From assembly GCA_902555465.1 (NCBI GenBank), contig CACDSN010000006.1:1-64000 (forward strand): a stretch of 64,000 nucleotides of DNA, read 5' to 3'. Below are positions 1 through 64,000 of the stretch, piece after piece. The stretch's first letter is position 1. Each line of letters begins with the position of its first letter. The notes under the pieces are model-generated. The model had not been told where the DNA came from. It made no database searches and worked only from the letters and a program-made list of their open reading frames with translations. A program made the position numbers and the translations under genes. Source of the DNA: an uncultured Pelagibacteraceae bacterium. Lineage in GTDB: Bacteria; Pseudomonadota; Alphaproteobacteria; Pelagibacterales; Pelagibacteraceae.

Positions 1-363
1 GATAAAATAAATCTTTTAAAGTCGATCTTTTCTAAAGAACCAGATCTAGAGTATTTTACAAAAGATAATTTATTAAAAATTTTATTACAAAAAGGGAAAG
101 AAAACCTGATAGATATTTTAGATTTTAAAATATTAATATCAAAAAAAAATAAAGATCAGCTTTTAGATATTAAAAATTTTTTCAATAATTGTGAAATTCC
201 AGAAATGCCAGTCAAAGCTAAAGATTTAATTGTGAAATTTCAGCTAAAAGAAGGAAAACTATTAGGTTCGATTTTAAGAGAAATTGAAGAGCAATGGTTA
301 AATAATAATTTCAAAATTTCAGATACACAAATCGAAAATATAGTAAAATCTAAACATATTTAA
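1..363 (+). CDS. cca: CCA tRNA nucleotidyltransferase, C-terminal part (gene enters from the left edge)
   Basis: The reading frame is open from base 1 to a TAA at 361-363 and encodes the last 120 residues of a larger protein. The tail carries the pattern MPVKAKDLI, then a short gap, then [17 protein letters not shown] recognise this as the end of the class II tRNA nucleotidyltransferase / poly(A) polymerase family, which adds or repairs the 3' CCA of tRNAs in the cytoplasm. The catalytic head lies outside the window, so the call rests on the C-terminal helical domain only. The last 14 bases overlap the 3' end of the convergent greA gene. A poly(A) polymerase of the same family cannot be excluded. 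Confidence 0.75.
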
Positions 364-826
364 CTTCAAAAATTTCAAAATTCTTCAACCCATTTGGCGT
401 AGTTATTTCAACAAGGTCACCTTGGTTTTTTCCGATTAACCCCTTGCCAATTGGTGATTTAAAATAAATTAGTTTTTTTTTGAGATCTGCTTCATCTTTA
501 CCAACAATTTTATATTCAATTTTTTCATTAGTATCTAAATTTTGTAAATAAACTGTTGAACCAAATATAACCTTTCCATTATTGTTTAATTTTGTAACAT
601 CAATTACATTTGCAGTTGCAATACTATTTTCAATTTCTTGTATTCTCCCTTCGTTATGAGACTGTTGTTCTTTTGCAGCATGGTATTCCGCATTTTCTTT
701 TAAATCTCCATGAGACCTTGCTTCCGCAATTGCACTTACTATCTCTGGTCTTTTTTTTTCTTTTAAAAATTTTAATTCTTCTTTTAATTTTTCAAGACCT
801 TGTAATGTAATCGGTTCTTTTTCCAT
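350..826 (-). CDS. greA: Transcription elongation factor GreA
   Basis: The 158-residue protein has the usual GreA length. GreA binds the secondary channel of RNA polymerase and stimulates cleavage of backtracked transcripts. The N-terminal coiled coil opens with [13 protein letters not shown]. It contains the loop motif [20 protein letters not shown], whose acidic residues (D and E) coordinate the catalytic Mg2+ in the polymerase. The C-terminal FKBP-like domain is recognisable from the IVGKDEAD and [10 protein letters not shown] segments. Its ATG directly follows the hemF stop, so it is probably the last gene of a trmL-hemF-greA transcript. Its 3' end overlaps the cca-like gene arriving from the other side. 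Confidence 0.97.
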
Positions 827-1654
827 CTATTTCCATTTTGCTAAAGGAGGTAGAGACATTAAAATTGCCTCAATGTTACCTCCAGTTTGTAAACCAAACT
901 TTGTTCCTCTGTCATATAAAAGATTAAATTCAACATATCTACCTCTTTTAATATATTGATTTTCTTTGTCAGTTTTTGTCCATCTAACTTTATTTTTTTT
1001 TAAGATAATTTCATTGAATATTTTTATAAATTCAAGCCCTACATCCTTAACAAAACTAAAATCTTTTTCCCAATTATCTTTTTTATAGTCAAAAAAAATT
1101 CCACCAATACCTCTTGTTTCTTGTCGATGTTGTAGATAAAAATATTTATCACACCATTTACTATAATTTTTATAATATTTTTTGTTGTGTCTATCGCACA
1201 TAATTTTAAGGTTTTTATGAAGCCATTTTTTTAATTTATTGTCTTTAATACAAGGGGTCACATCCATTCCTCCCCCAAACCATCCTTGAGAAGTAACTAT
1301 GTACCGAGTATTAAAATGCATAGCAGGTACATGGGGGTTTTTCATATGCATTACAATTGATATACCTGATGCCCAAAAATCAGTACTTTTTTTTATGCCT
1401 GGAATTTTACTTTTTAATTCTTTTGGAAACTTTCCATATACTTCAGAAAAGTTTACACCAACTTTATCAAATACCTTTCCATTTTCTAATAATCTAGATT
1501 CTCCTCCACCTTCATCTTTTTTTTTATTCCTAGACCAATTTTTAATTTTAAAAAATATCTTATTCTTTTCTATTTCTTCAATGTTTTTACAAATAATTTC
1601 TTGAAGATTTTTGAACCATTGTTTTGTTAATTCTTTTTTTAAATCTAGTTTCAT
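827..1654 (-). CDS. hemF: Oxygen-dependent coproporphyrinogen III oxidase
   Basis: HemF converts coproporphyrinogen III to protoporphyrinogen IX with O2 during heme synthesis in the cytoplasm. The 275-residue protein carries family signatures in order: GGGESRLLENG near residue 50, the HFNTRY segment, WFGGGMDVTP, RGIGGIFFDY, and the C-terminal GRYVEFNLLYDRGTKFGLQ followed by a SLPP motif. The length is slightly short of the roughly 300 residues usual for the family, mainly at the N terminus. It sits one base from trmL and abuts greA. The petABC operon diverges about 0.5 kb away, so a heme-synthesis gene lies beside a major heme-protein complex. Use of HemF fits an aerobic organism. Confidence 0.96.
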   Translation of the reverse strand: MKLDLKKELTKQWFKNLQEIICKNIEEIEKNKIFFKIKNWSRNKKKDEGGGESRLLENGKVFDKVGVNFSEVYGKFPKELKSKIPGIKKSTDFWASGISIVMHMKNPHVPAMHFNTRYIVTSQGWFGGGMDVTPCIKDNKLKKWLHKNLKIMCDRHNKKYYKNYSKWCDKYFYLQHRQETRGIGGIFFDYKKDNWEKDFSFVKDVGLEFIKIFNEIILKKNKVRWTKTDKENQYIKRGRYVEFNLLYDRGTKFGLQTGGNIEAILMSLPPLAKWK

Positions 1655-1655
1655 T

Positions 1656-2129
1656 TTATTGATACAGTGTTTGTCTTAAACTCTCAGAAATAATTATAGC
1701 GGCAGATGTTGCAAGATTCAAAGATCTTTTACTTTCTATCATTGGTATTTTTATTTTATATTTTATATTTTTATGTAAACTTTCAGGTACACCTGAGCTT
1801 TCTCTTCCAAATAATAAAGTGTCATCTTTATCGTATTTAAAGTCAGTATAGATTTGCTTTGCCTTTGTTGTTGCCAAGATAATTCTATCCTTTTTTTTTG
1901 CTTCTTCAAAATCTCTATAACTTTTATAATACTTGATAGATGATATATCCATATAATCCATTACTACTCTTTTAAATCTTGAGTCTGTTAAGAAAAAACC
2001 ACATGGCTCAATTATTTCAAGTTTAACGCCTAGACATGAGCAAGTTCTAATTATTGCTGCAGTATTTTGAGGGATATCTGGTTGATAAAGGGCTATTTTG
2101 GGGCCTGTAAATGATGTTTTCTGTGTCAT
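1656..2129 (-). CDS. trmL: tRNA (cytidine/uridine-34-2'-O)-methyltransferase TrmL
   Basis: This is a SPOUT-class methyltransferase of 157 residues, the normal length for TrmL, which 2'-O-methylates the wobble base of certain leucine tRNAs. Visible SPOUT knot motifs are NTAAIIRTCSCLGVKLEIIEP near the N terminus, LLFGRESSGVPE in the middle, and IPMIESKRSLNLATSAAI near the C terminus, which together form the SAM-binding trefoil knot. It is the first gene of the minus-strand trmL-hemF-greA group and diverges from petA, with 69 bases between the start codons. A related TrmH-type enzyme is possible, but the small knot-only size favours TrmL. Confidence 0.93.
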   Translation of the reverse strand: MTQKTSFTGPKIALYQPDIPQNTAAIIRTCSCLGVKLEIIEPCGFFLTDSRFKRVVMDYMDISSIKYYKSYRDFEEAKKKDRIILATTKAKQIYTDFKYDKDDTLLFGRESSGVPESLHKNIKYKIKIPMIESKRSLNLATSAAIIISESLRQTLYQ

Positions 2130-2159
2130 TTGTGCAATAGAAAAATATATATTTATTAT
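2130..2159 (+). promoter_or_regulatory. Candidate promoter for petABC
   Basis: TTGTGC at 2130-2135 and TATTAT at 2154-2159 are 18 bases apart. They resemble sigma-70 -35 and -10 elements and would start transcription about 33 bases upstream of petA. The spacer is very A+T-rich, so a chance match is possible. Confidence 0.35.
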
Positions 2160-2198
2160 TATATGAAATCATGTAATAGCAAAAAATAAAACATATAA

Positions 2199-2711
2199 AT
2201 GTCAGATAAAAAACCAAAAAATAGGAGAGATTTTATATTTACCGCTACAGCAGCAGCAGGTGCCGTTGGGGTAGGAGCGGCAGTGTGGCCTTTAGTAGAT
2301 CAAATGAATCCAGACGCATCTGTTAAAGCATTAGCAAGTACTGAAGTTGACATTAGTTCTGTTAAACCTGGACAATCGATCACTGTTGTTTGGAGAGGTA
2401 AGCCAGTTTTTATAAAAAGAAGAACTCAAGAGGAAATAGATAAGGCAAGATCCGTATCCTTAGATGAATTAAAACATCCTGAGAAAGATGAGGATAGAGT
2501 AAAAAATCCTGAATGGCTAGTTATGCTAGGTATTTGCACTCATTTAGGTTGTGTTCCACTGTCAGATAAAGGTGAGTTCGATGGATGGTTTTGTCCATGT
2601 CATGGTTCACACTACGATACATCAGGCAGAATTAGAAAAGGACCAGCTCCAGTAAATATGGAAATACCAAAATACGTCTTTTTAAATGATAATACAATTA
2701 AAATTGGATAA
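2199..2711 (+). CDS. petA: Ubiquinol-cytochrome c reductase, Rieske iron-sulfur subunit
   Basis: This 170-residue protein is the [2Fe-2S] subunit of the cytochrome bc1 complex and passes electrons from ubiquinol to cytochrome c1 on the periplasmic side. The N terminus has a twin-arginine signal-anchor ([16 protein letters not shown]) that forms the single membrane helix. The cluster-binding boxes are intact: CTHLGCVP and CPCHGSHYD, giving two Cys and two His ligands plus the disulfide Cys pair. The GPAP motif follows. It is the first gene of petABC, with a short spacer of 11 bases to petB. Transcription probably starts in the 69-base gap to trmL. Identification is secure. Confidence 0.98.
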
Positions 2712-2722
2712 GAAAAATTTTT

Positions 2723-4003
2723 ATGAGCGATAGTCACTACACACCAACATCAAAATTTGGAAAATGGTTTAATGATAGATTACCTTTATTGACACTGGCA
2801 AATCATTTAACTGATTATCCAACGCCGAAAAATTTAAACTACTGGTGGACATTTGGTGGAATTCTAACTTTTTGTTTAATCACACAAATTGTAACTGGTC
2901 TTGTTCTAGCCATGCATTATGTTGCTGATACTAAACTAGCTTTTGCAAGTGTTGAACACATAATGAGAGATGTGAATTATGGCTGGTTAATAAGATATGT
3001 TCATGCAAATGGAGCATCAATGTTTTTTTTAGCAGTATATATTCATATTTTTAGATCATTATTTTATGGTTCATATAAATCACCAAGAGAGATTATTTGG
3101 ATACTTGGAATAATTATTTATCTTTTAATGATGGCAGCAGCATTTATGGGATACGTACTTCCTTGGGGTCAAATGAGTTATTGGGGAGCAACAGTAATTA
3201 CAAATTTATTTAGTGCAATACCTCTTGTAGGAGAGGGAATAACTACTTGGTTATGGGGAGGATTCTCAGTTGATAATCCAACATTAACAAGATTTTATGC
3301 ATTACATTATTTAATTCCATTTTTAATACTTGGTTTAGTAGTATTACACATCTGGGCGCTGCACGTTCCTGGAAACAATAACCCAGTAGGAATTGAAATT
3401 AAAAAACCATCCAATGATACTGTTCCTTTTCATCCATACATAGTAATTAAAGATGCATTTGCTTTGTTGCTATTTTTACTAGTTTTTGCATTTTTTGTAT
3501 TTTACACTCCAAATATTTTAGGACATGCAGATAATTATATTGAAGCAAACCCGCTTGTAACTCCAGCACACATAGTACCAGAATGGTACTTGTTACCTTT
3601 TTATGCAATATTAAGATCAGTACCTGATAAATTAATGGGAGTAATTGCAATGTTCTCTGCAATATTGATTTTGGCTGCCTTGCCTTGGTTAGATACTTCA
3701 AAAGTTAGATCTGCAGTATTCAGACCGTTATATAAACAATTTTATTGGATTCTCGTTATTGATGTTTTAGTTCTTGGTTATGTTGGAGCAATGCCAGCAG
3801 AAGGATTGTATTTACTTGTAGCAAGGGTAGCAACAGCTTACTATTTCATTCATTTTTTAATTGTGCTTCCCTTTTTAGGATTTACAGAAAAAACAAATCC
3901 AATTCCATTGAGCATTTCTGAACCAGTTTTAGCTGGATCAGCCATAGCTACAAGAAGCTCGAAAGAAGACAAAATAGAAAATAATTTAAAGAGCTTAGGG
4001 TGA
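2723..4003 (+). CDS. petB: Cytochrome b subunit of the bc1 complex
   Basis: The 426-residue integral membrane protein matches full-length bacterial cytochrome b. It carries the two b hemes and forms the Qo and Qi quinol sites. Visible marks include [27 protein letters not shown], the heme-ligand helices with paired histidines ([28 protein letters not shown]) and the PEWY motif of the Qo site ([15 protein letters not shown]). About eight hydrophobic helices are apparent. The TGA stop overlaps the GTG start of petC, which implies translational coupling. The gene is unsplit, as expected in proteobacteria. Confidence 0.98.
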
Positions 4004-4779
4004 AAAAAGTAAAAAGTATATTTATATTAGTCTTATCAATATTTTTTTTTCAAAATTATTCAATTTCAGCAGAAAAAGCAAAATTCTTAGAAACTGATTG
4101 GACTTTCAAAGGTTTGTTTGGGAAATATGATAGGGCCTCATTGCAAAGAGGATACCAAGTTTACACAGAAGTTTGTGCTGCTTGTCACTCAATGCAATAT
4201 TTAAGTTATAGAAATCTTGCTGAGCCAGGTGGTCCAGAGTTTTCAGAGGAAGAGGCAAAAGTAATAGCAGCGAGCTTTGAGGTTTTAGATGGTCCAAATA
4301 ATGATGGCGAAATGTTCACAAGGCCTGCAAAATTGTCAGATAAATTTGTTATGCCATATGCAAATGTTGAAGCATCAAAGGCAGCAAATGGAGGAGCCTA
4401 CCCTCCAGATATGTCAGTATTAGCTAAAGCAAGAAAGGGTGGCGCAGATTATATTTATTCACTTCTTCTAGGATACGATGATCCTCCTTCTGACATAAAA
4501 TTAGATGATGGAGTGTATTATAATAAATATATGTATGGAAATAAAATCAAAATGTCTGCTCCTTTATCAGATGGTTTGGTTGAATATAGTGATGGGACTG
4601 AAGCAACAAAAGAACAGATGGCGAAGGATATCACAACATTTTTAATGTGGTCTGCAGAACCTCATCTAGAAACTAGGCATAAAACAGGTTTCAGAGTTAT
4701 TGTTTATTTAATTATTCTTACGATACTTGTTTATTTGACTATGAAAAAGATATGGTCACGTGTTGAAACGAAAGTTTAA
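4000..4779 (+). CDS. petC: Cytochrome c1 of the bc1 complex
   Basis: The 259-residue protein starts at a GTG inside the petB stop region. It has an N-terminal signal peptide (residues about 3-23, ending SISA), a heme c attachment site CAACHS near residue 58 and a conserved [22 protein letters not shown] segment containing the region around the sixth heme ligand. A single C-terminal membrane anchor ([16 protein letters not shown]) is present. It takes electrons from the Rieske protein and passes them to soluble cytochrome c. Its last 24 bases overlap the convergent ychF gene in antisense. Confidence 0.97.
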
Positions 4780-5829
4780 AACATCTCCATCTTTAACAGT
4801 ATATTCTTTACCTTCCAATCTCATTTTCCCATTATTTTTTGAGTTTACCCATCCCTTATTAGCAACAAAGTCTTTATAAGAAATTGTTTCAACTTTTATA
4901 AATCCTTTTTCAAAATCAGTATGTATTTTTCCTGCAGCTTTAGGAGCTAAGCAATTTTTATTTATTGTCCATGCTCGCGATTCTTCTGGTCCTGAGGTAA
5001 AAAAAGTTTCAAGATTTAACAAATTATAACCTTTTTTTGTAAGCGTTTTAATGCCTGCTTCTTTAACACTAAGCATCTCCATATAATTTATTTTTTCTTT
5101 ATCACTTAAGGAGTTTAATTGATTTTCAATTTCGGCAGATATAATAATTGTATTTATTTCCCCATATTTTTCTATAAATTTTCTTGTATACTTGTTTCCT
5201 CTAGCAATACTTTCCTCATCAACATTACAAACATATAAATTTGGTTTAAGAGATAATAATCCACATATTTCAATTTCTTTTTTTTCATATATTTTATGTA
5301 TTTCATCAATATTTTTGTCGTTATTAATATATTCTAAAGCTGTTTCTAATATTTGAATTTGTTCGTTTGAAACTTTTTTTCTATTTTTTTTATCTAACCT
5401 TTTTTGAATTGATTCAATATCAGCTAATTTTATTTCTGTTTGTATTATTTCAAGATCTCTAACTGGATCTACATTATCATTTACATTTTGAATATCATCA
5501 GAGTCAAAACATCTTATCATATGAATAATTGCATCTACTTCCCTGACGTGAGATAAAAATTTGTTTCCTAATCCTTCACCTTTTGAAGCTCCTTTAACAA
5601 GACCTGCTATGTCAACAAAGGTTATTGAGGTATATATTTTTTTTTTTGAATTTGATATATTGGATAAATTATCTAGTCTTTCATCAACTACAGGAACTAT
5701 ACCTAAGTTAGGATCAATTGTACAAAAGGGAAAATTTTCAGCCTGGGCTTTACTAGAATTTGTGAGAGCATTAAATAAAGTAGATTTACCAACATTCGGA
5801 AGTCCAACGATCCCACATTTAAAGCCCAT
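4756..5829 (-). CDS. ychF: Ribosome-binding ATPase / Obg-family protein YchF
   Basis: The 357-residue protein is close to the normal length (about 363). The P-loop GLPNVGKSTLFNALT is followed by the switch-region DIAGLVKGASKGEGLGNKFLSH and a base-recognition NVDE in place of NKxD. This change gives YchF its preference for ATP over GTP. The C-terminal TGS-like domain shows the pattern TFFTSGPEESRAWTI, then AAGKIHTDFEKGFI and [17 protein letters not shown]. YchF binds ribosomes and affects stress responses. It is the last gene of the minus-strand run prs-rplY-pth-ychF, with 2 bases to pth, and it overlaps petC tail to tail. Confidence 0.97.
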   Translation of the reverse strand: MGFKCGIVGLPNVGKSTLFNALTNSSKAQAENFPFCTIDPNLGIVPVVDERLDNLSNISNSKKKIYTSITFVDIAGLVKGASKGEGLGNKFLSHVREVDAIIHMIRCFDSDDIQNVNDNVDPVRDLEIIQTEIKLADIESIQKRLDKKNRKKVSNEQIQILETALEYINNDKNIDEIHKIYEKKEIEICGLLSLKPNLYVCNVDEESIARGNKYTRKFIEKYGEINTIIISAEIENQLNSLSDKEKINYMEMLSVKEAGIKTLTKKGYNLLNLETFFTSGPEESRAWTINKNCLAPKAAGKIHTDFEKGFIKVETISYKDFVANKGWVNSKNNGKMRLEGKEYTVKDGDVLNFRFNT

Positions 5830-5831
5830 AA

Positions 5832-6386
5832 TTAATTATTAATTTTACTTGAAAATAAATCGAGCTTTTTATCAATTAATAAATTTAATGATTGAATTAT
5901 TTTTTTTGAGATTGCTTCAAGTTGTATTTTTTCATCTTCATTGAAATCTCCAAGCACAAAATCATTTACTCTAATTTTATCAGGTTTACCAATTCCAATT
6001 CTTACCCTTGAATAATCTTTGCCAATAAATTTATCTAACGATTTAATTCCATTATGACCTGCATCTGCCCCTCCAAACTTAGCTTTAATTTTGCCAAATT
6101 CGATATCGAGATCATCATGAAAAACAATAATATCTGAAGCCTCTATTTTAAAATATTCTATGAGCTCTCTAATGCACGTTCCAGAATTATTCATAAATGT
6201 TAAAGGTTTAATTGCATATACTTTTTTATCTCCAATATTTCCCATTGTTAATAATCCTTTAAATTTAGGTTTTTGTTTAGATAAACTAAAATTTTGATTA
6301 ATTGCATCAATAATTTTGAAGCCAATATTATGTCTATTATTTTGACTATCAGGAGTTGGATTTCCTAGACCTACAAATAAGATCAT
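5832..6386 (-). CDS. pth: Peptidyl-tRNA hydrolase
   Basis: Pth cleaves peptidyl-tRNAs that drop off ribosomes. The 184-residue sequence has the family motifs GLGNPTPDSQNNRHNIGF (with the active-site Asn and His), MNNSGTCI, and VFHDDLDIEFGKIKAKFGG followed by AGHNGIKS. These contain the catalytic Asp and the substrate-binding Asn. Its position after rplY and before ychF is a common bacterial arrangement. There are 32 A+T-rich bases to rplY and 2 bases to ychF. Confidence 0.97.
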   Translation of the reverse strand: MILFVGLGNPTPDSQNNRHNIGFKIIDAINQNFSLSKQKPKFKGLLTMGNIGDKKVYAIKPLTFMNNSGTCIRELIEYFKIEASDIIVFHDDLDIEFGKIKAKFGGADAGHNGIKSLDKFIGKDYSRVRIGIGKPDKIRVNDFVLGDFNEDEKIQLEAISKKIIQSLNLLIDKKLDLFSSKINN

Positions 6387-6418
6387 TTCAAAGATTATTT
6401 TTTAAATTAATAAACAAA

Positions 6419-7138
6419 TTATTTTTTTTCTGGAGCAGTTTCTTTTTTGTCTTTTTCAGCCTCAGGTTTTTTAGTGTCATCTGCTGCAGTTGGCTGTTCT
6501 CCTTCTTTTGGCGCTTCTCCTTCAGCGCTAGCTTCCGCACCCTCTGCCGCTTCCTCCGTCGGTTTTTCTGGCTCTTTTACAATAGTAGGTGCAGCTACTG
6601 TAGCTATTACGAAATCCCTACCTGTAATTGTTGGACTAACATTTTCTGGAAGCTTAATTGCCGAAATCTTAATACTTGCCCCTATGTCTAGTCCTTCTAG
6701 ATCAACCACTAACTCGTTAGGAATACTTTCCGTTGGGCATTTTAATTCAACTTTTCTTCTTACTATGTTTAAAACACCTCCTCTTTTTAATCCTGGCGAC
6801 ATATCATTATTTTTAAATCTAACTGGAATTTCCAATATAATCTTCCTACCAGAAACCATTCTTAAAAAATCGACATGTATTGGTTCGTCTGTTACAACGT
6901 CAAAAGAAACTTCTCTCGGAAGTACATTTATTTCTTTGTCATTAATTTTAATTTTTAATACATTTGACAAAAAATTTTCTTGATCCATTAAAGTTTTTAA
7001 ATGTTTTTTTGAAATACTTATGAGTTCATTTTTTTCTTCACCACCGTATAACACCGCAGGAACCATACCTTGCTTACGAAGAATATTATTACTTCCCTTT
7101 GTAGTTTTTGATCTTTGATTTGCTTCTAAATTACTCAT
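6419..7138 (-). CDS. rplY: 50S ribosomal protein L25 (CTC-type, with acidic low-complexity tail)
   Basis: The protein has the L25 domain that binds 5S rRNA (residues about 1-95, including KGSNNILRKQGMVPAVLYGG) and the C-terminal CTC beta domain (residues about 100-190, including HVDFLRMVSG and VELKCPTESIPNELVVDL). The last 45 or so residues are a low-complexity tail rich in Glu, Ala, Pro and Lys. That tail also makes the DNA locally richer in G+C and creates a long antisense open frame that I reject. A hairpin lies directly upstream of the ATG and no Shine-Dalgarno is visible. The gene is cotranscribed with pth and ychF. Confidence 0.95.
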   Translation of the reverse strand: MSNLEANQRSKTTKGSNNILRKQGMVPAVLYGGEEKNELISISKKHLKTLMDQENFLSNVLKIKINDKEINVLPREVSFDVVTDEPIHVDFLRMVSGRKIILEIPVRFKNNDMSPGLKRGGVLNIVRRKVELKCPTESIPNELVVDLEGLDIGASIKISAIKLPENVSPTITGRDFVIATVAAPTIVKEPEKPTEEAAEGAEASAEGEAPKEGEQPTAADDTKKPEAEKDKKETAPEKK

Positions 7139-7144
7139 AAAAAT

Positions 7145-7169
7145 TGTAGCTTTTAGCTCAGGAGCTACA
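7145..7169 (-). promoter_or_regulatory. Hairpin between prs and rplY (attenuator, terminator or L25 leader)
   Basis: On the minus strand, TGTAGCT and AGCTACA form a perfect 7-bp stem with an 11-base loop. AATTTTT follows and runs straight into the rplY ATG. It has the shape of a weak intrinsic terminator, but it sits exactly at the translation start, so control of rplY is also possible. Confidence 0.5.
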
Positions 7170-7186
7170 TATTATCAAGAAGAAAA

Positions 7187-8119
7187 TTATCTAAATAAGT
7201 CTGATACAGAAGTAGAATTAGATATTCTTTTTATTGCTTCTCCAACTAATTGAGAAATTGTTAATATTTCAATATTTTTTGCAGCTTTTACTCTTTCTGA
7301 GTTATCAATTGTGTCAGTTATCACTAATCTTTTAATCTTTGAACTTTTTATTTTTTGCACTGCTTTTCCACTTAATACTCCATGAGTTACGTATACATGA
7401 ACTTCTTTTGCACCTCTTTCTATAAGTGCATTTGCGGCATTTACTATTGTTCCACCAGAGTCAATTATATCATCAACTATAATACATGTTTTACCTTTAA
7501 CATGACCTATAACATTCATCACTTCTGATTTTCCTGGCGCCGGTCTTCTTTTGTCAATTATGGCTAAACCAGCATGTAAAAATTTTCCTAAAGCTCTAGC
7601 CCTCTCAGTTCCACCAACATCTGGCGCGACACAAATTAAATTTTTATTTTTAATTTTTTTTCTTACATGACGTGCAAAAATTGGTGTTGCAAACAGGTTG
7701 TCTACTGGAATATCAAAAAAACCTTGAATTTGCCCAGCATGAAGATCAATTGTAACAACTCTATCTGCTCCTGCTTTTGTAATTAAATTTGAAACTAATT
7801 TAGCTGATATTGAAGTTCTAGGAACTACCTTTCGATCTTGTCTTGCGTATCCAAAATATGGAATTACTGCTGTTATATTTTTAGCAGAGGACCTTTTCAA
7901 TGCATCTATACAAAGCAATAACTCCATTAAGTTATCATTTGCAGGTGACGATACAGATTGAATTACAAAAATACTGTTACCTCTTATATTTTCATTTATT
8001 TCAACATAGATTTCACCGTCTGAGAATTTTCTTATACTTGATCGAACAAGTCTATTTTTAAGATATTTAGATATTCTCAAACTAAGGTTTTTGTTTGAAT
8101 TACCTGTGATTATTTTCAT
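7187..8119 (-). CDS. prs: Ribose-phosphate pyrophosphokinase (PRPP synthase)
   Basis: Prs makes PRPP from ribose 5-phosphate and ATP for nucleotide, histidine and tryptophan synthesis. The 310-residue protein has the normal class I length. Landmarks are [16 protein letters not shown] near the N terminus, the [12 protein letters not shown] loop, the [11 protein letters not shown] signature and the PRPP-binding loop [10 protein letters not shown]. The pgeF stop lies only 7 bases upstream of its ATG. A 48-base spacer with a hairpin separates it from rplY downstream, an order (prs-rplY-pth) common in bacteria. Confidence 0.98.
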
Positions 8120-8126
8120 TAATATC

Positions 8127-8876
8127 CTATCTAAGCATAATTACAGAAATATTTCTACCATAATCGGGCTCATTATTTTTTAAAGATCTTCTAGCACTAA
8201 AAAAATTATTTTTTTTATCAAAGGTATCTTTTCTTATAACATCAATTTTTAAAATTCCAAAACTAATTAATTGATATTGAATGTATTTTACTAAGTTAAA
8301 GTAAATTCTCATTTGTTTTTTTTTAAAGAAAATTGAATTCTTCTTATTTTTTCGTAGAAATTTATCTTTGAATTTCTTGCTTACTTCATAATTTTTTTGT
8401 CCAATACATGGTCCAATAACTACAATAAGGTCTTTTTTATTGGACCCTAATCTCACAAGTTTTCTTAAAACTTTTAGAACTATATTTTTATATGCTCCCT
8501 TCCAACCAGCATGAACAGCTGAAATAATTTTTCTTTTACAATCTAAAATTAGTATAGGAGCACAATCTGCAGAAAGTATACCAATTGGTAATTTTTTTAT
8601 ATTCGTTATCAAAGCATCTCCAATTATTTTTCTATTTTGCAATTTTTTGACAAAAAAATATTTTGAACTATGAATCTGATGTAAAAGTATAATTTTATTA
8701 CTTGATCCTATTTTTTTTTTAACGTAATTTAGATTTTTTCTTATGTTATTTTCATTATCACTTGATCCTTTTCCACAATTTAAACTTTTATAAATTCCTT
8801 TTGAAAAACCATTTTTTTTATTAAAAAAACCATGATTAACTATATTGTTTTTATTTAGCAATTTTGACTTAATCAT
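8127..8876 (-). CDS. pgeF: PgeF/YfiH-family (laccase-domain, DUF152) protein
   Basis: The 249-residue protein has the family's zinc-site pattern: [11 protein letters not shown], then SAVHAGWKG, then [13 protein letters not shown], which supplies the conserved Cys and His residues. Family members have been described as purine nucleoside phosphorylases/adenosine deaminases, and in E. coli as a peptidoglycan editing factor that removes wrongly incorporated L-Ser. Sequence alone does not show which role applies here. It overlaps the midA-like gene by 4 bases and is followed closely by prs, so it belongs to the same lgt-to-prs transcript. The sequence is very rich in Lys and Asn. Confidence 0.9.
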
Positions 8877-9913
8877 TTAAATCCTTTATCGAACTTATTT
8901 TTTTTTTTATAAAAAAAAATTACTTTAAATAGCTCTCCCATTTGTTTTTTGTCAATTAGACGATTAATTCTATAATATATGTTAGCTTTTTCTAAAAATT
9001 TTTTATTTGCAGCTAATATTTCAGCTCTTTGCAAAATACCTAAGTTTAACAAAAAATCTCTTTGAGTTACAAAATCTAACATTAGATCGTTTTTAATAGC
9101 TATTTTTTTTAAAAAAGGGATATTTATCACATGACTTATATCAGCATTCCCAACATCATTTAAAAGATTTACTTTTTTATGTTTTTTAACTGCTTGAAGC
9201 GTATCAATCATTTTATGGTTTAAATAAGCATAATCAATAAAAAGAATACATCCTCCTTTTTTACTAATTATATTATTTAATTCTTTTATTAATTTAAATT
9301 CATTTAATGAAATCTCTAAAAAATTTTGTTTTTTTGAAAATTTCAAATCTAATTTTTTTTCAATTTTTTTAATATCACATTCTATTTCGGTAAAACTATA
9401 ATTTCCTCCTTTTTTTTGTACATATCTTTCATACCATTTATTATTTTTATTAAGATATTGTTTGACAGGCAAAGCATCTAAAAATTCATTTCCAAAAAAT
9501 ATTGTAGGATTTTCTAATTTCCCAAAATCTTGAAACCATTTGACATTATATTTTTTTAATTTTTGTTTTTGAATTTCAATCATTTTTTTACTTTTTTCGT
9601 AAATAAAAAAATTACATTTATCGTAAAAATTATTAAATTTTTTTGAAGAGATAATTATTTGACTCATCATTTCTCCATTTCCAGCACCAAGCTCTACAAT
9701 ATTAATTTCTTTATTTTTATAAAATTTTTCCCAATAAGAAATTATCCATAAAAAAATCATCTCAGAAAAAATCCTTGATATATTTGGAGCAGTTATAAAG
9801 TCACCATCTTTTCCAAATGGTACATTTTTAACATAATACCCTTTTTTTTTATGATAAAGAGCGTTATTTATAAATTGGTCTAATGGAATCTTAAAATTTT
9901 TTTTATCAAACAT
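8873..9913 (-). CDS. SAM-dependent methyltransferase, MidA/NDUFAF7 (DUF185) family
   Basis: The protein shows KKGYYVKNVPFGKDGDFITA near the N terminus, IVELGAGNGEMM as the SAM-binding loop, and FGNEFLDALPVKQY, all typical of the COG1565 family. The mitochondrial member NDUFAF7 dimethylates an arginine of complex I. The bacterial role is less clear, though complex I assembly is a reasonable guess. I place the start at the ATG at 9911-9913 (MFDKKNFKIPLDQF). An in-frame ATG 42 bases further upstream would add 14 residues, but these lie inside lgt and are unlike the family. With this start the overlap with lgt is 8 bases, and with pgeF 4 bases. Confidence 0.88.
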   Translation of the reverse strand: MFDKKNFKIPLDQFINNALYHKKKGYYVKNVPFGKDGDFITAPNISRIFSEMIFLWIISYWEKFYKNKEINIVELGAGNGEMMSQIIISSKKFNNFYDKCNFFIYEKSKKMIEIQKQKLKKYNVKWFQDFGKLENPTIFFGNEFLDALPVKQYLNKNNKWYERYVQKKGGNYSFTEIECDIKKIEKKLDLKFSKKQNFLEISLNEFKLIKELNNIISKKGGCILFIDYAYLNHKMIDTLQAVKKHKKVNLLNDVGNADISHVINIPFLKKIAIKNDLMLDFVTQRDFLLNLGILQRAEILAANKKFLEKANIYYRINRLIDKKQMGELFKVIFFYKKKNKFDKGFK

Positions 9914-10673
9914 TTTTTTTTGTTTTCCACAAAAGTATTCCAATAAAAAACACAAAAATACTTATTAGCTGACCTATCGATAAGTTAAAAAGCAATAATC
10001 CAATATGTGCATCTGGCTCTCTAGTAAATTCAATAATAAATCTAAAAAATGAGTAAAATATTAAAAAAAGTGAAGATATATAACCTTCTTTTTTATCAAC
10101 CCTTGAGACTAAATAATTTAATATAATAAATAATATTATACCTTCAAAAATTGCTTCATAAATTTGTGAAGGGTGACGTTTTAAATTATCAATTAACACA
10201 AATTTTACTGACCACAATACATCTGTTTCTCTCCCATAAAGTTCTGAATTTATATAATTAGATATCCTTCCAAAGAAAATTCCTATAGGTGCAGATAAAC
10301 ATACAAGATCTAAAAAATAAAAAATATTAACTTTTTTATTTAATGAAAAAAAGTAAGTTGCTATAATTATTCCAATTACAGCGCCATGAAATGACATTCC
10401 GCCTTGCCAAATCATTAATATTTCAAAAGGATTATTTAAATAATAGATTAAATTATATATTATAACATAGCCGAGTCTTCCACCTATAATAACACCAATT
10501 ATTAGATAAAATATGTAATCATCAAACATATTTTGGTAACGTTCATTTTCTATTAATTTTTTTTTACAGTAGAACCAACCAAAAATAACGCCAAAAATAT
10601 AAGATAGTGAATACCACCTTATCTCTAAGCTAAAAATATTAAAAGCTACAGGATCAAAATCATTGATAAACAT
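9906..10673 (-). CDS. lgt: Prolipoprotein diacylglyceryl transferase
   Basis: Lgt is an inner-membrane enzyme that attaches diacylglycerol from phosphatidylglycerol to the lipobox Cys of prolipoproteins. The 255-residue protein has about seven hydrophobic segments. Family motifs include GGRLGYVIIYN, WQGGMSFHGAVIG, the signature GRISNYINSELYGR (an Asn replaces the more usual GNFIN pattern only slightly) and HPSQIYEAI. It is the first gene of the minus-strand lgt-midA-pgeF-prs run. It diverges from the ubiK-like gene with 43 bases between starts. A substrate encoded in this window is the lipoprotein BamD. Confidence 0.97.
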   Translation of the reverse strand: MFINDFDPVAFNIFSLEIRWYSLSYIFGVIFGWFYCKKKLIENERYQNMFDDYIFYLIIGVIIGGRLGYVIIYNLIYYLNNPFEILMIWQGGMSFHGAVIGIIIATYFFSLNKKVNIFYFLDLVCLSAPIGIFFGRISNYINSELYGRETDVLWSVKFVLIDNLKRHPSQIYEAIFEGIILFIILNYLVSRVDKKEGYISSLFLIFYSFFRFIIEFTREPDAHIGLLLFNLSIGQLISIFVFFIGILLWKTKKNV

Positions 10674-10716
10674 CAGTAAAAAATACTATAAATCAAATTA
10701 TAAAACAAAAATAATT

Positions 10717-10956
10717 ATGTCAAAATCTAAATTATTATTTAACCAATTATCCAAATTAATTGAGCAGGGGTTGTATAATTATAAAGATTTATCTAACGAA
10801 TTTATTTCAATTTTAAAATCAAAAAGAAACGAATTAGTTTATAAATTAAAAATTACAAGCTCTGAAGAGACAGAGGTATTAGTAAAGAGAATTGAAAAAC
10901 TAGAGAAAAAAATAGATAAATTAGAAAATATTTTAAAAAAAAAATTAAAAAGGTAA
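10717..10956 (+). CDS. UbiK-like BMFP-domain accessory protein
   Basis: The ATG at 10717 gives a 79-residue protein starting MSKSKLLFNQLSKLIEQGLY. It has an amphipathic first half and a C-terminal coiled coil (VLVKRIEKLEKKIDKLENIL) ending in a lysine-rich tail. This matches the BMFP / YqiC / UbiK family, where the E. coli protein helps aerobic ubiquinone synthesis and binds membranes. An upstream in-frame ATG at 10663 would overlap the lgt start and add a non-family stretch, so I prefer the internal start. Its last 12 bases overlap the convergent sensor kinase. Family assignment is moderately sure, function less so. Confidence 0.75.
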   Translation: MSKSKLLFNQLSKLIEQGLYNYKDLSNEFISILKSKRNELVYKLKITSSEETEVLVKRIEKLEKKIDKLENILKKKLKR

Positions 10957-12258
10957 AGAAATAACTACTTTTAAACCACCAAGTTTTGAGTCACCTAATT
11001 CAATTCTTCCACCATGAGATCTAATTATGTCAGATGATATTGACAGTCCCAATCCAACGCTAGAACTTTTTTCAGATCTACTTTTATCTATTTTATAAAA
11101 GGGCTTAAATACATTTTCTCTCTCTTGTAATGGAATTCCTGGGCCATCATCTTCAATATTTATTAAAATATTACTTTTTAATTTATTAAAGTTTATCTCT
11201 ATTTTATTTGCAAATTTTGCTGAATTTTCAATTAAGTTATTTAAACATCTTTGTATTGATAGTTTTCTTCCAATGAAATAAAATTTATCATCCCCATTAA
11301 ATTTTATTATATCATTGTTAAATTTTGTTATAGTGCTTTGTATCAATTCATTAAACTCAAATTTTTCGTTTTGTTCTTTATTGCTTTCACTAGAAAATTG
11401 CAGATATTCATTCAACATTTTTTCCATTTCATCAATATCACTTGAGAATCTATCAATTAGATTTTTGTCTTTAATAAGAGCCAATTGAAGCTTCATTCTA
11501 GTCAATGGTGTTCTTAAATCATGACTTATACCAGAAAGCATTTCTGATCTTTGATTTAAATGTCTGAGGATTCTTTTTCTCATCTTTTCAAATTCATATC
11601 CTGCCTGTCTTATTTCTGATGCTCCAGATGGGATGAATTCCTCAATTTTTTCCCCCCTACCAAATTTTTTTGAGGCTTCTGCAAGTTTTTTAATTGGCCT
11701 AGTCTGATTTTTGAGAAAAATAATTGCTATGGCTACAATTAAGATTGCCGGCAATGTAATCCAAAGTGCAAAAATCCTTACCGATGTACTAGTCAGCCTT
11801 TCTCTTGGAATAAAAAATTCAAAATAATCATTTTCATTTTGTATTTTTAAATTAACAGTATTTTTAAACTTAGATGTATCAAACCAATAATTTAGATTTT
11901 TCGATTTTAATTCACGTCTAAGAGAACGATCAATTGGACTATACCATTTCTCGTTCATTAAATCTGAAAAATTTTTATTTTGAAAATAAATTACATCAAT
12001 ATTAAGATGTTCCTCAAAAGTATTTTCAAGAAAATTTCTGTCAGCATCCTCTTTATTATAAGAGTCTATAAAAGTTTTAATTTCCCCAACTAAAGCTCTA
12101 GTCATACCTACATTGGTTTTAATCCATAAGCTATCTAAAAAAACTACTGATATAGTTATTTGTAAAATAATTATAGGCAAGGCCACGATCAATAGACTTC
12201 TGTAGAATAATTGCTTTGGGAGTATTTGTTTTAAAAACTTACTCAATCCATAAAACAT
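10945..12258 (-). CDS. Membrane sensor histidine kinase, EnvZ-like
   Basis: The protein (about 437 residues) has a first membrane helix near residues 22-44, a periplasmic loop of about 120 residues, a second helix near 160-185, and a HAMP-like linker. The dimerisation/phosphoacceptor helix reads SGISHDLRTPLTRMK, with the phosphorylated His at about residue 246 from this start. The ATP-binding domain shows NLIENSAKFA (N box), EDDGPGIP (G1) and GLGLSISSDII (G2). It is coupled to the upstream response regulator, whose stop lies inside its start. I chose the ATG at 12258; a GTG at 12267 would add three residues. The signal sensed is unknown. Confidence 0.93.
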   Translation of the reverse strand: MFYGLSKFLKQILPKQLFYRSLLIVALPIIILQITISVVFLDSLWIKTNVGMTRALVGEIKTFIDSYNKEDADRNFLENTFEEHLNIDVIYFQNKNFSDLMNEKWYSPIDRSLRRELKSKNLNYWFDTSKFKNTVNLKIQNENDYFEFFIPRERLTSTSVRIFALWITLPAILIVAIAIIFLKNQTRPIKKLAEASKKFGRGEKIEEFIPSGASEIRQAGYEFEKMRKRILRHLNQRSEMLSGISHDLRTPLTRMKLQLALIKDKNLIDRFSSDIDEMEKMLNEYLQFSSESNKEQNEKFEFNELIQSTITKFNNDIIKFNGDDKFYFIGRKLSIQRCLNNLIENSAKFANKIEINFNKLKSNILINIEDDGPGIPLQERENVFKPFYKIDKSRSEKSSSVGLGLSISSDIIRSHGGRIELGDSKLGGLKVVISLPF

Positions 12259-12916
12259 AACCTTCACCTCTGATAGTTTGTAAATATTTTGGATTTTTTG
12301 GCGTATCCTCTATTTTTTTTCTTAATCTAGTTATTACTACATCAACAGATCTCTCTTTTTCGATTTTTATCAATTTACCTATACTTTCTCTTGAAAAAAC
12401 TTTTCCTGGAAAATTAATCATTTTTTCAAAAATTTTTTTTTCAGTACTATTTATTTTAATATGTTTATTATTTTTAATAACTATCATTTTATTTAAATTA
12501 ATTTTTACATTTCCAAATTCAATTTCTTTTTTATCTTTTGTAAAATTTGTTTTATTTAATATATTTTTTATTCTTAAAACTAGCTCCTTTGGTTCGAAAG
12601 GCTTAGGCAAATAATCATCTGCTCCAGTTTCTAGTCCCTCTATTCTATCTATTGCTTCTCCTTTAGCCGTTAATAAAATAATTGGCGTATCTAAAGAGTT
12701 TTTATTTTCTTTTAAAAATTCTAGTCCTGATTTACCAGGCATCATTATATCTAAAATAATTAAATCAAATTTAATCAATTTTATCTTTTCAGTTGCATCT
12801 ATTGCATCTTTTGCCGTAGATGTAATATAATTATTTTGTTCAAGATACTCCTTTACTAGTTCTCTTATACCATTATCATCATCAACAACTAAGATGTGTG
12901 CTTCAAATTCTTTCAT
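12239..12916 (-). CDS. OmpR-family response regulator, PetR-like
   Basis: The 225-residue protein has a receiver domain with the acidic pocket DDD at 12-14, phosphoacceptor Asp56 in DLIILDIMMPGKSG, the LLTAK Thr switch and the Lys in LPKPFEP. A C-terminal winged-helix DNA-binding domain follows (ERSVDVVITRLRKKIEDTP, then IRGEGYVL). In Rhodobacter capsulatus, PetR (OmpR type) and PetP (MarR type) are encoded together and are needed for bc1 complex synthesis. The same pairing here, with petABC about 8 kb away, suggests a PetR role by analogy. It overlaps the MarR-like gene by 14 bases and the kinase by about 20. Confidence 0.88.
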   Translation of the reverse strand: MKEFEAHILVVDDDNGIRELVKEYLEQNNYITSTAKDAIDATEKIKLIKFDLIILDIMMPGKSGLEFLKENKNSLDTPIILLTAKGEAIDRIEGLETGADDYLPKPFEPKELVLRIKNILNKTNFTKDKKEIEFGNVKINLNKMIVIKNNKHIKINSTEKKIFEKMINFPGKVFSRESIGKLIKIEKERSVDVVITRLRKKIEDTPKNPKYLQTIRGEGYVLWIE

Positions 12917-13352
12917 CGGTATTAATTAATTTTTTTAAAACTTTATTAAAATCTACTACCTCTTTAGCTGAAGAACTTAAGAGTGCCTTATATATTCTTT
13001 TTTTTTGTTTAGAAAAAATCTCACTAAAAATCTTTTCACCTTTTCCATTTAGATAAACATGTTTAACTCGAGTATCCTTTAAGTTTTTCCTAAATGTAAT
13101 TACCTCAATTTTTATTAAATCTCTTAGTATTCTATTTAAACTTTGTTTAGTTATCTTTAATTTACTTAATAACTCCCCAATAGTTATACCTTTATGAGTT
13201 GATAAGATATGAAGTACTTTATTATGGGCTATACCTAAAGAATATTTGTCTAAGACTGTTTTCGAGTCAGAAAATGTGTCTCTATAGCTCAAAAATAGCT
13301 TTTCAATGAATTCTTTTATTTGATCGTCTTTAAGATAAAGGAGTTCTTTCAT
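12903..13352 (-). CDS. MarR-family regulator, PetP-like
   Basis: The 149-residue protein has a winged helix-turn-helix of MarR type: KVLHILSTHKGITIGELLSKLKITKQSLNRILRDLIK is the helix-turn-helix and recognition helix region, and FRKNLKDTRVKHVYLNGKG is the wing. It overlaps the downstream OmpR-type gene by 14 bases and diverges from ilvE with a 64-base gap. A MarR-type regulator next to a response regulator and divergent from ilvE is an arrangement I recall from other alphaproteobacteria, where the pair is PetP-PetR. The ligand is not evident. An A+T-rich palindrome in the ilvE promoter region may be its operator. Confidence 0.85.
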   Translation of the reverse strand: MKELLYLKDDQIKEFIEKLFLSYRDTFSDSKTVLDKYSLGIAHNKVLHILSTHKGITIGELLSKLKITKQSLNRILRDLIKIEVITFRKNLKDTRVKHVYLNGKGEKIFSEIFSKQKKRIYKALLSSSAKEVVDFNKVLKKLINTDERI

Positions 13353-13376
13353 AATTATTTATATTGGTAAGTTATA

Positions 13377-13405
13377 TTGACATAATATATATAGAAAGAT
13401 ATTTT
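13377..13405 (+). promoter_or_regulatory. Candidate ilvE promoter with possible operator
   Basis: A perfect -35 TTGACA (13377-13382) is followed after 17 bases by TATTTT (13400-13405). Transcription would begin about five bases before the ilvE ATG, giving an almost leaderless mRNA. The small inverted repeat ATATT-N5-AATAT overlaps the -35 and could bind the divergent MarR-type regulator. Confidence 0.5.
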
Positions 13406-13416
13406 TTTAATTTTTA

Positions 13417-14298
13417 ATGATACCTTACGATAAAAGAGACGGTAAAATATGGTACAACAACGAATTGGTTGATTGGGGTAATGTTAAGCTACATGTTCTA
13501 AACCATGGACTGCATTATGCTAGTTGTGTTTTTGAGGGTCTCAGAGTTTATGATGGAGACATCTTCAAACTAGAGGAGCATACAAATAGATTTTTTTACT
13601 CTGCAGAAAGAATGGGTTTTAAAATTCCATATAGTGAAAATGAGATAAACAAAGCTTCAAGAGAAATTGTAAAAATCCAAAAAGTTCAAAATGGATATGT
13701 AAGGCCAGTTGCTTGGAGAGGAAGCGAAATGATGGCAATTTCAGCACAACAAACAAAAATTCATGTGGCTATAGCAACTTGGGAATGGGGATCATATTTT
13801 GATCCAAATCTTAAAACAAAAGGAATAAAACTAAATATTTCCAAGTGGAGAAGGCCTGCCCCTAATACTATACCTTGGGATACTAAAGCATCGGGTTTAT
13901 ATATGATTTGTACATTATCAAAGCATGAGGCTGAAAGCGAAGGATATACTGACTCTTTAATGTTAGATCATCAAGATAATATTGCTGAAGCAACAGGTGC
14001 AAACGTTTTTTTTAAGGATAAAGATGGAAATCTTCATACTCCAGTACCAGATAGTTTTTTAGATGGAATAACAAGAAGAACTTTAATTGAAATTGCTAAA
14101 TCAAAAAACATCAAAGTATTTGAAAGAAAAATATCACCAGATGAGTTAAATAAATTTGAAGGTTGCTTTCTGACAGGAACTGCTGCTGAAGTTACACCAG
14201 TATCTCAAATAGAGGATTTTAAATTCAAAGTTTGTAATACCATAATCGATTTATCTGAAAGTTATCAATCATTAGTTAGAAAAAAAGCTGCTGCTTAG
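13417..14298 (+). CDS. ilvE: Branched-chain amino acid aminotransferase
   Basis: This is a PLP enzyme of fold type IV (293 residues) that transfers amino groups between Leu/Ile/Val and 2-oxoglutarate. The substrate-loop segment HGLHYASCVFEGLRVY near residue 35 is typical of IlvE. The PLP lysine lies in DTKASGLYMICTLSKHEAE. The phosphate-binding region is EATGANVFF and LDGITRRTLIEIA, and GCFLTGTAAEVTPV is the conserved C-terminal loop. D-amino acid transaminase is a relative, but these loops favour IlvE. It diverges from the petP-like gene and its stop is one base from the convergent pgsA stop. Confidence 0.95.
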   Translation: MIPYDKRDGKIWYNNELVDWGNVKLHVLNHGLHYASCVFEGLRVYDGDIFKLEEHTNRFFYSAERMGFKIPYSENEINKASREIVKIQKVQNGYVRPVAWRGSEMMAISAQQTKIHVAIATWEWGSYFDPNLKTKGIKLNISKWRRPAPNTIPWDTKASGLYMICTLSKHEAESEGYTDSLMLDHQDNIAEATGANVFFKDKDGNLHTPVPDSFLDGITRRTLIEIAKSKNIKVFERKISPDELNKFEGCFLTGTAAEVTPVSQIEDFKFKVCNTIIDLSESYQSLVRKKAAA

Positions 14299-14299
14299 T

Positions 14300-14884
14300 T
14301 TAAGATTTATTGTCTTCTGAAATAGCATGATCTATTCCTTTTCTTAGATAATCATAGCCTGTATATAAAGTAATAAAGGCTGATAGCCATAACAATATAA
14401 TCCCTATAGTTTGTGCATTATAATCTTGAAAGTTAATAATCTTATTTCCAGTTTCACCCGTAAGAAGAATAGATATAGCAGTCATCTGCAAAACAGTTTT
14501 TAATTTTGCTAAGCTTGAAACTGGAAGTTTTATTCTACCTTTAGCTAAAAATTCTCTTAAACCAGAAATTAGTATTTCTCTTGTTAAAATTATAATAGCT
14601 GCAATAACCTCGTAATTTTTTATTGTATTATCCATGACTAATAAAATCAACGCAGTAGCAACAATTATTTTATCTGCTATAGGGTCTAAAAGCTCTCCAA
14701 GTTTTGACTCTTCCTTGAACATTCTTGCAAGTAATCCATCTAAGAAATCAGTAAAAGAAGCAATTAGAAAAAGAAGAAAAGGTAATAAGTCACCATAGAA
14801 TCCTGGAAGATAATAGGCAAATACAAAAATAGGGACAATTATGATTCGTCCAATAGTGAGATAATTTGGTATCTTTATTTTCAT
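14300..14884 (-). CDS. pgsA: CDP-diacylglycerol-glycerol-3-phosphate 3-phosphatidyltransferase
   Basis: PgsA makes phosphatidylglycerol phosphate, the committed step to phosphatidylglycerol, in the inner membrane. The 194-residue protein carries the CDP-alcohol phosphatidyltransferase motif D-x2-D-G-x2-A-R-x8-G-x3-D-x3-D, seen as [20 protein letters not shown] then LLDPIADKI. Four to five hydrophobic helices are visible and the N terminus [15 protein letters not shown] is characteristic. The ATG overlaps the uvrC stop as ATGA, and the 3' end nearly touches ilvE. Confidence 0.96.
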
Positions 14885-16716
14885 TCGTGGAAAAAATTAT
14901 ATATTTTTTTTGCAACTTTTTCTTCTACTCCTTCAACTGTTTTAATTTCGTCTAAACTTGCTGATTCTATTGCACGTGCTGATCCAAAATGGTTCAAAAG
15001 AGCTCTTTTTCTTACAGAACCAATTCCATCTATTTGATCTAGTAGAGATTTGTTTATACCCCTTTTTCTTTTTGCTCTATGAGCACTTATAGCAAATCTA
15101 TGAGCTTCGTCTCTAATTCTTTGAAGAAAAAAAAGAGTTGGGTCATTTTTTTCAAACTTGACTTCTTTACCATTATGAAAAAAAGTTTCATTCCCACTGT
15201 TTCTAAGTTTGCCTTTGGCAATTGCAATTATTGGAATGTCGTGAAGTCCTAGCTCGTTTAATGTTTCTCTTGCAACAGAATATTGACCTTTTCCTCCATC
15301 GATCAAGACTAAGTCTGGCATAGTTAAATAATTATCTTTTTCTTGAACTGCTTTTTTAAATCTTCTATTTAGGACTTCTCTCATCATTCCATAGTCATCC
15401 TGCTCATTTTTTTTAATTTTTATATTAAATTTTCTATATCTTTTCTTATTAAATCCCTCTTCTTCATATGTTATTAATGCTCCAACACTATTTGATCCTT
15501 GATTATGGCTGTTATCATAAACTTCTATTAAATTTATATTATTCTCTAAATCAAACTTTTTAGAAACTTCTTCAAATAACTCTTTATTATTTTGGCTTTC
15601 ATATAATTTTCTATTAAGACTATCTTTTGCATTTTTAATAGCTTGATTTATAACATTTAATTTAGATCCTTTTTTTGCAACAGAAATATTAATTTGTTTA
15701 CCCTCTTTTCTTGTTAAAGCTTTTTCAATTAATATTTGTTCTTTTATATTTTCACTAAGTATTATTGAACTTGGAACACTTTTATTTTCGTAAAATTGAG
15801 ACACAAAAGAATTTAATATATTATTTAAACTTTCATCTGGATCGTGTTTTGGAAAAAATGCTTGATTGCCCCAATTTTGTTTAGATCTATAAAAAAAAAC
15901 CTGTATACAAGTTTTGCCAGACTCTTTGTATCCCGCAATTACATCAGCCTCAACAAGGTTTGCTTCGTTGATTCTTTGTGATGATTGAATAATATTAAGA
16001 GATTTAATTCTGTCTCTTAGAATTGCGGCTTTTTCAAAATCTAAATTCTCACTGGATTTTTCCATTTGCGTAGAAAGATTTTTTTGTATCTTTCTAGATT
16101 TGCCCGAAACAAACTCTATAGCATCTTCAACTGACTTTTTATAATCATCTTCTTTGACGTACCCAACACATGGACCAGAACACCTTTTGATTTGATATAA
16201 TATGCAAGGTCTTTCTCTATTTTTAAAGACGGAGTCGTCACAAACTCTTAATTGAAATATTTTTTGTATCATTTTAATTGTCCAATTAGCTGATCCAGCT
16301 GAAGCAAAAGGACCAAAGAAAAAACCTTCTCTATTTTTTTTGCCTCTGTGTCTTTTAATTTGAGGCCACTTATCTTTGTTTCCAATAAAAATAAAAGGAA
16401 AAGATTTGTCATCTCTAAGCAAAATATTAAATTTAGGTTTATATTTTTTTATTAGGTTGGCTTCCAAAAGCAAAGCCTCACTTTCATTTGAAGTAGTTGT
16501 TATCTCAAGCTTTGAAGTCTGGGATAACATTCTTTCAGTTCTAATTATGTGATTTTTTTCAGTAACATAACTCTTAAGTCTATTTGGTAGATTTTTAGCT
16601 TTACCTACATATAAAACTTCATTTTTGGAATTTAACATTCGATATACACCTGGAAGTTTTGGAACCAGTGGTATTTCTTTTTTTATTACTTCTTTTCCAA
16701 TATCAGAGCTGACCAT
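14881..16716 (-). CDS. uvrC: Excinuclease ABC subunit C
   Basis: UvrC makes both incisions around UvrB-marked DNA lesions. The 611-residue protein has an N-terminal GIY-YIG nuclease domain ([21 protein letters not shown]), a Cys cluster region ([13 protein letters not shown]), a UVR motif that contacts UvrB ([17 protein letters not shown]), the RNase H-like second nuclease ([18 protein letters not shown], then [14 protein letters not shown]) and a C-terminal helix-hairpin-helix pair ([19 protein letters not shown], then [12 protein letters not shown]). It overlaps folB by 14 bases and pgsA by 4. uvrB is two genes upstream on the same strand, so the repair subunits may be co-expressed. Confidence 0.98.
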
Positions 16717-17128
16717 AACTTCTTTTTTTAGAAATCTGGATACCCACAGATGAACAATTTTTCATGATTTCTAATTTTTCAATTCGAAGACTAATTTTAT
16801 CAATTCTTTTGTCTTTGAAAAGTTCATCAAATACATCTTCAGCCAATGTTTCTAAAAAGTTATAATGTTTATTTTTGACTAATTTTTTTATCAACTTTAC
16901 AATTCTCGAATAATTAACAATTGATTTTAAATCTTTATCGTTCGAAGGCTTTTTATCCTCATAATCAATCTCCAATGAAAATTTTACTTTTTGTGATCTT
17001 TCTTTTTCAAAATCATAGTATCCAAGTTTAAGATCTAAAATAAGCTCTTTGATTAGAACTTTCTTTTCATAATTAAATAAACTTTTATTCTTTTCAATTT
17101 TTATAATTTTTAAGTTATTTTTTTTCAT
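16703..17128 (-). CDS. folB: Dihydroneopterin aldolase (folate synthesis)
   Basis: The 141-residue protein starts with an unusual Lys/Asn-rich extension of about 23 residues before the FolB domain. It shows [27 protein letters not shown], the [13 protein letters not shown] segment with the conserved Tyr, and [15 protein letters not shown] with the conserved Glu. FolB cleaves 7,8-dihydroneopterin on the way to folate. It lies between uvrC (14-base overlap) and a pteridine-reductase-like gene (4-base overlap), which supports a folate role for both. The family has low sequence conservation, so the call rests on motifs plus context. Confidence 0.88.
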
Positions 17129-17880
17129 TCCTTAATGCTCATTATATCTGGTGTTTGCCAGTTTAAACTTTGACCACTATCTATTGCTAATACCTGACCA
17201 GTAATAGAGCTGTTTTTAATAAAGAAGTCAACAGCATTACAAATTTCTCTGACATCTACCTGTTTTTTCAAAGGTGTTGCTAAATATTGTTTTTTAAAGT
17301 GTTTTTCAGACTGTCTTTTATTTTTAAGCGTTGGACCAGGGGCAATTCCATTTACTCTTATATTTGGTGATAAGCTCATAGCACTAGTTTTAGTCAATGT
17401 ATAAAGGCCTGTTTTACTTAATGTATATGAAAAGAAAAAAGGAGTTAATTTAAAAACTCTTTGATCAATAATATTTACAATATTATTATCTTTTCCTTTG
17501 ACATTTTTTGAGAAAGCTTTTGTTAATAAGGCGGGAGCTCTAAGATTTGTATTTAAGTGATTACCCCAGCTTTTACCATTAAAATTTTCTAGTTTATCAT
17601 TTTCGAATAGAGAGGCATTGTTTATTAGGCAATCAAAATATTTAAGCTTAGATTTAGAAAATTTAATAATTTTATTTATATCTGACTCTTTGCTTAGATC
17701 TCCTTGTATTAAATAAACTTTTGTACCATTTTTCCCTAATTCTTTTTTTAAAATTTCTGCTTTAGATCTTGATTTATTATAGTGAATTATTATTTCTTTG
17801 TTTGAACCAGATAACTTTCTAGCAATAGCAGCCCCAACTCTAGTCGCGCCTCCAGTAATTATTATCTTCCGTGCTTCCAC
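17125..17880 (-). CDS. Short-chain dehydrogenase, pteridine/dihydromonapterin reductase-like (FolM type)
   Basis: This 251-residue Rossmann-fold enzyme starts at a GTG. The nucleotide-binding loop reads TGGATRVG, with Arg14 where ordinary SDRs have Gly. The TGxxxRxG form is typical of pteridine reductase PTR1 and FolM, in which Arg favours NADPH. The NNAS motif and the catalytic YTLSK (Tyr-x3-Lys) are present, as is VNGIAPGP. Its direct overlap with folB supports reduction of dihydrofolate or dihydromonapterin. No folA is in this window; if the genome lacks it, this gene could supply dihydrofolate reductase activity. It overlaps uvrB by 19 bases. Confidence 0.82.
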
Positions 17881-20036
17881 TTTTTATCTCTCTTTTTTGT
17901 TACTTTAGTTCCAGGCATACCCATTGTTGATCTTCCTTTGGGATAAAGTTTATTTTTTAAATCATACTGTCTTACCTTAGGATTTAAAGTTATTTCTAGC
18001 TCTGTACTTTCTAGTTTTCTTATTTCATCTCTAATTTTTGCAGCTTGCTCGAATTCTAGGTTTGATGCAGCTTCCTTCATCCTTTTGTTTAATCCTTTCA
18101 AGTGTTTTTTTAAATTTCCACCAATGTTTGATCCTTCGTTAATTTGCACATAATCTTTTTCATATACACTTTCTAAAATGTCAGATATTTCCTTTTTTAC
18201 TGATTTAGCATCTATATTATTTTTTTTGTTATATGCTAATTGAATTTCTCTTCTTCTATTAGTTTCACTTACAGCTTTTTTTATACTTTTAGTTTCTTTA
18301 TCAGCGTAAAGAATTACTTTACCATCAACATTTCTTGCTGCTCTTCCGATTGTTTGAATTAAAGATGTTTCAGATCTTAAAAAACCTTCTTTATCTGCAT
18401 CTAAAATGCCTACCAGTGCACATTCGGGAATATCTAATCCCTCTCTTAGTAAATTTATTCCAACTAAAACATCGAAGACACCCATCCTTAAATCTCTCAT
18501 AATTTCTATTCTTTCTAAAGTGTCGATGTCTGAATGAAGATATCTAACTTTAATTCCATTTTCATGAAGATACTCAGTTAAATCTTCTGCCATTTTTTTT
18601 GTTAAAGTTGTAACTAATACTCTATTATTGCCTTTAACTACTTCCTTACATTCATGCATTAAATCATCAACCTGATTTTTTGCTGGTCTAATTTCAACAA
18701 CTGGATCAATCAAGCCAGTTGGTCTAATAACTTGATCAATATGTTTTCCTTTAGTTTGATCCAGTTCCCATGGTCCTGGAGTTGCAGATACAAATATAGT
18801 TTGAGTTCTCATAGCATCCCATTCTTCAAATTTAAGTGGACGATTATCCATACATGATGGAAGTCTAAATCCATACTCTGCTAATGTACTCTTTCTTGAT
18901 CTATCTCCTTTAAACATACCATTTAATTGTGGAACTGTTACGTGACTTTCATCAACAAATACTAATGTGTTATCTGGAAAGTATTCAAATAGAGTGGGTG
19001 GGGGCTCTCCAGGTTTTCTTCCGGATAAAAATCTTGAATAATTTTCGATACCAGCACAAGATCCTGTTGCTTCTATCATCTCTAAGTCAAATTTAGTTCT
19101 TTCTTCTAATCTTTGGGCCTCTAATAATTTATTATCCTCTTTGAATTTTTTTAAAGTAATTTCTAATTCTTTTCTTATTTTTAATATTGCTTGTTCGATA
19201 GTTGGTTTTGGAGTTATGTAATGACTATTTGCATAAATCTTCACCAGATTTAAAGGTTTAACTGTATCACCAGTTAAAGGATCGAACTCTTCTATATTTT
19301 CTAATTTCTCTCCAAACAATGAAAGTCTCCAGGCTCTATCTTCTAAATGGCTTGGAAAAATTTCTAAATATTCACCTCTTGCTCTAAATGTTCCTCTGTA
19401 AAAATTTTGATCATTTCTTTTATATTGTAATGCCACCAATGATCTAATTATTTGTTCTCTATCATATTCATAATTCTTTTTTAAAGTTAAAGTCATTTTG
19501 CTATATGCTTCAACTGAACCTAAACCATAAATACAAGATACACTTGCAACTATAACAACATCATCTCTTTCTAACAGAGATCTTGTTGCGGAGTGCCTCA
19601 TTCTATCTATTTGTTCATTGATGGATGCCTCTTTCTCTATGTAAGTGTCTGATCTAGGTACATAAGCTTCAGGAGTATAATAATCATAGTAAGATACAAA
19701 ATATTCTACTGCATTTTCAGGAAAAAAAGTTTTCATCTCTCCATAAAGTTGAGCAGCTAAAGTTTTGTTGGGTGCAAGAATTAATGCCGGTCTATTCGTT
19801 TCTTCTATAACTTTAGCCATTGTGAACGTTTTACCTGAGCCAGTTACTCCGAGTAGAACTTGATTAAATTCACCTTTTTTTGCTGAACCCACTAATTTTT
19901 TTATGGCATCTGGCTGATCCCCTGCAGGCTTAAAGTCTGTAATAAGTTTAAATTTCTTACCACCTTCAAGTTTACCAGCAACTTGTGGATTTCTGCTCTG
20001 AATTTCTGTAATTAAGTCTTGATAAGTATTTTCCAT
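17862..20036 (-). CDS. uvrB: Excinuclease ABC subunit B
   Basis: UvrB is the damage-verifying helicase-like core of nucleotide excision repair. The 724-residue protein has a preceding segment of about 30 residues, then the Walker [13 protein letters not shown], the damage-binding beta-hairpin region [20 protein letters not shown], the DESHV Walker B, helicase motifs V-VI ([13 protein letters not shown] and QTIGRAARN) and the C-terminal UVR motif ([18 protein letters not shown]). It is the first gene of the uvrB-folM-folB-uvrC-pgsA chain. Only 36 bases separate it from the divergent aspartate aminotransferase, so promoters of the two genes must be packed together. Confidence 0.98.
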
Positions 20037-20060
20037 AAAGTAAAGAAGGTATTAAATTAA

Positions 20061-21272
<1,212 letters not shown>

Positions 21273-21275
21273 AAA

Positions 21276-21929
21276 GTGAAAACTGCTTTAATTTTCGGAT
21301 CATCAGGACTAGTTGGTAAAAACTTATTAAATCAAATTATAAATAATTCGAATTACTCAAAAATTAAAATTTTTGTCAGATCTTCTCTTGAAATTTCTGA
21401 TCAAAAAGTTGAGATTATTAGTACAGATTTTAAGGATTTGCAAAAAATTAAAAATTTAATAATTGGAGATGATTGTTTTTTTTGTATTGGAACAACTAAA
21501 AAGAATTCTCCAGATAAAAACGAATATAGAAGAGTAGAGCTTGATCTTCCAAAAAAAATTGCTCAAATTAGCAAATCTAATAATGTTAAATCTTTCATAT
21601 TTGTTTCATCTGGATTTGCCAATCCAAAAAATTCTGGAAATTATCTAAAATTCAAAGGATTAGTTGAGGAAGAAATTAAAAGTCTAAATTTTGAGAAAAT
21701 TGGAATTTTGAGGCCATCATTTTTATTGGGAAATAGAAAAGAAAAGAGAGTTGGTGAAAAAATTGGAATTTTTATATTTAAACTATTATCACCTATATTT
21801 GTTGGTCCAATTAAGAAAATGAAGCCAATTCACTCAGAAAAAGTTGCTAAAGCAATGATAAAAATTGCAAATGAAGACATTCAAAAAACAATTTTCGAGT
21901 CTAATGAAATTTCAGATTTAGTTAGATAG
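21276..21929 (+). CDS. NAD(P)-binding Rossmann-fold protein, HTATIP2/YwnB-like
   Basis: The 217-residue protein begins at a GTG and has the nucleotide-binding glycine loop FGSSGLVGKNLL. FCIGTTKKNSP, YRRVELDLP and FVSSGFANP match the short atypical SDR group related to human HTATIP2/TIP30. No Tyr-x3-Lys pair of the classical type is obvious, although YLKFKGLVEEE is in the expected place. A substrate cannot be named. It follows the aminotransferase by 3 bases, so the two are probably cotranscribed. Its last 12 bases overlap the convergent trxB gene. Confidence 0.8.
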   Translation: MKTALIFGSSGLVGKNLLNQIINNSNYSKIKIFVRSSLEISDQKVEIISTDFKDLQKIKNLIIGDDCFFCIGTTKKNSPDKNEYRRVELDLPKKIAQISKSNNVKSFIFVSSGFANPKNSGNYLKFKGLVEEEIKSLNFEKIGILRPSFLLGNRKEKRVGEKIGIFIFKLLSPIFVGPIKKMKPIHSEKVAKAMIKIANEDIQKTIFESNEISDLVR

Positions 21930-22862
21930 AAATTTTTCAGCTTCTAGTGCTGCCATACAGCCCATTCCTGCAGCAGTAACTGCTTGTCTAAATATTTTAT
22001 CTTTAACATCCCCAGCCGCAAAAACCCCTGGCACATTAGTTTCTGTAGAGTCTGCTTTAGTCACAAGGTATCCTTCTTTATCCATTTCAAGCTGATTTTT
22101 AAATAATTCAGTAGCAGGATCATGCCCAATAGCAATAAAAAGACCATCTATTTTTAATTCTTTACTTTCATTAGTTTTAACATTTTTTATTTTTAAACCT
22201 GTTACATTTTTAGGGTCTTTATCGCCAATTACATTTTCAACTACATTATCCCATATGATTTCAATTTTTTTATTATCCATTAATTTTTTTTGAAGCATTT
22301 TCTCAGCTCTCAACGAGTCTCTTCTATGTATTAATAGTACTTTTGATGCAAATTTTGTTAAAAACATAGCTTCCTCAACAGCTGCGTTTCCTCCACCAAC
22401 AACAGCAACTGTTTTGTCTTTAAAGAAAAATCCATCGCACGTTGCACATGCAGAAACTCCAAATCCTCTGAAATTTTGTTCAGAGTCTAGTTGTAACCAT
22501 CTGGCTTGAGCACCTGTAGATATAATTATAGAATCTGCTGTATATACTTGTCCGCTATCTCCAACTGCTTCAAATGGAGTTTTTTTTAAATCCACTGATT
22601 TAATATGATCTTGTATCATTTCGGTCCCAACAGCTTCAGCTTGACCTTTCATCTGATCCATCAACCAAGGTCCTTGAATTACCTCAGAAAATCCTGGGTA
22701 ATTTTCTACATCTGTTGTTGTTGTTAATTGTCCACCAGGCTGAATGCCATGAACTAAAATAGGTTTTAACATAGCTCTAGCAGCATAAACAGCCGCAGTA
22801 TAGCCGGCTGGTCCCGATCCAATTATTAACACTTTTGTATGTTTAGTTGGATTTTGTGTCAT
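21918..22862 (-). CDS. trxB: Thioredoxin-disulfide reductase
   Basis: TrxB is an FAD enzyme that uses NADPH to reduce thioredoxin. The 314-residue sequence has the FAD-binding GSGPAGYTAAVYAARA, the redox-active CATC disulfide (SACATCDGFFFKD), the NADPH loop VVGGGNAAVEEA and the C-terminal FAD motif GVFAAGDVKDKIFRQ. It overlaps the preceding convergent gene by 12 bases. It diverges from the ELM1-like gene with just 21 bases between start codons, so at least part of each promoter must lie within the other gene. Confidence 0.98.
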   Translation of the reverse strand: MTQNPTKHTKVLIIGSGPAGYTAAVYAARAMLKPILVHGIQPGGQLTTTTDVENYPGFSEVIQGPWLMDQMKGQAEAVGTEMIQDHIKSVDLKKTPFEAVGDSGQVYTADSIIISTGAQARWLQLDSEQNFRGFGVSACATCDGFFFKDKTVAVVGGGNAAVEEAMFLTKFASKVLLIHRRDSLRAEKMLQKKLMDNKKIEIIWDNVVENVIGDKDPKNVTGLKIKNVKTNESKELKIDGLFIAIGHDPATELFKNQLEMDKEGYLVTKADSTETNVPGVFAAGDVKDKIFRQAVTAAGMGCMAALEAEKFLSN

Positions 22863-22883
22863 ACGATGTCTATATAGTAATTA

Positions 22884-23822
22884 ATGAATAAATTAAAAGG
22901 GTTATTATTAACAGAGGGATTACATGGAATGATAAGTCAGGTTGAGGGACTAGCAAAAGCACTTGATTTAGATTATTTTCACGAGAAAATTGAATTGAAT
23001 AATCCTTGGAACTTAGTGCCTCCTATATTTACACCAAAAAAAAAATTTATCTTCAGGAATCAAGTTAACCAAGAATATGATGTTATAATTTCTTGTGGAA
23101 GAAAAAGTGTAATTCCGTCTATCGTACTTAAAAAAAATTCAAACAAAAAAGTTATTAATATTCATATTCAAAATCCAAAAGTATCGCTTGAAAATTTTGA
23201 TATTGTTGTGGCCCCAGACCACGACAGTATAGATGGGCCAAATGTTTTAATTTCTAAAGGCGCTATTCATTATCTTACATTAGATGAAATTAACAAAGCA
23301 AAAGATTATCTGAAAGAAAAAATAGAAAATAAAAAAGATGTTATTACTCTTATTTTAGGAGGACCTACAAAATATTATAATTACGATAATGAAAACTTAA
23401 TTAATATCTTTTCAAAAATCAATAAACATATTCTTGAAAAGAATTTACAATTGATATTAATTCCCTCAAATCGAACACCAGAGAAAGCCATACAATTTGC
23501 AAAAGAGTATTTTAATAAAAATCGTTTAATAGTAGATAAGGTAGATAAGCAAGCTTATCTATCAAGTTTAGCTTTAGCCAAGTATATAATTGTTACATGC
23601 GATTCAAGCTCTATGATTTCCGAAGCTGCTCTTACTGGAAAACCTGTTTATGTCGCAATGTTTCCTGCAATAAGAAGTGATAAAAGATTTCAGAAATTTA
23701 GAAATTTATTAGAAAGTATGAAAATAATTAGAAAATTAGAAGAAGATTTAGATACTTGGAGCTATGAAAAATTAGATGAAACAAATAGAATAGCAAAAAA
23801 AATAAAGTCAAAATTATTTTAA
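22884..23822 (+). CDS. ELM1/GtrOC1-family protein, putative nucleoside-diphosphate-sugar-dependent enzyme
   Basis: The 312-residue protein starts LLLTEGLHGMISQVEGLAKAL and continues with NPWNLVPPIF, DVIISCGRKSVIPSIVLKK, HIQNPKV and FDIVVAPDHDSIDGPNVLISKGAIHYLT. These are the hallmarks of the ELM1 (mitochondrial fission protein) family of alphaproteobacteria and plants. The fold is glycosyltransferase-like, shown by LILGGPTKYYNYD and the C-terminal CDSSSMISEAALTGKPVYVA. No bacterial role is firmly established. The stop overlaps the ATG of a 2OG oxygenase (TAATG), so the two are translationally coupled and may share a pathway, possibly surface-glycan work; that is inference. Confidence 0.85.
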   Translation: MNKLKGLLLTEGLHGMISQVEGLAKALDLDYFHEKIELNNPWNLVPPIFTPKKKFIFRNQVNQEYDVIISCGRKSVIPSIVLKKNSNKKVINIHIQNPKVSLENFDIVVAPDHDSIDGPNVLISKGAIHYLTLDEINKAKDYLKEKIENKKDVITLILGGPTKYYNYDNENLINIFSKINKHILEKNLQLILIPSNRTPEKAIQFAKEYFNKNRLIVDKVDKQAYLSSLALAKYIIVTCDSSSMISEAALTGKPVYVAMFPAIRSDKRFQKFRNLLESMKIIRKLEEDLDTWSYEKLDETNRIAKKIKSKLF

Positions 23823-24484
23823 TGTCGTTCCTTAATTCAATAAATAATAATTCAAAAAAATTTACTAACCCTTTTGATCATTGGGAGTTAAATAAACCTT
23901 TAACAGAAGAGCAAATAAATGAAATTATCAACGCAGATATTGCAAATCCTTCTGATCATAATTTGAATTATGACGGAACAAGAGCAATTGACGGAGGAGA
24001 GGGAAATTTTAGACAAGGAATAGCCGGTGGCGGTAAAGCTTTAAAGTTTAGGTGTTTTGTTACAAAAGAAAATACAAATAACTTTCCATACTTAACAAAA
24101 TTTATTCAAGAACTTCAAAGTAAAGAAACCACTAATAGAGTTTCCGAATTAACAAGAAAAAACTTATCAAATTCTTATGTAAGAGTAGAGGTTATTTGTG
24201 ATCGACAAGGTTTTTGGTTAAAGCCCCACTGTGATATTAAAGAAAAATTAATGTCATGTTTGTTATTTGTAAATAAGCATAACGAAAGTGAGGATTTAGG
24301 AACTGATTTTTATGATAATAATCTAAAAAAAGTAAAAACACTTCCATATAAAGATAATTACGGTTATTTTTTTACAAGTGGACCCAATACATGGCATGGC
24401 ATGGAAAAGAAAGAAATAAAAAAAGAGCGAAGATGCCTTCAAGTGAATTATGTATCTTTTAAAACAGATTGGAAAGTTGATTAA
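23822..24484 (+). CDS. 2-oxoglutarate/Fe(II)-dependent oxygenase-like protein
   Basis: The 220-residue protein shows the iron-binding triad of the double-stranded beta-helix oxygenases: H and D in LKPHCDIKEK, and a distal H in NTWHGME. A following Arg (RRCLQVNYVSF) could bind the 2-oxoglutarate carboxylate. The N-terminal half contains DGTRAIDGGEGNFRQGIAGGG, which I do not recognise. The substrate is unknown; 2OG oxygenases act on amino acids, proteins, lipids or sugars. It is coupled to the ELM1-like gene by a TAATG junction. Its stop overlaps the end of a tiny convergent ORF. Confidence 0.75.
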   Translation: MSFLNSINNNSKKFTNPFDHWELNKPLTEEQINEIINADIANPSDHNLNYDGTRAIDGGEGNFRQGIAGGGKALKFRCFVTKENTNNFPYLTKFIQELQSKETTNRVSELTRKNLSNSYVRVEVICDRQGFWLKPHCDIKEKLMSCLLFVNKHNESEDLGTDFYDNNLKKVKTLPYKDNYGYFFTSGPNTWHGMEKKEIKKERRCLQVNYVSFKTDWKVD

Positions 24485-24585
24485 TTAGCTGAATTTAAAA
24501 GTCTAAATAATGATGCGATAATCCCATGACCAGATAATTCAATTGCTATGATAATTACTATAAATAAAAGTATTTTTTTGTTCAT
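24481..24585 (-). CDS. Tiny predicted membrane protein, 34 residues (micro-ORF A)
   Basis: Reading the minus strand from the ATG at 24583-24585 gives a 34-residue peptide, MNKKILLFIVIIIAIELSGH then GIIASLFRLLNSAN. It would form one membrane helix with a Glu and a His near its centre. Its ATG overlaps the TGA of micro-ORF B as ATGA, a classic coupling signal, and its stop overlaps the convergent oxygenase stop. Placement after carB-MOSC-ORF B suggests it is the last gene of that transcript. I do not recognise a family. In A+T-rich DNA a short ORF can occur by chance, so this is tentative. Confidence 0.45.
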   Translation of the reverse strand: MNKKILLFIVIIIAIELSGHGIIASLFRLLNSAN

Positions 24586-24707
24586 TTAATTAAAATAAAT
24601 AATATTAACACCACCCAAAAGAAACCATAATAATAGTAAATATATTTTTTAGCAAACATTCTTGGTACGCTTTGAGTTTCTTTCGTTCTTTTCTTTTTTT
24701 GTTTCAT
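24582..24707 (-). CDS. Tiny predicted membrane protein, 41 residues (micro-ORF B)
   Basis: The ATG at 24705-24707 lies 8 bases after the MOSC gene's stop. The 41-residue product has a very basic start (MKQKKKRTKETQSVPRMFAK), then KYIYYYYGFFWVVLILFILIK, one membrane helix with an aromatic cluster at the cytoplasmic boundary. The positive-inside rule predicts the N terminus in the cytoplasm. The stop overlaps the start of micro-ORF A by four bases. The basic-tail-plus-single-helix design is seen in small subunits of membrane complexes, but I cannot assign one. Without this ORF pair, the 231 bases between the neighbouring genes would be one of the larger spacers in the window. Confidence 0.5.
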   Translation of the reverse strand: MKQKKKRTKETQSVPRMFAKKYIYYYYGFFWVVLILFILIK

Positions 24708-24715
24708 GATAAATC

Positions 24716-25162
24716 TTATGTTGAGATGGTTATTTTGTCTCCAATATTTATTGTCCCAGAGGAAAGAATTTCACATCTTAAACCACCTCTTCTTAAAAAC
24801 TCCTTAATAATATTATCTTTTCCAAGTCTATTTTGTAAATTATTACAAGGTCTACATAAATCATTAACTTTTAATTTAATTTCTCCAATAGTAATTGTTT
24901 TACCAACCAAATCATTCAATTGAATATTTTTTGTGACTATATTTCTTCTAAATTCCAAATAAGTAAATTTCGTATTAAAAGTATTATTGTAATAATCTAT
25001 ATTTTCACTCTCTATAAGAGTAATTTGTTCTCTATCTCCGTTGAAATCATGAAAATATCTATCACCAACAATACCTTTAGAGGCAACTACTTCGATGCTT
25101 TCTTTTTTTTCTATTTCTTGATTATTCTTTTTGGTAATTCCAATCTCGTAGACGACAGACAT
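24716..25162 (-). CDS. MOSC domain-containing protein
   Basis: This 148-residue protein consists almost entirely of a MOSC domain, found in molybdenum-cofactor sulfurases and in mARC/YiiM-type proteins. Visible signatures are KGIVGDRYFHDFNGDREQITLIE, LEFRRNIVTKNI and the Cys pair in DLCRPCNNL, followed by GGLRCEILSSGTINIGDKI. MOSC proteins are thought to handle sulfur carried on a conserved Cys or to bind Mo cofactor. It starts one base inside the carB stop (TAATG), so it is cotranslated with carB. Its exact substrate is unknown. Confidence 0.88.
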   Translation of the reverse strand: MSVVYEIGITKKNNQEIEKKESIEVVASKGIVGDRYFHDFNGDREQITLIESENIDYYNNTFNTKFTYLEFRRNIVTKNIQLNDLVGKTITIGEIKLKVNDLCRPCNNLQNRLGKDNIIKEFLRRGGLRCEILSSGTINIGDKITIST

Positions 25163-28100
25163 TAATTATCCTGTAGTGATTTTACTGTTAGCTTTTTTGT
25201 TTTAAGAGATTTAATTGCGTCTAAAAAAGCATAGGCAGTTGACATATTTGTACAATATGGAACTTTATTAATAAGTGTTGCTCTTCTAATAGCTCTTGCA
25301 TCACTAACCCTATATTTTTTGTCTCCACCACCAGTATTAATTACTAAAGAGATTTTATTCGAATTTAATACATCAACTATATTTGAACCACCTGAGCTTA
25401 ATTTATTTATTGTTTTACATTTCATTCCATTTTCTTTAATTGTATCAGAAGTACCTTTAGTACCTGATAAAGAAAATCCAAGTTTAGATAATCTTTGTGC
25501 TATTCCAATAATTTCTTGTTTGTGAGTATCTTTAACCGACAAAAAAGCTAATCCACTTGTTGGTAAAGAGTTGGAGGCTGCAATTTGGCTTTTTGCAATA
25601 GCCATTCCAAAGTCATCATCAAAACCCATTACTTCACCAGTTGATTTCATTTCAGGACCAAGCAAAACATCGCTGTCTGGAAATTTATTAAATGGAAATA
25701 CTGCCTCTTTAACAGCATATCTTTTATTAGTTTTATATTTTAAATTATATTTTGATAAATTTTCACCAGCCATAATTCTTGATGCAATTTTTGCTAAAGA
25801 AATTCCATTTGCTTTTGATACAAATGGCACTGTTCTACTTGCTCTTGGGTTTACTTCTATAACAAAAACTTCATCTTTTTTTATAGCAAATTGAATGTTT
25901 AAAAATCCCTTAACTTTTAAAGCTAATGCAAGTTTTTTAGTTTGTATTTTTAACTCTTTTAATATTCCTTTTTTAATAGAAACAGGAGGAAGGCAGCAAG
26001 CAGAGTCTCCTGAATGAATTCCTGCCTCTTCTATATGTTGCATAATTCCTGCAATATAAACATCTTTGCCATCAGATATTGCATCAACATCTACTTCCAT
26101 TGCGTTATTTATAAATTTATCAATCAGTATTGGATTATCTTCAGAGGCTTTAAATGCTTCATTTATAAATTCTTTAAGTTGACTTTTGTCATGAACTATT
26201 TCCATAGCTCTTCCACCCAGCACATACGAAGGTCTTACTACTACCGGAAGACCAATATTTTCTGCTATTTTAATTGCCTGATCAAATTTGTAAGCAATTC
26301 CACTTTCAGCTTGTTTTAAATTTAATTTTATCAATAAATCTCTAAATTGATCTCTATCTTCAGCTAAATCAATAGAAGCATATTGCGTTCCTAAGATTGG
26401 TAATTTATTTTCATGTAAAAATTTAGATAGTTTGATAGGTGTTTGTCCTCCAAATTGAGCTATTATTCCAATGAGATTACCTTTTGATTTTTCTTTTAAA
26501 ATTATATTGTGAACATATTCCTCAATTAATGGTTCAAAATACAATCTATCACTCGTATCATAATCTGTTGAAACAGTTTCAGGATTACAATTCACCATTA
26601 TTGTCTCAAAACCTGCTTCCTTAAGTGAAAAACTTGCTTGGCAACAACAGTAATCAAACTCAATACCTTGACCAATTCTATTAGGTCCACCACCAAGGAT
26701 TATAACCTTTTTCTTATTGCTAGGACCTGCCTCACATTCTGTCTTTAAGGTGAGATTTCTCTGATAAGTCGAATACATATATGGTGTGAAAGATTTGAAC
26801 TCAGCAGCGCAAGTATCAACTTTTTTAAATACCGGAAAGACTTTAAGCGCAATTCTTTTTGATCTGATAACTTTTTCTTTTAATCCAGTAATTTTAGATA
26901 ATTTTTTATCAGAAAACCCTATAGATTTAATTCTATTAAATTCCTCAAAAGTTTTAGGAAGACCTTTTTTACTTATATTTATTTCCTCATCAACAAGCTC
27001 TTTGATTTGATTTAAAAACCAAGGATCAACTTTTGATAATTTATATATTTTATCTAAACTTATTTTTTTTCTAAATGCCTCTGCAATCAAAAGTAGTTTG
27101 TTTGGTACATTAATCTTTAATTGTTTTAAAATGTGATTTTTAGAAAAGTTAAAAATATTATCTAATCCAGATAATCCAGTTTCAAGAGATACCAGAGCTT
27201 TTTGAAATGATTCTTTGAAATTTCTTCCAATTGCCATTGCTTCACCAACCGATCTCATAGAGGTGCCTAAAATAGCTTTTGTGTCTGAGAATTTCTCAAA
27301 AGTAAATCTAGGTATTTTTGTTACAACATAATCAATTGTTGGCTCAAACGAGGCTGGTGTTGTTTTTGTAATTTCATTTTTCAATTCATCCAAAGTATAC
27401 CCAACAGCCAATTTTGCAGCAACTTTAGCAATTGGAAAACCAGTTGCCTTAGATGCTAATGCTGAAGATCTTGAAACTCTTGGGTTCATTTCAATTATGA
27501 CCATTCTTCCATTTTTTGGATTAATGGCGAACTGAACATTTGAACCGCCAGTCTCTACACCAATTTTTCTTAAACATGCAATAGATGCGTTTCTCATTAC
27601 TTGATATTCTTTATCTGTTAAAGTCAGAGCTGGAGCTATTGTAACCGAGTCCCCTGTATGAGTTCCCATTGGATCTATGTTTTCAATTGAACAAATTATT
27701 ATACAATTATCATTTTTATCTCTAATTACTTCCATTTCAAATTCTTTCCATCCATCAAGACACTCTTCCACAAGAACTTGGTTTTGTGGTGACTCGTACA
27801 TTCCTTCTTTAACAATTTTAAAAAAATCTTTTTTAGTTCTAGCTATCCCACCACCTAGACCTCCTAGAGTGAAGGATGGTCGTATTATTGCCGGCAATCC
27901 AATTTTTCTTAATGTTTGTTTTGCTTTTTTAAAGTTATTTAAAATTTCTGATTTAGGAAGATCAATTCCAATATCAGACATATTCTTTCTAAATTTTTTT
28001 CTATCCTCTGCGTTTTCTATTGCATTAGAATTTGCACCAATTAGTTCAATTTTAAATTTTTTTAGAAGTCCAATTTTTTCAGCTTTAATTGCTAAATTTA

Positions 28101-28386
28101 AAGCAGTTTGCCCTCCCATAGTTGGGAGAATTGCTTCTGGTTTTTCTTTTTTTATTATTTCTTCTAGAATCTCAATTGATATTGGCTCAATATAAGTTTT
28201 ATCAGCAACACCTGGATCAGTCATGATAGTTGCTGGGTTTGAATTAACTAATATAACTTTATAACCTTCATCTTTTAGTGCTTTGCACGCTTGTGTTCCG
28301 GAATAATCAAATTCACAAGCTTGTCCAATAATTATTGGACCTGCACCAATAACTAATATTTTTTTAATGTCTTTTCTTTTTGGCAT
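25162..28386 (-). CDS. carB: Carbamoyl-phosphate synthase large subunit
   Basis: CarB makes carbamoyl phosphate from ammonia (channelled from CarA), bicarbonate and two ATP, for arginine and pyrimidine synthesis. The 1074-residue protein has the two tandem ATP-grasp halves ([10 protein letters not shown] with [18 protein letters not shown], and [12 protein letters not shown] with [18 protein letters not shown]) and a C-terminal MGS-like regulatory domain ([10 protein letters not shown] and VINTGGGD). The Rossmann-like openings [20 protein letters not shown] and [20 protein letters not shown] are typical. It overlaps carA by 23 bases and MOSC by one. Confidence 0.99.
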
Positions 28387-29557
28387 ATTTTTTTATCTCA
28401 TTAATAAAAATATTAAATAAGTAGTGACTATCCTGTGGACCTGGATTTGACTCTGGGTGATACTGAACAGAAAAGACCGGTTTATTTTTTAACTTTATTC
28501 CCTCTATACAGTTATCAAAGAGAGATCTGTGAGTTATTTTAACATTTTTTGGCAAACTTTCTTTAATAACTTCAAATCCATGATTTTGACTTGTTATCTC
28601 GACCTTCTTTGAAATTAAGTTTTTTACAGGATGATTAGCACCCCTATGTCCTAATTTCATTTTTTTTGTTTTTGCATTTAATGCTAATGCTAAAATTTGA
28701 TGACCTAAACAAATTCCAAAAACTGGAAGATTTGATTTTATTAATTTTTGAACAGTTGAAATTGCATATTTACCTGTAGCAGCTGGATCACCTGGACCAT
28801 TAGATAAAAATATTCCATGTGGTTTTAGTTTTAACAAATTTTCAGCACTTTCTTTACAAGATACAACCTTTACTTCACAATTAAAGTTAGAAAAGTATCT
28901 TAAAATATTTTTCTTTATTCCATAATCTATTGCAATAACTCTAAATTTTTTTTTGTTATTTTTTTTATAACCTTCTTCTTTGCTCCATGTCTTAAGGCCT
29001 TTCCAAGTATAATTTTTTCTAGTTGATACTTCCTGTGCAAGATCCATTCCTTTTAAACCAGGCCAAATAGTTGTTTTTTTAATGAGTTTTTTTATATTAA
29101 ATTTACCAGATTTATTATTTGAAATAGTGCCTTTGGGAGCGCCTTTATCTCTGATAAAGTTGGTCAAACTTCTAGTATCAAGCCCTGTAATGCCCACAAT
29201 TTTATTTTTTTTAAGCCAATCATCTAAATGTTTTAATGATCTATAATTTGAAGGATTTGTTATTTCTGAATTAAATATCACCCCTCTAGTCCAAATTATA
29301 TCTGATTCTATATCTTCATTATTTGTTCCAACATTTCCAATATGAGGAAAAGTAAAATTAATTATTTGTCCTGCATAAGATGGGTCTGATATAATTTCCT
29401 GATAACCAGTTAAAGATGTATTAAAACAAATTTCCCCGGTTGCCTCACCATTATAACCAAGTCCTATCCCTTTTAATACTGTTTTATTTTCTAAAACTAA
29501 AATAGCTGTTGGATATTTTGATTTAATTGCAATTTTATTTTTATGTTTTTCTTTCAA
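28364..29557 (-). CDS. carA: Carbamoyl-phosphate synthase small (glutaminase) subunit
   Basis: CarA releases ammonia from glutamine for CarB. The 397-residue protein has the N-terminal CPSase domain ([20 protein letters not shown], then [20 protein letters not shown] and the [16 protein letters not shown] segment) and a class I glutaminase domain with the catalytic Cys in [13 protein letters not shown], the [12 protein letters not shown] His-Glu pair and FLSNGPGDP. The start appears to be a TTG at 29555-29557. A palindrome and a candidate promoter lie just upstream. The 3' end overlaps carB by 23 bases. Confidence 0.98.
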
Positions 29558-29561
29558 TTAC

Positions 29562-29607
29562 AACTCATGAGTTAAAGGTTAATACAATAAAACCTTTATT
29601 TGCACAA
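29562..29607 (-). promoter_or_regulatory. carA promoter candidate with two inverted repeats
   Basis: On the minus strand TTGTGC (29602-29607) and TATTAA (29579-29584) are 17 bases apart. The inverted repeat AAAGGTT-N10-AACCTTT (29574-29597) covers the -10 and spacer, and a 12-base perfect palindrome (29562-29573) lies between it and the carA start. Regulation by a DNA-binding protein or by mRNA structure is possible. The rest of the 124-base gap to yqeY shows nothing I can assign. Confidence 0.45.
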
Positions 29608-29681
29608 CACCTGTATAACAATTTTTTTAAAAAACAATTTTTTCTTTTGAGGAAAGTTGACTATAAAGTAAGTTAAAAAAT

Positions 29682-30143
29682 ATGAACCTTAGAGAAAAAA
29701 TTGAAACCGATTATAAAAATGCATTAAAATCTAAAGACAAAAACAAAATATCAACTTACAGGTTAATTTTAGCAGGGGTTAAAGATTTGGATATTAATAA
29801 TAGATCAGGTCCTCAAAAAAAGGAAACAAATGAAGAAGATATTAAGAAACTCCTAAAAAAAATGATTAAGCAAAGATCCGAATCGATAGAGGTTTATAAA
29901 AAAAATAACAGAAATGATTTGTTAGAAATAGAACAGGGTGAGGTATCAATTCTGAGCGAATATCTGCCCAAACAATTAAATGAAGAGGATACAAAAAAAA
30001 TTTGTTTAGATATCATTTCTTCTTCAGGCGCATCTTCTATTAAAGATATGGGAAAAGTTATGGGGGAACTGAAAAAAAATCATTCAGATACAATTGATTT
30101 TGCTAAAGCTGGAGCAATATTAAAACAGTTATTAAATAAATAA
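29682..30143 (+). CDS. GatB/YqeY domain-containing protein
   Basis: The 153-residue protein matches the YqeY family: MNLREKIETDYKNALKSKDK, STYRLILAGVKDLDI, IKKLLKKMIKQRSESIEVYKK, SEYLPKQL and the C-terminal SSIKDMGKVMGELKK. The fold resembles the tail of the GatB amidotransferase subunit and is thought to bind tRNA-like RNA. The free-standing protein's role is not settled. Its stop overlaps the dnaG ATG (TAATG). YqeY-dnaG-rpoD is the alphaproteobacterial version of the macromolecular synthesis operon, in which E. coli has rpsU instead. Confidence 0.93.
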   Translation: MNLREKIETDYKNALKSKDKNKISTYRLILAGVKDLDINNRSGPQKKETNEEDIKKLLKKMIKQRSESIEVYKKNNRNDLLEIEQGEVSILSEYLPKQLNEEDTKKICLDIISSSGASSIKDMGKVMGELKKNHSDTIDFAKAGAILKQLLNK

Positions 30144-31918
30144 TGAAATATCCAAAGGATTATCTTGATGAAATTAAAGCAAGATTAAAAGTTTCAAATG
30201 TAGTTTCTAGAACTGTGAGACTTAAAAAAAGAGGGAAAGAGTTTGTAGGTCTTTCTCCATTTAAAAATGAGAGAACCCCATCTTTTACAGTAAACGATGA
30301 AAAGGAATTTTATCATTGTTTTGCCACTGGAGAGCACGGCAATATTTTTGATTTTATTATGAAAACACAAAATCTAAAATTTGGAGAAGCTGTTAAATTT
30401 CTTTCAAGTCTAGCCGGAATGAAGCCATATACATTTACAAAACACGATCAGGAAAGAGAAAAGGATTGGAATACTTATAAGGAAATTTATAAAATTTTTG
30501 TTGAGTATTTTCAAAATGAGTTATTACTAAATAATAATTCATCAGTTGCAAAATCTTATATTAAAAATAGAGGACTAAAACTTGAGGATGTAAAAAATTT
30601 CCAATTAGGTTTTGTTACAAATGAATTAGATTTTTATGACTATTTATTAAAAACATTTAATAAGCAAGATATTATTAATTCAGGAATTTTTTATTTGGAT
30701 GAAAAAAAACAAAAATATATTAATAGATTTAGAGAGAGAATTATTTTTCCAATCAAAAATATATCTGGCGATATAATTGCGATAGGTGGTAGAGCAATTA
30801 AAGAAAATAATTTCATTGCAAAATATATTAATTCTCCAGAAACAAAATTTTTTAAAAAAGGATCAAACTTATACAACTTAGATAAATCTAGAATATTGTC
30901 AAATAAGGTAGATTATGTTTATTTGGTAGAAGGATATATGGATGTAATTGGTTTAAGTAGAAATAAAATTCAAAATGCAGTTGCAAACTTAGGTACTGCG
31001 CTCACATCACGTCAAATTTCTATGCTATGTCAATTTTTTGACAAAATTATAATTTGTTTTGATGGAGATGATAGTGGTTATAAGGCTGCATTAAGAGCTG
31101 CAGAAAATTCAATTATAGAAATTAAACCAGAAAAAAAAATATCATTTCTTTTTTTGCCAGACAAACATGATCCAGATACTTATGTAAATAAATTTGGTAA
31201 AGATAAATTTTTAGAATTTTCAAATCAAAATGCAATTGAGATACATAAATTTATTTTTAATCATTATTTTAATGAAGTAGATGACAATCCATCTTCTAAA
31301 GCAATATTTGAAAAAAAATTAAAATCTATTGCTTCTACAATTAAAGATGAATTTATAAAAAAATACGTACTTGATTACTATTTGGAAGAAATATCAAAAC
31401 TTTCACCAAATATTTATAGAGGAAATCAATTTAAGCAAAAAATAAATGCCAGGTCATTAAAAAGCACTCAAAAATATTACAATGAAACAAAATCATTAAC
31501 CTCTATTGAAATTAAAGAATTTTCTTTTCTTTATATTCTTATTAAAAAACCTGAGTTTATAAGAGAAAATATTCATTTGATTGAGAATGTAAAACTATTT
31601 ACTAATGAAAATAAAATACTTTTCGAGGCATTAATTGAACAAAGCAATAGATTTCAAGAATTTGATATAAACAAATTGAATATAGATAAAAATTTAATTG
31701 ATAGAGTTTTTAAATATGCTTCAATTAAAAATATTTGGGATAAAAGTTTAAATAATGATGAAAAATTAGAAAATATTATAAGCGAGATTATAAGAGATCT
31801 AAAAAATTATGAATTAGAAATTAGGATTCAAGATTTGGAAGAGAAATTCTCAAAAGATTTAAGTGAGGATACATTTAATCAGCTAAAAGAGCTCAAAAAA
31901 TTGCAAAATTTGAATTAA
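30143..31918 (+). CDS. dnaG: DNA primase with a degenerate zinc-binding domain
   Basis: DnaG synthesises the RNA primers for DNA replication. The 591-residue protein has the N-terminal CHC2-like domain, the TOPRIM catalytic core (YLVEGYMDVIGL with the conserved Glu, and IICFDGDDSGYKAALRA with the DxD) and a helicase-binding C-terminal region. In the zinc ribbon only Cys59 of the usual four ligands remains: Ser38, Lys41 and Thr62 stand where E. coli has Cys40, His43 and Cys64. The fold residues around them (SPFKNERTPSFTV, YHCFATGEHGN) are kept. It begins inside the yqeY stop and precedes rpoD by 60 bases. Confidence 0.96.
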   Translation: MKYPKDYLDEIKARLKVSNVVSRTVRLKKRGKEFVGLSPFKNERTPSFTVNDEKEFYHCFATGEHGNIFDFIMKTQNLKFGEAVKFLSSLAGMKPYTFTKHDQEREKDWNTYKEIYKIFVEYFQNELLLNNNSSVAKSYIKNRGLKLEDVKNFQLGFVTNELDFYDYLLKTFNKQDIINSGIFYLDEKKQKYINRFRERIIFPIKNISGDIIAIGGRAIKENNFIAKYINSPETKFFKKGSNLYNLDKSRILSNKVDYVYLVEGYMDVIGLSRNKIQNAVANLGTALTSRQISMLCQFFDKIIICFDGDDSGYKAALRAAENSIIEIKPEKKISFLFLPDKHDPDTYVNKFGKDKFLEFSNQNAIEIHKFIFNHYFNEVDDNPSSKAIFEKKLKSIASTIKDEFIKKYVLDYYLEEISKLSPNIYRGNQFKQKINARSLKSTQKYYNETKSLTSIEIKEFSFLYILIKKPEFIRENIHLIENVKLFTNENKILFEALIEQSNRFQEFDINKLNIDKNLIDRVFKYASIKNIWDKSLNNDEKLENIISEIIRDLKNYELEIRIQDLEEKFSKDLSEDTFNQLKELKKLQNLN

Positions 31919-31922
31919 TTGG

Positions 31923-31979
31923 CAATAAATTACCCATAGATTTTTTATAATTAATCAATATATATCAATGGGTTTATTG
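31923..31979 (+). promoter_or_regulatory. rpoD start region: -10 box inside a long inverted repeat
   Basis: A perfect TATAAT lies at 31946-31951 with no clear -35 at the usual distance (TTGGCA at 31919 is 21 bases upstream). Flanking it, CAATAA-N3-ACCCAT (31923-31937) pairs with ATGGGTTTATTG (31968-31979), and the latter ends on the first base of the rpoD GTG. A transcript read through from dnaG could fold over the start codon, while one starting at the internal promoter could not. Confidence 0.4.
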
Positions 31980-33802
31980 TGGAAAAAATCATAACAAAAT
32001 CATTTGCGAGATTAATGGGCAGAGGTGTCCATAGAGGCTTTATAACTTACGAAGAATTATTCAAGTCTTTAGGCAAAAGAAACCTATCACAAGAAAATTT
32101 ATCACAAGCTTTTATTCATATATTGGATGAGAAAATATTTCTTGTTCAACAAAAATCTGATTTTAAAGCATTAAAGAAAAAAGATAGACCATCAAAAGAC
32201 GAAGGTAAATCTAATGAGAAAAGCGATGATCCAATAAGAATGTATTTAAGAGAAATGGGTGGCGTTGAACTCCTTTCTAGAGAAGGAGAGATAGCAATAG
32301 CAAAAAGAATAGAAGCTGGAAAAAATGTCATGCTTGAAGCACTATCTCAAAGTCCAATTACAGCAAATCAAATTAAAGATTGGAATGAAAAATTAAATAA
32401 AGATGAAATTATGGTCAGAGAGATCATCGATATTGATACGAATTATATGGAGGATGGCGAAACAGATAATGAGACAAAGAAAAGCGATGAAGCTAAAGAT
32501 GATGAAGCTGCAAATATTAATTCAGTAGACGACGAATTCAATCCAACCCTTGCTGCAATGGAGGAAGAGATTAAACCAAAAATACTTAAAACTATTAATA
32601 TTTTAACTAAAGAATATAGCAAATTGAGCAAATATCAGATTGAAAAATTAAATTGTATACTTAATGTTAAAGAATTTTCAAAATCAAAAGAAAAGAATTA
32701 CTCAAAAATTTGTGAAACTATACTTACAAATATTAAATCACTACAATTATCGCCAAGTGTATTAGAAGATCTTGTTCAAAAGCATTATGAACAGAATAGA
32801 AAAATTATTTCTTTAGAAGGTTCACTTTTAAGATTAGCTATAGAAAACAAAATTAATAGAGATGAGTTTATTAAATTTTATGTAGGCAATGAAATAAACC
32901 CAAATTTAAAAAAATTTTTAGATACAAATTCTTTATGGAGTAAATTTTTCCAAAAAAATAAAGAGGAATTTAAAAATATACGAGAAAGATTAATAGAATT
33001 TAGTAATAAGATAAATTTTTCAGTAACAGATTTTAAAAAATTAGTAAGTAGAGTTCAAAAGGGTGAGAAAGAGTCAAGAATTGCAAAGAAAGAAATGGTT
33101 GAGGCGAATTTAAGATTAGTTATATCAATTGCAAAAAAATATACTAATAGAGGATTACAGTTTTTAGATTTAATTCAAGAAGGAAATATAGGCTTAATGA
33201 AAGCTGTAGATAAATTTGAATATAGGAGAGGTTACAAATTTTCAACATATGCCACTTGGTGGATTAGACAAGCTATAACAAGATCTATTGCAGATCAGGC
33301 CAGAACAATTAGAATTCCTGTTCATATGATTGAAACAATAAATAAAATTGTTAGAACTCAAAGATTAATCTTAAGTGAGTTTGGCAGAGAAGCAACACCA
33401 GAGGAATTAGCAAAAAAACTTAGAATGCCTCTAGAAAAAGTAAGAAAAGTTTTAAAAATTTCAAAAGAACCTGTCTCGTTAGAAAAACCAGTAGGAGATG
33501 AGGAAGATAGCAGTTTGGGAGATTTTATTGAAGACACTAAAGCTTTAGATCCAATGGATCAAGCAATTAAATCTAACTTAAGTGAAGCTACAACAAAAAT
33601 ATTATCTACTCTTACACCTAGAGAGGAGAGAGTTTTGAGAATGCGATTTGGTGTGGGTATGAATACAGACCATACTTTAGAAGAAGTTGGATTGCAGTTT
33701 TCAGTAACTCGAGAAAGAATTAGACAAATAGAGGCAAAAGCATTGAGAAAACTAAAGCATCCTAGTAGATCTAAACAACTAAAAAGTTTCTTGGAAAGTT
33801 AG
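31979..33802 (+). CDS. rpoD: RNA polymerase primary sigma factor
   Basis: The 607-residue sigma-70 factor starts at a GTG; the ATG 11 bases upstream is out of frame. Region 1.1 is at residues about 1-55 and region 1.2 is seen in [22 protein letters not shown]. There is an acidic non-conserved insert near 150-190. Region 2 contains [58 protein letters not shown], and regions 3 and 4 end in [27 protein letters not shown], the -35-binding helix-turn-helix. The TAG stop shares its last base with the tRNA-Val gene that follows. Confidence 0.99.
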
Positions 33803-33877
33803 GGCCGTTAGTTCATTGGTTAGAATACCTCGTTGACATCGAGGGGGTAGTTAGTTCGATCCTAACACGGCCCACCA
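33802..33877 (+). tRNA. tRNA-Val (anticodon GAC)
   Basis: A 76-base cloverleaf with encoded CCA. The acceptor stem is GGGCCGT/ACGGCCC, the anticodon stem CCTCG/CGAGG with loop TTGACAT, and the T stem GTTAG/CTAAC with TTCGATC. The first base is the G of the rpoD TAG stop, so the tRNA must be cut out of the rpoD message or be made from a promoter inside rpoD. Confidence 0.95.
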
Positions 33878-33892
33878 TTTATTTCTTTAAAT

Positions 33893-33921
33893 TTGATAAC
33901 TAATAAAAAATAGTATATTGA
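33893..33921 (+). promoter_or_regulatory. Candidate promoter for the CAT-anticodon tRNA
   Basis: TTGATA (33893-33898) and TATTGA (33916-33921) are 17 bases apart, with transcription expected about 14 bases before the second tRNA. The spacer between the two tRNAs is A+T-rich, so a chance match is possible. Confidence 0.3.
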
Positions 33922-33941
33922 TCTTTGATTATTGGGATAAT

Positions 33942-34018
33942 GGGCCTGTAGCTCAGTTGGTTAGAGCAGTACACTCATAATGTATTGGTCCCAGGTTCGA
34001 GTCCTGGCGGGCCCACCA
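33942..34018 (+). tRNA. tRNA with CAT anticodon (Ile2 lysidine type or elongator Met)
   Basis: A 77-base cloverleaf with encoded CCA. The acceptor is GGGCCTG/CGGGCCC, the D stem GCTC/GAGC, the anticodon stem GTACA/TGTAT with loop CTCATAA, and the T arm is CCAGG TTCGAGT CCTGG. It is not an initiator, because base 1 pairs with base 72. The C4-G69 and C5-G68 pairs are the features that TilS uses in E. coli to pick tRNA-Ile2 over tRNA-Met, so AUA-reading Ile2 is a serious possibility. Confidence 0.9.
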
Positions 34019-34038
34019 AATTCAGTATAATAAAATTC

Positions 34039-34629
34039 TTATTTGGAATTAAAATTTTCTAAATTTTTAAACAGGGCATTAACATCTCCATTAGCACCTT
34101 GAATAACCGAATTAAACTCTTCTTTTTGTGTTCTTGCTAAACTCAAACCTTCGATGATTAAATCTCTTATTAATGGATTTTCAGGATTTTTTGTATAAAC
34201 CCTCCAATCTATTTTAATTTCAGGTCTTTCAGAGGTCTCAACCAAAATTGAGGATACTATAGTGTATTTTTCATTAATTACATTTTGAGATAATACATTT
34301 ATTTTTGGATCAGAATATTGAGATAGTCTACTGGAAAAGCTCTTTAAAAAATATTTTCTAAATATAGATTTATACTTTATTAATTGTTCTTTATTTATTA
34401 CTTTTCTATGTTTTCCTAAAGAATATAATCCAATTCCATCAATATCTACTGTTTCCTCAGCTATGATAATTAATTTTTCTGCCTTTTCCTCTATTGAAAT
34501 ATTTTGTTTAAGAATATCAGACGCAGTATCTGTTATTTCAGAGATAAATTCTGAGGGTTCTTTAGCAACTGAGGAATTTAAAGTAATTGAAACAAGAACA
34601 ATAAAAAATATACTTTTTAGAAATTTCAT
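34039..34629 (-). CDS. mlaC: MlaC-family periplasmic phospholipid-binding protein
   Basis: The 196-residue protein has a signal peptide (residues about 1-22) and matches the MlaC / Ttg2D family, seen in YKSIFRKYFLKSFSSRLSQY and the C-terminal VDWRVYTKNPENPLIRDLIIEGLSLARTQKEEF-like stretch. MlaC ferries phospholipids between the outer-membrane MlaA-porin complex and the inner-membrane MlaFEDB transporter. It sits 8 bases after mlaA on the same strand. The transporter genes are not in this window. Only 20 bases separate it from the convergent tRNA gene. Confidence 0.93.
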   Translation of the reverse strand: MKFLKSIFFIVLVSITLNSSVAKEPSEFISEITDTASDILKQNISIEEKAEKLIIIAEETVDIDGIGLYSLGKHRKVINKEQLIKYKSIFRKYFLKSFSSRLSQYSDPKINVLSQNVINEKYTIVSSILVETSERPEIKIDWRVYTKNPENPLIRDLIIEGLSLARTQKEEFNSVIQGANGDVNALFKNLENFNSK

Positions 34630-34637
34630 TATTTAGA

Positions 34638-35423
34638 TTATTGTGTTTCAATCTCTTCCCAGTCGCTGTCATCAAACGTTTCTGTTATCTCGTCTGCATT
34701 AGCTATCTGTTTTCTTCTTTCTTGTAGATATAAACTTTTAACTGATGCATAAAAATCGATAGAATTTTCTTCAAGATTATCCAATGCTCCTAAATTTTTT
34801 GCCAAGAAATCAACCCCCCTTGTTCCTCTTGATAAATAATAATCAAAATCAGAAACATGGTGTGTATCGTTTCTTACAGTAATATTATACCAGGCATCTC
34901 CCCCAGAGAAACTTGCAACGCTAGCAATTGTATCTCTTGCAGTTGATGGGCCCAGCACAGGCAAAACTAAGTAACAACCTTCTCCAAATCCCCATCTTCC
35001 AAGTGTTTGTCCATAATCTTCTCTATCATAATCGTTTAAACCTAATTTAGAAGCTGGATCAAAGATACCTAAAATTCCAATAGTTGTATTTACTGTAAAT
35101 CTTGCTGTATTTTTTGCAGCTAATTTAAAATCACCTTGAAGTAAGTTATTTGGAATAGTCACCACATTTGTAAGATTGTTTAATAAATTACTAGTCCCTG
35201 TTCTTACGGGTGAAGGCAAATAAAGGTATCCTTTAGCTAGTGGCTCAAAAACAATTTTTCTCAATCCCTCATTAAAAGCAAATACGCCTCTATTAATTGT
35301 CTCAAAACAATCTACTACTTGCCCATTTTGGTTTTTAGACAATTCATTTTCACCATCACTCCCCGCAAAAGATGAAGTGCTCAAAAATAAAGAAATTATT
35401 AAAATTTTAAAAATCCTATACAT
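34638..35423 (-). CDS. mlaA: MlaA/VacJ-family outer-membrane lipid asymmetry protein
   Basis: The 261-residue protein has the VacJ domain: CFETINRGVFAFNEGL, NLLNNLTNVVTIPNNLLQGDF, FTVNTTIGILGIFDPA, and YGQTLGRWGFGEGCYLVLPVLGPSTARDTI. In E. coli, MlaA is a lipoprotein that removes stray phospholipids from the outer leaflet. Here the signal peptide ends FLSTSSFA with no lipobox Cys nearby (the first Cys is residue 39), so the protein seems to be processed by ordinary signal peptidase. The C-terminal tail is acidic. It diverges from an amidase gene with 64 bases between starts. Confidence 0.94.
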   Translation of the reverse strand: MYRIFKILIISLFLSTSSFAGSDGENELSKNQNGQVVDCFETINRGVFAFNEGLRKIVFEPLAKGYLYLPSPVRTGTSNLLNNLTNVVTIPNNLLQGDFKLAAKNTARFTVNTTIGILGIFDPASKLGLNDYDREDYGQTLGRWGFGEGCYLVLPVLGPSTARDTIASVASFSGGDAWYNITVRNDTHHVSDFDYYLSRGTRGVDFLAKNLGALDNLEENSIDFYASVKSLYLQERRKQIANADEITETFDDSDWEEIETQ

Positions 35424-35487
35424 ATTATTAATTTTTATTGTATCTTATTAAAAAGTAAATCGATATTTTAAGTTACGATTAACAAAA

Positions 35488-36216
35488 ATGTACATAAAAA
35501 CCACTAATAAATATTCGCCGAATTTTTCAACCTACAGAAGAATTAAAAAAAACATAAAATATATAATCTATCATTACACTGGCATGAGTAGCGAAAGTAA
35601 GGCAATAAATAGGCTAACTAATGTCAAATCAAAAGTAAGTTGTCACTATTTTATCAAAAGAAATGGCAATATTATTTTAATGGTGCCAGAGATATACGAG
35701 GCATGGCACGCCGGAAGATCAAATTGGAAAAAAGATAATTCACTCAATAAAAATTCTATAGGTATTGAGATTTCAAATAAAGGCCATCAATTTGGTTATC
35801 AAAGGTTTACAAGTAGTCAAATTAAGTCATTAATAAGATTATCAAAAATTTTAATTAAAAAATATAATATTAAAAAAAATAATATTCTTGGGCATTCAGA
35901 TATTTCAATTGATAGAAAAAAGGATCCAGGAGAAAAATTCCCATGGGAATATTTATCAAAATATAAGATTGGTATTTGGCATAAAATTAACAAAAATAAA
36001 TTACAAAAAATACGAAAAAGTAAAATTTCTAAAACTGAAAGGATGCATTTTTATAAATCTTTATCAAAAATTGGCTATTTCTTTAAAAAGAAAGAATCAT
36101 CAAATAAAATTCAATTGGTTAAAAGTTTTCAAAGACATTTTAGACAAAACCTAATTAATGGAAAAATTGATAAAGAATGTCTATTAATAGCAAATAATTT
36201 AAGCAAAATTAATTAA
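35488..36216 (+). CDS. N-acetylmuramoyl-L-alanine amidase, AmpD/AmiD type
   Basis: The 242-residue protein has an amidase_2 domain. IIYHYTGM supplies the first zinc His, CHYFIKRNGNI the substrate loop, AWHAGRSNW the second region, GIEISNKG the conserved Glu, and LGHSDISIDRKKDPGEKFPW the last zinc His, the Asp and the catalytic Lys. A C-terminal extension (residues about 165-242) resembles a small peptidoglycan-binding helix bundle. It cleaves the bond between MurNAc and L-Ala. No signal peptide is visible, so a cytoplasmic AmpD-like recycling role is favoured. Confidence 0.92.
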   Translation: MYIKTTNKYSPNFSTYRRIKKNIKYIIYHYTGMSSESKAINRLTNVKSKVSCHYFIKRNGNIILMVPEIYEAWHAGRSNWKKDNSLNKNSIGIEISNKGHQFGYQRFTSSQIKSLIRLSKILIKKYNIKKNNILGHSDISIDRKKDPGEKFPWEYLSKYKIGIWHKINKNKLQKIRKSKISKTERMHFYKSLSKIGYFFKKKESSNKIQLVKSFQRHFRQNLINGKIDKECLLIANNLSKIN

Positions 36217-36228
36217 ATATAAATTTTC

Positions 36229-36256
36229 TTGCAATAGTTGAAATAATGAATATTTT
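36229..36256 (+). promoter_or_regulatory. Candidate rnpB promoter
   Basis: TTGCAA (36229-36234) and TATTTT (36251-36256) are 16 bases apart, and the expected start near 36262 coincides with the first base of the RNase P RNA P1 helix. Confidence 0.5.
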
Positions 36257-36261
36257 GTATT

Positions 36262-36618
36262 TGCCAGATAAACGACTTATCGCATCAATTTAATGGTGAG
36301 GAAAGTCCGGGCTCTACAAAGACACAGTGCCAGTTAATGGCTGGCGGGGGCAACCCTAGGGATAGTGCCACAGAAAATAAACCGCCTCAACAAGGCAAGG
36401 GTGAAAAGGTGTGGTAAGAGCACACCGGTTGGTTGGTAACAATCAGCGCATGGAAAACCCCACTGAGAGCAAGACTGAGTAGAGATGACATTGTTAGAAA
36501 TAACTAAAAGCAGTCTTTGGCTAGTCATCAGGGTTAGTTGCTTGAGCCTTAAAGTGATTTAAGGCCTAGATAAATGATAAGTTTAAAGGACAGAACCCGG
36601 CTTATAGTTTATCTGGCA
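36262..36618 (+). ncRNA. rnpB: RNase P RNA (bacterial type A)
   Basis: The catalytic RNA of RNase P, about 357 bases, trims tRNA 5' leaders. Conserved blocks are present: GAGGAAAGTCCGGGCTC near the 5' end and ACAGAACCCGGCTTATAG near the 3' end, which form helix P4, plus AGAGCACACCGG and GAGCAAGACTGAGTAGA in the specificity domain. Ends are set by a 12-bp P1 helix: TGCCAGATAAAC pairs with GTTTATCTGGCA. It fills most of the otherwise gene-free stretch between the amidase and mraZ. No intrinsic terminator is evident. Confidence 0.97.
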
Positions 36619-36701
36619 TTCTTAAATTGATAATTCTTTAAAATCCAATTCGTTTCATTTTTGTTCTAATTTCTAAGCAATTTTTGTCAAATTATTTAGT
36701 A

Positions 36702-36730
36702 TTGACGTTTTTATTTAAAACCCATAATAT
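36702..36730 (+). promoter_or_regulatory. mraZ/dcw operon promoter
   Basis: TTGACG (36702-36707) and TAATAT (36725-36730), 17 bases apart, form a good sigma-70 promoter. Transcription would start near 36737, about 30 bases upstream of mraZ, and overlaps the MraZ operator boxes. Confidence 0.7.
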
Positions 36731-36744
36731 CCCATAAAAACCCA
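36721..36744 (+). promoter_or_regulatory. MraZ operator: three boxes at 10-base spacing
   Basis: CCCA occurs at 36721-36724, 36731-36734 and 36741-36744, exactly one helical turn apart (TGGG on the minus strand). MraZ is known to bind TGGG-type direct repeats in front of its own gene. The boxes flank the -10 element and span the start of transcription, as expected for autorepression of the dcw cluster. Confidence 0.75.
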
Positions 36745-36765
36745 AAAAGGGTTATTATATGAGTT

Positions 36766-37224
36766 ATGTTTTTATCTACTTACGAAAACAGATTGGACAA
36801 AAAAGGAAGGGTGTCAGTGCCAGCTTCTTTTAGATCATATTTATCTAATATTGGATACAATGGTGTAATTTGTTATCCATCTTTCAATCATCAATGTATA
36901 GAGGCATGGCCACAAGACAGAATTGAGAAAATATCAAATTCTATAGACTCACTTAGTCCTTTTGAGGAAAAAAAGGATTACTTTGCAACCTCAATATTAT
37001 CTGAAAGTATTAATTTGCAATTTGATAGTGAAGGAAGAATTTTACTTACATCAAAACTATTAAAACATGCAAAGATTAAAAATAGCATGGTATTTGTTGG
37101 TCAAGGAAAAACATTTCAAATTTGGGAACCAACGACATTCGAAAAATTTAAGATAACTGCTAAGAAAAAATCAAATATTCACAGAGGCAGTCTTAAATGG
37201 GAGCTACAACTTAATAAACAATAG
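36766..37224 (+). CDS. mraZ: Transcriptional regulator MraZ
   Basis: The 152-residue protein has the tandem SpoVT/AbrB-like domains of MraZ: STYENRLDKKGRVSVPASFR at residues about 4-23, and NLQFDSEGRILLTSKLL at about 82-105. MraZ forms a ring and usually represses the dcw cluster. The operator boxes directly upstream fit that role. Its TAG stop is followed by ftsZ, not by rsmH as is usual. Confidence 0.96.
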   Translation: MFLSTYENRLDKKGRVSVPASFRSYLSNIGYNGVICYPSFNHQCIEAWPQDRIEKISNSIDSLSPFEEKKDYFATSILSESINLQFDSEGRILLTSKLLKHAKIKNSMVFVGQGKTFQIWEPTTFEKFKITAKKKSNIHRGSLKWELQLNKQ

Positions 37225-37235
37225 TGGGGGAAAAA

Positions 37236-38672
37236 ATGATAAACTTTAAAGCACCAGATATAAGAGAATTAAAACCAAGAATATTAGTTCTCGGAATAGG
37301 AGGAGCTGGCGGAAATGCTATAGACGGAATGATTGATGCTGGCCTTCAAGGCGTCGAATTTATTGCAGTAAATACAGATGCTCAAGATTTAAAACTAAAT
37401 AAAGCAAAAACAAAAATTCAATTAGGAGTTAATCTTACCAAAGGTTTGGGAGCAGGTGCAAAACACGATGTTGGTCAAGCATCAGCCGATGAGTCTCTCA
37501 ATGAAATTATTAACATATTACAAGGTGCAAATATGTGTTTTATTACTGCAGGAATGGGCGGTGGAACAGGAACTGGTGCAGCACATGTAATTGCAAGAGC
37601 TGCGAAAGAGCTTAATATTTTAACAGTTGGGGTTGTTACCTTACCTTTTTTATATGAAGGTCCTTCAAGAATGAGAAGAGCTCAACAAGGCTTAGAAGAA
37701 TTAAGAAGACACGTTGACACAATAATAGTAGTTCCAAATCAGAACTTATTTAAAATTGCAAACGAAGAGACGACATTTGAATCATCTTTTGAACTTTCAA
37801 ATGATGTTTTATTACATGGTGTCCAGAGTATTACTGACCTCATGGTAAGGCCCGGTTTAATAAATTTAGATTTTGCAGATGTTGAGTCTGTAATGAGCGC
37901 GATGGGTAAAGCTATGATGGGAACCGGCGAAGCTGAAGGAGAAGGTAGAGCAATAAAAGCTGCTGAAATGGCAATTACAAATCCTTTAATAGATGACTAT
38001 ACTCTTAAAGGCGCTAAGGGATTGCTAGTAAATATAACTGGAGGCAAAGATCTTAAATTATTTGAAGTTGATGAGGCTGTTAATAAAGTAAGAGCTGAAG
38101 TAGATCCAGAGGCTGAATTAATAATTGGAGCAATAACAGATCCACTACTTGACGGCAAAATGAGAGTATCAATTGTTGCAACTTCTTTAGATGGTCAACA
38201 GCCAGAATCAAAATCTGTAATAAATATGGTTCATAGAATTCAAAATAGAAATCCTGGATATTCAGACTTTTCAGGACTTAATATGTCCGAATCTTTCAAC
38301 TTTCAGACTTCAACAACCGCACCAGTTTCAGATGGTGCTACAGCTCTTAAGTTAGAGGACGAAGTACATGTTAATAGTGGTAATGAAATGACAAATATTA
38401 AGTATTCAGAAAATATAAATGAACCCTCAACTCAAATTGCCACAGATACTTCACAAAATAGTATAGTTAGCGAAGAACACGAAGAAGAAAAAAAAGAAAC
38501 AGTTGAGACAGAACCTTCTAACGGTCTTGAAAACTTCGGTTTACAGGAAGAAGAAAGTTTTGAGCTTTTTGACAATAATAATAATACTCAAAACTCTATA
38601 AGCGAAGAGGAAAAAGATACAGAGGAAGATGAGTTAGAAATTCCTGCATTTTTGAGAAGACAAAAAAATTAA
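37236..38672 (+). CDS. ftsZ: Cell division protein FtsZ
   Basis: FtsZ is the tubulin-like GTPase that forms the division ring. The sequence has GIGGAGGNAIDGMI, the GTP signature GGGTGTGAA in ITAGMGGGTGTGAAHV, the T7 loop NLDFADVESVM, an acidic linker from residue about 330 to 460 and a C-terminal peptide IPAFLRRQ that binds FtsA. I prefer the ATG at 37236, since GGGGGA lies 5 bases upstream as a strong ribosome site. A GTG at 37224 that overlaps the mraZ stop would add four residues. Its place between mraZ and rsmH is unusual, because ftsZ normally follows ftsA. Confidence 0.98.
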   Translation: MINFKAPDIRELKPRILVLGIGGAGGNAIDGMIDAGLQGVEFIAVNTDAQDLKLNKAKTKIQLGVNLTKGLGAGAKHDVGQASADESLNEIINILQGANMCFITAGMGGGTGTGAAHVIARAAKELNILTVGVVTLPFLYEGPSRMRRAQQGLEELRRHVDTIIVVPNQNLFKIANEETTFESSFELSNDVLLHGVQSITDLMVRPGLINLDFADVESVMSAMGKAMMGTGEAEGEGRAIKAAEMAITNPLIDDYTLKGAKGLLVNITGGKDLKLFEVDEAVNKVRAEVDPEAELIIGAITDPLLDGKMRVSIVATSLDGQQPESKSVINMVHRIQNRNPGYSDFSGLNMSESFNFQTSTTAPVSDGATALKLEDEVHVNSGNEMTNIKYSENINEPSTQIATDTSQNSIVSEEHEEEKKETVETEPSNGLENFGLQEEESFELFDNNNNTQNSISEEEKDTEEDELEIPAFLRRQKN

Positions 38673-38690
38673 TGTTCTTCGAAAAAATAG

Positions 38691-39692
38691 ATGAGTGCCA
38701 CTATAAATCTGGAAAAAAAACATTTTCCAGTATTACTTGATGAATTAATCAAGATCATTTCCCCTCGATATAGTGGCACTTTTTTAGACTGCACTTTTGG
38801 ACAAGGTGGTTATTCAAAAAAAATACTAGAAAATACTAAAAATAAAGTAATTGCCTTTGATCGTGATAAAGATGTAGTTAAATTTTCAGAAATATTAAAA
38901 AAAAAATATAAAGACAGATTTGAATTTAATCATAAAAAATTTAGTCAAATTAAAAGTATTTCTGCAAAAGATATTAAGGCAATTATTTTTGATCTAGGGT
39001 ATTCAACCACTCAAATTTTTGATGAAAATAAAGGATTATCTTTTAACTTTAAAGGAAAGCTTAATATGAGGATGGGATTAAATTCTTTTTCTGCACATGA
39101 TGTAATAAATAAATTAGATAAAAAAGAACTTTCAAATATATTTAAATATTTAGGAGATGAAAAAGATTCAAAAAAAATTGCTCAAGCGATAATTAAAAAA
39201 AGAGATCAAAAAATTATCACCACAAATGATTTAGTTGAGATAATTAATAAGGCAAAAAAAAATTATAATTTTAAAATTAACAAGTCTACAAAAATTTTTC
39301 AATCACTTAGAATTTTTGTTAATCAGGAAATTAGTGAGTTAATTTATGGATTAATTAACGCTTATAAATTAATACCTATCGGTAGCTATATTGTTGTTAT
39401 TACATTTAATTCATTAGAAGACAAAATAGTAAAATTTTTTTTTAAAAATTATTCAGAGGAAAAAAAAGTTTCGAGATATTTACCTTATTCAAAAAATACT
39501 AATCAAATTTTTGAACTATTGAACAAAAAAGTAATTTTTCCGTCAGTTGAGGAAATCAAAAAAAATCCTCCATCAAGGTCTGCAAAACTTAGGTATGTAA
39601 AAAAAGTAGGTGATCAAGCAAATTTTGAAGAGTTTTTTACTAAATTTAAAACTTTTTTAGATATTGAAAATATAGGAAAAAAACTATGTTAA
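38691..39692 (+). CDS. rsmH: 16S rRNA (cytosine-1402-N4)-methyltransferase RsmH
   Basis: The 333-residue protein opens HFPVLLDELIKIISPRYSG and has the SAM loop FLDCTFGQGGYSKKILE, DLGYSTTQIFDENKGLSF, LNMRMG and the C-terminal NPPSRSAKLRYVKK, all typical of RsmH (MraW). It methylates C1402 in the ribosomal P site. It normally directly follows mraZ, but here ftsZ intervenes. It overlaps ftsL by 7 bases. Confidence 0.97.
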   Translation: MSATINLEKKHFPVLLDELIKIISPRYSGTFLDCTFGQGGYSKKILENTKNKVIAFDRDKDVVKFSEILKKKYKDRFEFNHKKFSQIKSISAKDIKAIIFDLGYSTTQIFDENKGLSFNFKGKLNMRMGLNSFSAHDVINKLDKKELSNIFKYLGDEKDSKKIAQAIIKKRDQKIITTNDLVEIINKAKKNYNFKINKSTKIFQSLRIFVNQEISELIYGLINAYKLIPIGSYIVVITFNSLEDKIVKFFFKNYSEEKKVSRYLPYSKNTNQIFELLNKKVIFPSVEEIKKNPPSRSAKLRYVKKVGDQANFEEFFTKFKTFLDIENIGKKLC

Positions 39693-39988
39693 AGAAGTTA
39701 TTTATTTTTACTATAATATCATTGATAATTTCAACCACTTTAATCAAAAATTATACTAAGAAATTAGATGAACAAATATTTTCATTGAAAGAAAACATTA
39801 ATTATTTGGACAACGTAAAGGAGTTAGTTCAGCTTGAAAATGACTATTTAAGTTCTCCTGAGAAATTATTAGAATTAAGCAATTTATACTTTGATGATGA
39901 GCTTAATTTTACCTCAAGAAAAAATATAAAAATAATAACAAATATTGACCAATTAAATTTAGAAAATTTTAGTAATAATAATGAGTAG
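39686..39988 (+). CDS. ftsL: FtsL-like cell division protein
   Basis: The 100-residue protein has a single N-terminal membrane helix (LFIFTIISLIISTTLI), then a coiled coil (YTKKLDEQIFSLKENINYLDN). This is the FtsL layout: short cytoplasmic end, one helix, periplasmic coil that pairs with FtsB. The sequence family is very divergent, so the name relies on size, topology and position between rsmH and ftsI. It overlaps both neighbours by 7 to 8 bases. Confidence 0.75.
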   Translation: MLKKLFIFTIISLIISTTLIKNYTKKLDEQIFSLKENINYLDNVKELVQLENDYLSSPEKLLELSNLYFDDELNFTSRKNIKIITNIDQLNLENFSNNNE

Positions 39989-41651
39989 TGAGAATAACAA
40001 TTTTAATTTCGAAAACGATTTTGAAAAACTTGAAAACAAATATGATAAAAATAAATTAAATATATCTTTCAATAGAATTGCGTTTATTTTTTTTATTTTT
40101 TTATTAGTTTTATTAATTTTTTCATTAAAAGCATTTTATTTGACTGGAAAAAATCTTCCCCAAAGTAATTTTGTTAGCTCTAAAAAAGAGGTTAGAAATA
40201 ATATTTTAGATAGAAATAGTAACATATTAGCTAAGACTATTATAACTCGAAATATTGGAATTAACCCGAATCTAGTAATTGATAAAAAAAAATTATTGTT
40301 AAATTTAAAAATTCTGTTTCCTGATAAAAATTATGATCTCATAGAAAAAAAAATAAATAAAAAAAAATTCTTTTATTTTGCTGAAGAATTAGATCCTGAA
40401 AATTATGAAAAATTAATGATGCTTGGAGACAAATCTTTGATACCCGAAAACAGAATTACAAGAGTTTATCCACAAAAAAATTTATTTAGTCATATTATTG
40501 GTCAGATAGATAATGAAAATAATGGTATTTCTGGAATTGAGAAGAGTTTTGATAATAAATTAAAAGAGTCAAGTGAAGACCTTAAACTTACAGTAGATGT
40601 TAATCTACAACATTTGATACGACAGGAACTGATAAAATTTCAAAATATATTTAGTACTATCGGATCTACCGCAATTCTAATGAATTCTAAAAATGGAGAA
40701 ATTTTGTCTCTCTTATCTCTTCCCGATTATGATATTAATAAAAGACAATATCTTGAAGATAAAAATTTAATAAACAGAGCAACAAAGGGTGTGTATGAAC
40801 TAGGTTCAGTATTTAAAACATTCACATATGCTGCTGGCCTAAATGAAGGATATATAACTCCAAACACAGAATTTAAAAAATTGGAGAAAAAAATCTATTG
40901 TAGTAAATTTCCTATTGGAGAGTATGATGAAAATATTCCATCAGATCTTACTGCTGAACAAATTTTGATAAGATCAGGCAATATAGGCTCGATAAGAATT
41001 GCCCAAAAAGTGGGCCAGGATAAATTTAAAAAATTTTTAAATGATTTGGGTCTTCAGGGTACTATAGATTTTGATATTGAGGAGATTGGAACCCCTCTTA
41101 AATTTAAATGGGGCAAATGTAAGCTTGCAACTTCTGCTTATGGTCATGGTATTACAACAACACTTTTACAATTGGCAAAAGGATATTCAATAGTATCAAA
41201 TGGTGGTTACGATATTAGGCCAACTTTAATATTAAATGAAAAAAAAAGAGAGATAACATATCAAAGAATAATTTCAAACGATGTGTCAAATAAAGTAAAT
41301 TTAGCTCTTAGAAAGATAGTAACAACCAAAGAAGGAACCGCTAATTTTGCAAATATTGATGGATATGAAGTTGCTGGAAAAACTGGAACTGCACAAAAAT
41401 CTGTTTCAGGAGGTTATTCAAAAAAGAAGATAAATACTTTTGCATCTATATTCCCAACATCAGATCCAAAGTATGTATTAATTGTAATGTTGGATGAGCC
41501 AAAACCAAATAAAGATTATTTATATGAATATAAGGATGGGTCTGGATGGAAAATAAAAGGAACACAATTCAATACAGCAGGCTGGACAGCGGTAGAAGTT
41601 GCAGGAAAAATTATAGAAAAAATAGGACCTATTTTAGCCACAAAATACTAA
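39981..41651 (+). CDS. ftsI: Penicillin-binding protein 3, septal transpeptidase FtsI
   Basis: The 556-residue protein has one membrane helix (residues about 28-50), a pedestal domain (EVRNNILDRNSNILAKT and HIIGQIDNENNGISGIEKSFD) and a class B transpeptidase domain. The active-site motifs are SVFK (the Ser-x2-Lys, in ELGSVFKTFTYAAG), SGN in IRSGNIGSIRIA and KTG in VAGKTGTAQKS. It cross-links septal peptidoglycan with FtsW, encoded downstream. It is 13 bases from the fused murE-murF gene. Confidence 0.97.
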   Translation: MSSENNNFNFENDFEKLENKYDKNKLNISFNRIAFIFFIFLLVLLIFSLKAFYLTGKNLPQSNFVSSKKEVRNNILDRNSNILAKTIITRNIGINPNLVIDKKKLLLNLKILFPDKNYDLIEKKINKKKFFYFAEELDPENYEKLMMLGDKSLIPENRITRVYPQKNLFSHIIGQIDNENNGISGIEKSFDNKLKESSEDLKLTVDVNLQHLIRQELIKFQNIFSTIGSTAILMNSKNGEILSLLSLPDYDINKRQYLEDKNLINRATKGVYELGSVFKTFTYAAGLNEGYITPNTEFKKLEKKIYCSKFPIGEYDENIPSDLTAEQILIRSGNIGSIRIAQKVGQDKFKKFLNDLGLQGTIDFDIEEIGTPLKFKWGKCKLATSAYGHGITTTLLQLAKGYSIVSNGGYDIRPTLILNEKKREITYQRIISNDVSNKVNLALRKIVTTKEGTANFANIDGYEVAGKTGTAQKSVSGGYSKKKINTFASIFPTSDPKYVLIVMLDEPKPNKDYLYEYKDGSGWKIKGTQFNTAGWTAVEVAGKIIEKIGPILATKY

Positions 41652-41664
41652 GATTTTAAAAAAA

Positions 41665-44487
41665 ATGTTACTAGGCAAAATATTTAAAAATATAAATAAA
41701 AAATATAAATCAATAAAATTTAACAATATTACTTTTAATAGTAGGGATTGTGCAATTAATGATATATTTTTTGCAATAAGTGGCAATTATTCAAATGGTA
41801 ATAATTATATTAATCACGCGATTAAAAATGGCGCAAAAATAATTATTTCTGATTTAAAATTTCAAGGATTTAATAAAAATAAAATTTTATTTATTAGAAC
41901 TAAAAATCCAAGAAAATTACTATCTGAAGCAGCAAGTAATTTTTATAAAAGTAAACCAAATAATATCATAGCAATAACAGGAACAAATGGAAAAACGTCT
42001 ATAGCAAATTTTTATTATCAAATTTTAAGTTTAAATAATATAAAAGTTGCTTCAATTGGTACACTAGGTATTTTGTCAAAAAAATTTAGACAAAATACAA
42101 AAAATACAACTATTGATCCAATTAAAATTCATAAAGTGCTAAAAAAACTTAAAGATTTAAAAATCGATAACGTAATATTAGAAGCCTCAAGTCACGGATT
42201 AAAACAACATAGGTTGAATAATATAAATTTTAATACAGCCATTTTTACAAATTTATCAAGAGACCACCTAGATTATCATAAAACATTTAAGGATTATTTA
42301 AATTCAAAACTTATACTTTTTAATAAGCTACTCAAAAATAAAGGTAATATTATATATGATAAAAATATTTCACAAGCTAATAAACTTAATAAAATTTCTC
42401 ATAAAAAAAAATTAAAAAAATTTGATTTTGGTACTGAAAAATCATTTTTTAATATTACAAATATACAGCACTTAAATTCTCAAAAAAAAATAGATTTTAT
42501 ATTAAATAAAAAAAAATTTTCATTTAAAACCTTTTTAACTGGCAACATACAAATAAAAAATCTAATGTTTGCAATCTTAGCCGCGCATCTTTCTAAAATA
42601 AAAATAAATGATATTTTAAAATCAGTTAAAAAAATTAAACCAATAAATGGCAGATTAGAAAAAATTGGAAGAATAAAGAATAATTCAAATGTTTTTCTTG
42701 ATTATGCACATACTCCGGATGCATTAAAAACTGCAATTCTTAATATTAAAGATGACTATCCTTTAAGTAAAATTTGTTTGGTATTTGGTTGTGGAGGAAA
42801 TAGGGATAAATATAAAAGATCCTTAATGGGTTCAGTTGCAAGTAAATATTGTGATTCTATTTATTTAACAGATGATAATCCAAGATTTGAAAATCCAAAA
42901 AAAATTAGAGATCAAATAAAGAAAGGAATTAAAAATAATAAATTTATTGAGATTGGATCTAGAGCGAAAGCAATTAACAAAGCTGTTCAAGAATTAAGTT
43001 CGGGAGATATCCTAATTGTTGCTGGAAAAGGACATGAAAATTATCAGGAGTATAAGAAAATAAAATTTTTTTCAGATAGATCAGAAATTTTGAAGGCAAT
43101 AAGAAAAAAAAATTTAATTTTGTCTAAATCAATAAAAACTAATATCGTACAAGAAAATTTGAACTATAATTTAAAAAATAGAAACATTTTAATTAATTCT
43201 GCTTCAATAAATTCAAAAAAAATAAATAAGAATTCAATATTTATTGGCATTAAGGGAAAAAAATATGACGGAAATTTATTTGCAGGCGAAGCTATTAAAA
43301 ACGGTGCAAGTTTAGCTTTATCAAACAAAAAAAATAAGGGTTCAAAAATAATATATAATCAAAATCCATTAAATTTTTTAAATAAAATAAGTATTAAACT
43401 AAGAAAATCATTAGATGCTAAATATATTGCAATAACTGGTTCTGCAGGAAAAACTTCAGTTAAAGAATTAACAGGTTTTTGTCTTAACAAATTGGCAAAA
43501 ACATATTATTCAAAAAAATCATTTAATAATAAGTATGGGGTTCCATTAAGTATATTTAATACACCGCAATCTAAAAAATTTGTAGTTCTTGAAGTAGGTA
43601 TGGATAAAAAAGGAGAGATAGATAATTTAACTAAATTAATTAAACCAAATCTTGGATTAATAACAAATATTTCTTATGCTCATATTCAAAACTTTAAAAA
43701 CCTTAACCAGATCGCACATGCAAAAGGAGAATTAATTAACAATATTATTTCTAATGGTACAATGATTATTAATAAAGATGATAAATATTATAAATATTTT
43801 TTAAAAAAGTCTGTTAATCATAATTTAAAAATCATTTCTTTTAGCAAAAAAAATAAAGATGCTAATGTTGTTTTTCTTAATCAAAAAAAAATAAAAAATC
43901 AATTTCAGTTTAATTTTAAAATTAACAATAAAATTAAATCTTTTTTAATTCCTAGAGAATTATTAAATTATAAAGAAAATATTTTGGCTTCCTTAGGCAT
44001 AATAATTAATTATTTTTCTATTGATAGATTAAATAAAAATTTGTTTACAAACTTTAATATTCCTAAAAGTAGAGGATCTATAAAAAAATATAATAATGGA
44101 ACAAAAAAATTAACTATTATTGATGAGAGTTACAATTCAAATCCATTATCTTTTAAATTTGCTTTAGAAAAATTTGATAAAACTTATAATGAAAAAAATA
44201 AAAAATTCCTTTTAATTGGAGATATGCTTGAACTTGGAAAGTATTCAAGAAATCTGCATATAAAAATTGCAAAATATATAAATCAATCAAAAGTGAACAA
44301 AGCTTTTGTTTATGGGAAGCTCGTAAAACACACATTTAACAAATTAAAACCACAAATGAAGGGTAAAATACTTAAAAATAAGATGGATATTCTAAATTTA
44401 ATTAATAAAGAATTACCTAATAATAGTTTTTTAATGGTAAAAGGGTCTAACTCAACAGGATTAAATAAAATAATCCGTTATTTATGA
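41665..44487 (+). CDS. Fused MurE-MurF ligase (UDP-MurNAc-tripeptide synthetase plus D-Ala-D-Ala adding enzyme)
   Basis: One 940-residue reading frame carries two complete Mur ligases. Residues about 1-485 are MurE: ATP loop GTNGKTS at 106-112, LSRDHLDYH, LDYAHTPDALK and DNPRFE at 404-409, whose DNPR form marks use of meso-diaminopimelate. Residues about 500-940 are MurF: GSAGKTS at 592-598, VGMDKKGEIDNL, NISYAHIQNF and IDESYNSNPLSFKFAL. MurE adds the third residue and MurF the D-Ala-D-Ala dipeptide (made by the downstream ddl). No frameshift or stop lies between them, so the enzymes are covalently joined for consecutive cytoplasmic steps. Confidence 0.96.
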   Translation: MLLGKIFKNINKKYKSIKFNNITFNSRDCAINDIFFAISGNYSNGNNYINHAIKNGAKIIISDLKFQGFNKNKILFIRTKNPRKLLSEAASNFYKSKPNNIIAITGTNGKTSIANFYYQILSLNNIKVASIGTLGILSKKFRQNTKNTTIDPIKIHKVLKKLKDLKIDNVILEASSHGLKQHRLNNINFNTAIFTNLSRDHLDYHKTFKDYLNSKLILFNKLLKNKGNIIYDKNISQANKLNKISHKKKLKKFDFGTEKSFFNITNIQHLNSQKKIDFILNKKKFSFKTFLTGNIQIKNLMFAILAAHLSKIKINDILKSVKKIKPINGRLEKIGRIKNNSNVFLDYAHTPDALKTAILNIKDDYPLSKICLVFGCGGNRDKYKRSLMGSVASKYCDSIYLTDDNPRFENPKKIRDQIKKGIKNNKFIEIGSRAKAINKAVQELSSGDILIVAGKGHENYQEYKKIKFFSDRSEILKAIRKKNLILSKSIKTNIVQENLNYNLKNRNILINSASINSKKINKNSIFIGIKGKKYDGNLFAGEAIKNGASLALSNKKNKGSKIIYNQNPLNFLNKISIKLRKSLDAKYIAITGSAGKTSVKELTGFCLNKLAKTYYSKKSFNNKYGVPLSIFNTPQSKKFVVLEVGMDKKGEIDNLTKLIKPNLGLITNISYAHIQNFKNLNQIAHAKGELINNIISNGTMIINKDDKYYKYFLKKSVNHNLKIISFSKKNKDANVVFLNQKKIKNQFQFNFKINNKIKSFLIPRELLNYKENILASLGIIINYFSIDRLNKNLFTNFNIPKSRGSIKKYNNGTKKLTIIDESYNSNPLSFKFALEKFDKTYNEKNKKFLLIGDMLELGKYSRNLHIKIAKYINQSKVNKAFVYGKLVKHTFNKLKPQMKGKILKNKMDILNLINKELPNNSFLMVKGSNSTGLNKIIRYL

Positions 44488-44497
44488 ATCATTTTTT

Positions 44498-45583
44498 ATG
44501 CTCTATAATTTAATTACAAGTTACTCAGACACGTATTCTTTTTTAAATTTTTTTAATTTTTTAACAGTAAGAACAGGATTAGCAGTTATTACTGCAATGA
44601 TAATAGTATTTTTAATTGGTGATAATTTTATTAATTATTTTTCATCAAAAAAGATCACAAACCCTATCCGTTCTGATGGCCCAGAAGATCATTTGATTAA
44701 AAAAATAGGTACACCAACAATGGGTGGTGTTCTAATTTTAATTGGGCTATTTTCAGGTGTAATTTTATGGGCTGATCTTTACAATCCTTATAATTGGCTT
44801 CTAATTTTTATAACATTATCCTTTGGAATTTTAGGAGCTTTTGATGATTATAAAAAAATAAAAAATAATAACTCAAAAGGTATTTCGACTAAAATTAAAT
44901 TAATTATTCAAATTTTGCTTGGGTTAATTTCATTATTTATTTTTTATAATTTTATAGAATCTGATCTTAAGACAAATTTATATTTTCCTTTTTTTAAGAA
45001 TTTAGTGATAAACTTAGGATGGTTTTTTATTCCATTTTATTTGTTTGTAATAGTCGGATCCTCAAATGCAGTAAATTTAACCGATGGTTTAGATGGTTTA
45101 GCAACTGTGCCTGTAATACTAGTAGCTGGTTGTTTTGCCTTTATTAGTTATGTATCTGGAAACATTATCTTCTCAAAATATTTATTAATTCCTTATATTG
45201 AAGGGGTTGGAGAAGTTTCGGTTTTTTGTGGAGCAATTATAGGGGCATCTATAGGTTTTTTATGGTTCAATGCACCGCCTGCAAAAATATTTATGGGTGA
45301 CACTGGATCCTTGGCACTTGGAGGTTCATTAGGTGCAGTAGGAGTAGTTACAAAACATGAAATTGTTTTAGCTATTACTGGGGGCCTTTTTGTTTTAGAA
45401 GCAATATCAGTCATTGTTCAAGTTATTTCTTATAAATTAACTGGAAAAAGAATTTTTATGATGGCGCCTATTCATCATCATTTTGAAAAGAAAGGTTGGG
45501 CAGAATCTACTGTAGTAATTAGATTTTGGATTATTTCTTTAATTTTAGCAATGATTGGACTTGCAACATTAAAATTAAGATAA
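44498..45583 (+). CDS. mraY: Phospho-N-acetylmuramoyl-pentapeptide transferase
   Basis: MraY makes lipid I by moving phospho-MurNAc-pentapeptide to undecaprenyl phosphate. The 361-residue multi-helix membrane protein shows DHLIKKIGTPTMGGVLI, the Asp pair in GAFDDYKKI, NAVNLTDGLDGLA, FMGDTGSLALGG and the histidine-rich loop MAPIHHHFEKKGW. Its TAA overlaps the murD ATG (TAATG), which implies coupled translation. Confidence 0.98.
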   Translation: MLYNLITSYSDTYSFLNFFNFLTVRTGLAVITAMIIVFLIGDNFINYFSSKKITNPIRSDGPEDHLIKKIGTPTMGGVLILIGLFSGVILWADLYNPYNWLLIFITLSFGILGAFDDYKKIKNNNSKGISTKIKLIIQILLGLISLFIFYNFIESDLKTNLYFPFFKNLVINLGWFFIPFYLFVIVGSSNAVNLTDGLDGLATVPVILVAGCFAFISYVSGNIIFSKYLLIPYIEGVGEVSVFCGAIIGASIGFLWFNAPPAKIFMGDTGSLALGGSLGAVGVVTKHEIVLAITGGLFVLEAISVIVQVISYKLTGKRIFMMAPIHHHFEKKGWAESTVVIRFWIISLILAMIGLATLKLR

Positions 45584-46890
45584 TGTTTAGCAAAAAAACT
45601 TTCATTAATAAAAGCATATTAATCTATGGCTTAGGACTTTCAGGAAAATCTTGTTTTAAATATTTATCAAATAAAAGCTCAATCACAATTTTTGATGATA
45701 ATTCTACTCTTAAAAACAAAAAAAATAAAAATTTTTTTCTAAAAATAAAAAATATAAATCAATACAAATTTGATTATATTGTTTTGAGTCCTGGAATTGA
45801 TATTAAAAAATGCAAATTAAGTAATTATTTATTTAAAAATAAAAAAAAAATAATCACTGAGCTTGATATTTTTTATTTATTTAATCCTCAAAATACCAAA
45901 ATTACGATTACTGGTACAAATGGCAAATCAACTAGTTGTCAGATGTTATACAATATTTTTAAATCAAATAATCTGGATGTAAGATTAGTGGGTAATATTG
46001 GTAAACCTCCATTATTAGAAAAAAATATTAAAAAAAAGACCATTTTTATTATCGAGGCTTCATCCTATCAAATACATTACAGTAATTACTTTAATACAAA
46101 TTATGCGGTAATTTTAAATCTTAATCCCGATCATTTAGAGAGACATGGCAATATACATAATTACGCTAGGGCAAAGCTAAAATTAATTTATAAACAAAAA
46201 AAAAATAATTTTTCATATATTGAAAAGGACAATCTTTTTTTAAAAAAAAATATAATGACTGAAAAAATCAAATCAAGAATTAATAGACTTAGTTTCAATA
46301 AACAACAGTTTTTTAAAAATAAAATAAATAACCCATATTTACTTGATAAAAATAATTTAAATAATATTCATTTCATTTACTCATTATGTAAAAAATTTAA
46401 GCTTTCAGATAATAAAATTTTTAATTCATTAAATAATTTTAAAGGTTTAAAATTTAGGAAACAGATAATTTACAAAAGTAATAAATTAATGATTATTAAT
46501 GATTCTAAATCAACTAGTTTCTCGTCTACAGTTGGTCTTTTATCTAGCTATAAAAATATTTTTTGGATAGTAGGTGGAAAATATAAAATTGGTGATAATT
46601 TTAATTTAGATAAAAAATATTATAAAAATATATATGCTTATATTATTGGATTAAATAAAAATTTCTTTATTAAACAGTTCAAAAATAAAATTAATTTTAA
46701 ATATACAAAAAATTTAAAAAAAACAATTTCAATTATAAAAAAAAATATTAAAAATGATGAAAATCCTAAAACCATTTTATTTAGTCCTGCTGCTGCCTCA
46801 TTTGATCAATTTAAAAATTTTGAAGAAAGAGGAAAATATTTTAATGAACTTGTTAGAAAACTAATTCTTAAAAATTTATATGATAGATAA
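45583..46890 (+). CDS. murD: UDP-N-acetylmuramoylalanine-D-glutamate ligase
   Basis: MurD adds D-Glu. The ATG at 45583 (MFSKKTFINKSILIYGLG) gives 435 residues. A frame extending upstream to 45526 lies inside mraY and is not family-like. Motifs are GLGLSGKSCFKYL, LSPGID, the ATP loop GTNGKSTSCQ, NLNPDHLERHG and NDSKSTSFSS, plus LFSPAAASFDQF near the C terminus. It overlaps ftsW by 11 bases. Confidence 0.97.
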   Translation: MFSKKTFINKSILIYGLGLSGKSCFKYLSNKSSITIFDDNSTLKNKKNKNFFLKIKNINQYKFDYIVLSPGIDIKKCKLSNYLFKNKKKIITELDIFYLFNPQNTKITITGTNGKSTSCQMLYNIFKSNNLDVRLVGNIGKPPLLEKNIKKKTIFIIEASSYQIHYSNYFNTNYAVILNLNPDHLERHGNIHNYARAKLKLIYKQKKNNFSYIEKDNLFLKKNIMTEKIKSRINRLSFNKQQFFKNKINNPYLLDKNNLNNIHFIYSLCKKFKLSDNKIFNSLNNFKGLKFRKQIIYKSNKLMIINDSKSTSFSSTVGLLSSYKNIFWIVGGKYKIGDNFNLDKKYYKNIYAYIIGLNKNFFIKQFKNKINFKYTKNLKKTISIIKKNIKNDENPKTILFSPAAASFDQFKNFEERGKYFNELVRKLILKNLYDR

Positions 46891-47998
46891 ACTGAATATA
46901 TATGAAAATTATTATAGCTGGTGGAAAAATGTTGACAAAACAATTTTGATATTTGTTATTTCTTTTTTTCTAGCTGGATTATTTTTTTCATTGGCCTCTA
47001 CCTCCCTTATTGCATCCGATAGATTGAATACAAATTCCTATTATTTTTTTGTTAAACATTTAGCATTTATTTTATTGGGTTTATCAATAATGTTTGTATT
47101 TTCCCTAATTAAGGAAAATTTTCTAATTAAAATCTCAATTATTTTTTTTGTTTTATCTTTTATATTATTATTGCTGGTTCCATTTATTGGTGCGGAAGTC
47201 AAAGGTTCAAAAAGATGGTTAGATTTTCCTTTTTTACCTAGATTCCAACCTATAGAGTTAATCAAACCATTTTATGTTGTCATTCTTGCTTTTTTATTAA
47301 ACTATCAAAAATATAACTTATATTTTAAATATTTATTAACTTTATTGTTAATAGTTCCAATAGTTTTACTTTTGATGTCACAACCAGATATAGGTCAATC
47401 TGTATTAATTGTTTTTACATGGCTCTCATTGATATTTGTTTCTGGAATTAATCTAATTATTTTTTTTGGATTATTTGGTTTTTTTATTTCAATTTTATTA
47501 TACTTAATTCTTTTTGTTGAAAGATTTACATATATTAAGATAAGGATATCCTCTTTTTTTGATAGCTCTTCTAATAATTATTCTCAGGCAGAAAAGGCGT
47601 CAGAAGCAATAATTGATGGGGGATTTTTTGGCAAAGGAATAGGAGAGGGAACTTTAAATTCAAAAATACCAGAGGCACATACTGATTTTATTGTTTCAGT
47701 TATTTCTGAGGAGTTTGGTATAATTATAATTTTCTTGATTATGTTAGCTTTCATATTTTTTGCTTACAACATCTTCAAAAAAATTAGAGATACAAATGAT
47801 AATGTTTTTAAATTGATACTTACAGGATTAATATCATTGCTTTTAATGCAAGCATTTGTGCATGTGGGTGTTAATTTAAAGGTTTTACCAACTACAGGAA
47901 TGACACTTCCATTTATAAGCTATGGAGGATCTTCAATTATTAGTATTTCAATAGTTTCAGGTATTATTTTAAACTTAACTAAAAGAAGGGTTTATTAA
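46880..47998 (+). CDS. ftsW: Septal peptidoglycan polymerase FtsW
   Basis: A SEDS-family membrane protein of 372 residues with about ten helices. Typical stretches are KGSKRWLDFPFLPRFQPIELIK, SQPDIGQSVLI, GKGIGEGTLNSKIPEAHTDFIVSVISEEFG (holding the catalytic Asp) and TTGMTLPFISYGGSSIIS. Its place among murD and murG and beside ftsI favours FtsW over RodA. It is followed immediately by murG. Confidence 0.96.
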   Translation: MIDKLNIYENYYSWWKNVDKTILIFVISFFLAGLFFSLASTSLIASDRLNTNSYYFFVKHLAFILLGLSIMFVFSLIKENFLIKISIIFFVLSFILLLLVPFIGAEVKGSKRWLDFPFLPRFQPIELIKPFYVVILAFLLNYQKYNLYFKYLLTLLLIVPIVLLLMSQPDIGQSVLIVFTWLSLIFVSGINLIIFFGLFGFFISILLYLILFVERFTYIKIRISSFFDSSSNNYSQAEKASEAIIDGGFFGKGIGEGTLNSKIPEAHTDFIVSVISEEFGIIIIFLIMLAFIFFAYNIFKKIRDTNDNVFKLILTGLISLLLMQAFVHVGVNLKVLPTTGMTLPFISYGGSSIISISIVSGIILNLTKRRVY

Positions 47999-49093
47999 TT
48001 GAAAAAAATATTAATTTCTACCGGTGGTTCAGGTGGACATGTTGTTCCGGCACTAAATTTATATCAACATTTAAAAAATGATTTTGATGTAAAGATATAT
48101 ACAGATGTAAGAGGAGCAAAATATATACCTAAAGATATTAAAAAAAATATTTTTGAAGTAAGAAAATTACCTGAAAAAAAATATTTGTTACCTTTGAAAA
48201 TAATTTTTATTTTTTTTTCATTTATTAAATCACTAGTTCATCTAACTAGAAATAAATTTGATATTATAATTAGCACTGGGGGGTATATGTCGCTTCCAAT
48301 AGTTTTAGCAGCTAAAATTTTTAATATAAAAATATATTTAATTGAACCAAACTCTATAATTGGAAGGTCTAATAAATTTTTATTAAAATTCTCTAATAAT
48401 ATTTTGTGTTATGACAAAAATTTATTAATCAATAATAAAAATTTTAATTTAGAAACAAAAAATATTTCAAATAATAAGAAAATAATAATTGAACCTCTTT
48501 TAAATAAATGTTTTTACTCTCATAAAAATTCAGGTAGGGAAATAAAAAAAACTTTAAAAATTTTAATTATTGGAGGAAGTCAAGCATCGCTGTTTTTTAG
48601 TAAAAAATTAAAAAATGAAATTATTGATTTGGCATCAAAATACCACATAGAGGTAACACAGCAGCTATCATCCGAATATGATATTGTAGACTATAAAAAA
48701 GAATATGATAAAAAAAATATCAAAAACAATTTATTTTTTTTTGAAAATAATTTTTTATGTAAAGAAAATAACTTCGATATTGCTATAACAAGAGCTGGAG
48801 CCTCAACATTAGCAGAATTAGCTCATCTAGGTATTCCCTTTATTTCAATTCCATTTCCATATGCTACAGATAACCATCAATTTTTAAATACAAAAAGATA
48901 CCTAGATTTAAATTGTTGCTGGATATTAGAAGAAAAAAACTTTATTTCTGGAGATATTTATAAAATAATTAACAAAATTATGCTTAATAAAAATGAATAT
49001 AATTTAAAAAAAAATAATCTTGAAAAACTTAGTGATAATAATACTTGGGAAGATATCAACAAAAAAATAATAAAATATTTTAATGACTATTAG
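47999..49093 (+). CDS. murG: UDP-GlcNAc:lipid I N-acetylglucosaminyltransferase
   Basis: MurG converts lipid I to lipid II. It begins at a TTG directly after the ftsW stop. The 364-residue protein has ISTGGSGGHVVPALNL, STGGYMSLPIVLAAK, EPNSIIGRSNKFL, IIGGSQAS and the sugar-nucleotide region RAGASTLAELAHLGIPFISIPFPYATDNHQ. A GT-B fold is expected at the inner face of the membrane. It overlaps murC by 11 bases. Confidence 0.97.
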   Translation: MKKILISTGGSGGHVVPALNLYQHLKNDFDVKIYTDVRGAKYIPKDIKKNIFEVRKLPEKKYLLPLKIIFIFFSFIKSLVHLTRNKFDIIISTGGYMSLPIVLAAKIFNIKIYLIEPNSIIGRSNKFLLKFSNNILCYDKNLLINNKNFNLETKNISNNKKIIIEPLLNKCFYSHKNSGREIKKTLKILIIGGSQASLFFSKKLKNEIIDLASKYHIEVTQQLSSEYDIVDYKKEYDKKNIKNNLFFFENNFLCKENNFDIAITRAGASTLAELAHLGIPFISIPFPYATDNHQFLNTKRYLDLNCCWILEEKNFISGDIYKIINKIMLNKNEYNLKKNNLEKLSDNNTWEDINKKIIKYFNDY

Positions 49094-50480
49094 TCTTGGG
49101 AAAAAAGAAATTATCCATTTTATTGGAATTGGTGGGATCGGAATGAGTGGACTTGCACTTATTATGAAGGGCTTAGGTTTTTATGTAAAAGGCTCAGATC
49201 AACAAAGTGGAAAGAATATTGAAAGATTAAAGAATAATAAAATAAATGTACAAATTGGACATAAAAAAAAAAATTTATCAAATGCAACCATTATTGTTAT
49301 TTCTTCAGCGATAAAAAAAAATAATCCAGAATACTTAGAAGCAAAGAAAAAAAAAATTCCCATTTATAAAAGAGGAGAAATGTTAGCAAATATAGTTTCA
49401 CTATATAAAAACGTTGTGATAGCTGGTTCTCATGGAAAAACGACAACTACATCTATAGTATCAACTATTTTTTCAAAATCAAAACTAGATCCAACAACAA
49501 TTAATGGAGGTGTAATAAATTCAATAGGAAATTCAGCTAAACTCGGCAAGGGAGAGTGGTGTGTATTAGAATCAGATGAATCTGATGGAAGTTTTTTACA
49601 ACTACCTTTTACATATTCAATTATAACTAATATTGATGATGAACATATTGAATACTATGGATCAATTGAAAATCTAAAAAAAAGTTTTATTAAATTTGCA
49701 GAAAAAACACCATCATTTGGCAAAACTTTTATATGTATTGATGATGCAAATAATAGGTCGATTTTAGGTAAAATTAAAAACCAAAATATTATCACCTATG
49801 GTCTAAATGAAAAATCCAACTTTAGAATTAAAAATATATTTCTTAAAGCAAGCACTTCAAAATTCGATTTAGAAATAAATTTACCAAACCAAAAGAAAAA
49901 ATTAATTAAATCATTTAAAATACCATTAATCGGAATGCATAATATAAAAAACTGTTGTGCATCAATAGCAATTGCTGTGACTATGGGTATTTCTCTTAAT
50001 TTAATTAAAAAGGCTATTTTTGAATTTAAAGGAGTGCAAAGAAGATTTAATTTTATTTTTGAGCACGAAAAATCAATTTATTATGATGATTATGCCCATC
50101 ACCCAACAGAAATTTATGAATTACTTAAATCTACGAAGAATGTTTACAAATCAAAAAAAATAATTTCAGTATTTCAGCCTCATAGAATATCTAGGTTAAA
50201 TACACTTAAAAACAGATTTACAAAATGTTTTAAATTTTCTGATCAAGTTATATTGTGCCCCATTTATAAAGCAGGAGAAAGTCTTAAATTGAAATTTAAC
50301 TACCTTAAATTTGCAAAAGAAATAATAAAAAATTCAAAAGTAGATTTAATAATGATAAACAGTGAGAAAGAATTAGCAAAATTTGCTAAACAAAATATCT
50401 ATGGAAATAATATTGTTATTGGAATGGGTGCAGGAAGTATATCTAATTGGATTAGAAATTTGCCAAAATTAATTAAATGA
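49083..50480 (+). CDS. murC: UDP-N-acetylmuramate-L-alanine ligase
   Basis: MurC adds the first amino acid, L-Ala. The 465-residue protein has FIGIGGIGMSGLALIM, the ATP loop GSHGKTTTTS, ESDESDGSFL, NIDDEHIEYYG and DDYAHHPTEI. The IFQPHR-like FQPHRISRL segment lies near the C-terminal domain. It overlaps murB by 4 bases (ATGA). Confidence 0.98.
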   Translation: MTISLGKKEIIHFIGIGGIGMSGLALIMKGLGFYVKGSDQQSGKNIERLKNNKINVQIGHKKKNLSNATIIVISSAIKKNNPEYLEAKKKKIPIYKRGEMLANIVSLYKNVVIAGSHGKTTTTSIVSTIFSKSKLDPTTINGGVINSIGNSAKLGKGEWCVLESDESDGSFLQLPFTYSIITNIDDEHIEYYGSIENLKKSFIKFAEKTPSFGKTFICIDDANNRSILGKIKNQNIITYGLNEKSNFRIKNIFLKASTSKFDLEINLPNQKKKLIKSFKIPLIGMHNIKNCCASIAIAVTMGISLNLIKKAIFEFKGVQRRFNFIFEHEKSIYYDDYAHHPTEIYELLKSTKNVYKSKKIISVFQPHRISRLNTLKNRFTKCFKFSDQVILCPIYKAGESLKLKFNYLKFAKEIIKNSKVDLIMINSEKELAKFAKQNIYGNNIVIGMGAGSISNWIRNLPKLIK

Positions 50481-51394
50481 AATTAGACGATTTAGAAAAA
50501 ATTGAATTTTTGGATAATTCTCGCTTAAATTTTAATCATGATTTATCACGCTTAAATTGGTTTAATATAGGAGGCAAATCCAAACTTTATTTATTTGCAA
50601 ATTCTCTCAAAGATTTAACGTTATTTTTAAAACTTTATAGCAAAAGAGGTAAAATTTTTATTTTAGGCGCAGGATCAAATATACTTTTTGGCGATGATAC
50701 TTATGAAGGTGTAGTAATTAAACTTGGAAAAAATTTCAATAATATTTCTAGATTAAGTAAAAATTTGATAATTTCAGGTAGCTCTTGCTTAGATAAGAAG
50801 GTCTCAGAATTTGCGATGGAAAATGAAATTGAAGGTTTTGAGTTTTTATCTTGTATTCCAGGAACAGTTGGTGGAGGTATCAGAATGAATGCAGGTTGTT
50901 ATGGAAAAGAATTTAAGGACATTATAGTTTCAGTTCAAGCTGTAGATTTTAATGGTAAAGTTTTAACAATACCTGCATCTGAAATTAATTTTCAATATAG
51001 ATCTACTAATTTACCAAAAGAATTAATTTATTTAAGTGGAACTTTTAAAGGAAATGTGTCAGCAAAAAATATTATAAAAAAAAAAATTGATAAACTAAAA
51101 AAAACTAAAGAATTAGCTCAACCTACAAGAGTAAAAACAAGTGGGAGCACTTTTAAAAATCCCATAGATCAATCAGATAAAAAAGTTTGGGAATTAATAA
51201 GAGAATCAGTTGATATTAAAAAAGTTAATGAAATGTTTGGGGACGCAAAGCTTTCAGAAAAGCATTGTAATTTTCTAATTAATCAAGCCAAAGCTTCATC
51301 TCAAGATATGAAAAATCTTATAAATTTTGTCAAAGAAAATGTATATAAGAAAACAGGAGTTAATATTGAGCTAGAAATAGTTTTAACTTCATAA
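50477..51394 (+). CDS. murB: UDP-N-acetylenolpyruvoylglucosamine reductase
   Basis: MurB reduces the enolpyruvyl group with NADPH and FAD to form UDP-MurNAc. The 305-residue protein has NWFNIGGKSKLYLFA, the FAD-binding GAGSNILFGD, SCIPGTVGGGIRMNAGCYGKEF, YRSTNL and SGSTFKNP, whose Ser is the proton donor. The C-terminal HCNFLIN and GVNIELEIVL stretches are usual for the family. It is 2 bases from ddl. Confidence 0.97.
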   Translation: MKLDDLEKIEFLDNSRLNFNHDLSRLNWFNIGGKSKLYLFANSLKDLTLFLKLYSKRGKIFILGAGSNILFGDDTYEGVVIKLGKNFNNISRLSKNLIISGSSCLDKKVSEFAMENEIEGFEFLSCIPGTVGGGIRMNAGCYGKEFKDIIVSVQAVDFNGKVLTIPASEINFQYRSTNLPKELIYLSGTFKGNVSAKNIIKKKIDKLKKTKELAQPTRVKTSGSTFKNPIDQSDKKVWELIRESVDIKKVNEMFGDAKLSEKHCNFLINQAKASSQDMKNLINFVKENVYKKTGVNIELEIVLTS

Positions 51395-51396
51395 AG

Positions 51397-52314
51397 ATGA
51401 AGAAAAAAATACTAATATTAGCAGGTGGATATTCAAAGGAAAAAGATATTAGCATAAAAACCGCTAAAGCTGTTTATAGCCAAATTAAAAATGACTATAA
51501 ATGCAAAATACTTGATCCGAAAAATGGTTTTATAAAAGAAATACGAAAATTTAAACCTAATGTTATTTTTAATGCACTTCATGGAAGGTATGGAGAAGAT
51601 GGTTATATACAATTAATTTTAGAAAATGAAAAAATAAATTATACACATTCAGGGGTGGAGGCATCTTCAATTTGTATTAATAAATTAATATCAAAAAAAA
51701 TATTTAAGAATAATAAGATTCTTTCTCCTAATTATTTTGTTTTTAAAGAAAACTCATATCAGAATAGAAAAAAAATTTATAAAAAAATTAATAAATATTT
51801 TAAATTCCCTGTTGTAATAAAACCTATAAATGAAGGATCAAGTGTTGGTGTTTTTATTTGCAATAAATTCAATTTTTTAAAGAATTTAAAAAAATTAAAT
51901 ACTGAAAAAGAAATACTTATTGAAAAATATATTCCAGGTAGAGAAATTCAGGTTGCTATTATGGGTAATAAAAAATTAGGAACGATTGAACTTGTGCCCA
52001 GAAGAAAATTTTATGATTATAAAGCAAAGTATGACAAAAAAGCAAAAACTAAACATATATTACCCGTTAAACTTCCAAAAAATAAAATAAAAGAGGTAGA
52101 AAATATTGCTTTAAAGGCACATAAAATTACAGGATGCAAAGGTGTTACTAGAAGTGATTTTAGATTCAATAATAATAAATTTTATTTATTAGAAATAAAT
52201 ACTCAACCTGGGATGACTGAATTATCTTTAGTACCTGAAATTGCAAAGTATAAGGGTATAAGTTTCTACAATTTAATTAAATGGATAATTAATGATGCTT
52301 CAATTAATAGATAA
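51397..52314 (+). CDS. ddl: D-alanine-D-alanine ligase
   Basis: Ddl makes the D-Ala-D-Ala dipeptide used by MurF. The 305-residue ATP-grasp enzyme shows LAGGYSKEKDISIKTAKAV, ALHGRYGEDGYIQ, FPVVIKPINEGSSVGV, the lysine-rich loop YKAKYD, and TRSDFR with LEINTQPGMTELS (metal-binding Glu and Asn). It overlaps ftsQ by 23 bases, so the two are tightly coupled. Confidence 0.97.
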   Translation: MKKKILILAGGYSKEKDISIKTAKAVYSQIKNDYKCKILDPKNGFIKEIRKFKPNVIFNALHGRYGEDGYIQLILENEKINYTHSGVEASSICINKLISKKIFKNNKILSPNYFVFKENSYQNRKKIYKKINKYFKFPVVIKPINEGSSVGVFICNKFNFLKNLKKLNTEKEILIEKYIPGREIQVAIMGNKKLGTIELVPRRKFYDYKAKYDKKAKTKHILPVKLPKNKIKEVENIALKAHKITGCKGVTRSDFRFNNNKFYLLEINTQPGMTELSLVPEIAKYKGISFYNLIKWIINDASINR

Positions 52315-52978
52315 AAAAAAAATCTATTTATATTTAATCTTACTCACAATTTTAATAAGCATACACAATGTAAACTTTATAGAAATATTTAATAAAATTT
52401 TTATAGTGGATAAAATAAATATAAAAAGCAATATTAATAAGATAACTAATGATCGAATATATAAATCTTTAGATTATTTTTATGATTTAAATATTTTCTC
52501 AATTAATCCAGATGAAATTTCCAAAATATTAAATAAATTTAATATAATTGGTGAATACAAAGTTAAAAAAAAATATCCATCAGAAATATTAATAGAGCTT
52601 AAAGAAACAAATATTTTGGCTTATTTTTTCAATAATAATGAGAGAACTTACTTAGGTGAAAATGGAAAAGAAATAAAAAATATTGAATTAACAGATATCG
52701 ATATACCTTTAATAATTGGTAAAGTTAATACTAGTAATTTTTTAGAATTAAGAAAAAAATTGATAGATAAAGGATTTGAGTTTGATAATTTCAAAAAATT
52801 TTATGCATTTAAATCTAATCGGTGGGATTTATTATATAAAAATAAAATTTTAATTAAATTACCAATTGATGATCTAGAAAATTCATTGAACAAACTAAAA
52901 GATATAATTGAGCAAACAAATATAAAAAATATAAAAATTATTGATTTAAGAGTTAAAAATAAAATTATTTTATCATGA
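52292..52978 (+). CDS. ftsQ: Cell division protein FtsQ
   Basis: The 228-residue protein has a short cytoplasmic start, one membrane helix (IYLYLILLTILISIHNV), a POTRA-like stretch (FIVDKINIKSNINKITNDRIY to SEILIELKETNILAYF) and an FtsQ-type C-terminal domain (YLGENGKEIKN and RWDLLYKNKILIKLP). It scaffolds FtsL/FtsB at the septum. It is shorter than E. coli FtsQ. The name is supported by its place between ddl and ftsA. Two adjacent ATGs (52292 and 52295) could serve as start. Confidence 0.9.
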   Translation: MMLQLIDKKKIYLYLILLTILISIHNVNFIEIFNKIFIVDKINIKSNINKITNDRIYKSLDYFYDLNIFSINPDEISKILNKFNIIGEYKVKKKYPSEILIELKETNILAYFFNNNERTYLGENGKEIKNIELTDIDIPLIIGKVNTSNFLELRKKLIDKGFEFDNFKKFYAFKSNRWDLLYKNKILIKLPIDDLENSLNKLKDIIEQTNIKNIKIIDLRVKNKIILS

Positions 52979-54117
52979 GCCAATTAAACTCTCTAAAACC
53001 TATATTAGAATTTGGCTCTACTAATATAAGATTGGCCCTTTATAATGATAAAATTGTAAATAAAAACTTATTTTATGAAAAAAAAATTAGATTAAATTCT
53101 AATCAAAGTTCAAATGAAAATCACCCTGTATTCGACTTAATAATGAAAGCCGAAGCAGAAGTAGGTCAACACTTAAATGAACTAACACTAGTGCTGGACT
53201 CATCAAGTGTGCATTCTTTAGAATTTTCTATTCAACAAAAATATGAAAAAAAAATAGTTAATCAAAATGATTTAGATTACCTAATTAATGAAAGTAAACA
53301 AATTATTAAATCTTTTAACCAAGAGAAAGATATTTTGCATATAATAATTTCAAATATTTTTTTTGATAATAAAAACGTTGTAAATAATGAAATAAAATCT
53401 CAAGCTGTAAATAAAGCAATAATTGAGCTGAAATTTATTTTGATTGATAAAAAAAATTTTGAATCTGTTAAAAAGCTTTTATTAAAAAAACATATTTCAA
53501 TAACCAATATATACTGTGCAAGCTATATAAAATCTTTAGGATTAATTAAAAAATTGGAAATTTATGGTAATAGTGCTTTTATAGATATTGGTCATAATAA
53601 AAGTAGTCTTTTGATTTTTGAAAATAATAAATTAAAATATTTAAATAATACACATATTGGCGGAAATCATATCACAAAAGATATTTCTAAGATTTTAAAA
53701 ATTGATTATAGAAAAGCAGAGGCGGAAAAATTGAAATTTTCCAAAAAAAGTAAATCAGAGTTATCTTCTGCAGACAGTGATTTATTAAAGAAAATAATTA
53801 ATTCAAGGCTTGAGGAAATAATTGAATTGCTTTTTTTTAATTGTCCTTTATTTCAAAATAAAATACTTCAAAAAGATTTAAATCTTTATTTTATTGGCAA
53901 TGGATCGAAAGTATTAAATAAAAACTTTCTTACTTTTGGGCCTGATTTTAATTTCATAAGTGAGATGTCAATAATTGATGAGTTAAAAAAAGATTGTTGT
54001 GACAGTGCTCTGAGGTTCGATATAAATACTGAGAAAATACAACCAAAAAAAACAGATTTAGTCATTGAAAATAAAGGTTTTTTTGAGAAATTATTTGAGT
54101 ATTTATCAAAAAAATAG
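52975..54117 (+). CDS. ftsA: Cell division protein FtsA
   Basis: An actin-like ATPase of 380 residues that anchors FtsZ to the membrane. The phosphate-1 loop region reads LEFGSTNIRLALYND. AFIDIGHNKSSLLIFENN is the second phosphate loop, and YFIGNGSKVL the adenosine region. The C-terminal KGFFEKLFEYLSKK is a plausible amphipathic membrane-targeting helix. It is rather divergent from well-studied FtsA. Its usual downstream partner ftsZ is missing here and lies 14 kb upstream at the head of the cluster. A 59-base spacer separates it from lpxC. Confidence 0.93.
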   Translation: MSQLNSLKPILEFGSTNIRLALYNDKIVNKNLFYEKKIRLNSNQSSNENHPVFDLIMKAEAEVGQHLNELTLVLDSSSVHSLEFSIQQKYEKKIVNQNDLDYLINESKQIIKSFNQEKDILHIIISNIFFDNKNVVNNEIKSQAVNKAIIELKFILIDKKNFESVKKLLLKKHISITNIYCASYIKSLGLIKKLEIYGNSAFIDIGHNKSSLLIFENNKLKYLNNTHIGGNHITKDISKILKIDYRKAEAEKLKFSKKSKSELSSADSDLLKKIINSRLEEIIELLFFNCPLFQNKILQKDLNLYFIGNGSKVLNKNFLTFGPDFNFISEMSIIDELKKDCCDSALRFDINTEKIQPKKTDLVIENKGFFEKLFEYLSKK

Positions 54118-54176
54118 CAATTTTCTGTAATATTAGTTGTTTTTAGTAAGAGACTTTTTTTTAATATAAAACTGAA

Positions 54177-55097
54177 ATGTCTTTTTTAAATCAAAAAACA
54201 ATTAAAAATAAAATATTTTTTAATGGTGTAGGTTTGCATACAGGCCAACCAGTTGAACTAAATTTGATACCATCGGAACCAAACTCTGGAATTATATTTA
54301 AAAGAGTTGATTTAAATAAAAACAATATAATTACACCTTCTTATGAAAATGTTATTGATACAACATTATGTACCACTCTATCTAATGAATATGGAACTAA
54401 AGTTTCAACAATAGAACATCTGATGGGAGCTTTATATGGAATTGGTATAGATAATTTAATCGTAGAGGTTAATTCTCAAGAGCTACCAATTTTAGATGGA
54501 TCTGCAAAAATTTTTATTGAAAAAATATTATCGACGGGAATAAAATCATCATCTACTCCTATTAAATTGATTAAAATTAATAAAAAAGTAGAATTTAAAG
54601 ATGGAAGCAAAAGAATATCATTAGATAAATCTAAAATTGCTTCGGAAATAGATTTTCAGATAAATTATCAAAATAAAATAATTGGAACTCAAAGAAATAA
54701 AATTAATATTTTTAGTGACGATTTAAATCATATTTTCGAATCTAGAACATTTTGTCTATATCGAGATGTTGAAAAATTAAAAAACGCAGGTCTAGCACAG
54801 GGTGGCAGTTTAGATAATGCAATAGTTGTAGATGAAAATAAAATTTTAAATAATGAAGGGTTAAGAAATAATAAAGAGTTTGTTAATCATAAAATTTTAG
54901 ATTGTATGGGAGATTTATACTTATCAGGATATAGAATTGTTGGCTCATTAATTACCTCAGAGGGTGGTCATAAATTAACAAATCAGATTTTAAGGAAACT
55001 TTTTTCAGATAAAACCAACTATACAGTTATAGAAATAAAGGAAAAAACTTTACCTTATCAAGTATTAAATAATTCTTATTTAAAATCCATAGCATAA
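54177..55097 (+). CDS. lpxC: UDP-3-O-acyl-N-acetylglucosamine deacetylase
   Basis: LpxC carries out the committed step of lipid A synthesis and uses zinc. The 306-residue protein shows FFNGVGLHTGQPVELNLIP, the zinc His in TIEHLMGALYGIGIDN, ELPILDGSA, NHKILDCMGDLYLSG (second His and Asp) and EGGHKLTNQIL (catalytic His). The N and C ends match the family. Its presence shows the cell has a lipopolysaccharide outer membrane. The upstream spacer has T-rich runs but no convincing promoter. The 39-base spacer to bamD holds only a weak A+T hairpin. Confidence 0.98.
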   Translation: MSFLNQKTIKNKIFFNGVGLHTGQPVELNLIPSEPNSGIIFKRVDLNKNNIITPSYENVIDTTLCTTLSNEYGTKVSTIEHLMGALYGIGIDNLIVEVNSQELPILDGSAKIFIEKILSTGIKSSSTPIKLIKINKKVEFKDGSKRISLDKSKIASEIDFQINYQNKIIGTQRNKINIFSDDLNHIFESRTFCLYRDVEKLKNAGLAQGGSLDNAIVVDENKILNNEGLRNNKEFVNHKILDCMGDLYLSGYRIVGSLITSEGGHKLTNQILRKLFSDKTNYTVIEIKEKTLPYQVLNNSYLKSIA

Positions 55098-55136
55098 AAA
55101 TAGAAATTTTTTATATTTCTGATAATAAATAATCAT

Positions 55137-55973
55137 ATGCGACTATTTATTTTACAGATTTTTGCTATATATATTCTTTTGTCTGCTTGTGCAAAAGAAG
55201 ATACATCTGTTGAAATAATTGAAAAAAAAGAAATAGATTTGCAAATGATAGATGCGTATCAAGAGGGTTTAAAAGCTCTGAATGATGAAGATGGTTTAAG
55301 TGCAGCAAAAAAATTTACTGAGGCTGAATTGTTATATCCCCAATCTGTGTGGGCCCCAAGATCTGCTTTGATGGCTGCATATTCATATTATTCAAATGAA
55401 TATTATTCTGAAGCAATATATGAAATTGAAAGATTTATATCAACATATCCAAGACATCCTAGAATGGATTACGCTTACTACCTTTTGGCGGTTACTTATT
55501 ATAATTCTATTGTTGATGAAACTAAAGATCTAGAATCCATAATAAAATCCAAAAAATATTTTAAACTTATAATTAAAGAATATCCTGAAACAGAATATGC
55601 ATTAGACTCAAAATTCAAAATAGAATTAATAGATGAAATATTAGCGTCCAAGGAAATGTATTTAGCAAGATATTATTTTGATAAAGAAAAGTGGATACCA
55701 GCTATAAATAGATTTAAGGAAGTAGTTGAAAAATACAATGATTCAGTTTTTATTGAGGAAGCCCTTCATCGTTTAGTAGAAATTCACTATATAATTGGTC
55801 TTGAAGAAGAAGCAAAGAAATACGCTTATTTGTTAGGTTACAATTATAAATCAAGCGAGTGGTATGAAAATTCATATAAAGTTTTCAACAAAAACTATGA
55901 ATCAAGGAAAAAAATTGAAAAAAATAAGTCAAAGAAGTCTTTAATTGAAAAAATTAAAACAAAAATATTTTAA
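55137..55973 (+). CDS. bamD: Outer-membrane assembly lipoprotein BamD
   Basis: The 278-residue protein has a lipoprotein signal peptide with lipobox LLSAC (Cys18) and five TPR-like repeats of the BamD type, seen in AYQEGLKALNDEDGLSAAKKFTEAELLYPQS, YSEAIYEIERFISTYPRHP and SKKYFKLIIKEYPETEYALDS. It works with BamA in inserting outer-membrane proteins. Its stop overlaps the ligA ATG. In many alphaproteobacteria recN lies between these two genes, but it is absent here. Confidence 0.95.
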   Translation: MRLFILQIFAIYILLSACAKEDTSVEIIEKKEIDLQMIDAYQEGLKALNDEDGLSAAKKFTEAELLYPQSVWAPRSALMAAYSYYSNEYYSEAIYEIERFISTYPRHPRMDYAYYLLAVTYYNSIVDETKDLESIIKSKKYFKLIIKEYPETEYALDSKFKIELIDEILASKEMYLARYYFDKEKWIPAINRFKEVVEKYNDSVFIEEALHRLVEIHYIIGLEEEAKKYAYLLGYNYKSSEWYENSYKVFNKNYESRKKIEKNKSKKSLIEKIKTKIF

Positions 55974-57994
55974 TGGAAAATAAAGAATCGATAAAAAAAA
56001 TTTATATCGATAAAATAAAAAAAATTATAAGACATAATGAATTATACTATTCTAAGGATAAACCTTTAATTACAGATCAAGAGTATGACAATCTTAAAAA
56101 AAGTATTCTTGATTTAGAGAAAAAATATAAATATTTATCTCATAAGAACTCACCCTCAAAAAATATAGGTTTTAAACCTTCTAAAAATTTTAAAAAACAA
56201 AAACATAAGGTTCCAATGTTATCTTTATCTAATATTTTTAATAAAGAAGATTTAGAAAATTTCGAAAAAAAAATAAAAAATTATTTAGATTTTAATCAAA
56301 TTCAAAAATTTGAATATAGTGTAGAACCAAAAATAGATGGTATTTCTGCATCACTAACCTATGTAAATGGAAATTTAGAATTAGGTGTTTCAAGAGGTGA
56401 TGGGTATGAAGGAGAGCTTATTACAGAAAATTTAAAAACAATTAACGATATACCGAAAAAAATTAATTTAAAAGGTTTTCCTAAAAATATAGAAATAAGA
56501 GGTGAAGTTTATATAAATAAAAGTGACTTTGAAAATTTAAAAGAAAAATTTGCAAATCCTAGAAATGCCGCATCAGGCTCTTTAAGACAAAAGGAATCTA
56601 TTGAAACAAAAAAAATTCCTTTAAAATTTATTGCATATACATTTGGTTTATTTGAAGATAATTATTTCAACAAACAATCTGAGTTTCTGAATTCGTTAGA
56701 AAAGTGGGGTTTCAAAATAAGCAAATATAATAAAGTAATATCAAATATAGATGAGTTAATAAAAAATCACGAAGCCTTTGAAAAAAAAAGATATGAATTA
56801 GAATATGATGTTGACGGTTTAGTCTACAAATTAAATAATCTTAAACTTCAAAGTAGATTAGGTTTTGTAGGTAATGCCCCTAGATGGGCGGCGGCACATA
56901 AGTTTTCTGCAGCATCTTCATTTTCAAAGATTTTAAATATTGAGATTCAGGTAGGAAGAACAGGAGCTTTGACGCCAGTAGCAAAAGTAAAACCAGTTAA
57001 CATTGGTGGAGTATTAGTTTCTAATGCAACACTTCATAATGAAGATGAAATAAAAAAAAAAGATATAAGGATAGGAGATATAGTAAAAATTGAAAGAGCA
57101 GGAGATGTAATTCCACATGTAGTTTCAGTAGATTTTAATAAAAGATCTTCTAATTCAAAAAAATATAAATTTCCTAATAAGTGCCCATCATGTGGATCAT
57201 ATGTTGAGAAAGAATTTAATAAATATACAAAAAAATATGATGTAGTTAAAAGATGCTCATCTGAAGGGTATACATGTGAAAAAATAGCAATAGAAAAAAT
57301 TAAACATTTTGTCTCAAAAGATGCATTAAATATAGATGGACTCGGAAAAAAAGTAGTTGAAAAATTTTGGGAAAAAAAACTTATACGTTTTCCACAAGAT
57401 ATTTTTAAACTAGATTATAATAAAATAGAAAATCTAGAGGGATGGGGATCTCAATCGACTTCAAATTTAAATTATTCGATTAATAAATCAAAAGATATAT
57501 CTTTAAATAAATTTATTTATTCACTAGGGATAAGACATATAGGTCAAGAAAATGCTAAATTAATTGCTAAACATTTACAAACAAAGGAAAATTTTTTTAA
57601 AATTGATAAAAAATATGATTTTCAAAAATTTATAAATATTGATGGAATCGGAGAAATTCAAATATCATCTTTAAGAAATTTTTTTTTATTAAAAGAGAAT
57701 ATAAAAGTTGTAAGAGAGCTCTCAAATTACCTTAATATTGAGAATGAAACAGTAAATAATTCAGGAAAGTTAAAAAATTTCAGTTTTTTGATTACTGGTA
57801 AATTGGAAAATATGAGTAGAGCAGAAGTTAAAGCAATAATTGAAAAAAATGCAGGTAAAATTTTAAGTTCAGTTAATAAAAAATTAGATTACTTGATTGT
57901 AGGGGAAAAACCAACAACAAAGAAAGTTAATCAAGCGAAAGAATTAGGTATTAAGATTATTAATAACAGCGAGCTAATTAAACTATTAAATTAA
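55973..57994 (+). CDS. ligA: NAD-dependent DNA ligase
   Basis: LigA seals nicks with NAD+. The 673-residue protein has the Ia domain with ITDQEYDNLKKSI, the nucleotidyl lysine motif EPKIDGIS, GEVYINKSDF, NPRNAASGSLRQ, VDGLVYKLN, an OB domain with GRTGALTPVAKVKP, a Cys4 zinc finger starting CPSCGS, helix-hairpin-helix repeats (IDGLGKKVVEKFWEK) and a C-terminal BRCT domain (GKLENMSRAEVKAIIEKNAGKI). Its last 9 bases overlap the convergent pepP gene. Confidence 0.98.
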   Translation: MENKESIKKIYIDKIKKIIRHNELYYSKDKPLITDQEYDNLKKSILDLEKKYKYLSHKNSPSKNIGFKPSKNFKKQKHKVPMLSLSNIFNKEDLENFEKKIKNYLDFNQIQKFEYSVEPKIDGISASLTYVNGNLELGVSRGDGYEGELITENLKTINDIPKKINLKGFPKNIEIRGEVYINKSDFENLKEKFANPRNAASGSLRQKESIETKKIPLKFIAYTFGLFEDNYFNKQSEFLNSLEKWGFKISKYNKVISNIDELIKNHEAFEKKRYELEYDVDGLVYKLNNLKLQSRLGFVGNAPRWAAAHKFSAASSFSKILNIEIQVGRTGALTPVAKVKPVNIGGVLVSNATLHNEDEIKKKDIRIGDIVKIERAGDVIPHVVSVDFNKRSSNSKKYKFPNKCPSCGSYVEKEFNKYTKKYDVVKRCSSEGYTCEKIAIEKIKHFVSKDALNIDGLGKKVVEKFWEKKLIRFPQDIFKLDYNKIENLEGWGSQSTSNLNYSINKSKDISLNKFIYSLGIRHIGQENAKLIAKHLQTKENFFKIDKKYDFQKFINIDGIGEIQISSLRNFFLLKENIKVVRELSNYLNIENETVNNSGKLKNFSFLITGKLENMSRAEVKAIIEKNAGKILSSVNKKLDYLIVGEKPTTKKVNQAKELGIKIINNSELIKLLN

Positions 57995-59686
57995 ATTTAA
58001 AAGCCAATTTTTTTCTTTTTTATTTAAAAATTTAGATATTTTACCATAAACTTCTAAATTATATTTAAGCAAATATTCTTTTTCACTTGGATTTAATAAT
58101 TTTTCATTTATTAGATCTTTATCTATTGGTGCCATTGTTAAATTTTTAAATTGCAATCTATTTTTATTTTTTTCGACATAAATTAAGTTTTCAATTCTAA
58201 TTCCAAATTTTCCTTCCTCGTAATAACCAGGCTCATTACTAACTATCATTCCTTCTTTTAACTCTACAGAGTTAAACTTAGAAATTGATTGCGGTCCTTC
58301 GTGAACATTTAAAAAAAAACCTACACCGTGCCCTGTTCCATGTCCATAATCCAAATTAATTTTGTTCAAAGCTGATCTTGCTTTTTTATCAATTAAATAT
58401 CCCTTATTAAACTTATTTAAGTCATTTATCGCAACCGCTATATGCCCTTTAAGAACTCTAGTAAAAATATTTTTTACTCTTTGCGTTGGTTTTGAAAAGC
58501 ATACAGTTCTTGTAACATCTGTTGTTCCATATTTATATTGACCACCTGAGTCACATAAAAATATATCCTTTTTTTTTATTTTTCTATTCGTTTTTTGAGA
58601 TGATCTATAGTGAATGATTGCACTATTAGGACCGGAGCCCGCAATTGTGTTGAAACTTGGATAAATATATTGCTTATTTTTTTTTCTAAATTTTTCTAAC
58701 TTTTTTTCTAAAAACAATTCATCAAAACCAAAATTTTTTTCTTGTTTGATCCAATATAAAAATTTTGTTAGAGCCGCACCATCTATAATATGCGCATCTT
58801 TCATGTTTTTTATTTCAATTTTATTTTTTATAGATTTAAAATTATATATAGGATCTTCATGGTTATTTATTCGAAACCTTGATTTTATTAAACCTTGATT
58901 AAAAATTGAGCATGTTGATTTATCTATTGTAAAAAGGGACGAATTTAATTTTGATAAAACATCATAAAATCTATCAAAATCATAAAATTTTATTTTTTTA
59001 TAATTAATTTTTTTCTTTATATTTTTAATTTTTTTTAGATTTGTAAAAAAATAAATTCTTTTATTTTCGTCCAATATTAATCTAGCGTTAGGTATTGGAC
59101 TATTTGGATTATCTCTGCCCCTTATATTAAGTAGCCAAGCTACATTCTCTGGCGCTGAAACAAAAATACTATCTGATCTGTATTTTTTTATAACTCTGCT
59201 AAGTCTATTAATCTTAGATGATATGCTTTCCCCAACAAACTTTTTGTCTAACTTAAAAAACAAGTTTTCCTTTGTTTCTTTTTCTAGAAAAATTTTATCA
59301 ACCAAATTTTCATTTAACGGAATTAAATTATATTTATATCCAAAATATCTTTCTAATGTTGTTGCTGTAAATAATTTAGGATCATACCCAATTCTTTTGA
59401 ATAAGTTATTATTAATAATATCTTTAGGATAAGTGTAAGGAATTTCAATTATTTTGAAATCTCTACCACTTTCTATTTTACTCTGTATCAAGTATCTACC
59501 ATCAACAAATAAATAATTAATCGAATAAGTTATAACCGCAAAACCAGCTGAGCCAGAGAAATTTGAAATAGTTTTTAACCTATTTGGAAAAGCATATTCA
59601 CCAAAAAATTCATCATTTTTAGGTATTACATATGCATCTAAATTGTGATTTTTTAACAATTTTTTTAATTTACTAAGAGCTTTCAT
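57986..59686 (-). CDS. pepP: Xaa-Pro aminopeptidase P (M24B family)
   Basis: The 566-residue metallopeptidase resembles the long, three-domain aminopeptidase P of eukaryotes and alphaproteobacteria, and removes N-terminal residues before proline. Metal ligands are seen in CDSGGQYKYGTTDVTRTV (two Asp), GHGTGHGVGFFLNVHEGP (His), NEPGYYEEGKFGIRIENL (two Glu). Two creatinase-like N-terminal domains precede, beginning NLDAYVIPKNDEFFGEYA. It overlaps uvrD by 4 bases. Confidence 0.94.
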   Translation of the reverse strand: MKALSKLKKLLKNHNLDAYVIPKNDEFFGEYAFPNRLKTISNFSGSAGFAVITYSINYLFVDGRYLIQSKIESGRDFKIIEIPYTYPKDIINNNLFKRIGYDPKLFTATTLERYFGYKYNLIPLNENLVDKIFLEKETKENLFFKLDKKFVGESISSKINRLSRVIKKYRSDSIFVSAPENVAWLLNIRGRDNPNSPIPNARLILDENKRIYFFTNLKKIKNIKKKINYKKIKFYDFDRFYDVLSKLNSSLFTIDKSTCSIFNQGLIKSRFRINNHEDPIYNFKSIKNKIEIKNMKDAHIIDGAALTKFLYWIKQEKNFGFDELFLEKKLEKFRKKNKQYIYPSFNTIAGSGPNSAIIHYRSSQKTNRKIKKKDIFLCDSGGQYKYGTTDVTRTVCFSKPTQRVKNIFTRVLKGHIAVAINDLNKFNKGYLIDKKARSALNKINLDYGHGTGHGVGFFLNVHEGPQSISKFNSVELKEGMIVSNEPGYYEEGKFGIRIENLIYVEKNKNRLQFKNLTMAPIDKDLINEKLLNPSEKEYLLKYNLEVYGKISKFLNKKEKNWLLNLI

Positions 59687-61710
59687 GATTTAATTCTTTT
59701 TTGGTACCTTAACCACCCAGGACTTTTAATATCAGTTTCATAATCTATATCTTGATTAAATTCAAAATCAGTATTTTCATCTTGCGAAAATTGATTGTTT
59801 TTTTCAATATTTTTTTCTGGCAACTCGTCGATAAATCTGGATGAAATACTATCTATCCAATCACCCTGATAAAATCTATTCATTGAAAAAGAAATATGTG
59901 CAATTTTTTTCGCTCGTGTAATCCCAACATAAGCTAATCTTCTTTCTTCTTCTAATCCGCTCTGTCCTTTCTCTTCCATTGATTTTTGATGTGGAAACAA
60001 TCCTTCCTCCCAACCTGGTAAAAAAACAACGTCAAATTCTAAACCTTTTGAAGAATGCATGGTCATTAGGTTAACCTTTTGTCCTTCCCAATCTTGATCA
60101 ATTGAAGTTGCTAAAGCAACATGTTCTAAAAAACTTTCAAGATTATCAAATTCTTTCATCGCATTAAGAAGTTCTTTAATGTTTTCAAGTCTATTTTCAT
60201 TTTCTAGGTCTTTTTTATCTTTAAGCATTTGACTATATCCAGACTCATCTAAAATTATCTGAAGCAACTTTACATGGTTGGTTTTTTTTCTTAGATCAAA
60301 TCTCCATTTCTCTAGTAATCCTATAATAGAGCTAAGACCTAACTTAGGTTTTGGTTTTATAAGATTTAACTCAATCATTTTTTTCGCACCTTCTTCAAGT
60401 GAAAAATGATTTTTGTTTGCATAATCATAAATAGATTTAATCGTAGTTTCTCCAATTGACCTTTTGGGGACATTAACAATTCTTTCAAATGACAAATCAT
60501 CTCTTGTTTGATTTACAATTCTCAGGTATGCAATACAATCTTTAATCTCTGCCCTTTCATAAAATTTAATACCTCCAATTATTCTATAAGGTATACCTAT
60601 TTTTAAAAATCTTTCTTCAAACTCTCTTGTTTGAAAAATTGCTCTTACCAAAATAGTAATATTATTTAATTTAAATTTAGATTTTAGTTTTTCAATTTTT
60701 TCCCCTATTCCAATGGCCTCATCTTTGCCACTTCTATAGCTGTCTAAATATACATTTTCTCCTTCTTCACCATCTGTAAAAAGTGTTTTTCCAACTCTGT
60801 TTTCATTATTAGAAATAAGACTAGAGGCAACTGATAATATATTTTGAGTTGATCTGTAATTTTTTTCAAGTCTTACTATTTTTGTATTTTCATAAATTTT
60901 ATCAAACTCTAAAAAATTTTTAATTTCTGCACCTCTCCAACTATAAATTGATTGATCGTCATCACCTACACAACAGATATTTTTATTCTCTATTGATAAA
61001 AGATTTAACCATTTGCTTTGTATAAAATTTGTATCTTGATATTCATCTACCAAAATATATTTGAAATTTTTTGAATACATTTTAGTTATATCAGGATTAT
61101 TTTCAAAAATTTTGATACAATGTAAAATTAAGTCATTAAAGTCACAAGCGTTTAAATCAATAAGTTTCGATTGATAGATTTCATAGATTTTAAGAAAAGA
61201 TGTTTCGATCTTTTCATTTTTTTTTAAAATTACATCTTTAGGATACCATCCTTTATTTTTCCACTTTTCAATAATGTTAAGTATATAATTTGGAGATATT
61301 TTTTTTGTATCAATATTTTCTGATTTGCAAATATTTTTTATTAATTTCTTTTGATCCTCTTGATCTACAATAGTGAAGTTATAATTTAAATCTGCAGCCC
61401 TAGCGTGTTTTCTTAAAATCTTTACACATATAGAATGAAATGTTCCAACCCAGGGCATACCGAATTTCTTTTTTTTTAAATTATTGAGAATTCTGCTTAG
61501 CATCTCATTTGCAGCTTTGTTGGTAAAGGTCACTGCTAAAATTTCGTTTGCAGATGCTTTGCCTGATAAAACAATATGACATATTCTAGAGGTCAGCACT
61601 TTAGTCTTTCCAGATCCTGCACCAGCTACAATTAATAAAGGCCCATTTAAATAAGTAACTGCCTCCTTTTGTTTTTCGTTTAAATTATTTAAGTAATCAA
61701 AATTTAACAT
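59683..61710 (-). CDS. uvrD: UvrD/PcrA-family DNA helicase
   Basis: A superfamily 1 3'-5' helicase of 675 residues used in excision and mismatch repair. Motifs I to VI are visible: GAGSGKTKVLTSRI, TFTNKAANEM, DEYQDTNFIQ, GDDDQSIYSWRGA, LEKNYRST and TMHSSKGLEFDVVFLPGWEEGLFPH with EEERRLAYVGITRAKK. It is shorter than E. coli UvrD (about 720). It diverges from the AsmA-like gene with 34 bases between starts. With uvrB and uvrC this puts three excision repair genes in the window. Confidence 0.97.
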   Translation of the reverse strand: MLNFDYLNNLNEKQKEAVTYLNGPLLIVAGAGSGKTKVLTSRICHIVLSGKASANEILAVTFTNKAANEMLSRILNNLKKKKFGMPWVGTFHSICVKILRKHARAADLNYNFTIVDQEDQKKLIKNICKSENIDTKKISPNYILNIIEKWKNKGWYPKDVILKKNEKIETSFLKIYEIYQSKLIDLNACDFNDLILHCIKIFENNPDITKMYSKNFKYILVDEYQDTNFIQSKWLNLLSIENKNICCVGDDDQSIYSWRGAEIKNFLEFDKIYENTKIVRLEKNYRSTQNILSVASSLISNNENRVGKTLFTDGEEGENVYLDSYRSGKDEAIGIGEKIEKLKSKFKLNNITILVRAIFQTREFEERFLKIGIPYRIIGGIKFYERAEIKDCIAYLRIVNQTRDDLSFERIVNVPKRSIGETTIKSIYDYANKNHFSLEEGAKKMIELNLIKPKPKLGLSSIIGLLEKWRFDLRKKTNHVKLLQIILDESGYSQMLKDKKDLENENRLENIKELLNAMKEFDNLESFLEHVALATSIDQDWEGQKVNLMTMHSSKGLEFDVVFLPGWEEGLFPHQKSMEEKGQSGLEEERRLAYVGITRAKKIAHISFSMNRFYQGDWIDSISSRFIDELPEKNIEKNNQFSQDENTDFEFNQDIDYETDIKSPGWLRYQKRIKS

Positions 61711-61744
61711 TTTAAATTTAAGTTGTATAAGTACTCTTTAATAA

Positions 61745-63145
61745 ATGAAAAAAAATCCATTCATACTCTCTTTTAAAAGTAATTTTTTTAAAGAACAAGA
61801 TCCTTTTCATCTTGTGCTTGTATTTTTCATAATCTTTTTTGGCACAGCTATTTTTTTTTCAGTTCCTACATTCTATGACTACAAAAAATACAACCAGAAA
61901 ATTGAAAATACAATTAATAACGAATTTAAAATAAAACTCCATAACTTAGAAAATATTAGTTTCAGATTTATACCATCCCCTCATTTATTGATAAAAAAAG
62001 GTGATTTAAAAATCGGTGAAAATGAAAAAAACATTATTTCTAAATTAGAAAATATCAAAGTTTTTATTTCAATCACAGACCTTTACGATGAAAAATTTAA
62101 AATAAAAAAAATTATTGTAAATAAGGCGAACTTTTATCTAAATTCTTTGTCACTTAAGAATTTTATTCTTAATTTAAAAAAAAATATTGTTAATAATTTT
62201 ATAATAAAAAAAAGTACTTTATTTTTTAAAAATAAAAATGACGAAATTATTTTAATCTCTACTATTAAAAATTTTGACTATAAAATTGATTTTGTTAATA
62301 GCAAAAAAATTCTTAAAATAGATGGTAATATATTTGATTCGAATTATCAATTTAAGTATTTAATTGACTACAAAAAATTTAACATTCAAAATATTTATTT
62401 TGAATTAAAGGATCCTAATTTAATAATTGAAAATAACTTAATTGATAATATTCAGACCTCTGAACTAATGCAAAATGGTAATTTAAAATTTCAATTTTTA
62501 AATCAAATAAATAATTTCGATTATGAAGTTCAGAACAACCAAATTAAGTTTAAAAATAAGAATTTTAAGAATTCTATTTTAGATTTAAATGGTTCAATTA
62601 ATTTTGATCCTTTTTATTTTAATTTAACAGTTGATCTTAAAGACACAAGTCTTAGTAAATTAGAAAATTTACTATACTTTCTTTATAAAAACCGAAAACT
62701 TAAATCAGAAAATTTATCGGGTTTAATTAAATTAAATTTAAATAGTATTGATAATAAAGTATTAAAAAAAGGAGAATTAAATTTATTATTTGAAGGTGCA
62801 GATCTTAAAACAGAAAAAGAAAAATTTTATTTAAATGATTTTGCTATTTTAGAAATTTCTGAATACGAATATTTAGAAAACAATAATCAACTTCTTCAAA
62901 TTAAAATAAAAATAGAAATATTAAACAATGAAAAATTTAATCGTTTTTTATATAATTATAAAAAAGATAAAATTTTATCTAAACAAATTTATTTTACTTA
63001 TCAATTTAACGCGGATACAGGAAACAATTTTATATCAAAAGTTTCAACCAAGGGTTTTGGAAATTATTCAGAGTTCTATAAATTTAACAACTTACAACAA
63101 TTAAAAAATTTATTAAAAGACGATAATATTTTTATTCAGGAGTGA
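61745..63145 (+). CDS. AsmA-like membrane-anchored protein
   Basis: The 466-residue protein has one membrane helix near residues 24-46 ([21 protein letters not shown]) and then a long beta-rich domain. [24 protein letters not shown] resembles the AsmA N-terminal pattern in which P-x-P-x-L follows a short segment. AsmA-like proteins are thought to bridge the envelope and move phospholipids to the outer membrane. The rest is too divergent to name. Its last 14 bases overlap the convergent fumC. Confidence 0.65.
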
Positions 63146-64000
63146 TCATTTTTTTTGGGTCTACAATTTTAAAATATTCTTTTTCGTTTACTAGTCCTGA
63201 TTTTATAGCCTCATGTTTTAAAGTTGTTCTATTTTTGAGAGCAGCCTTTGCTATTTTTGCAGCATTATCATATCCAATTTTAGGAGCCAAAGCTGTAACC
63301 AACATTAATGAATTTTCTAAATCATATTTTATTTTTTTGGTATCTGCTTTTATTCCTTTCACACAATATTTTGCAAAATTCATAGAACTGTCTGCTAGAA
63401 GATCAATTGATTGTAAAATATTGTGAGCAATTAATGGTTTAAAAACATTTAGTTCGAATTGACCTTGCGAACCAGCTATTGTAATACCACTGTGATTTCC
63501 AATAACTTTAACACAAACCATTGTAACTGCTTCAGATTGAGTTGGATTAACTTTGCCCGGCATTATTGAAGACCCTGGCTCATTAGTAGGAAGAATTAAT
63601 TCGCCATAACCTGCTCTTGGACCTGACCCTAAATACCTAATATCGTTAGCAATCTTCATTAAACATACTGCGGCTGTGTTTAATGTTCCTGAAAAATTAA
63701 CAATTGCGTCATGAGCTGCAAGAGCTGCAAATTTATTTTTAGCAGGTTTAAATTTTATTTTTGTAGTTTTACTTATTTCCTTGCAAATTTTTATATCAAA
63801 ATTTTTCTTAGAGTTTATACCTGTCCCTACAGCTGTACCTCCTTGAGCTAGTTGGCATATTTCATTTAGTGCATTTTTTATTCTGGATATTGTATCTTCT
63901 AGTTGTGATTGATAGCCAGAAAATTCTTGTCCAAGCGTCAAAGGTGTTGCGTCTTGTAAATGAGTTCGTCCAATCTTGATTATATTTTTAAATTGTAAAA
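63132..64000 (-). CDS. fumC: Fumarate hydratase class II, C-terminal 289 residues (gene leaves the right edge)
   Basis: The frame is open from the window edge to the stop at 63132 and does not start at the internal codon near 63941. Immediately upstream it reads [18 protein letters not shown], containing the catalytic His region. [10 protein letters not shown] and the superfamily signature [15 protein letters not shown] (with the flexible catalytic Ser loop) follow. FumC hydrates fumarate to malate in the TCA cycle and is the iron-free, oxygen-stable type. Aspartase is related but the loop and the [11 protein letters not shown] motif favour fumarase. About 170 N-terminal residues lie outside. 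Confidence 0.95.

Follow-up and report, generated by a model that had tools for sequence, protein, structure and literature searches.

Gene organization of the locus

The window analysed here, a stretch of 64,000 nucleotides from an uncultured Pelagibacteraceae bacterium (contig CACDSN010000006.1, positions 1 to 64,000), carries two small overlapping open reading frames on its minus strand. ORF1 (nt 24582..24707), opened by an ATG codon, encodes a 41 aa microprotein, MKQKKKRTKETQSVPRMFAKKYIYYYYGFFWVVLILFILIK, having a Lys/Arg-rich N-terminus followed by one predicted transmembrane helix, KKYIYYYYGFFWVVLILFILIK, and assigned to family A1/A3. ORF2 (nt 24481..24585), also starting from ATG, encodes a 34 aa microprotein of family A2, MNKKILLFIVIIIAIELSGHGIIASLFRLLNSAN, composed of a hydrophobic helix, an invariant IE-x-SG-x-G break and an amphipathic second helix. 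The stop codon of ORF1 (TGA) and the start codon of ORF2 (ATG) share the four bases ATGA (nt 24582..24585, minus strand).

Upstream of ORF1, and co-directional with it, lies a gene for a MOSC-domain protein (nt 24716..25162, minus strand; Pfam MOSC, E=2e-15), whose stop is spaced from ORF1 by 8 bases (nt 24708-24715). It is preceded by carB (nt 25162..28386, minus strand), recognized from its translation as the large subunit of carbamoyl-phosphate synthase and found in the same order in locus L031, and by carA, so that carA, carB, MOSC, ORF1 and ORF2 form a single co-directional train nearly without gaps. On the other side, a convergent gene on the plus strand (nt 23822..24484) encodes a 2OG-Fe(II) oxygenase-like protein, whose match to Pfam 2OG-FeII_Oxy_3 is weak (E=2e-4) and falls short of the gathering score, and shares with ORF2 a 4-base stop-to-stop overlap (nt 24481-24484). 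An initial annotation of this DNA had described minus-strand ORFs of 41 and 34 codons, overlapping as ATGA, filling the gap between the MOSC and oxygenase genes with a geometry like that of the neighbouring genes; the sequence and the ORF list bear out this description.

When the MOSC/oxygenase gap was submitted to mononucleotide shuffling, an ATG-initiated ORF of at least 41 codons was obtained on this strand in 2% of the shuffles, so that in AT-rich DNA the layout alone is weak to modest evidence for genes; it becomes strong once the two frames are seen to be conserved (see below). A scan of the region for promoters and terminators was uninformative, returning 12 promoter-like sites versus 7.1 +/- 2.7 expected and no terminator, and no Rfam RNA family matched the ORF1/ORF2 region. 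Elsewhere in the window, a bacterial class A RNase P RNA was located at nt 36264-36620 of the plus strand (Rfam RF00010, 294.9 bits), and the minus-strand ORF overlying it (nt 36334-36528) is spurious.

Conservation of the reading frames

Related loci were retrieved by means of the MOSC neighbour gene. Both ORFs were found intact, and in the identical arrangement, in 8 close-relative loci, with pN/pS values over the nine sequences of 0.128 for ORF1 and 0.142 for ORF2. Variable sites fell mostly at third codon positions (6/6/20 at the three positions in ORF1, 11/2/21 in ORF2). When the window was compared with the seven relatives of equal length, the coding frame gave a pN/pS of 0.09 (ORF1) and 0.12 (ORF2), versus 0.17 for MOSC, and zero stops, while the remaining two frames of the same strand were interrupted by stops in both ORFs. 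One reverse frame shares its third positions with the coding frame and for that reason also showed a low ratio, yet it contained 4 stops per sequence in ORF1 or 1 in ORF2. The loss of frame and the premature stops that the initial annotation had named as evidence against genes were thus seen in none of the eight close relatives, and the comparison of synonymous with non-synonymous changes that it had proposed points to purifying selection on both ORFs (pN/pS ~0.13-0.14). As expected of genes for small membrane proteins, both ORFs are frames of fewer than 50 codons kept across species under purifying selection.

On these sequence comparisons, we regard it as virtually certain that ORF1 and ORF2 are real genes. 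A chance origin, or a non-coding element, could be entertained in view of the at least 41-codon ORFs arising in the shuffled AT-rich gap, but is contradicted by the codon-level conservation of both frames across the family and in several genomic contexts, and retains practically no probability.

Predicted structure of the microproteins

AlphaFold2 predicted a single helix in ORF1 (residues 14-40, with pLDDT of about 95 in residues 31-40), in agreement with its hydropathy, thus supporting a membrane-spanning segment. In the hydrophobic ORF2, two helices (residues 3-17 and 22-33; mean pLDDT 90) were predicted, broken at SGHG; being obtained for a single chain without a membrane, this model is compatible with a kinked transmembrane helix as well as with other arrangements. 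The single hydrophobic helix originally attributed to each protein is therefore retained for ORF1 and replaced by two helices in ORF2. Given the position of the break, the invariant E-x-S-G-x-G motif is the predicted site of the kink. The invariant residues of family A2 are indeed I15, E16, S18, G19 and G21, and those of the ORF1 family are K4, F18, K21, Y22, Y26, Y27, W31 and L34. According to the positive-inside rule, the Lys/Arg-rich N-terminus of ORF1 would be cytoplasmic (N-in).

Distribution and arrangement in Pelagibacterales

Among 298 Pelagibacterales genomes, 162 gave a profile hit for ORF1 and 201 for ORF2, nearly always in single copy; ORF2 was present in 100 of the 150 genomes of high quality. 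Both families run through the Pelagibacteraceae and are concentrated in the genus of the window; matches in the sister genus g8 were strong for ORF2 and weak for ORF1. A class-wide sample of 385 Alphaproteobacteria genomes yielded ORF2 in two only, both belonging to the window's genus, and no relative of either ORF was found in viral contigs. Searches of Pfam, NCBIfam, PHROGs and PDB gave no credible match, only sub-threshold noise, so the absence of a recognizable family noted from the bare sequence holds against these libraries. Likewise, the proposal that these are undescribed genes is favoured, since both frames are conserved through the Pelagibacteraceae and the families appear to be undescribed; an earlier listing among the unannotated coding regions of a 2009 Pelagibacter intergenic survey is possible (PMC2704228). 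Several near-complete genomes carry neither gene, indicating that neither is essential, and each ORF also occurs without the other; of two complete genomes, G106 (1,308,759 bp) lacks both and G107 (1,456,888 bp) has both.

In 105 of the 128 genomes in which both could be located, the ORFs were adjacent, on the same strand and always in the order ORF1-ORF2, and in 78 of these 105 pairs the hits abutted exactly in the ATGA register of the window. From these conserved overlaps we infer that the two ORFs are probably translationally coupled. The other 23 genomes carried them at non-adjacent positions. When both proteorhodopsin and PMT had been found (191 genomes), 137 genomes had both ORFs, 6 ORF1 only, 31 ORF2 only and 17 neither (p=1.7e-7). 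Co-occurrence and common location owe something to shared ancestry and linkage besides function.

The neighbourhoods of about 150 loci were surveyed, with genes named from Pfam; the loci are a non-random set, taken partly as best hits and partly by class. The largest class, of about 60 loci, shows DksA-ORF1-ORF2 convergent to GST. It is followed by PMT_2-ORF2-GT2 (29 loci), by ORF1 alone before agmatinase (27 loci), and by the arrangement of the window, MOSC-ORF1-ORF2-oxygenase (10 loci, plus 2 with carB directly upstream), while MOSC-ORF2 without ORF1 and PhyH-ORF1-ORF2-GST were each found in 4 loci. With locations varying to this extent, the pair has no stable operon partner.

Some further ORF1-like genes were encountered. 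A remote ORF1-like microprotein of 39-41 aa, perhaps a diverged offshoot of the family, is encoded after an aldehyde dehydrogenase gene in loci L028 and L279-L281, and in L279-L281 it precedes a gene for a multi-spanning protein resembling CcdA. Two sister-genus genomes (L282 and L283) show a further relocation, the ORF1-like gene being flanked there by an acetyl-CoA acetyltransferase-like gene on one side and an unidentified one on the other.

Proteorhodopsin neighbourhood and probable relocation of the pair

Of the 121 genomes with coordinates, 113 have ORF2 no more than 12 kb from proteorhodopsin, at a median distance of 2 kb; the proteorhodopsin-ferredoxin-reductase cluster has DksA, GST, PMT_2 and GT2 as its neighbours. 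Two sister-genus loci, L303 and L305, encode a homologue of ORF1 between proteorhodopsin and ferredoxin (of 45 and 43 aa, with moderate E values of 6e-4 and 5e-3, respectively); ORF2 is found there on the opposite side of proteorhodopsin, about 4-5 kb away. The genome of the window is an exception, with proteorhodopsin (C6:69646-70413) 45 kb from ORF1 and ORF2.

Empty sites were recognized at both junctions: in L041 and L054 the MOSC and oxygenase genes are directly joined, with no small ORFs between them, and relatives having the pair at the carB/MOSC-oxygenase junction, e.g., L262, L263 and L265, have DksA immediately next to GST. The pair of the window has therefore probably relocated to the MOSC/oxygenase junction, its present location being the derived one and the direction of movement being our reading of these sites. 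The trees of ORF1 and ORF2, built on 36-40 columns and poorly resolved, were used for their deepest split only, which they share and which places the window's lineage with genomes in which ORF1 and ORF2 have moved apart, to agmatinase and to PMT_2/GT2, and away from the DksA lineage. As the usual home of the pair is the proteorhodopsin neighbourhood, MOSC, carAB and the oxygenase gene would be incidental neighbours.

The order of genes at the SAR11 proteorhodopsin locus was already reported to vary, in conserved patterns, in a 2007 metagenomic study (PMC2217521), where the legend to Fig. 5 lists SMR, acyl-CoA synthetase, ferredoxin, thioredoxin-reductase-like, GST and DksA genes as neighbours. 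That locus shares neighbourhood genes with the home locus described here, and the two microproteins are not mentioned in the portion of that account consulted. An SMR gene (Pfam PF00893; L310:4201-4536) also lies near proteorhodopsin in the window's genome, as that study reports for HTCC1062, and the GST/DksA gap of the same genome (L310:9467-10711) holds, instead of ORF1-ORF2, an unidentified and probably membrane-bound protein of 414 aa. The PMT_2 gene of this genome, outside the window, is split between the end of contig C6 and the start of C21, suggesting that the two contigs probably adjoin.

Putative function

Our best explanation is that ORF1 and ORF2 act together as accessory membrane subunits, a proposal on which our judgement is evenly balanced, and in which membrane insertion, co-translation and joint action are all inferred from the data above. 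The idea behind it, already put forward in the initial annotation, that one-helix proteins of this size often are subunits of membrane complexes, is plausible. The two would be lineage-specific inner-membrane microproteins of SAR11, made from overlapping frames. ORF1 would span the membrane as a single N-in/C-out helix that carries a cationic tail on the cytoplasmic side and an aromatic belt, and ORF2 would insert as a helix with a kink, in which the invariant Glu and the small residues of E-x-S-G-x-G may pack against another helix. Together they would bind a larger inner-membrane protein and then stabilise or tune it, by analogy with CydX, AcrZ and KdpF. The home locus suggests that a candidate partner may be sought in the proteorhodopsin/ferredoxin/PMT-GT2 neighbourhood. 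Joint action is favoured by the occurrence of the pair at several junctions (DksA/GST, PhyH/GST, MOSC/oxygenase), by its family-wide, essentially single-copy retention in streamlined genomes, by the constant order and orientation of the two ORFs in 105 of 128 genomes, by their co-occurrence in the 191 genomes with proteorhodopsin and PMT and by the deep split common to both trees; against it stand the 23 genomes with the two ORFs apart, the occurrence of each ORF alone and the several near-complete genomes devoid of both.

Alternatively, the two could be real but functionally unrelated microproteins that came to share a locus through chance and common ancestry, as small genes settling at the ends of operons. 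The 23 genomes with the two ORFs apart are in line with this explanation, as are the loci where ORF1 stands by itself before agmatinase (27) or ORF2 by itself between PMT_2 and GT2 (29), and the concentration of SAR11 rearrangements at operon boundaries (PMC2217521). Order, strand and ATGA register are however alike in most genomes, and the pair recurs together at several unrelated junctions and tends to be present or absent jointly, so that we consider the absence of any functional relation rather unlikely, though the most serious competitor of joint action.

Proteorhodopsin is a lead for the partner, through proximity only. The two ORFs could be accessories of proteorhodopsin, or of the redox operon linked to it, and adjust or stabilise the light-driven pump, in accordance with the short distance of ORF2 from proteorhodopsin in 113 of 121 genomes (at most 12 kb) and with the ORF1 homologue placed between proteorhodopsin and ferredoxin in L303 and L305. 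The homology of the latter is nevertheless moderate (E about 6e-4 and 5e-3), proteorhodopsin is commoner (271 of 298 genomes) than ORF2 (201) or ORF1 (162), complete genomes with proteorhodopsin lack both ORFs, and in the window's genome 45 kb separate the pair from it. This role is accordingly held to be improbable, and a SAR11-specific heteromeric membrane module, binding and regulating proteorhodopsin or linked redox partners, is slightly less probable still.

A similarly low probability is given to an accessory role of ORF2 in the PMT_2/GT2 polyprenyl-phosphate-sugar pathway. Its position between the two genes in 29 loci, and the presence of PMT in 171 of the 173 genomes of the window's genus that carry ORF2 (association p=9e-9), would be in keeping with such a role. 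However, the PMT-negative genomes of this genus are all without GT2 too, and 10 of the 14 also lack proteorhodopsin, so that the region is probably unassembled in them and accounts for most of the association, which we have downgraded as a functional link. Moreover, two of the four PMT-negative genomes keeping proteorhodopsin have ORF2, whereas 23 genomes with both proteorhodopsin and PMT are without it. Hydropathy gives GT2 itself two transmembrane segments at the C-terminus, so that it needs no tether, and a DPM-like tether role of ORF2 was dropped. A supposed likeness between ORF2 and helix 1 of SMR/ArnE transporters was likewise put aside.

Small size, hydrophobicity, the cationic character of ORF1, patchy losses and shifting locations would also suit hydrophobic toxin-like or antimicrobial peptides in the style of type I toxins, which we consider very unlikely for genes that are essentially single-copy, under strong purifying selection, placed inside coding trains, and with neither a known-family RNA (Rfam) in the region nor phage copies.

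SAR11 bacteria rank with the most abundant cells on Earth, and their genomes are extremely streamlined; genes of 34 and 41 codons kept family-wide under strong selection in such genomes are thus likely to be important. The protein libraries checked fail to recognise them, and identifying the partner of ORF1 and ORF2 could bring to light a new component of membrane energetics in SAR11.

Comparison with known small membrane proteins

Judged on sequence, ORF1 and ORF2 are of a known kind, that of small membrane proteins such as CydX, AcrZ and KdpF, but their families match none of those tested. CydX, the small subunit of cytochrome bd oxidase, has 37 aa in E. coli (PMC4325964), and resembles ORF1 and ORF2 in its tiny size, hydrophobic helix, N-in topology, few conserved residues and position at the end of a coding train. 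It differs in having a YxxWxxGx15E/D motif and a stable cydAB partner operon: the motif is absent from the A2 and A3 alignments, no CydX-type profile in Pfam or NCBIfam matched either ORF, and cydAB is not among their identified neighbours. Regulators of the AcrZ/KdpF type, single-helix accessories binding a larger membrane protein (for AcrZ-AcrB, PMC7267776), have no sequence match with ORF1 or ORF2, next to which no transporter partner is found, and provide a working analogy for two microproteins that may bind and tune a larger protein of the SAR11 inner membrane.
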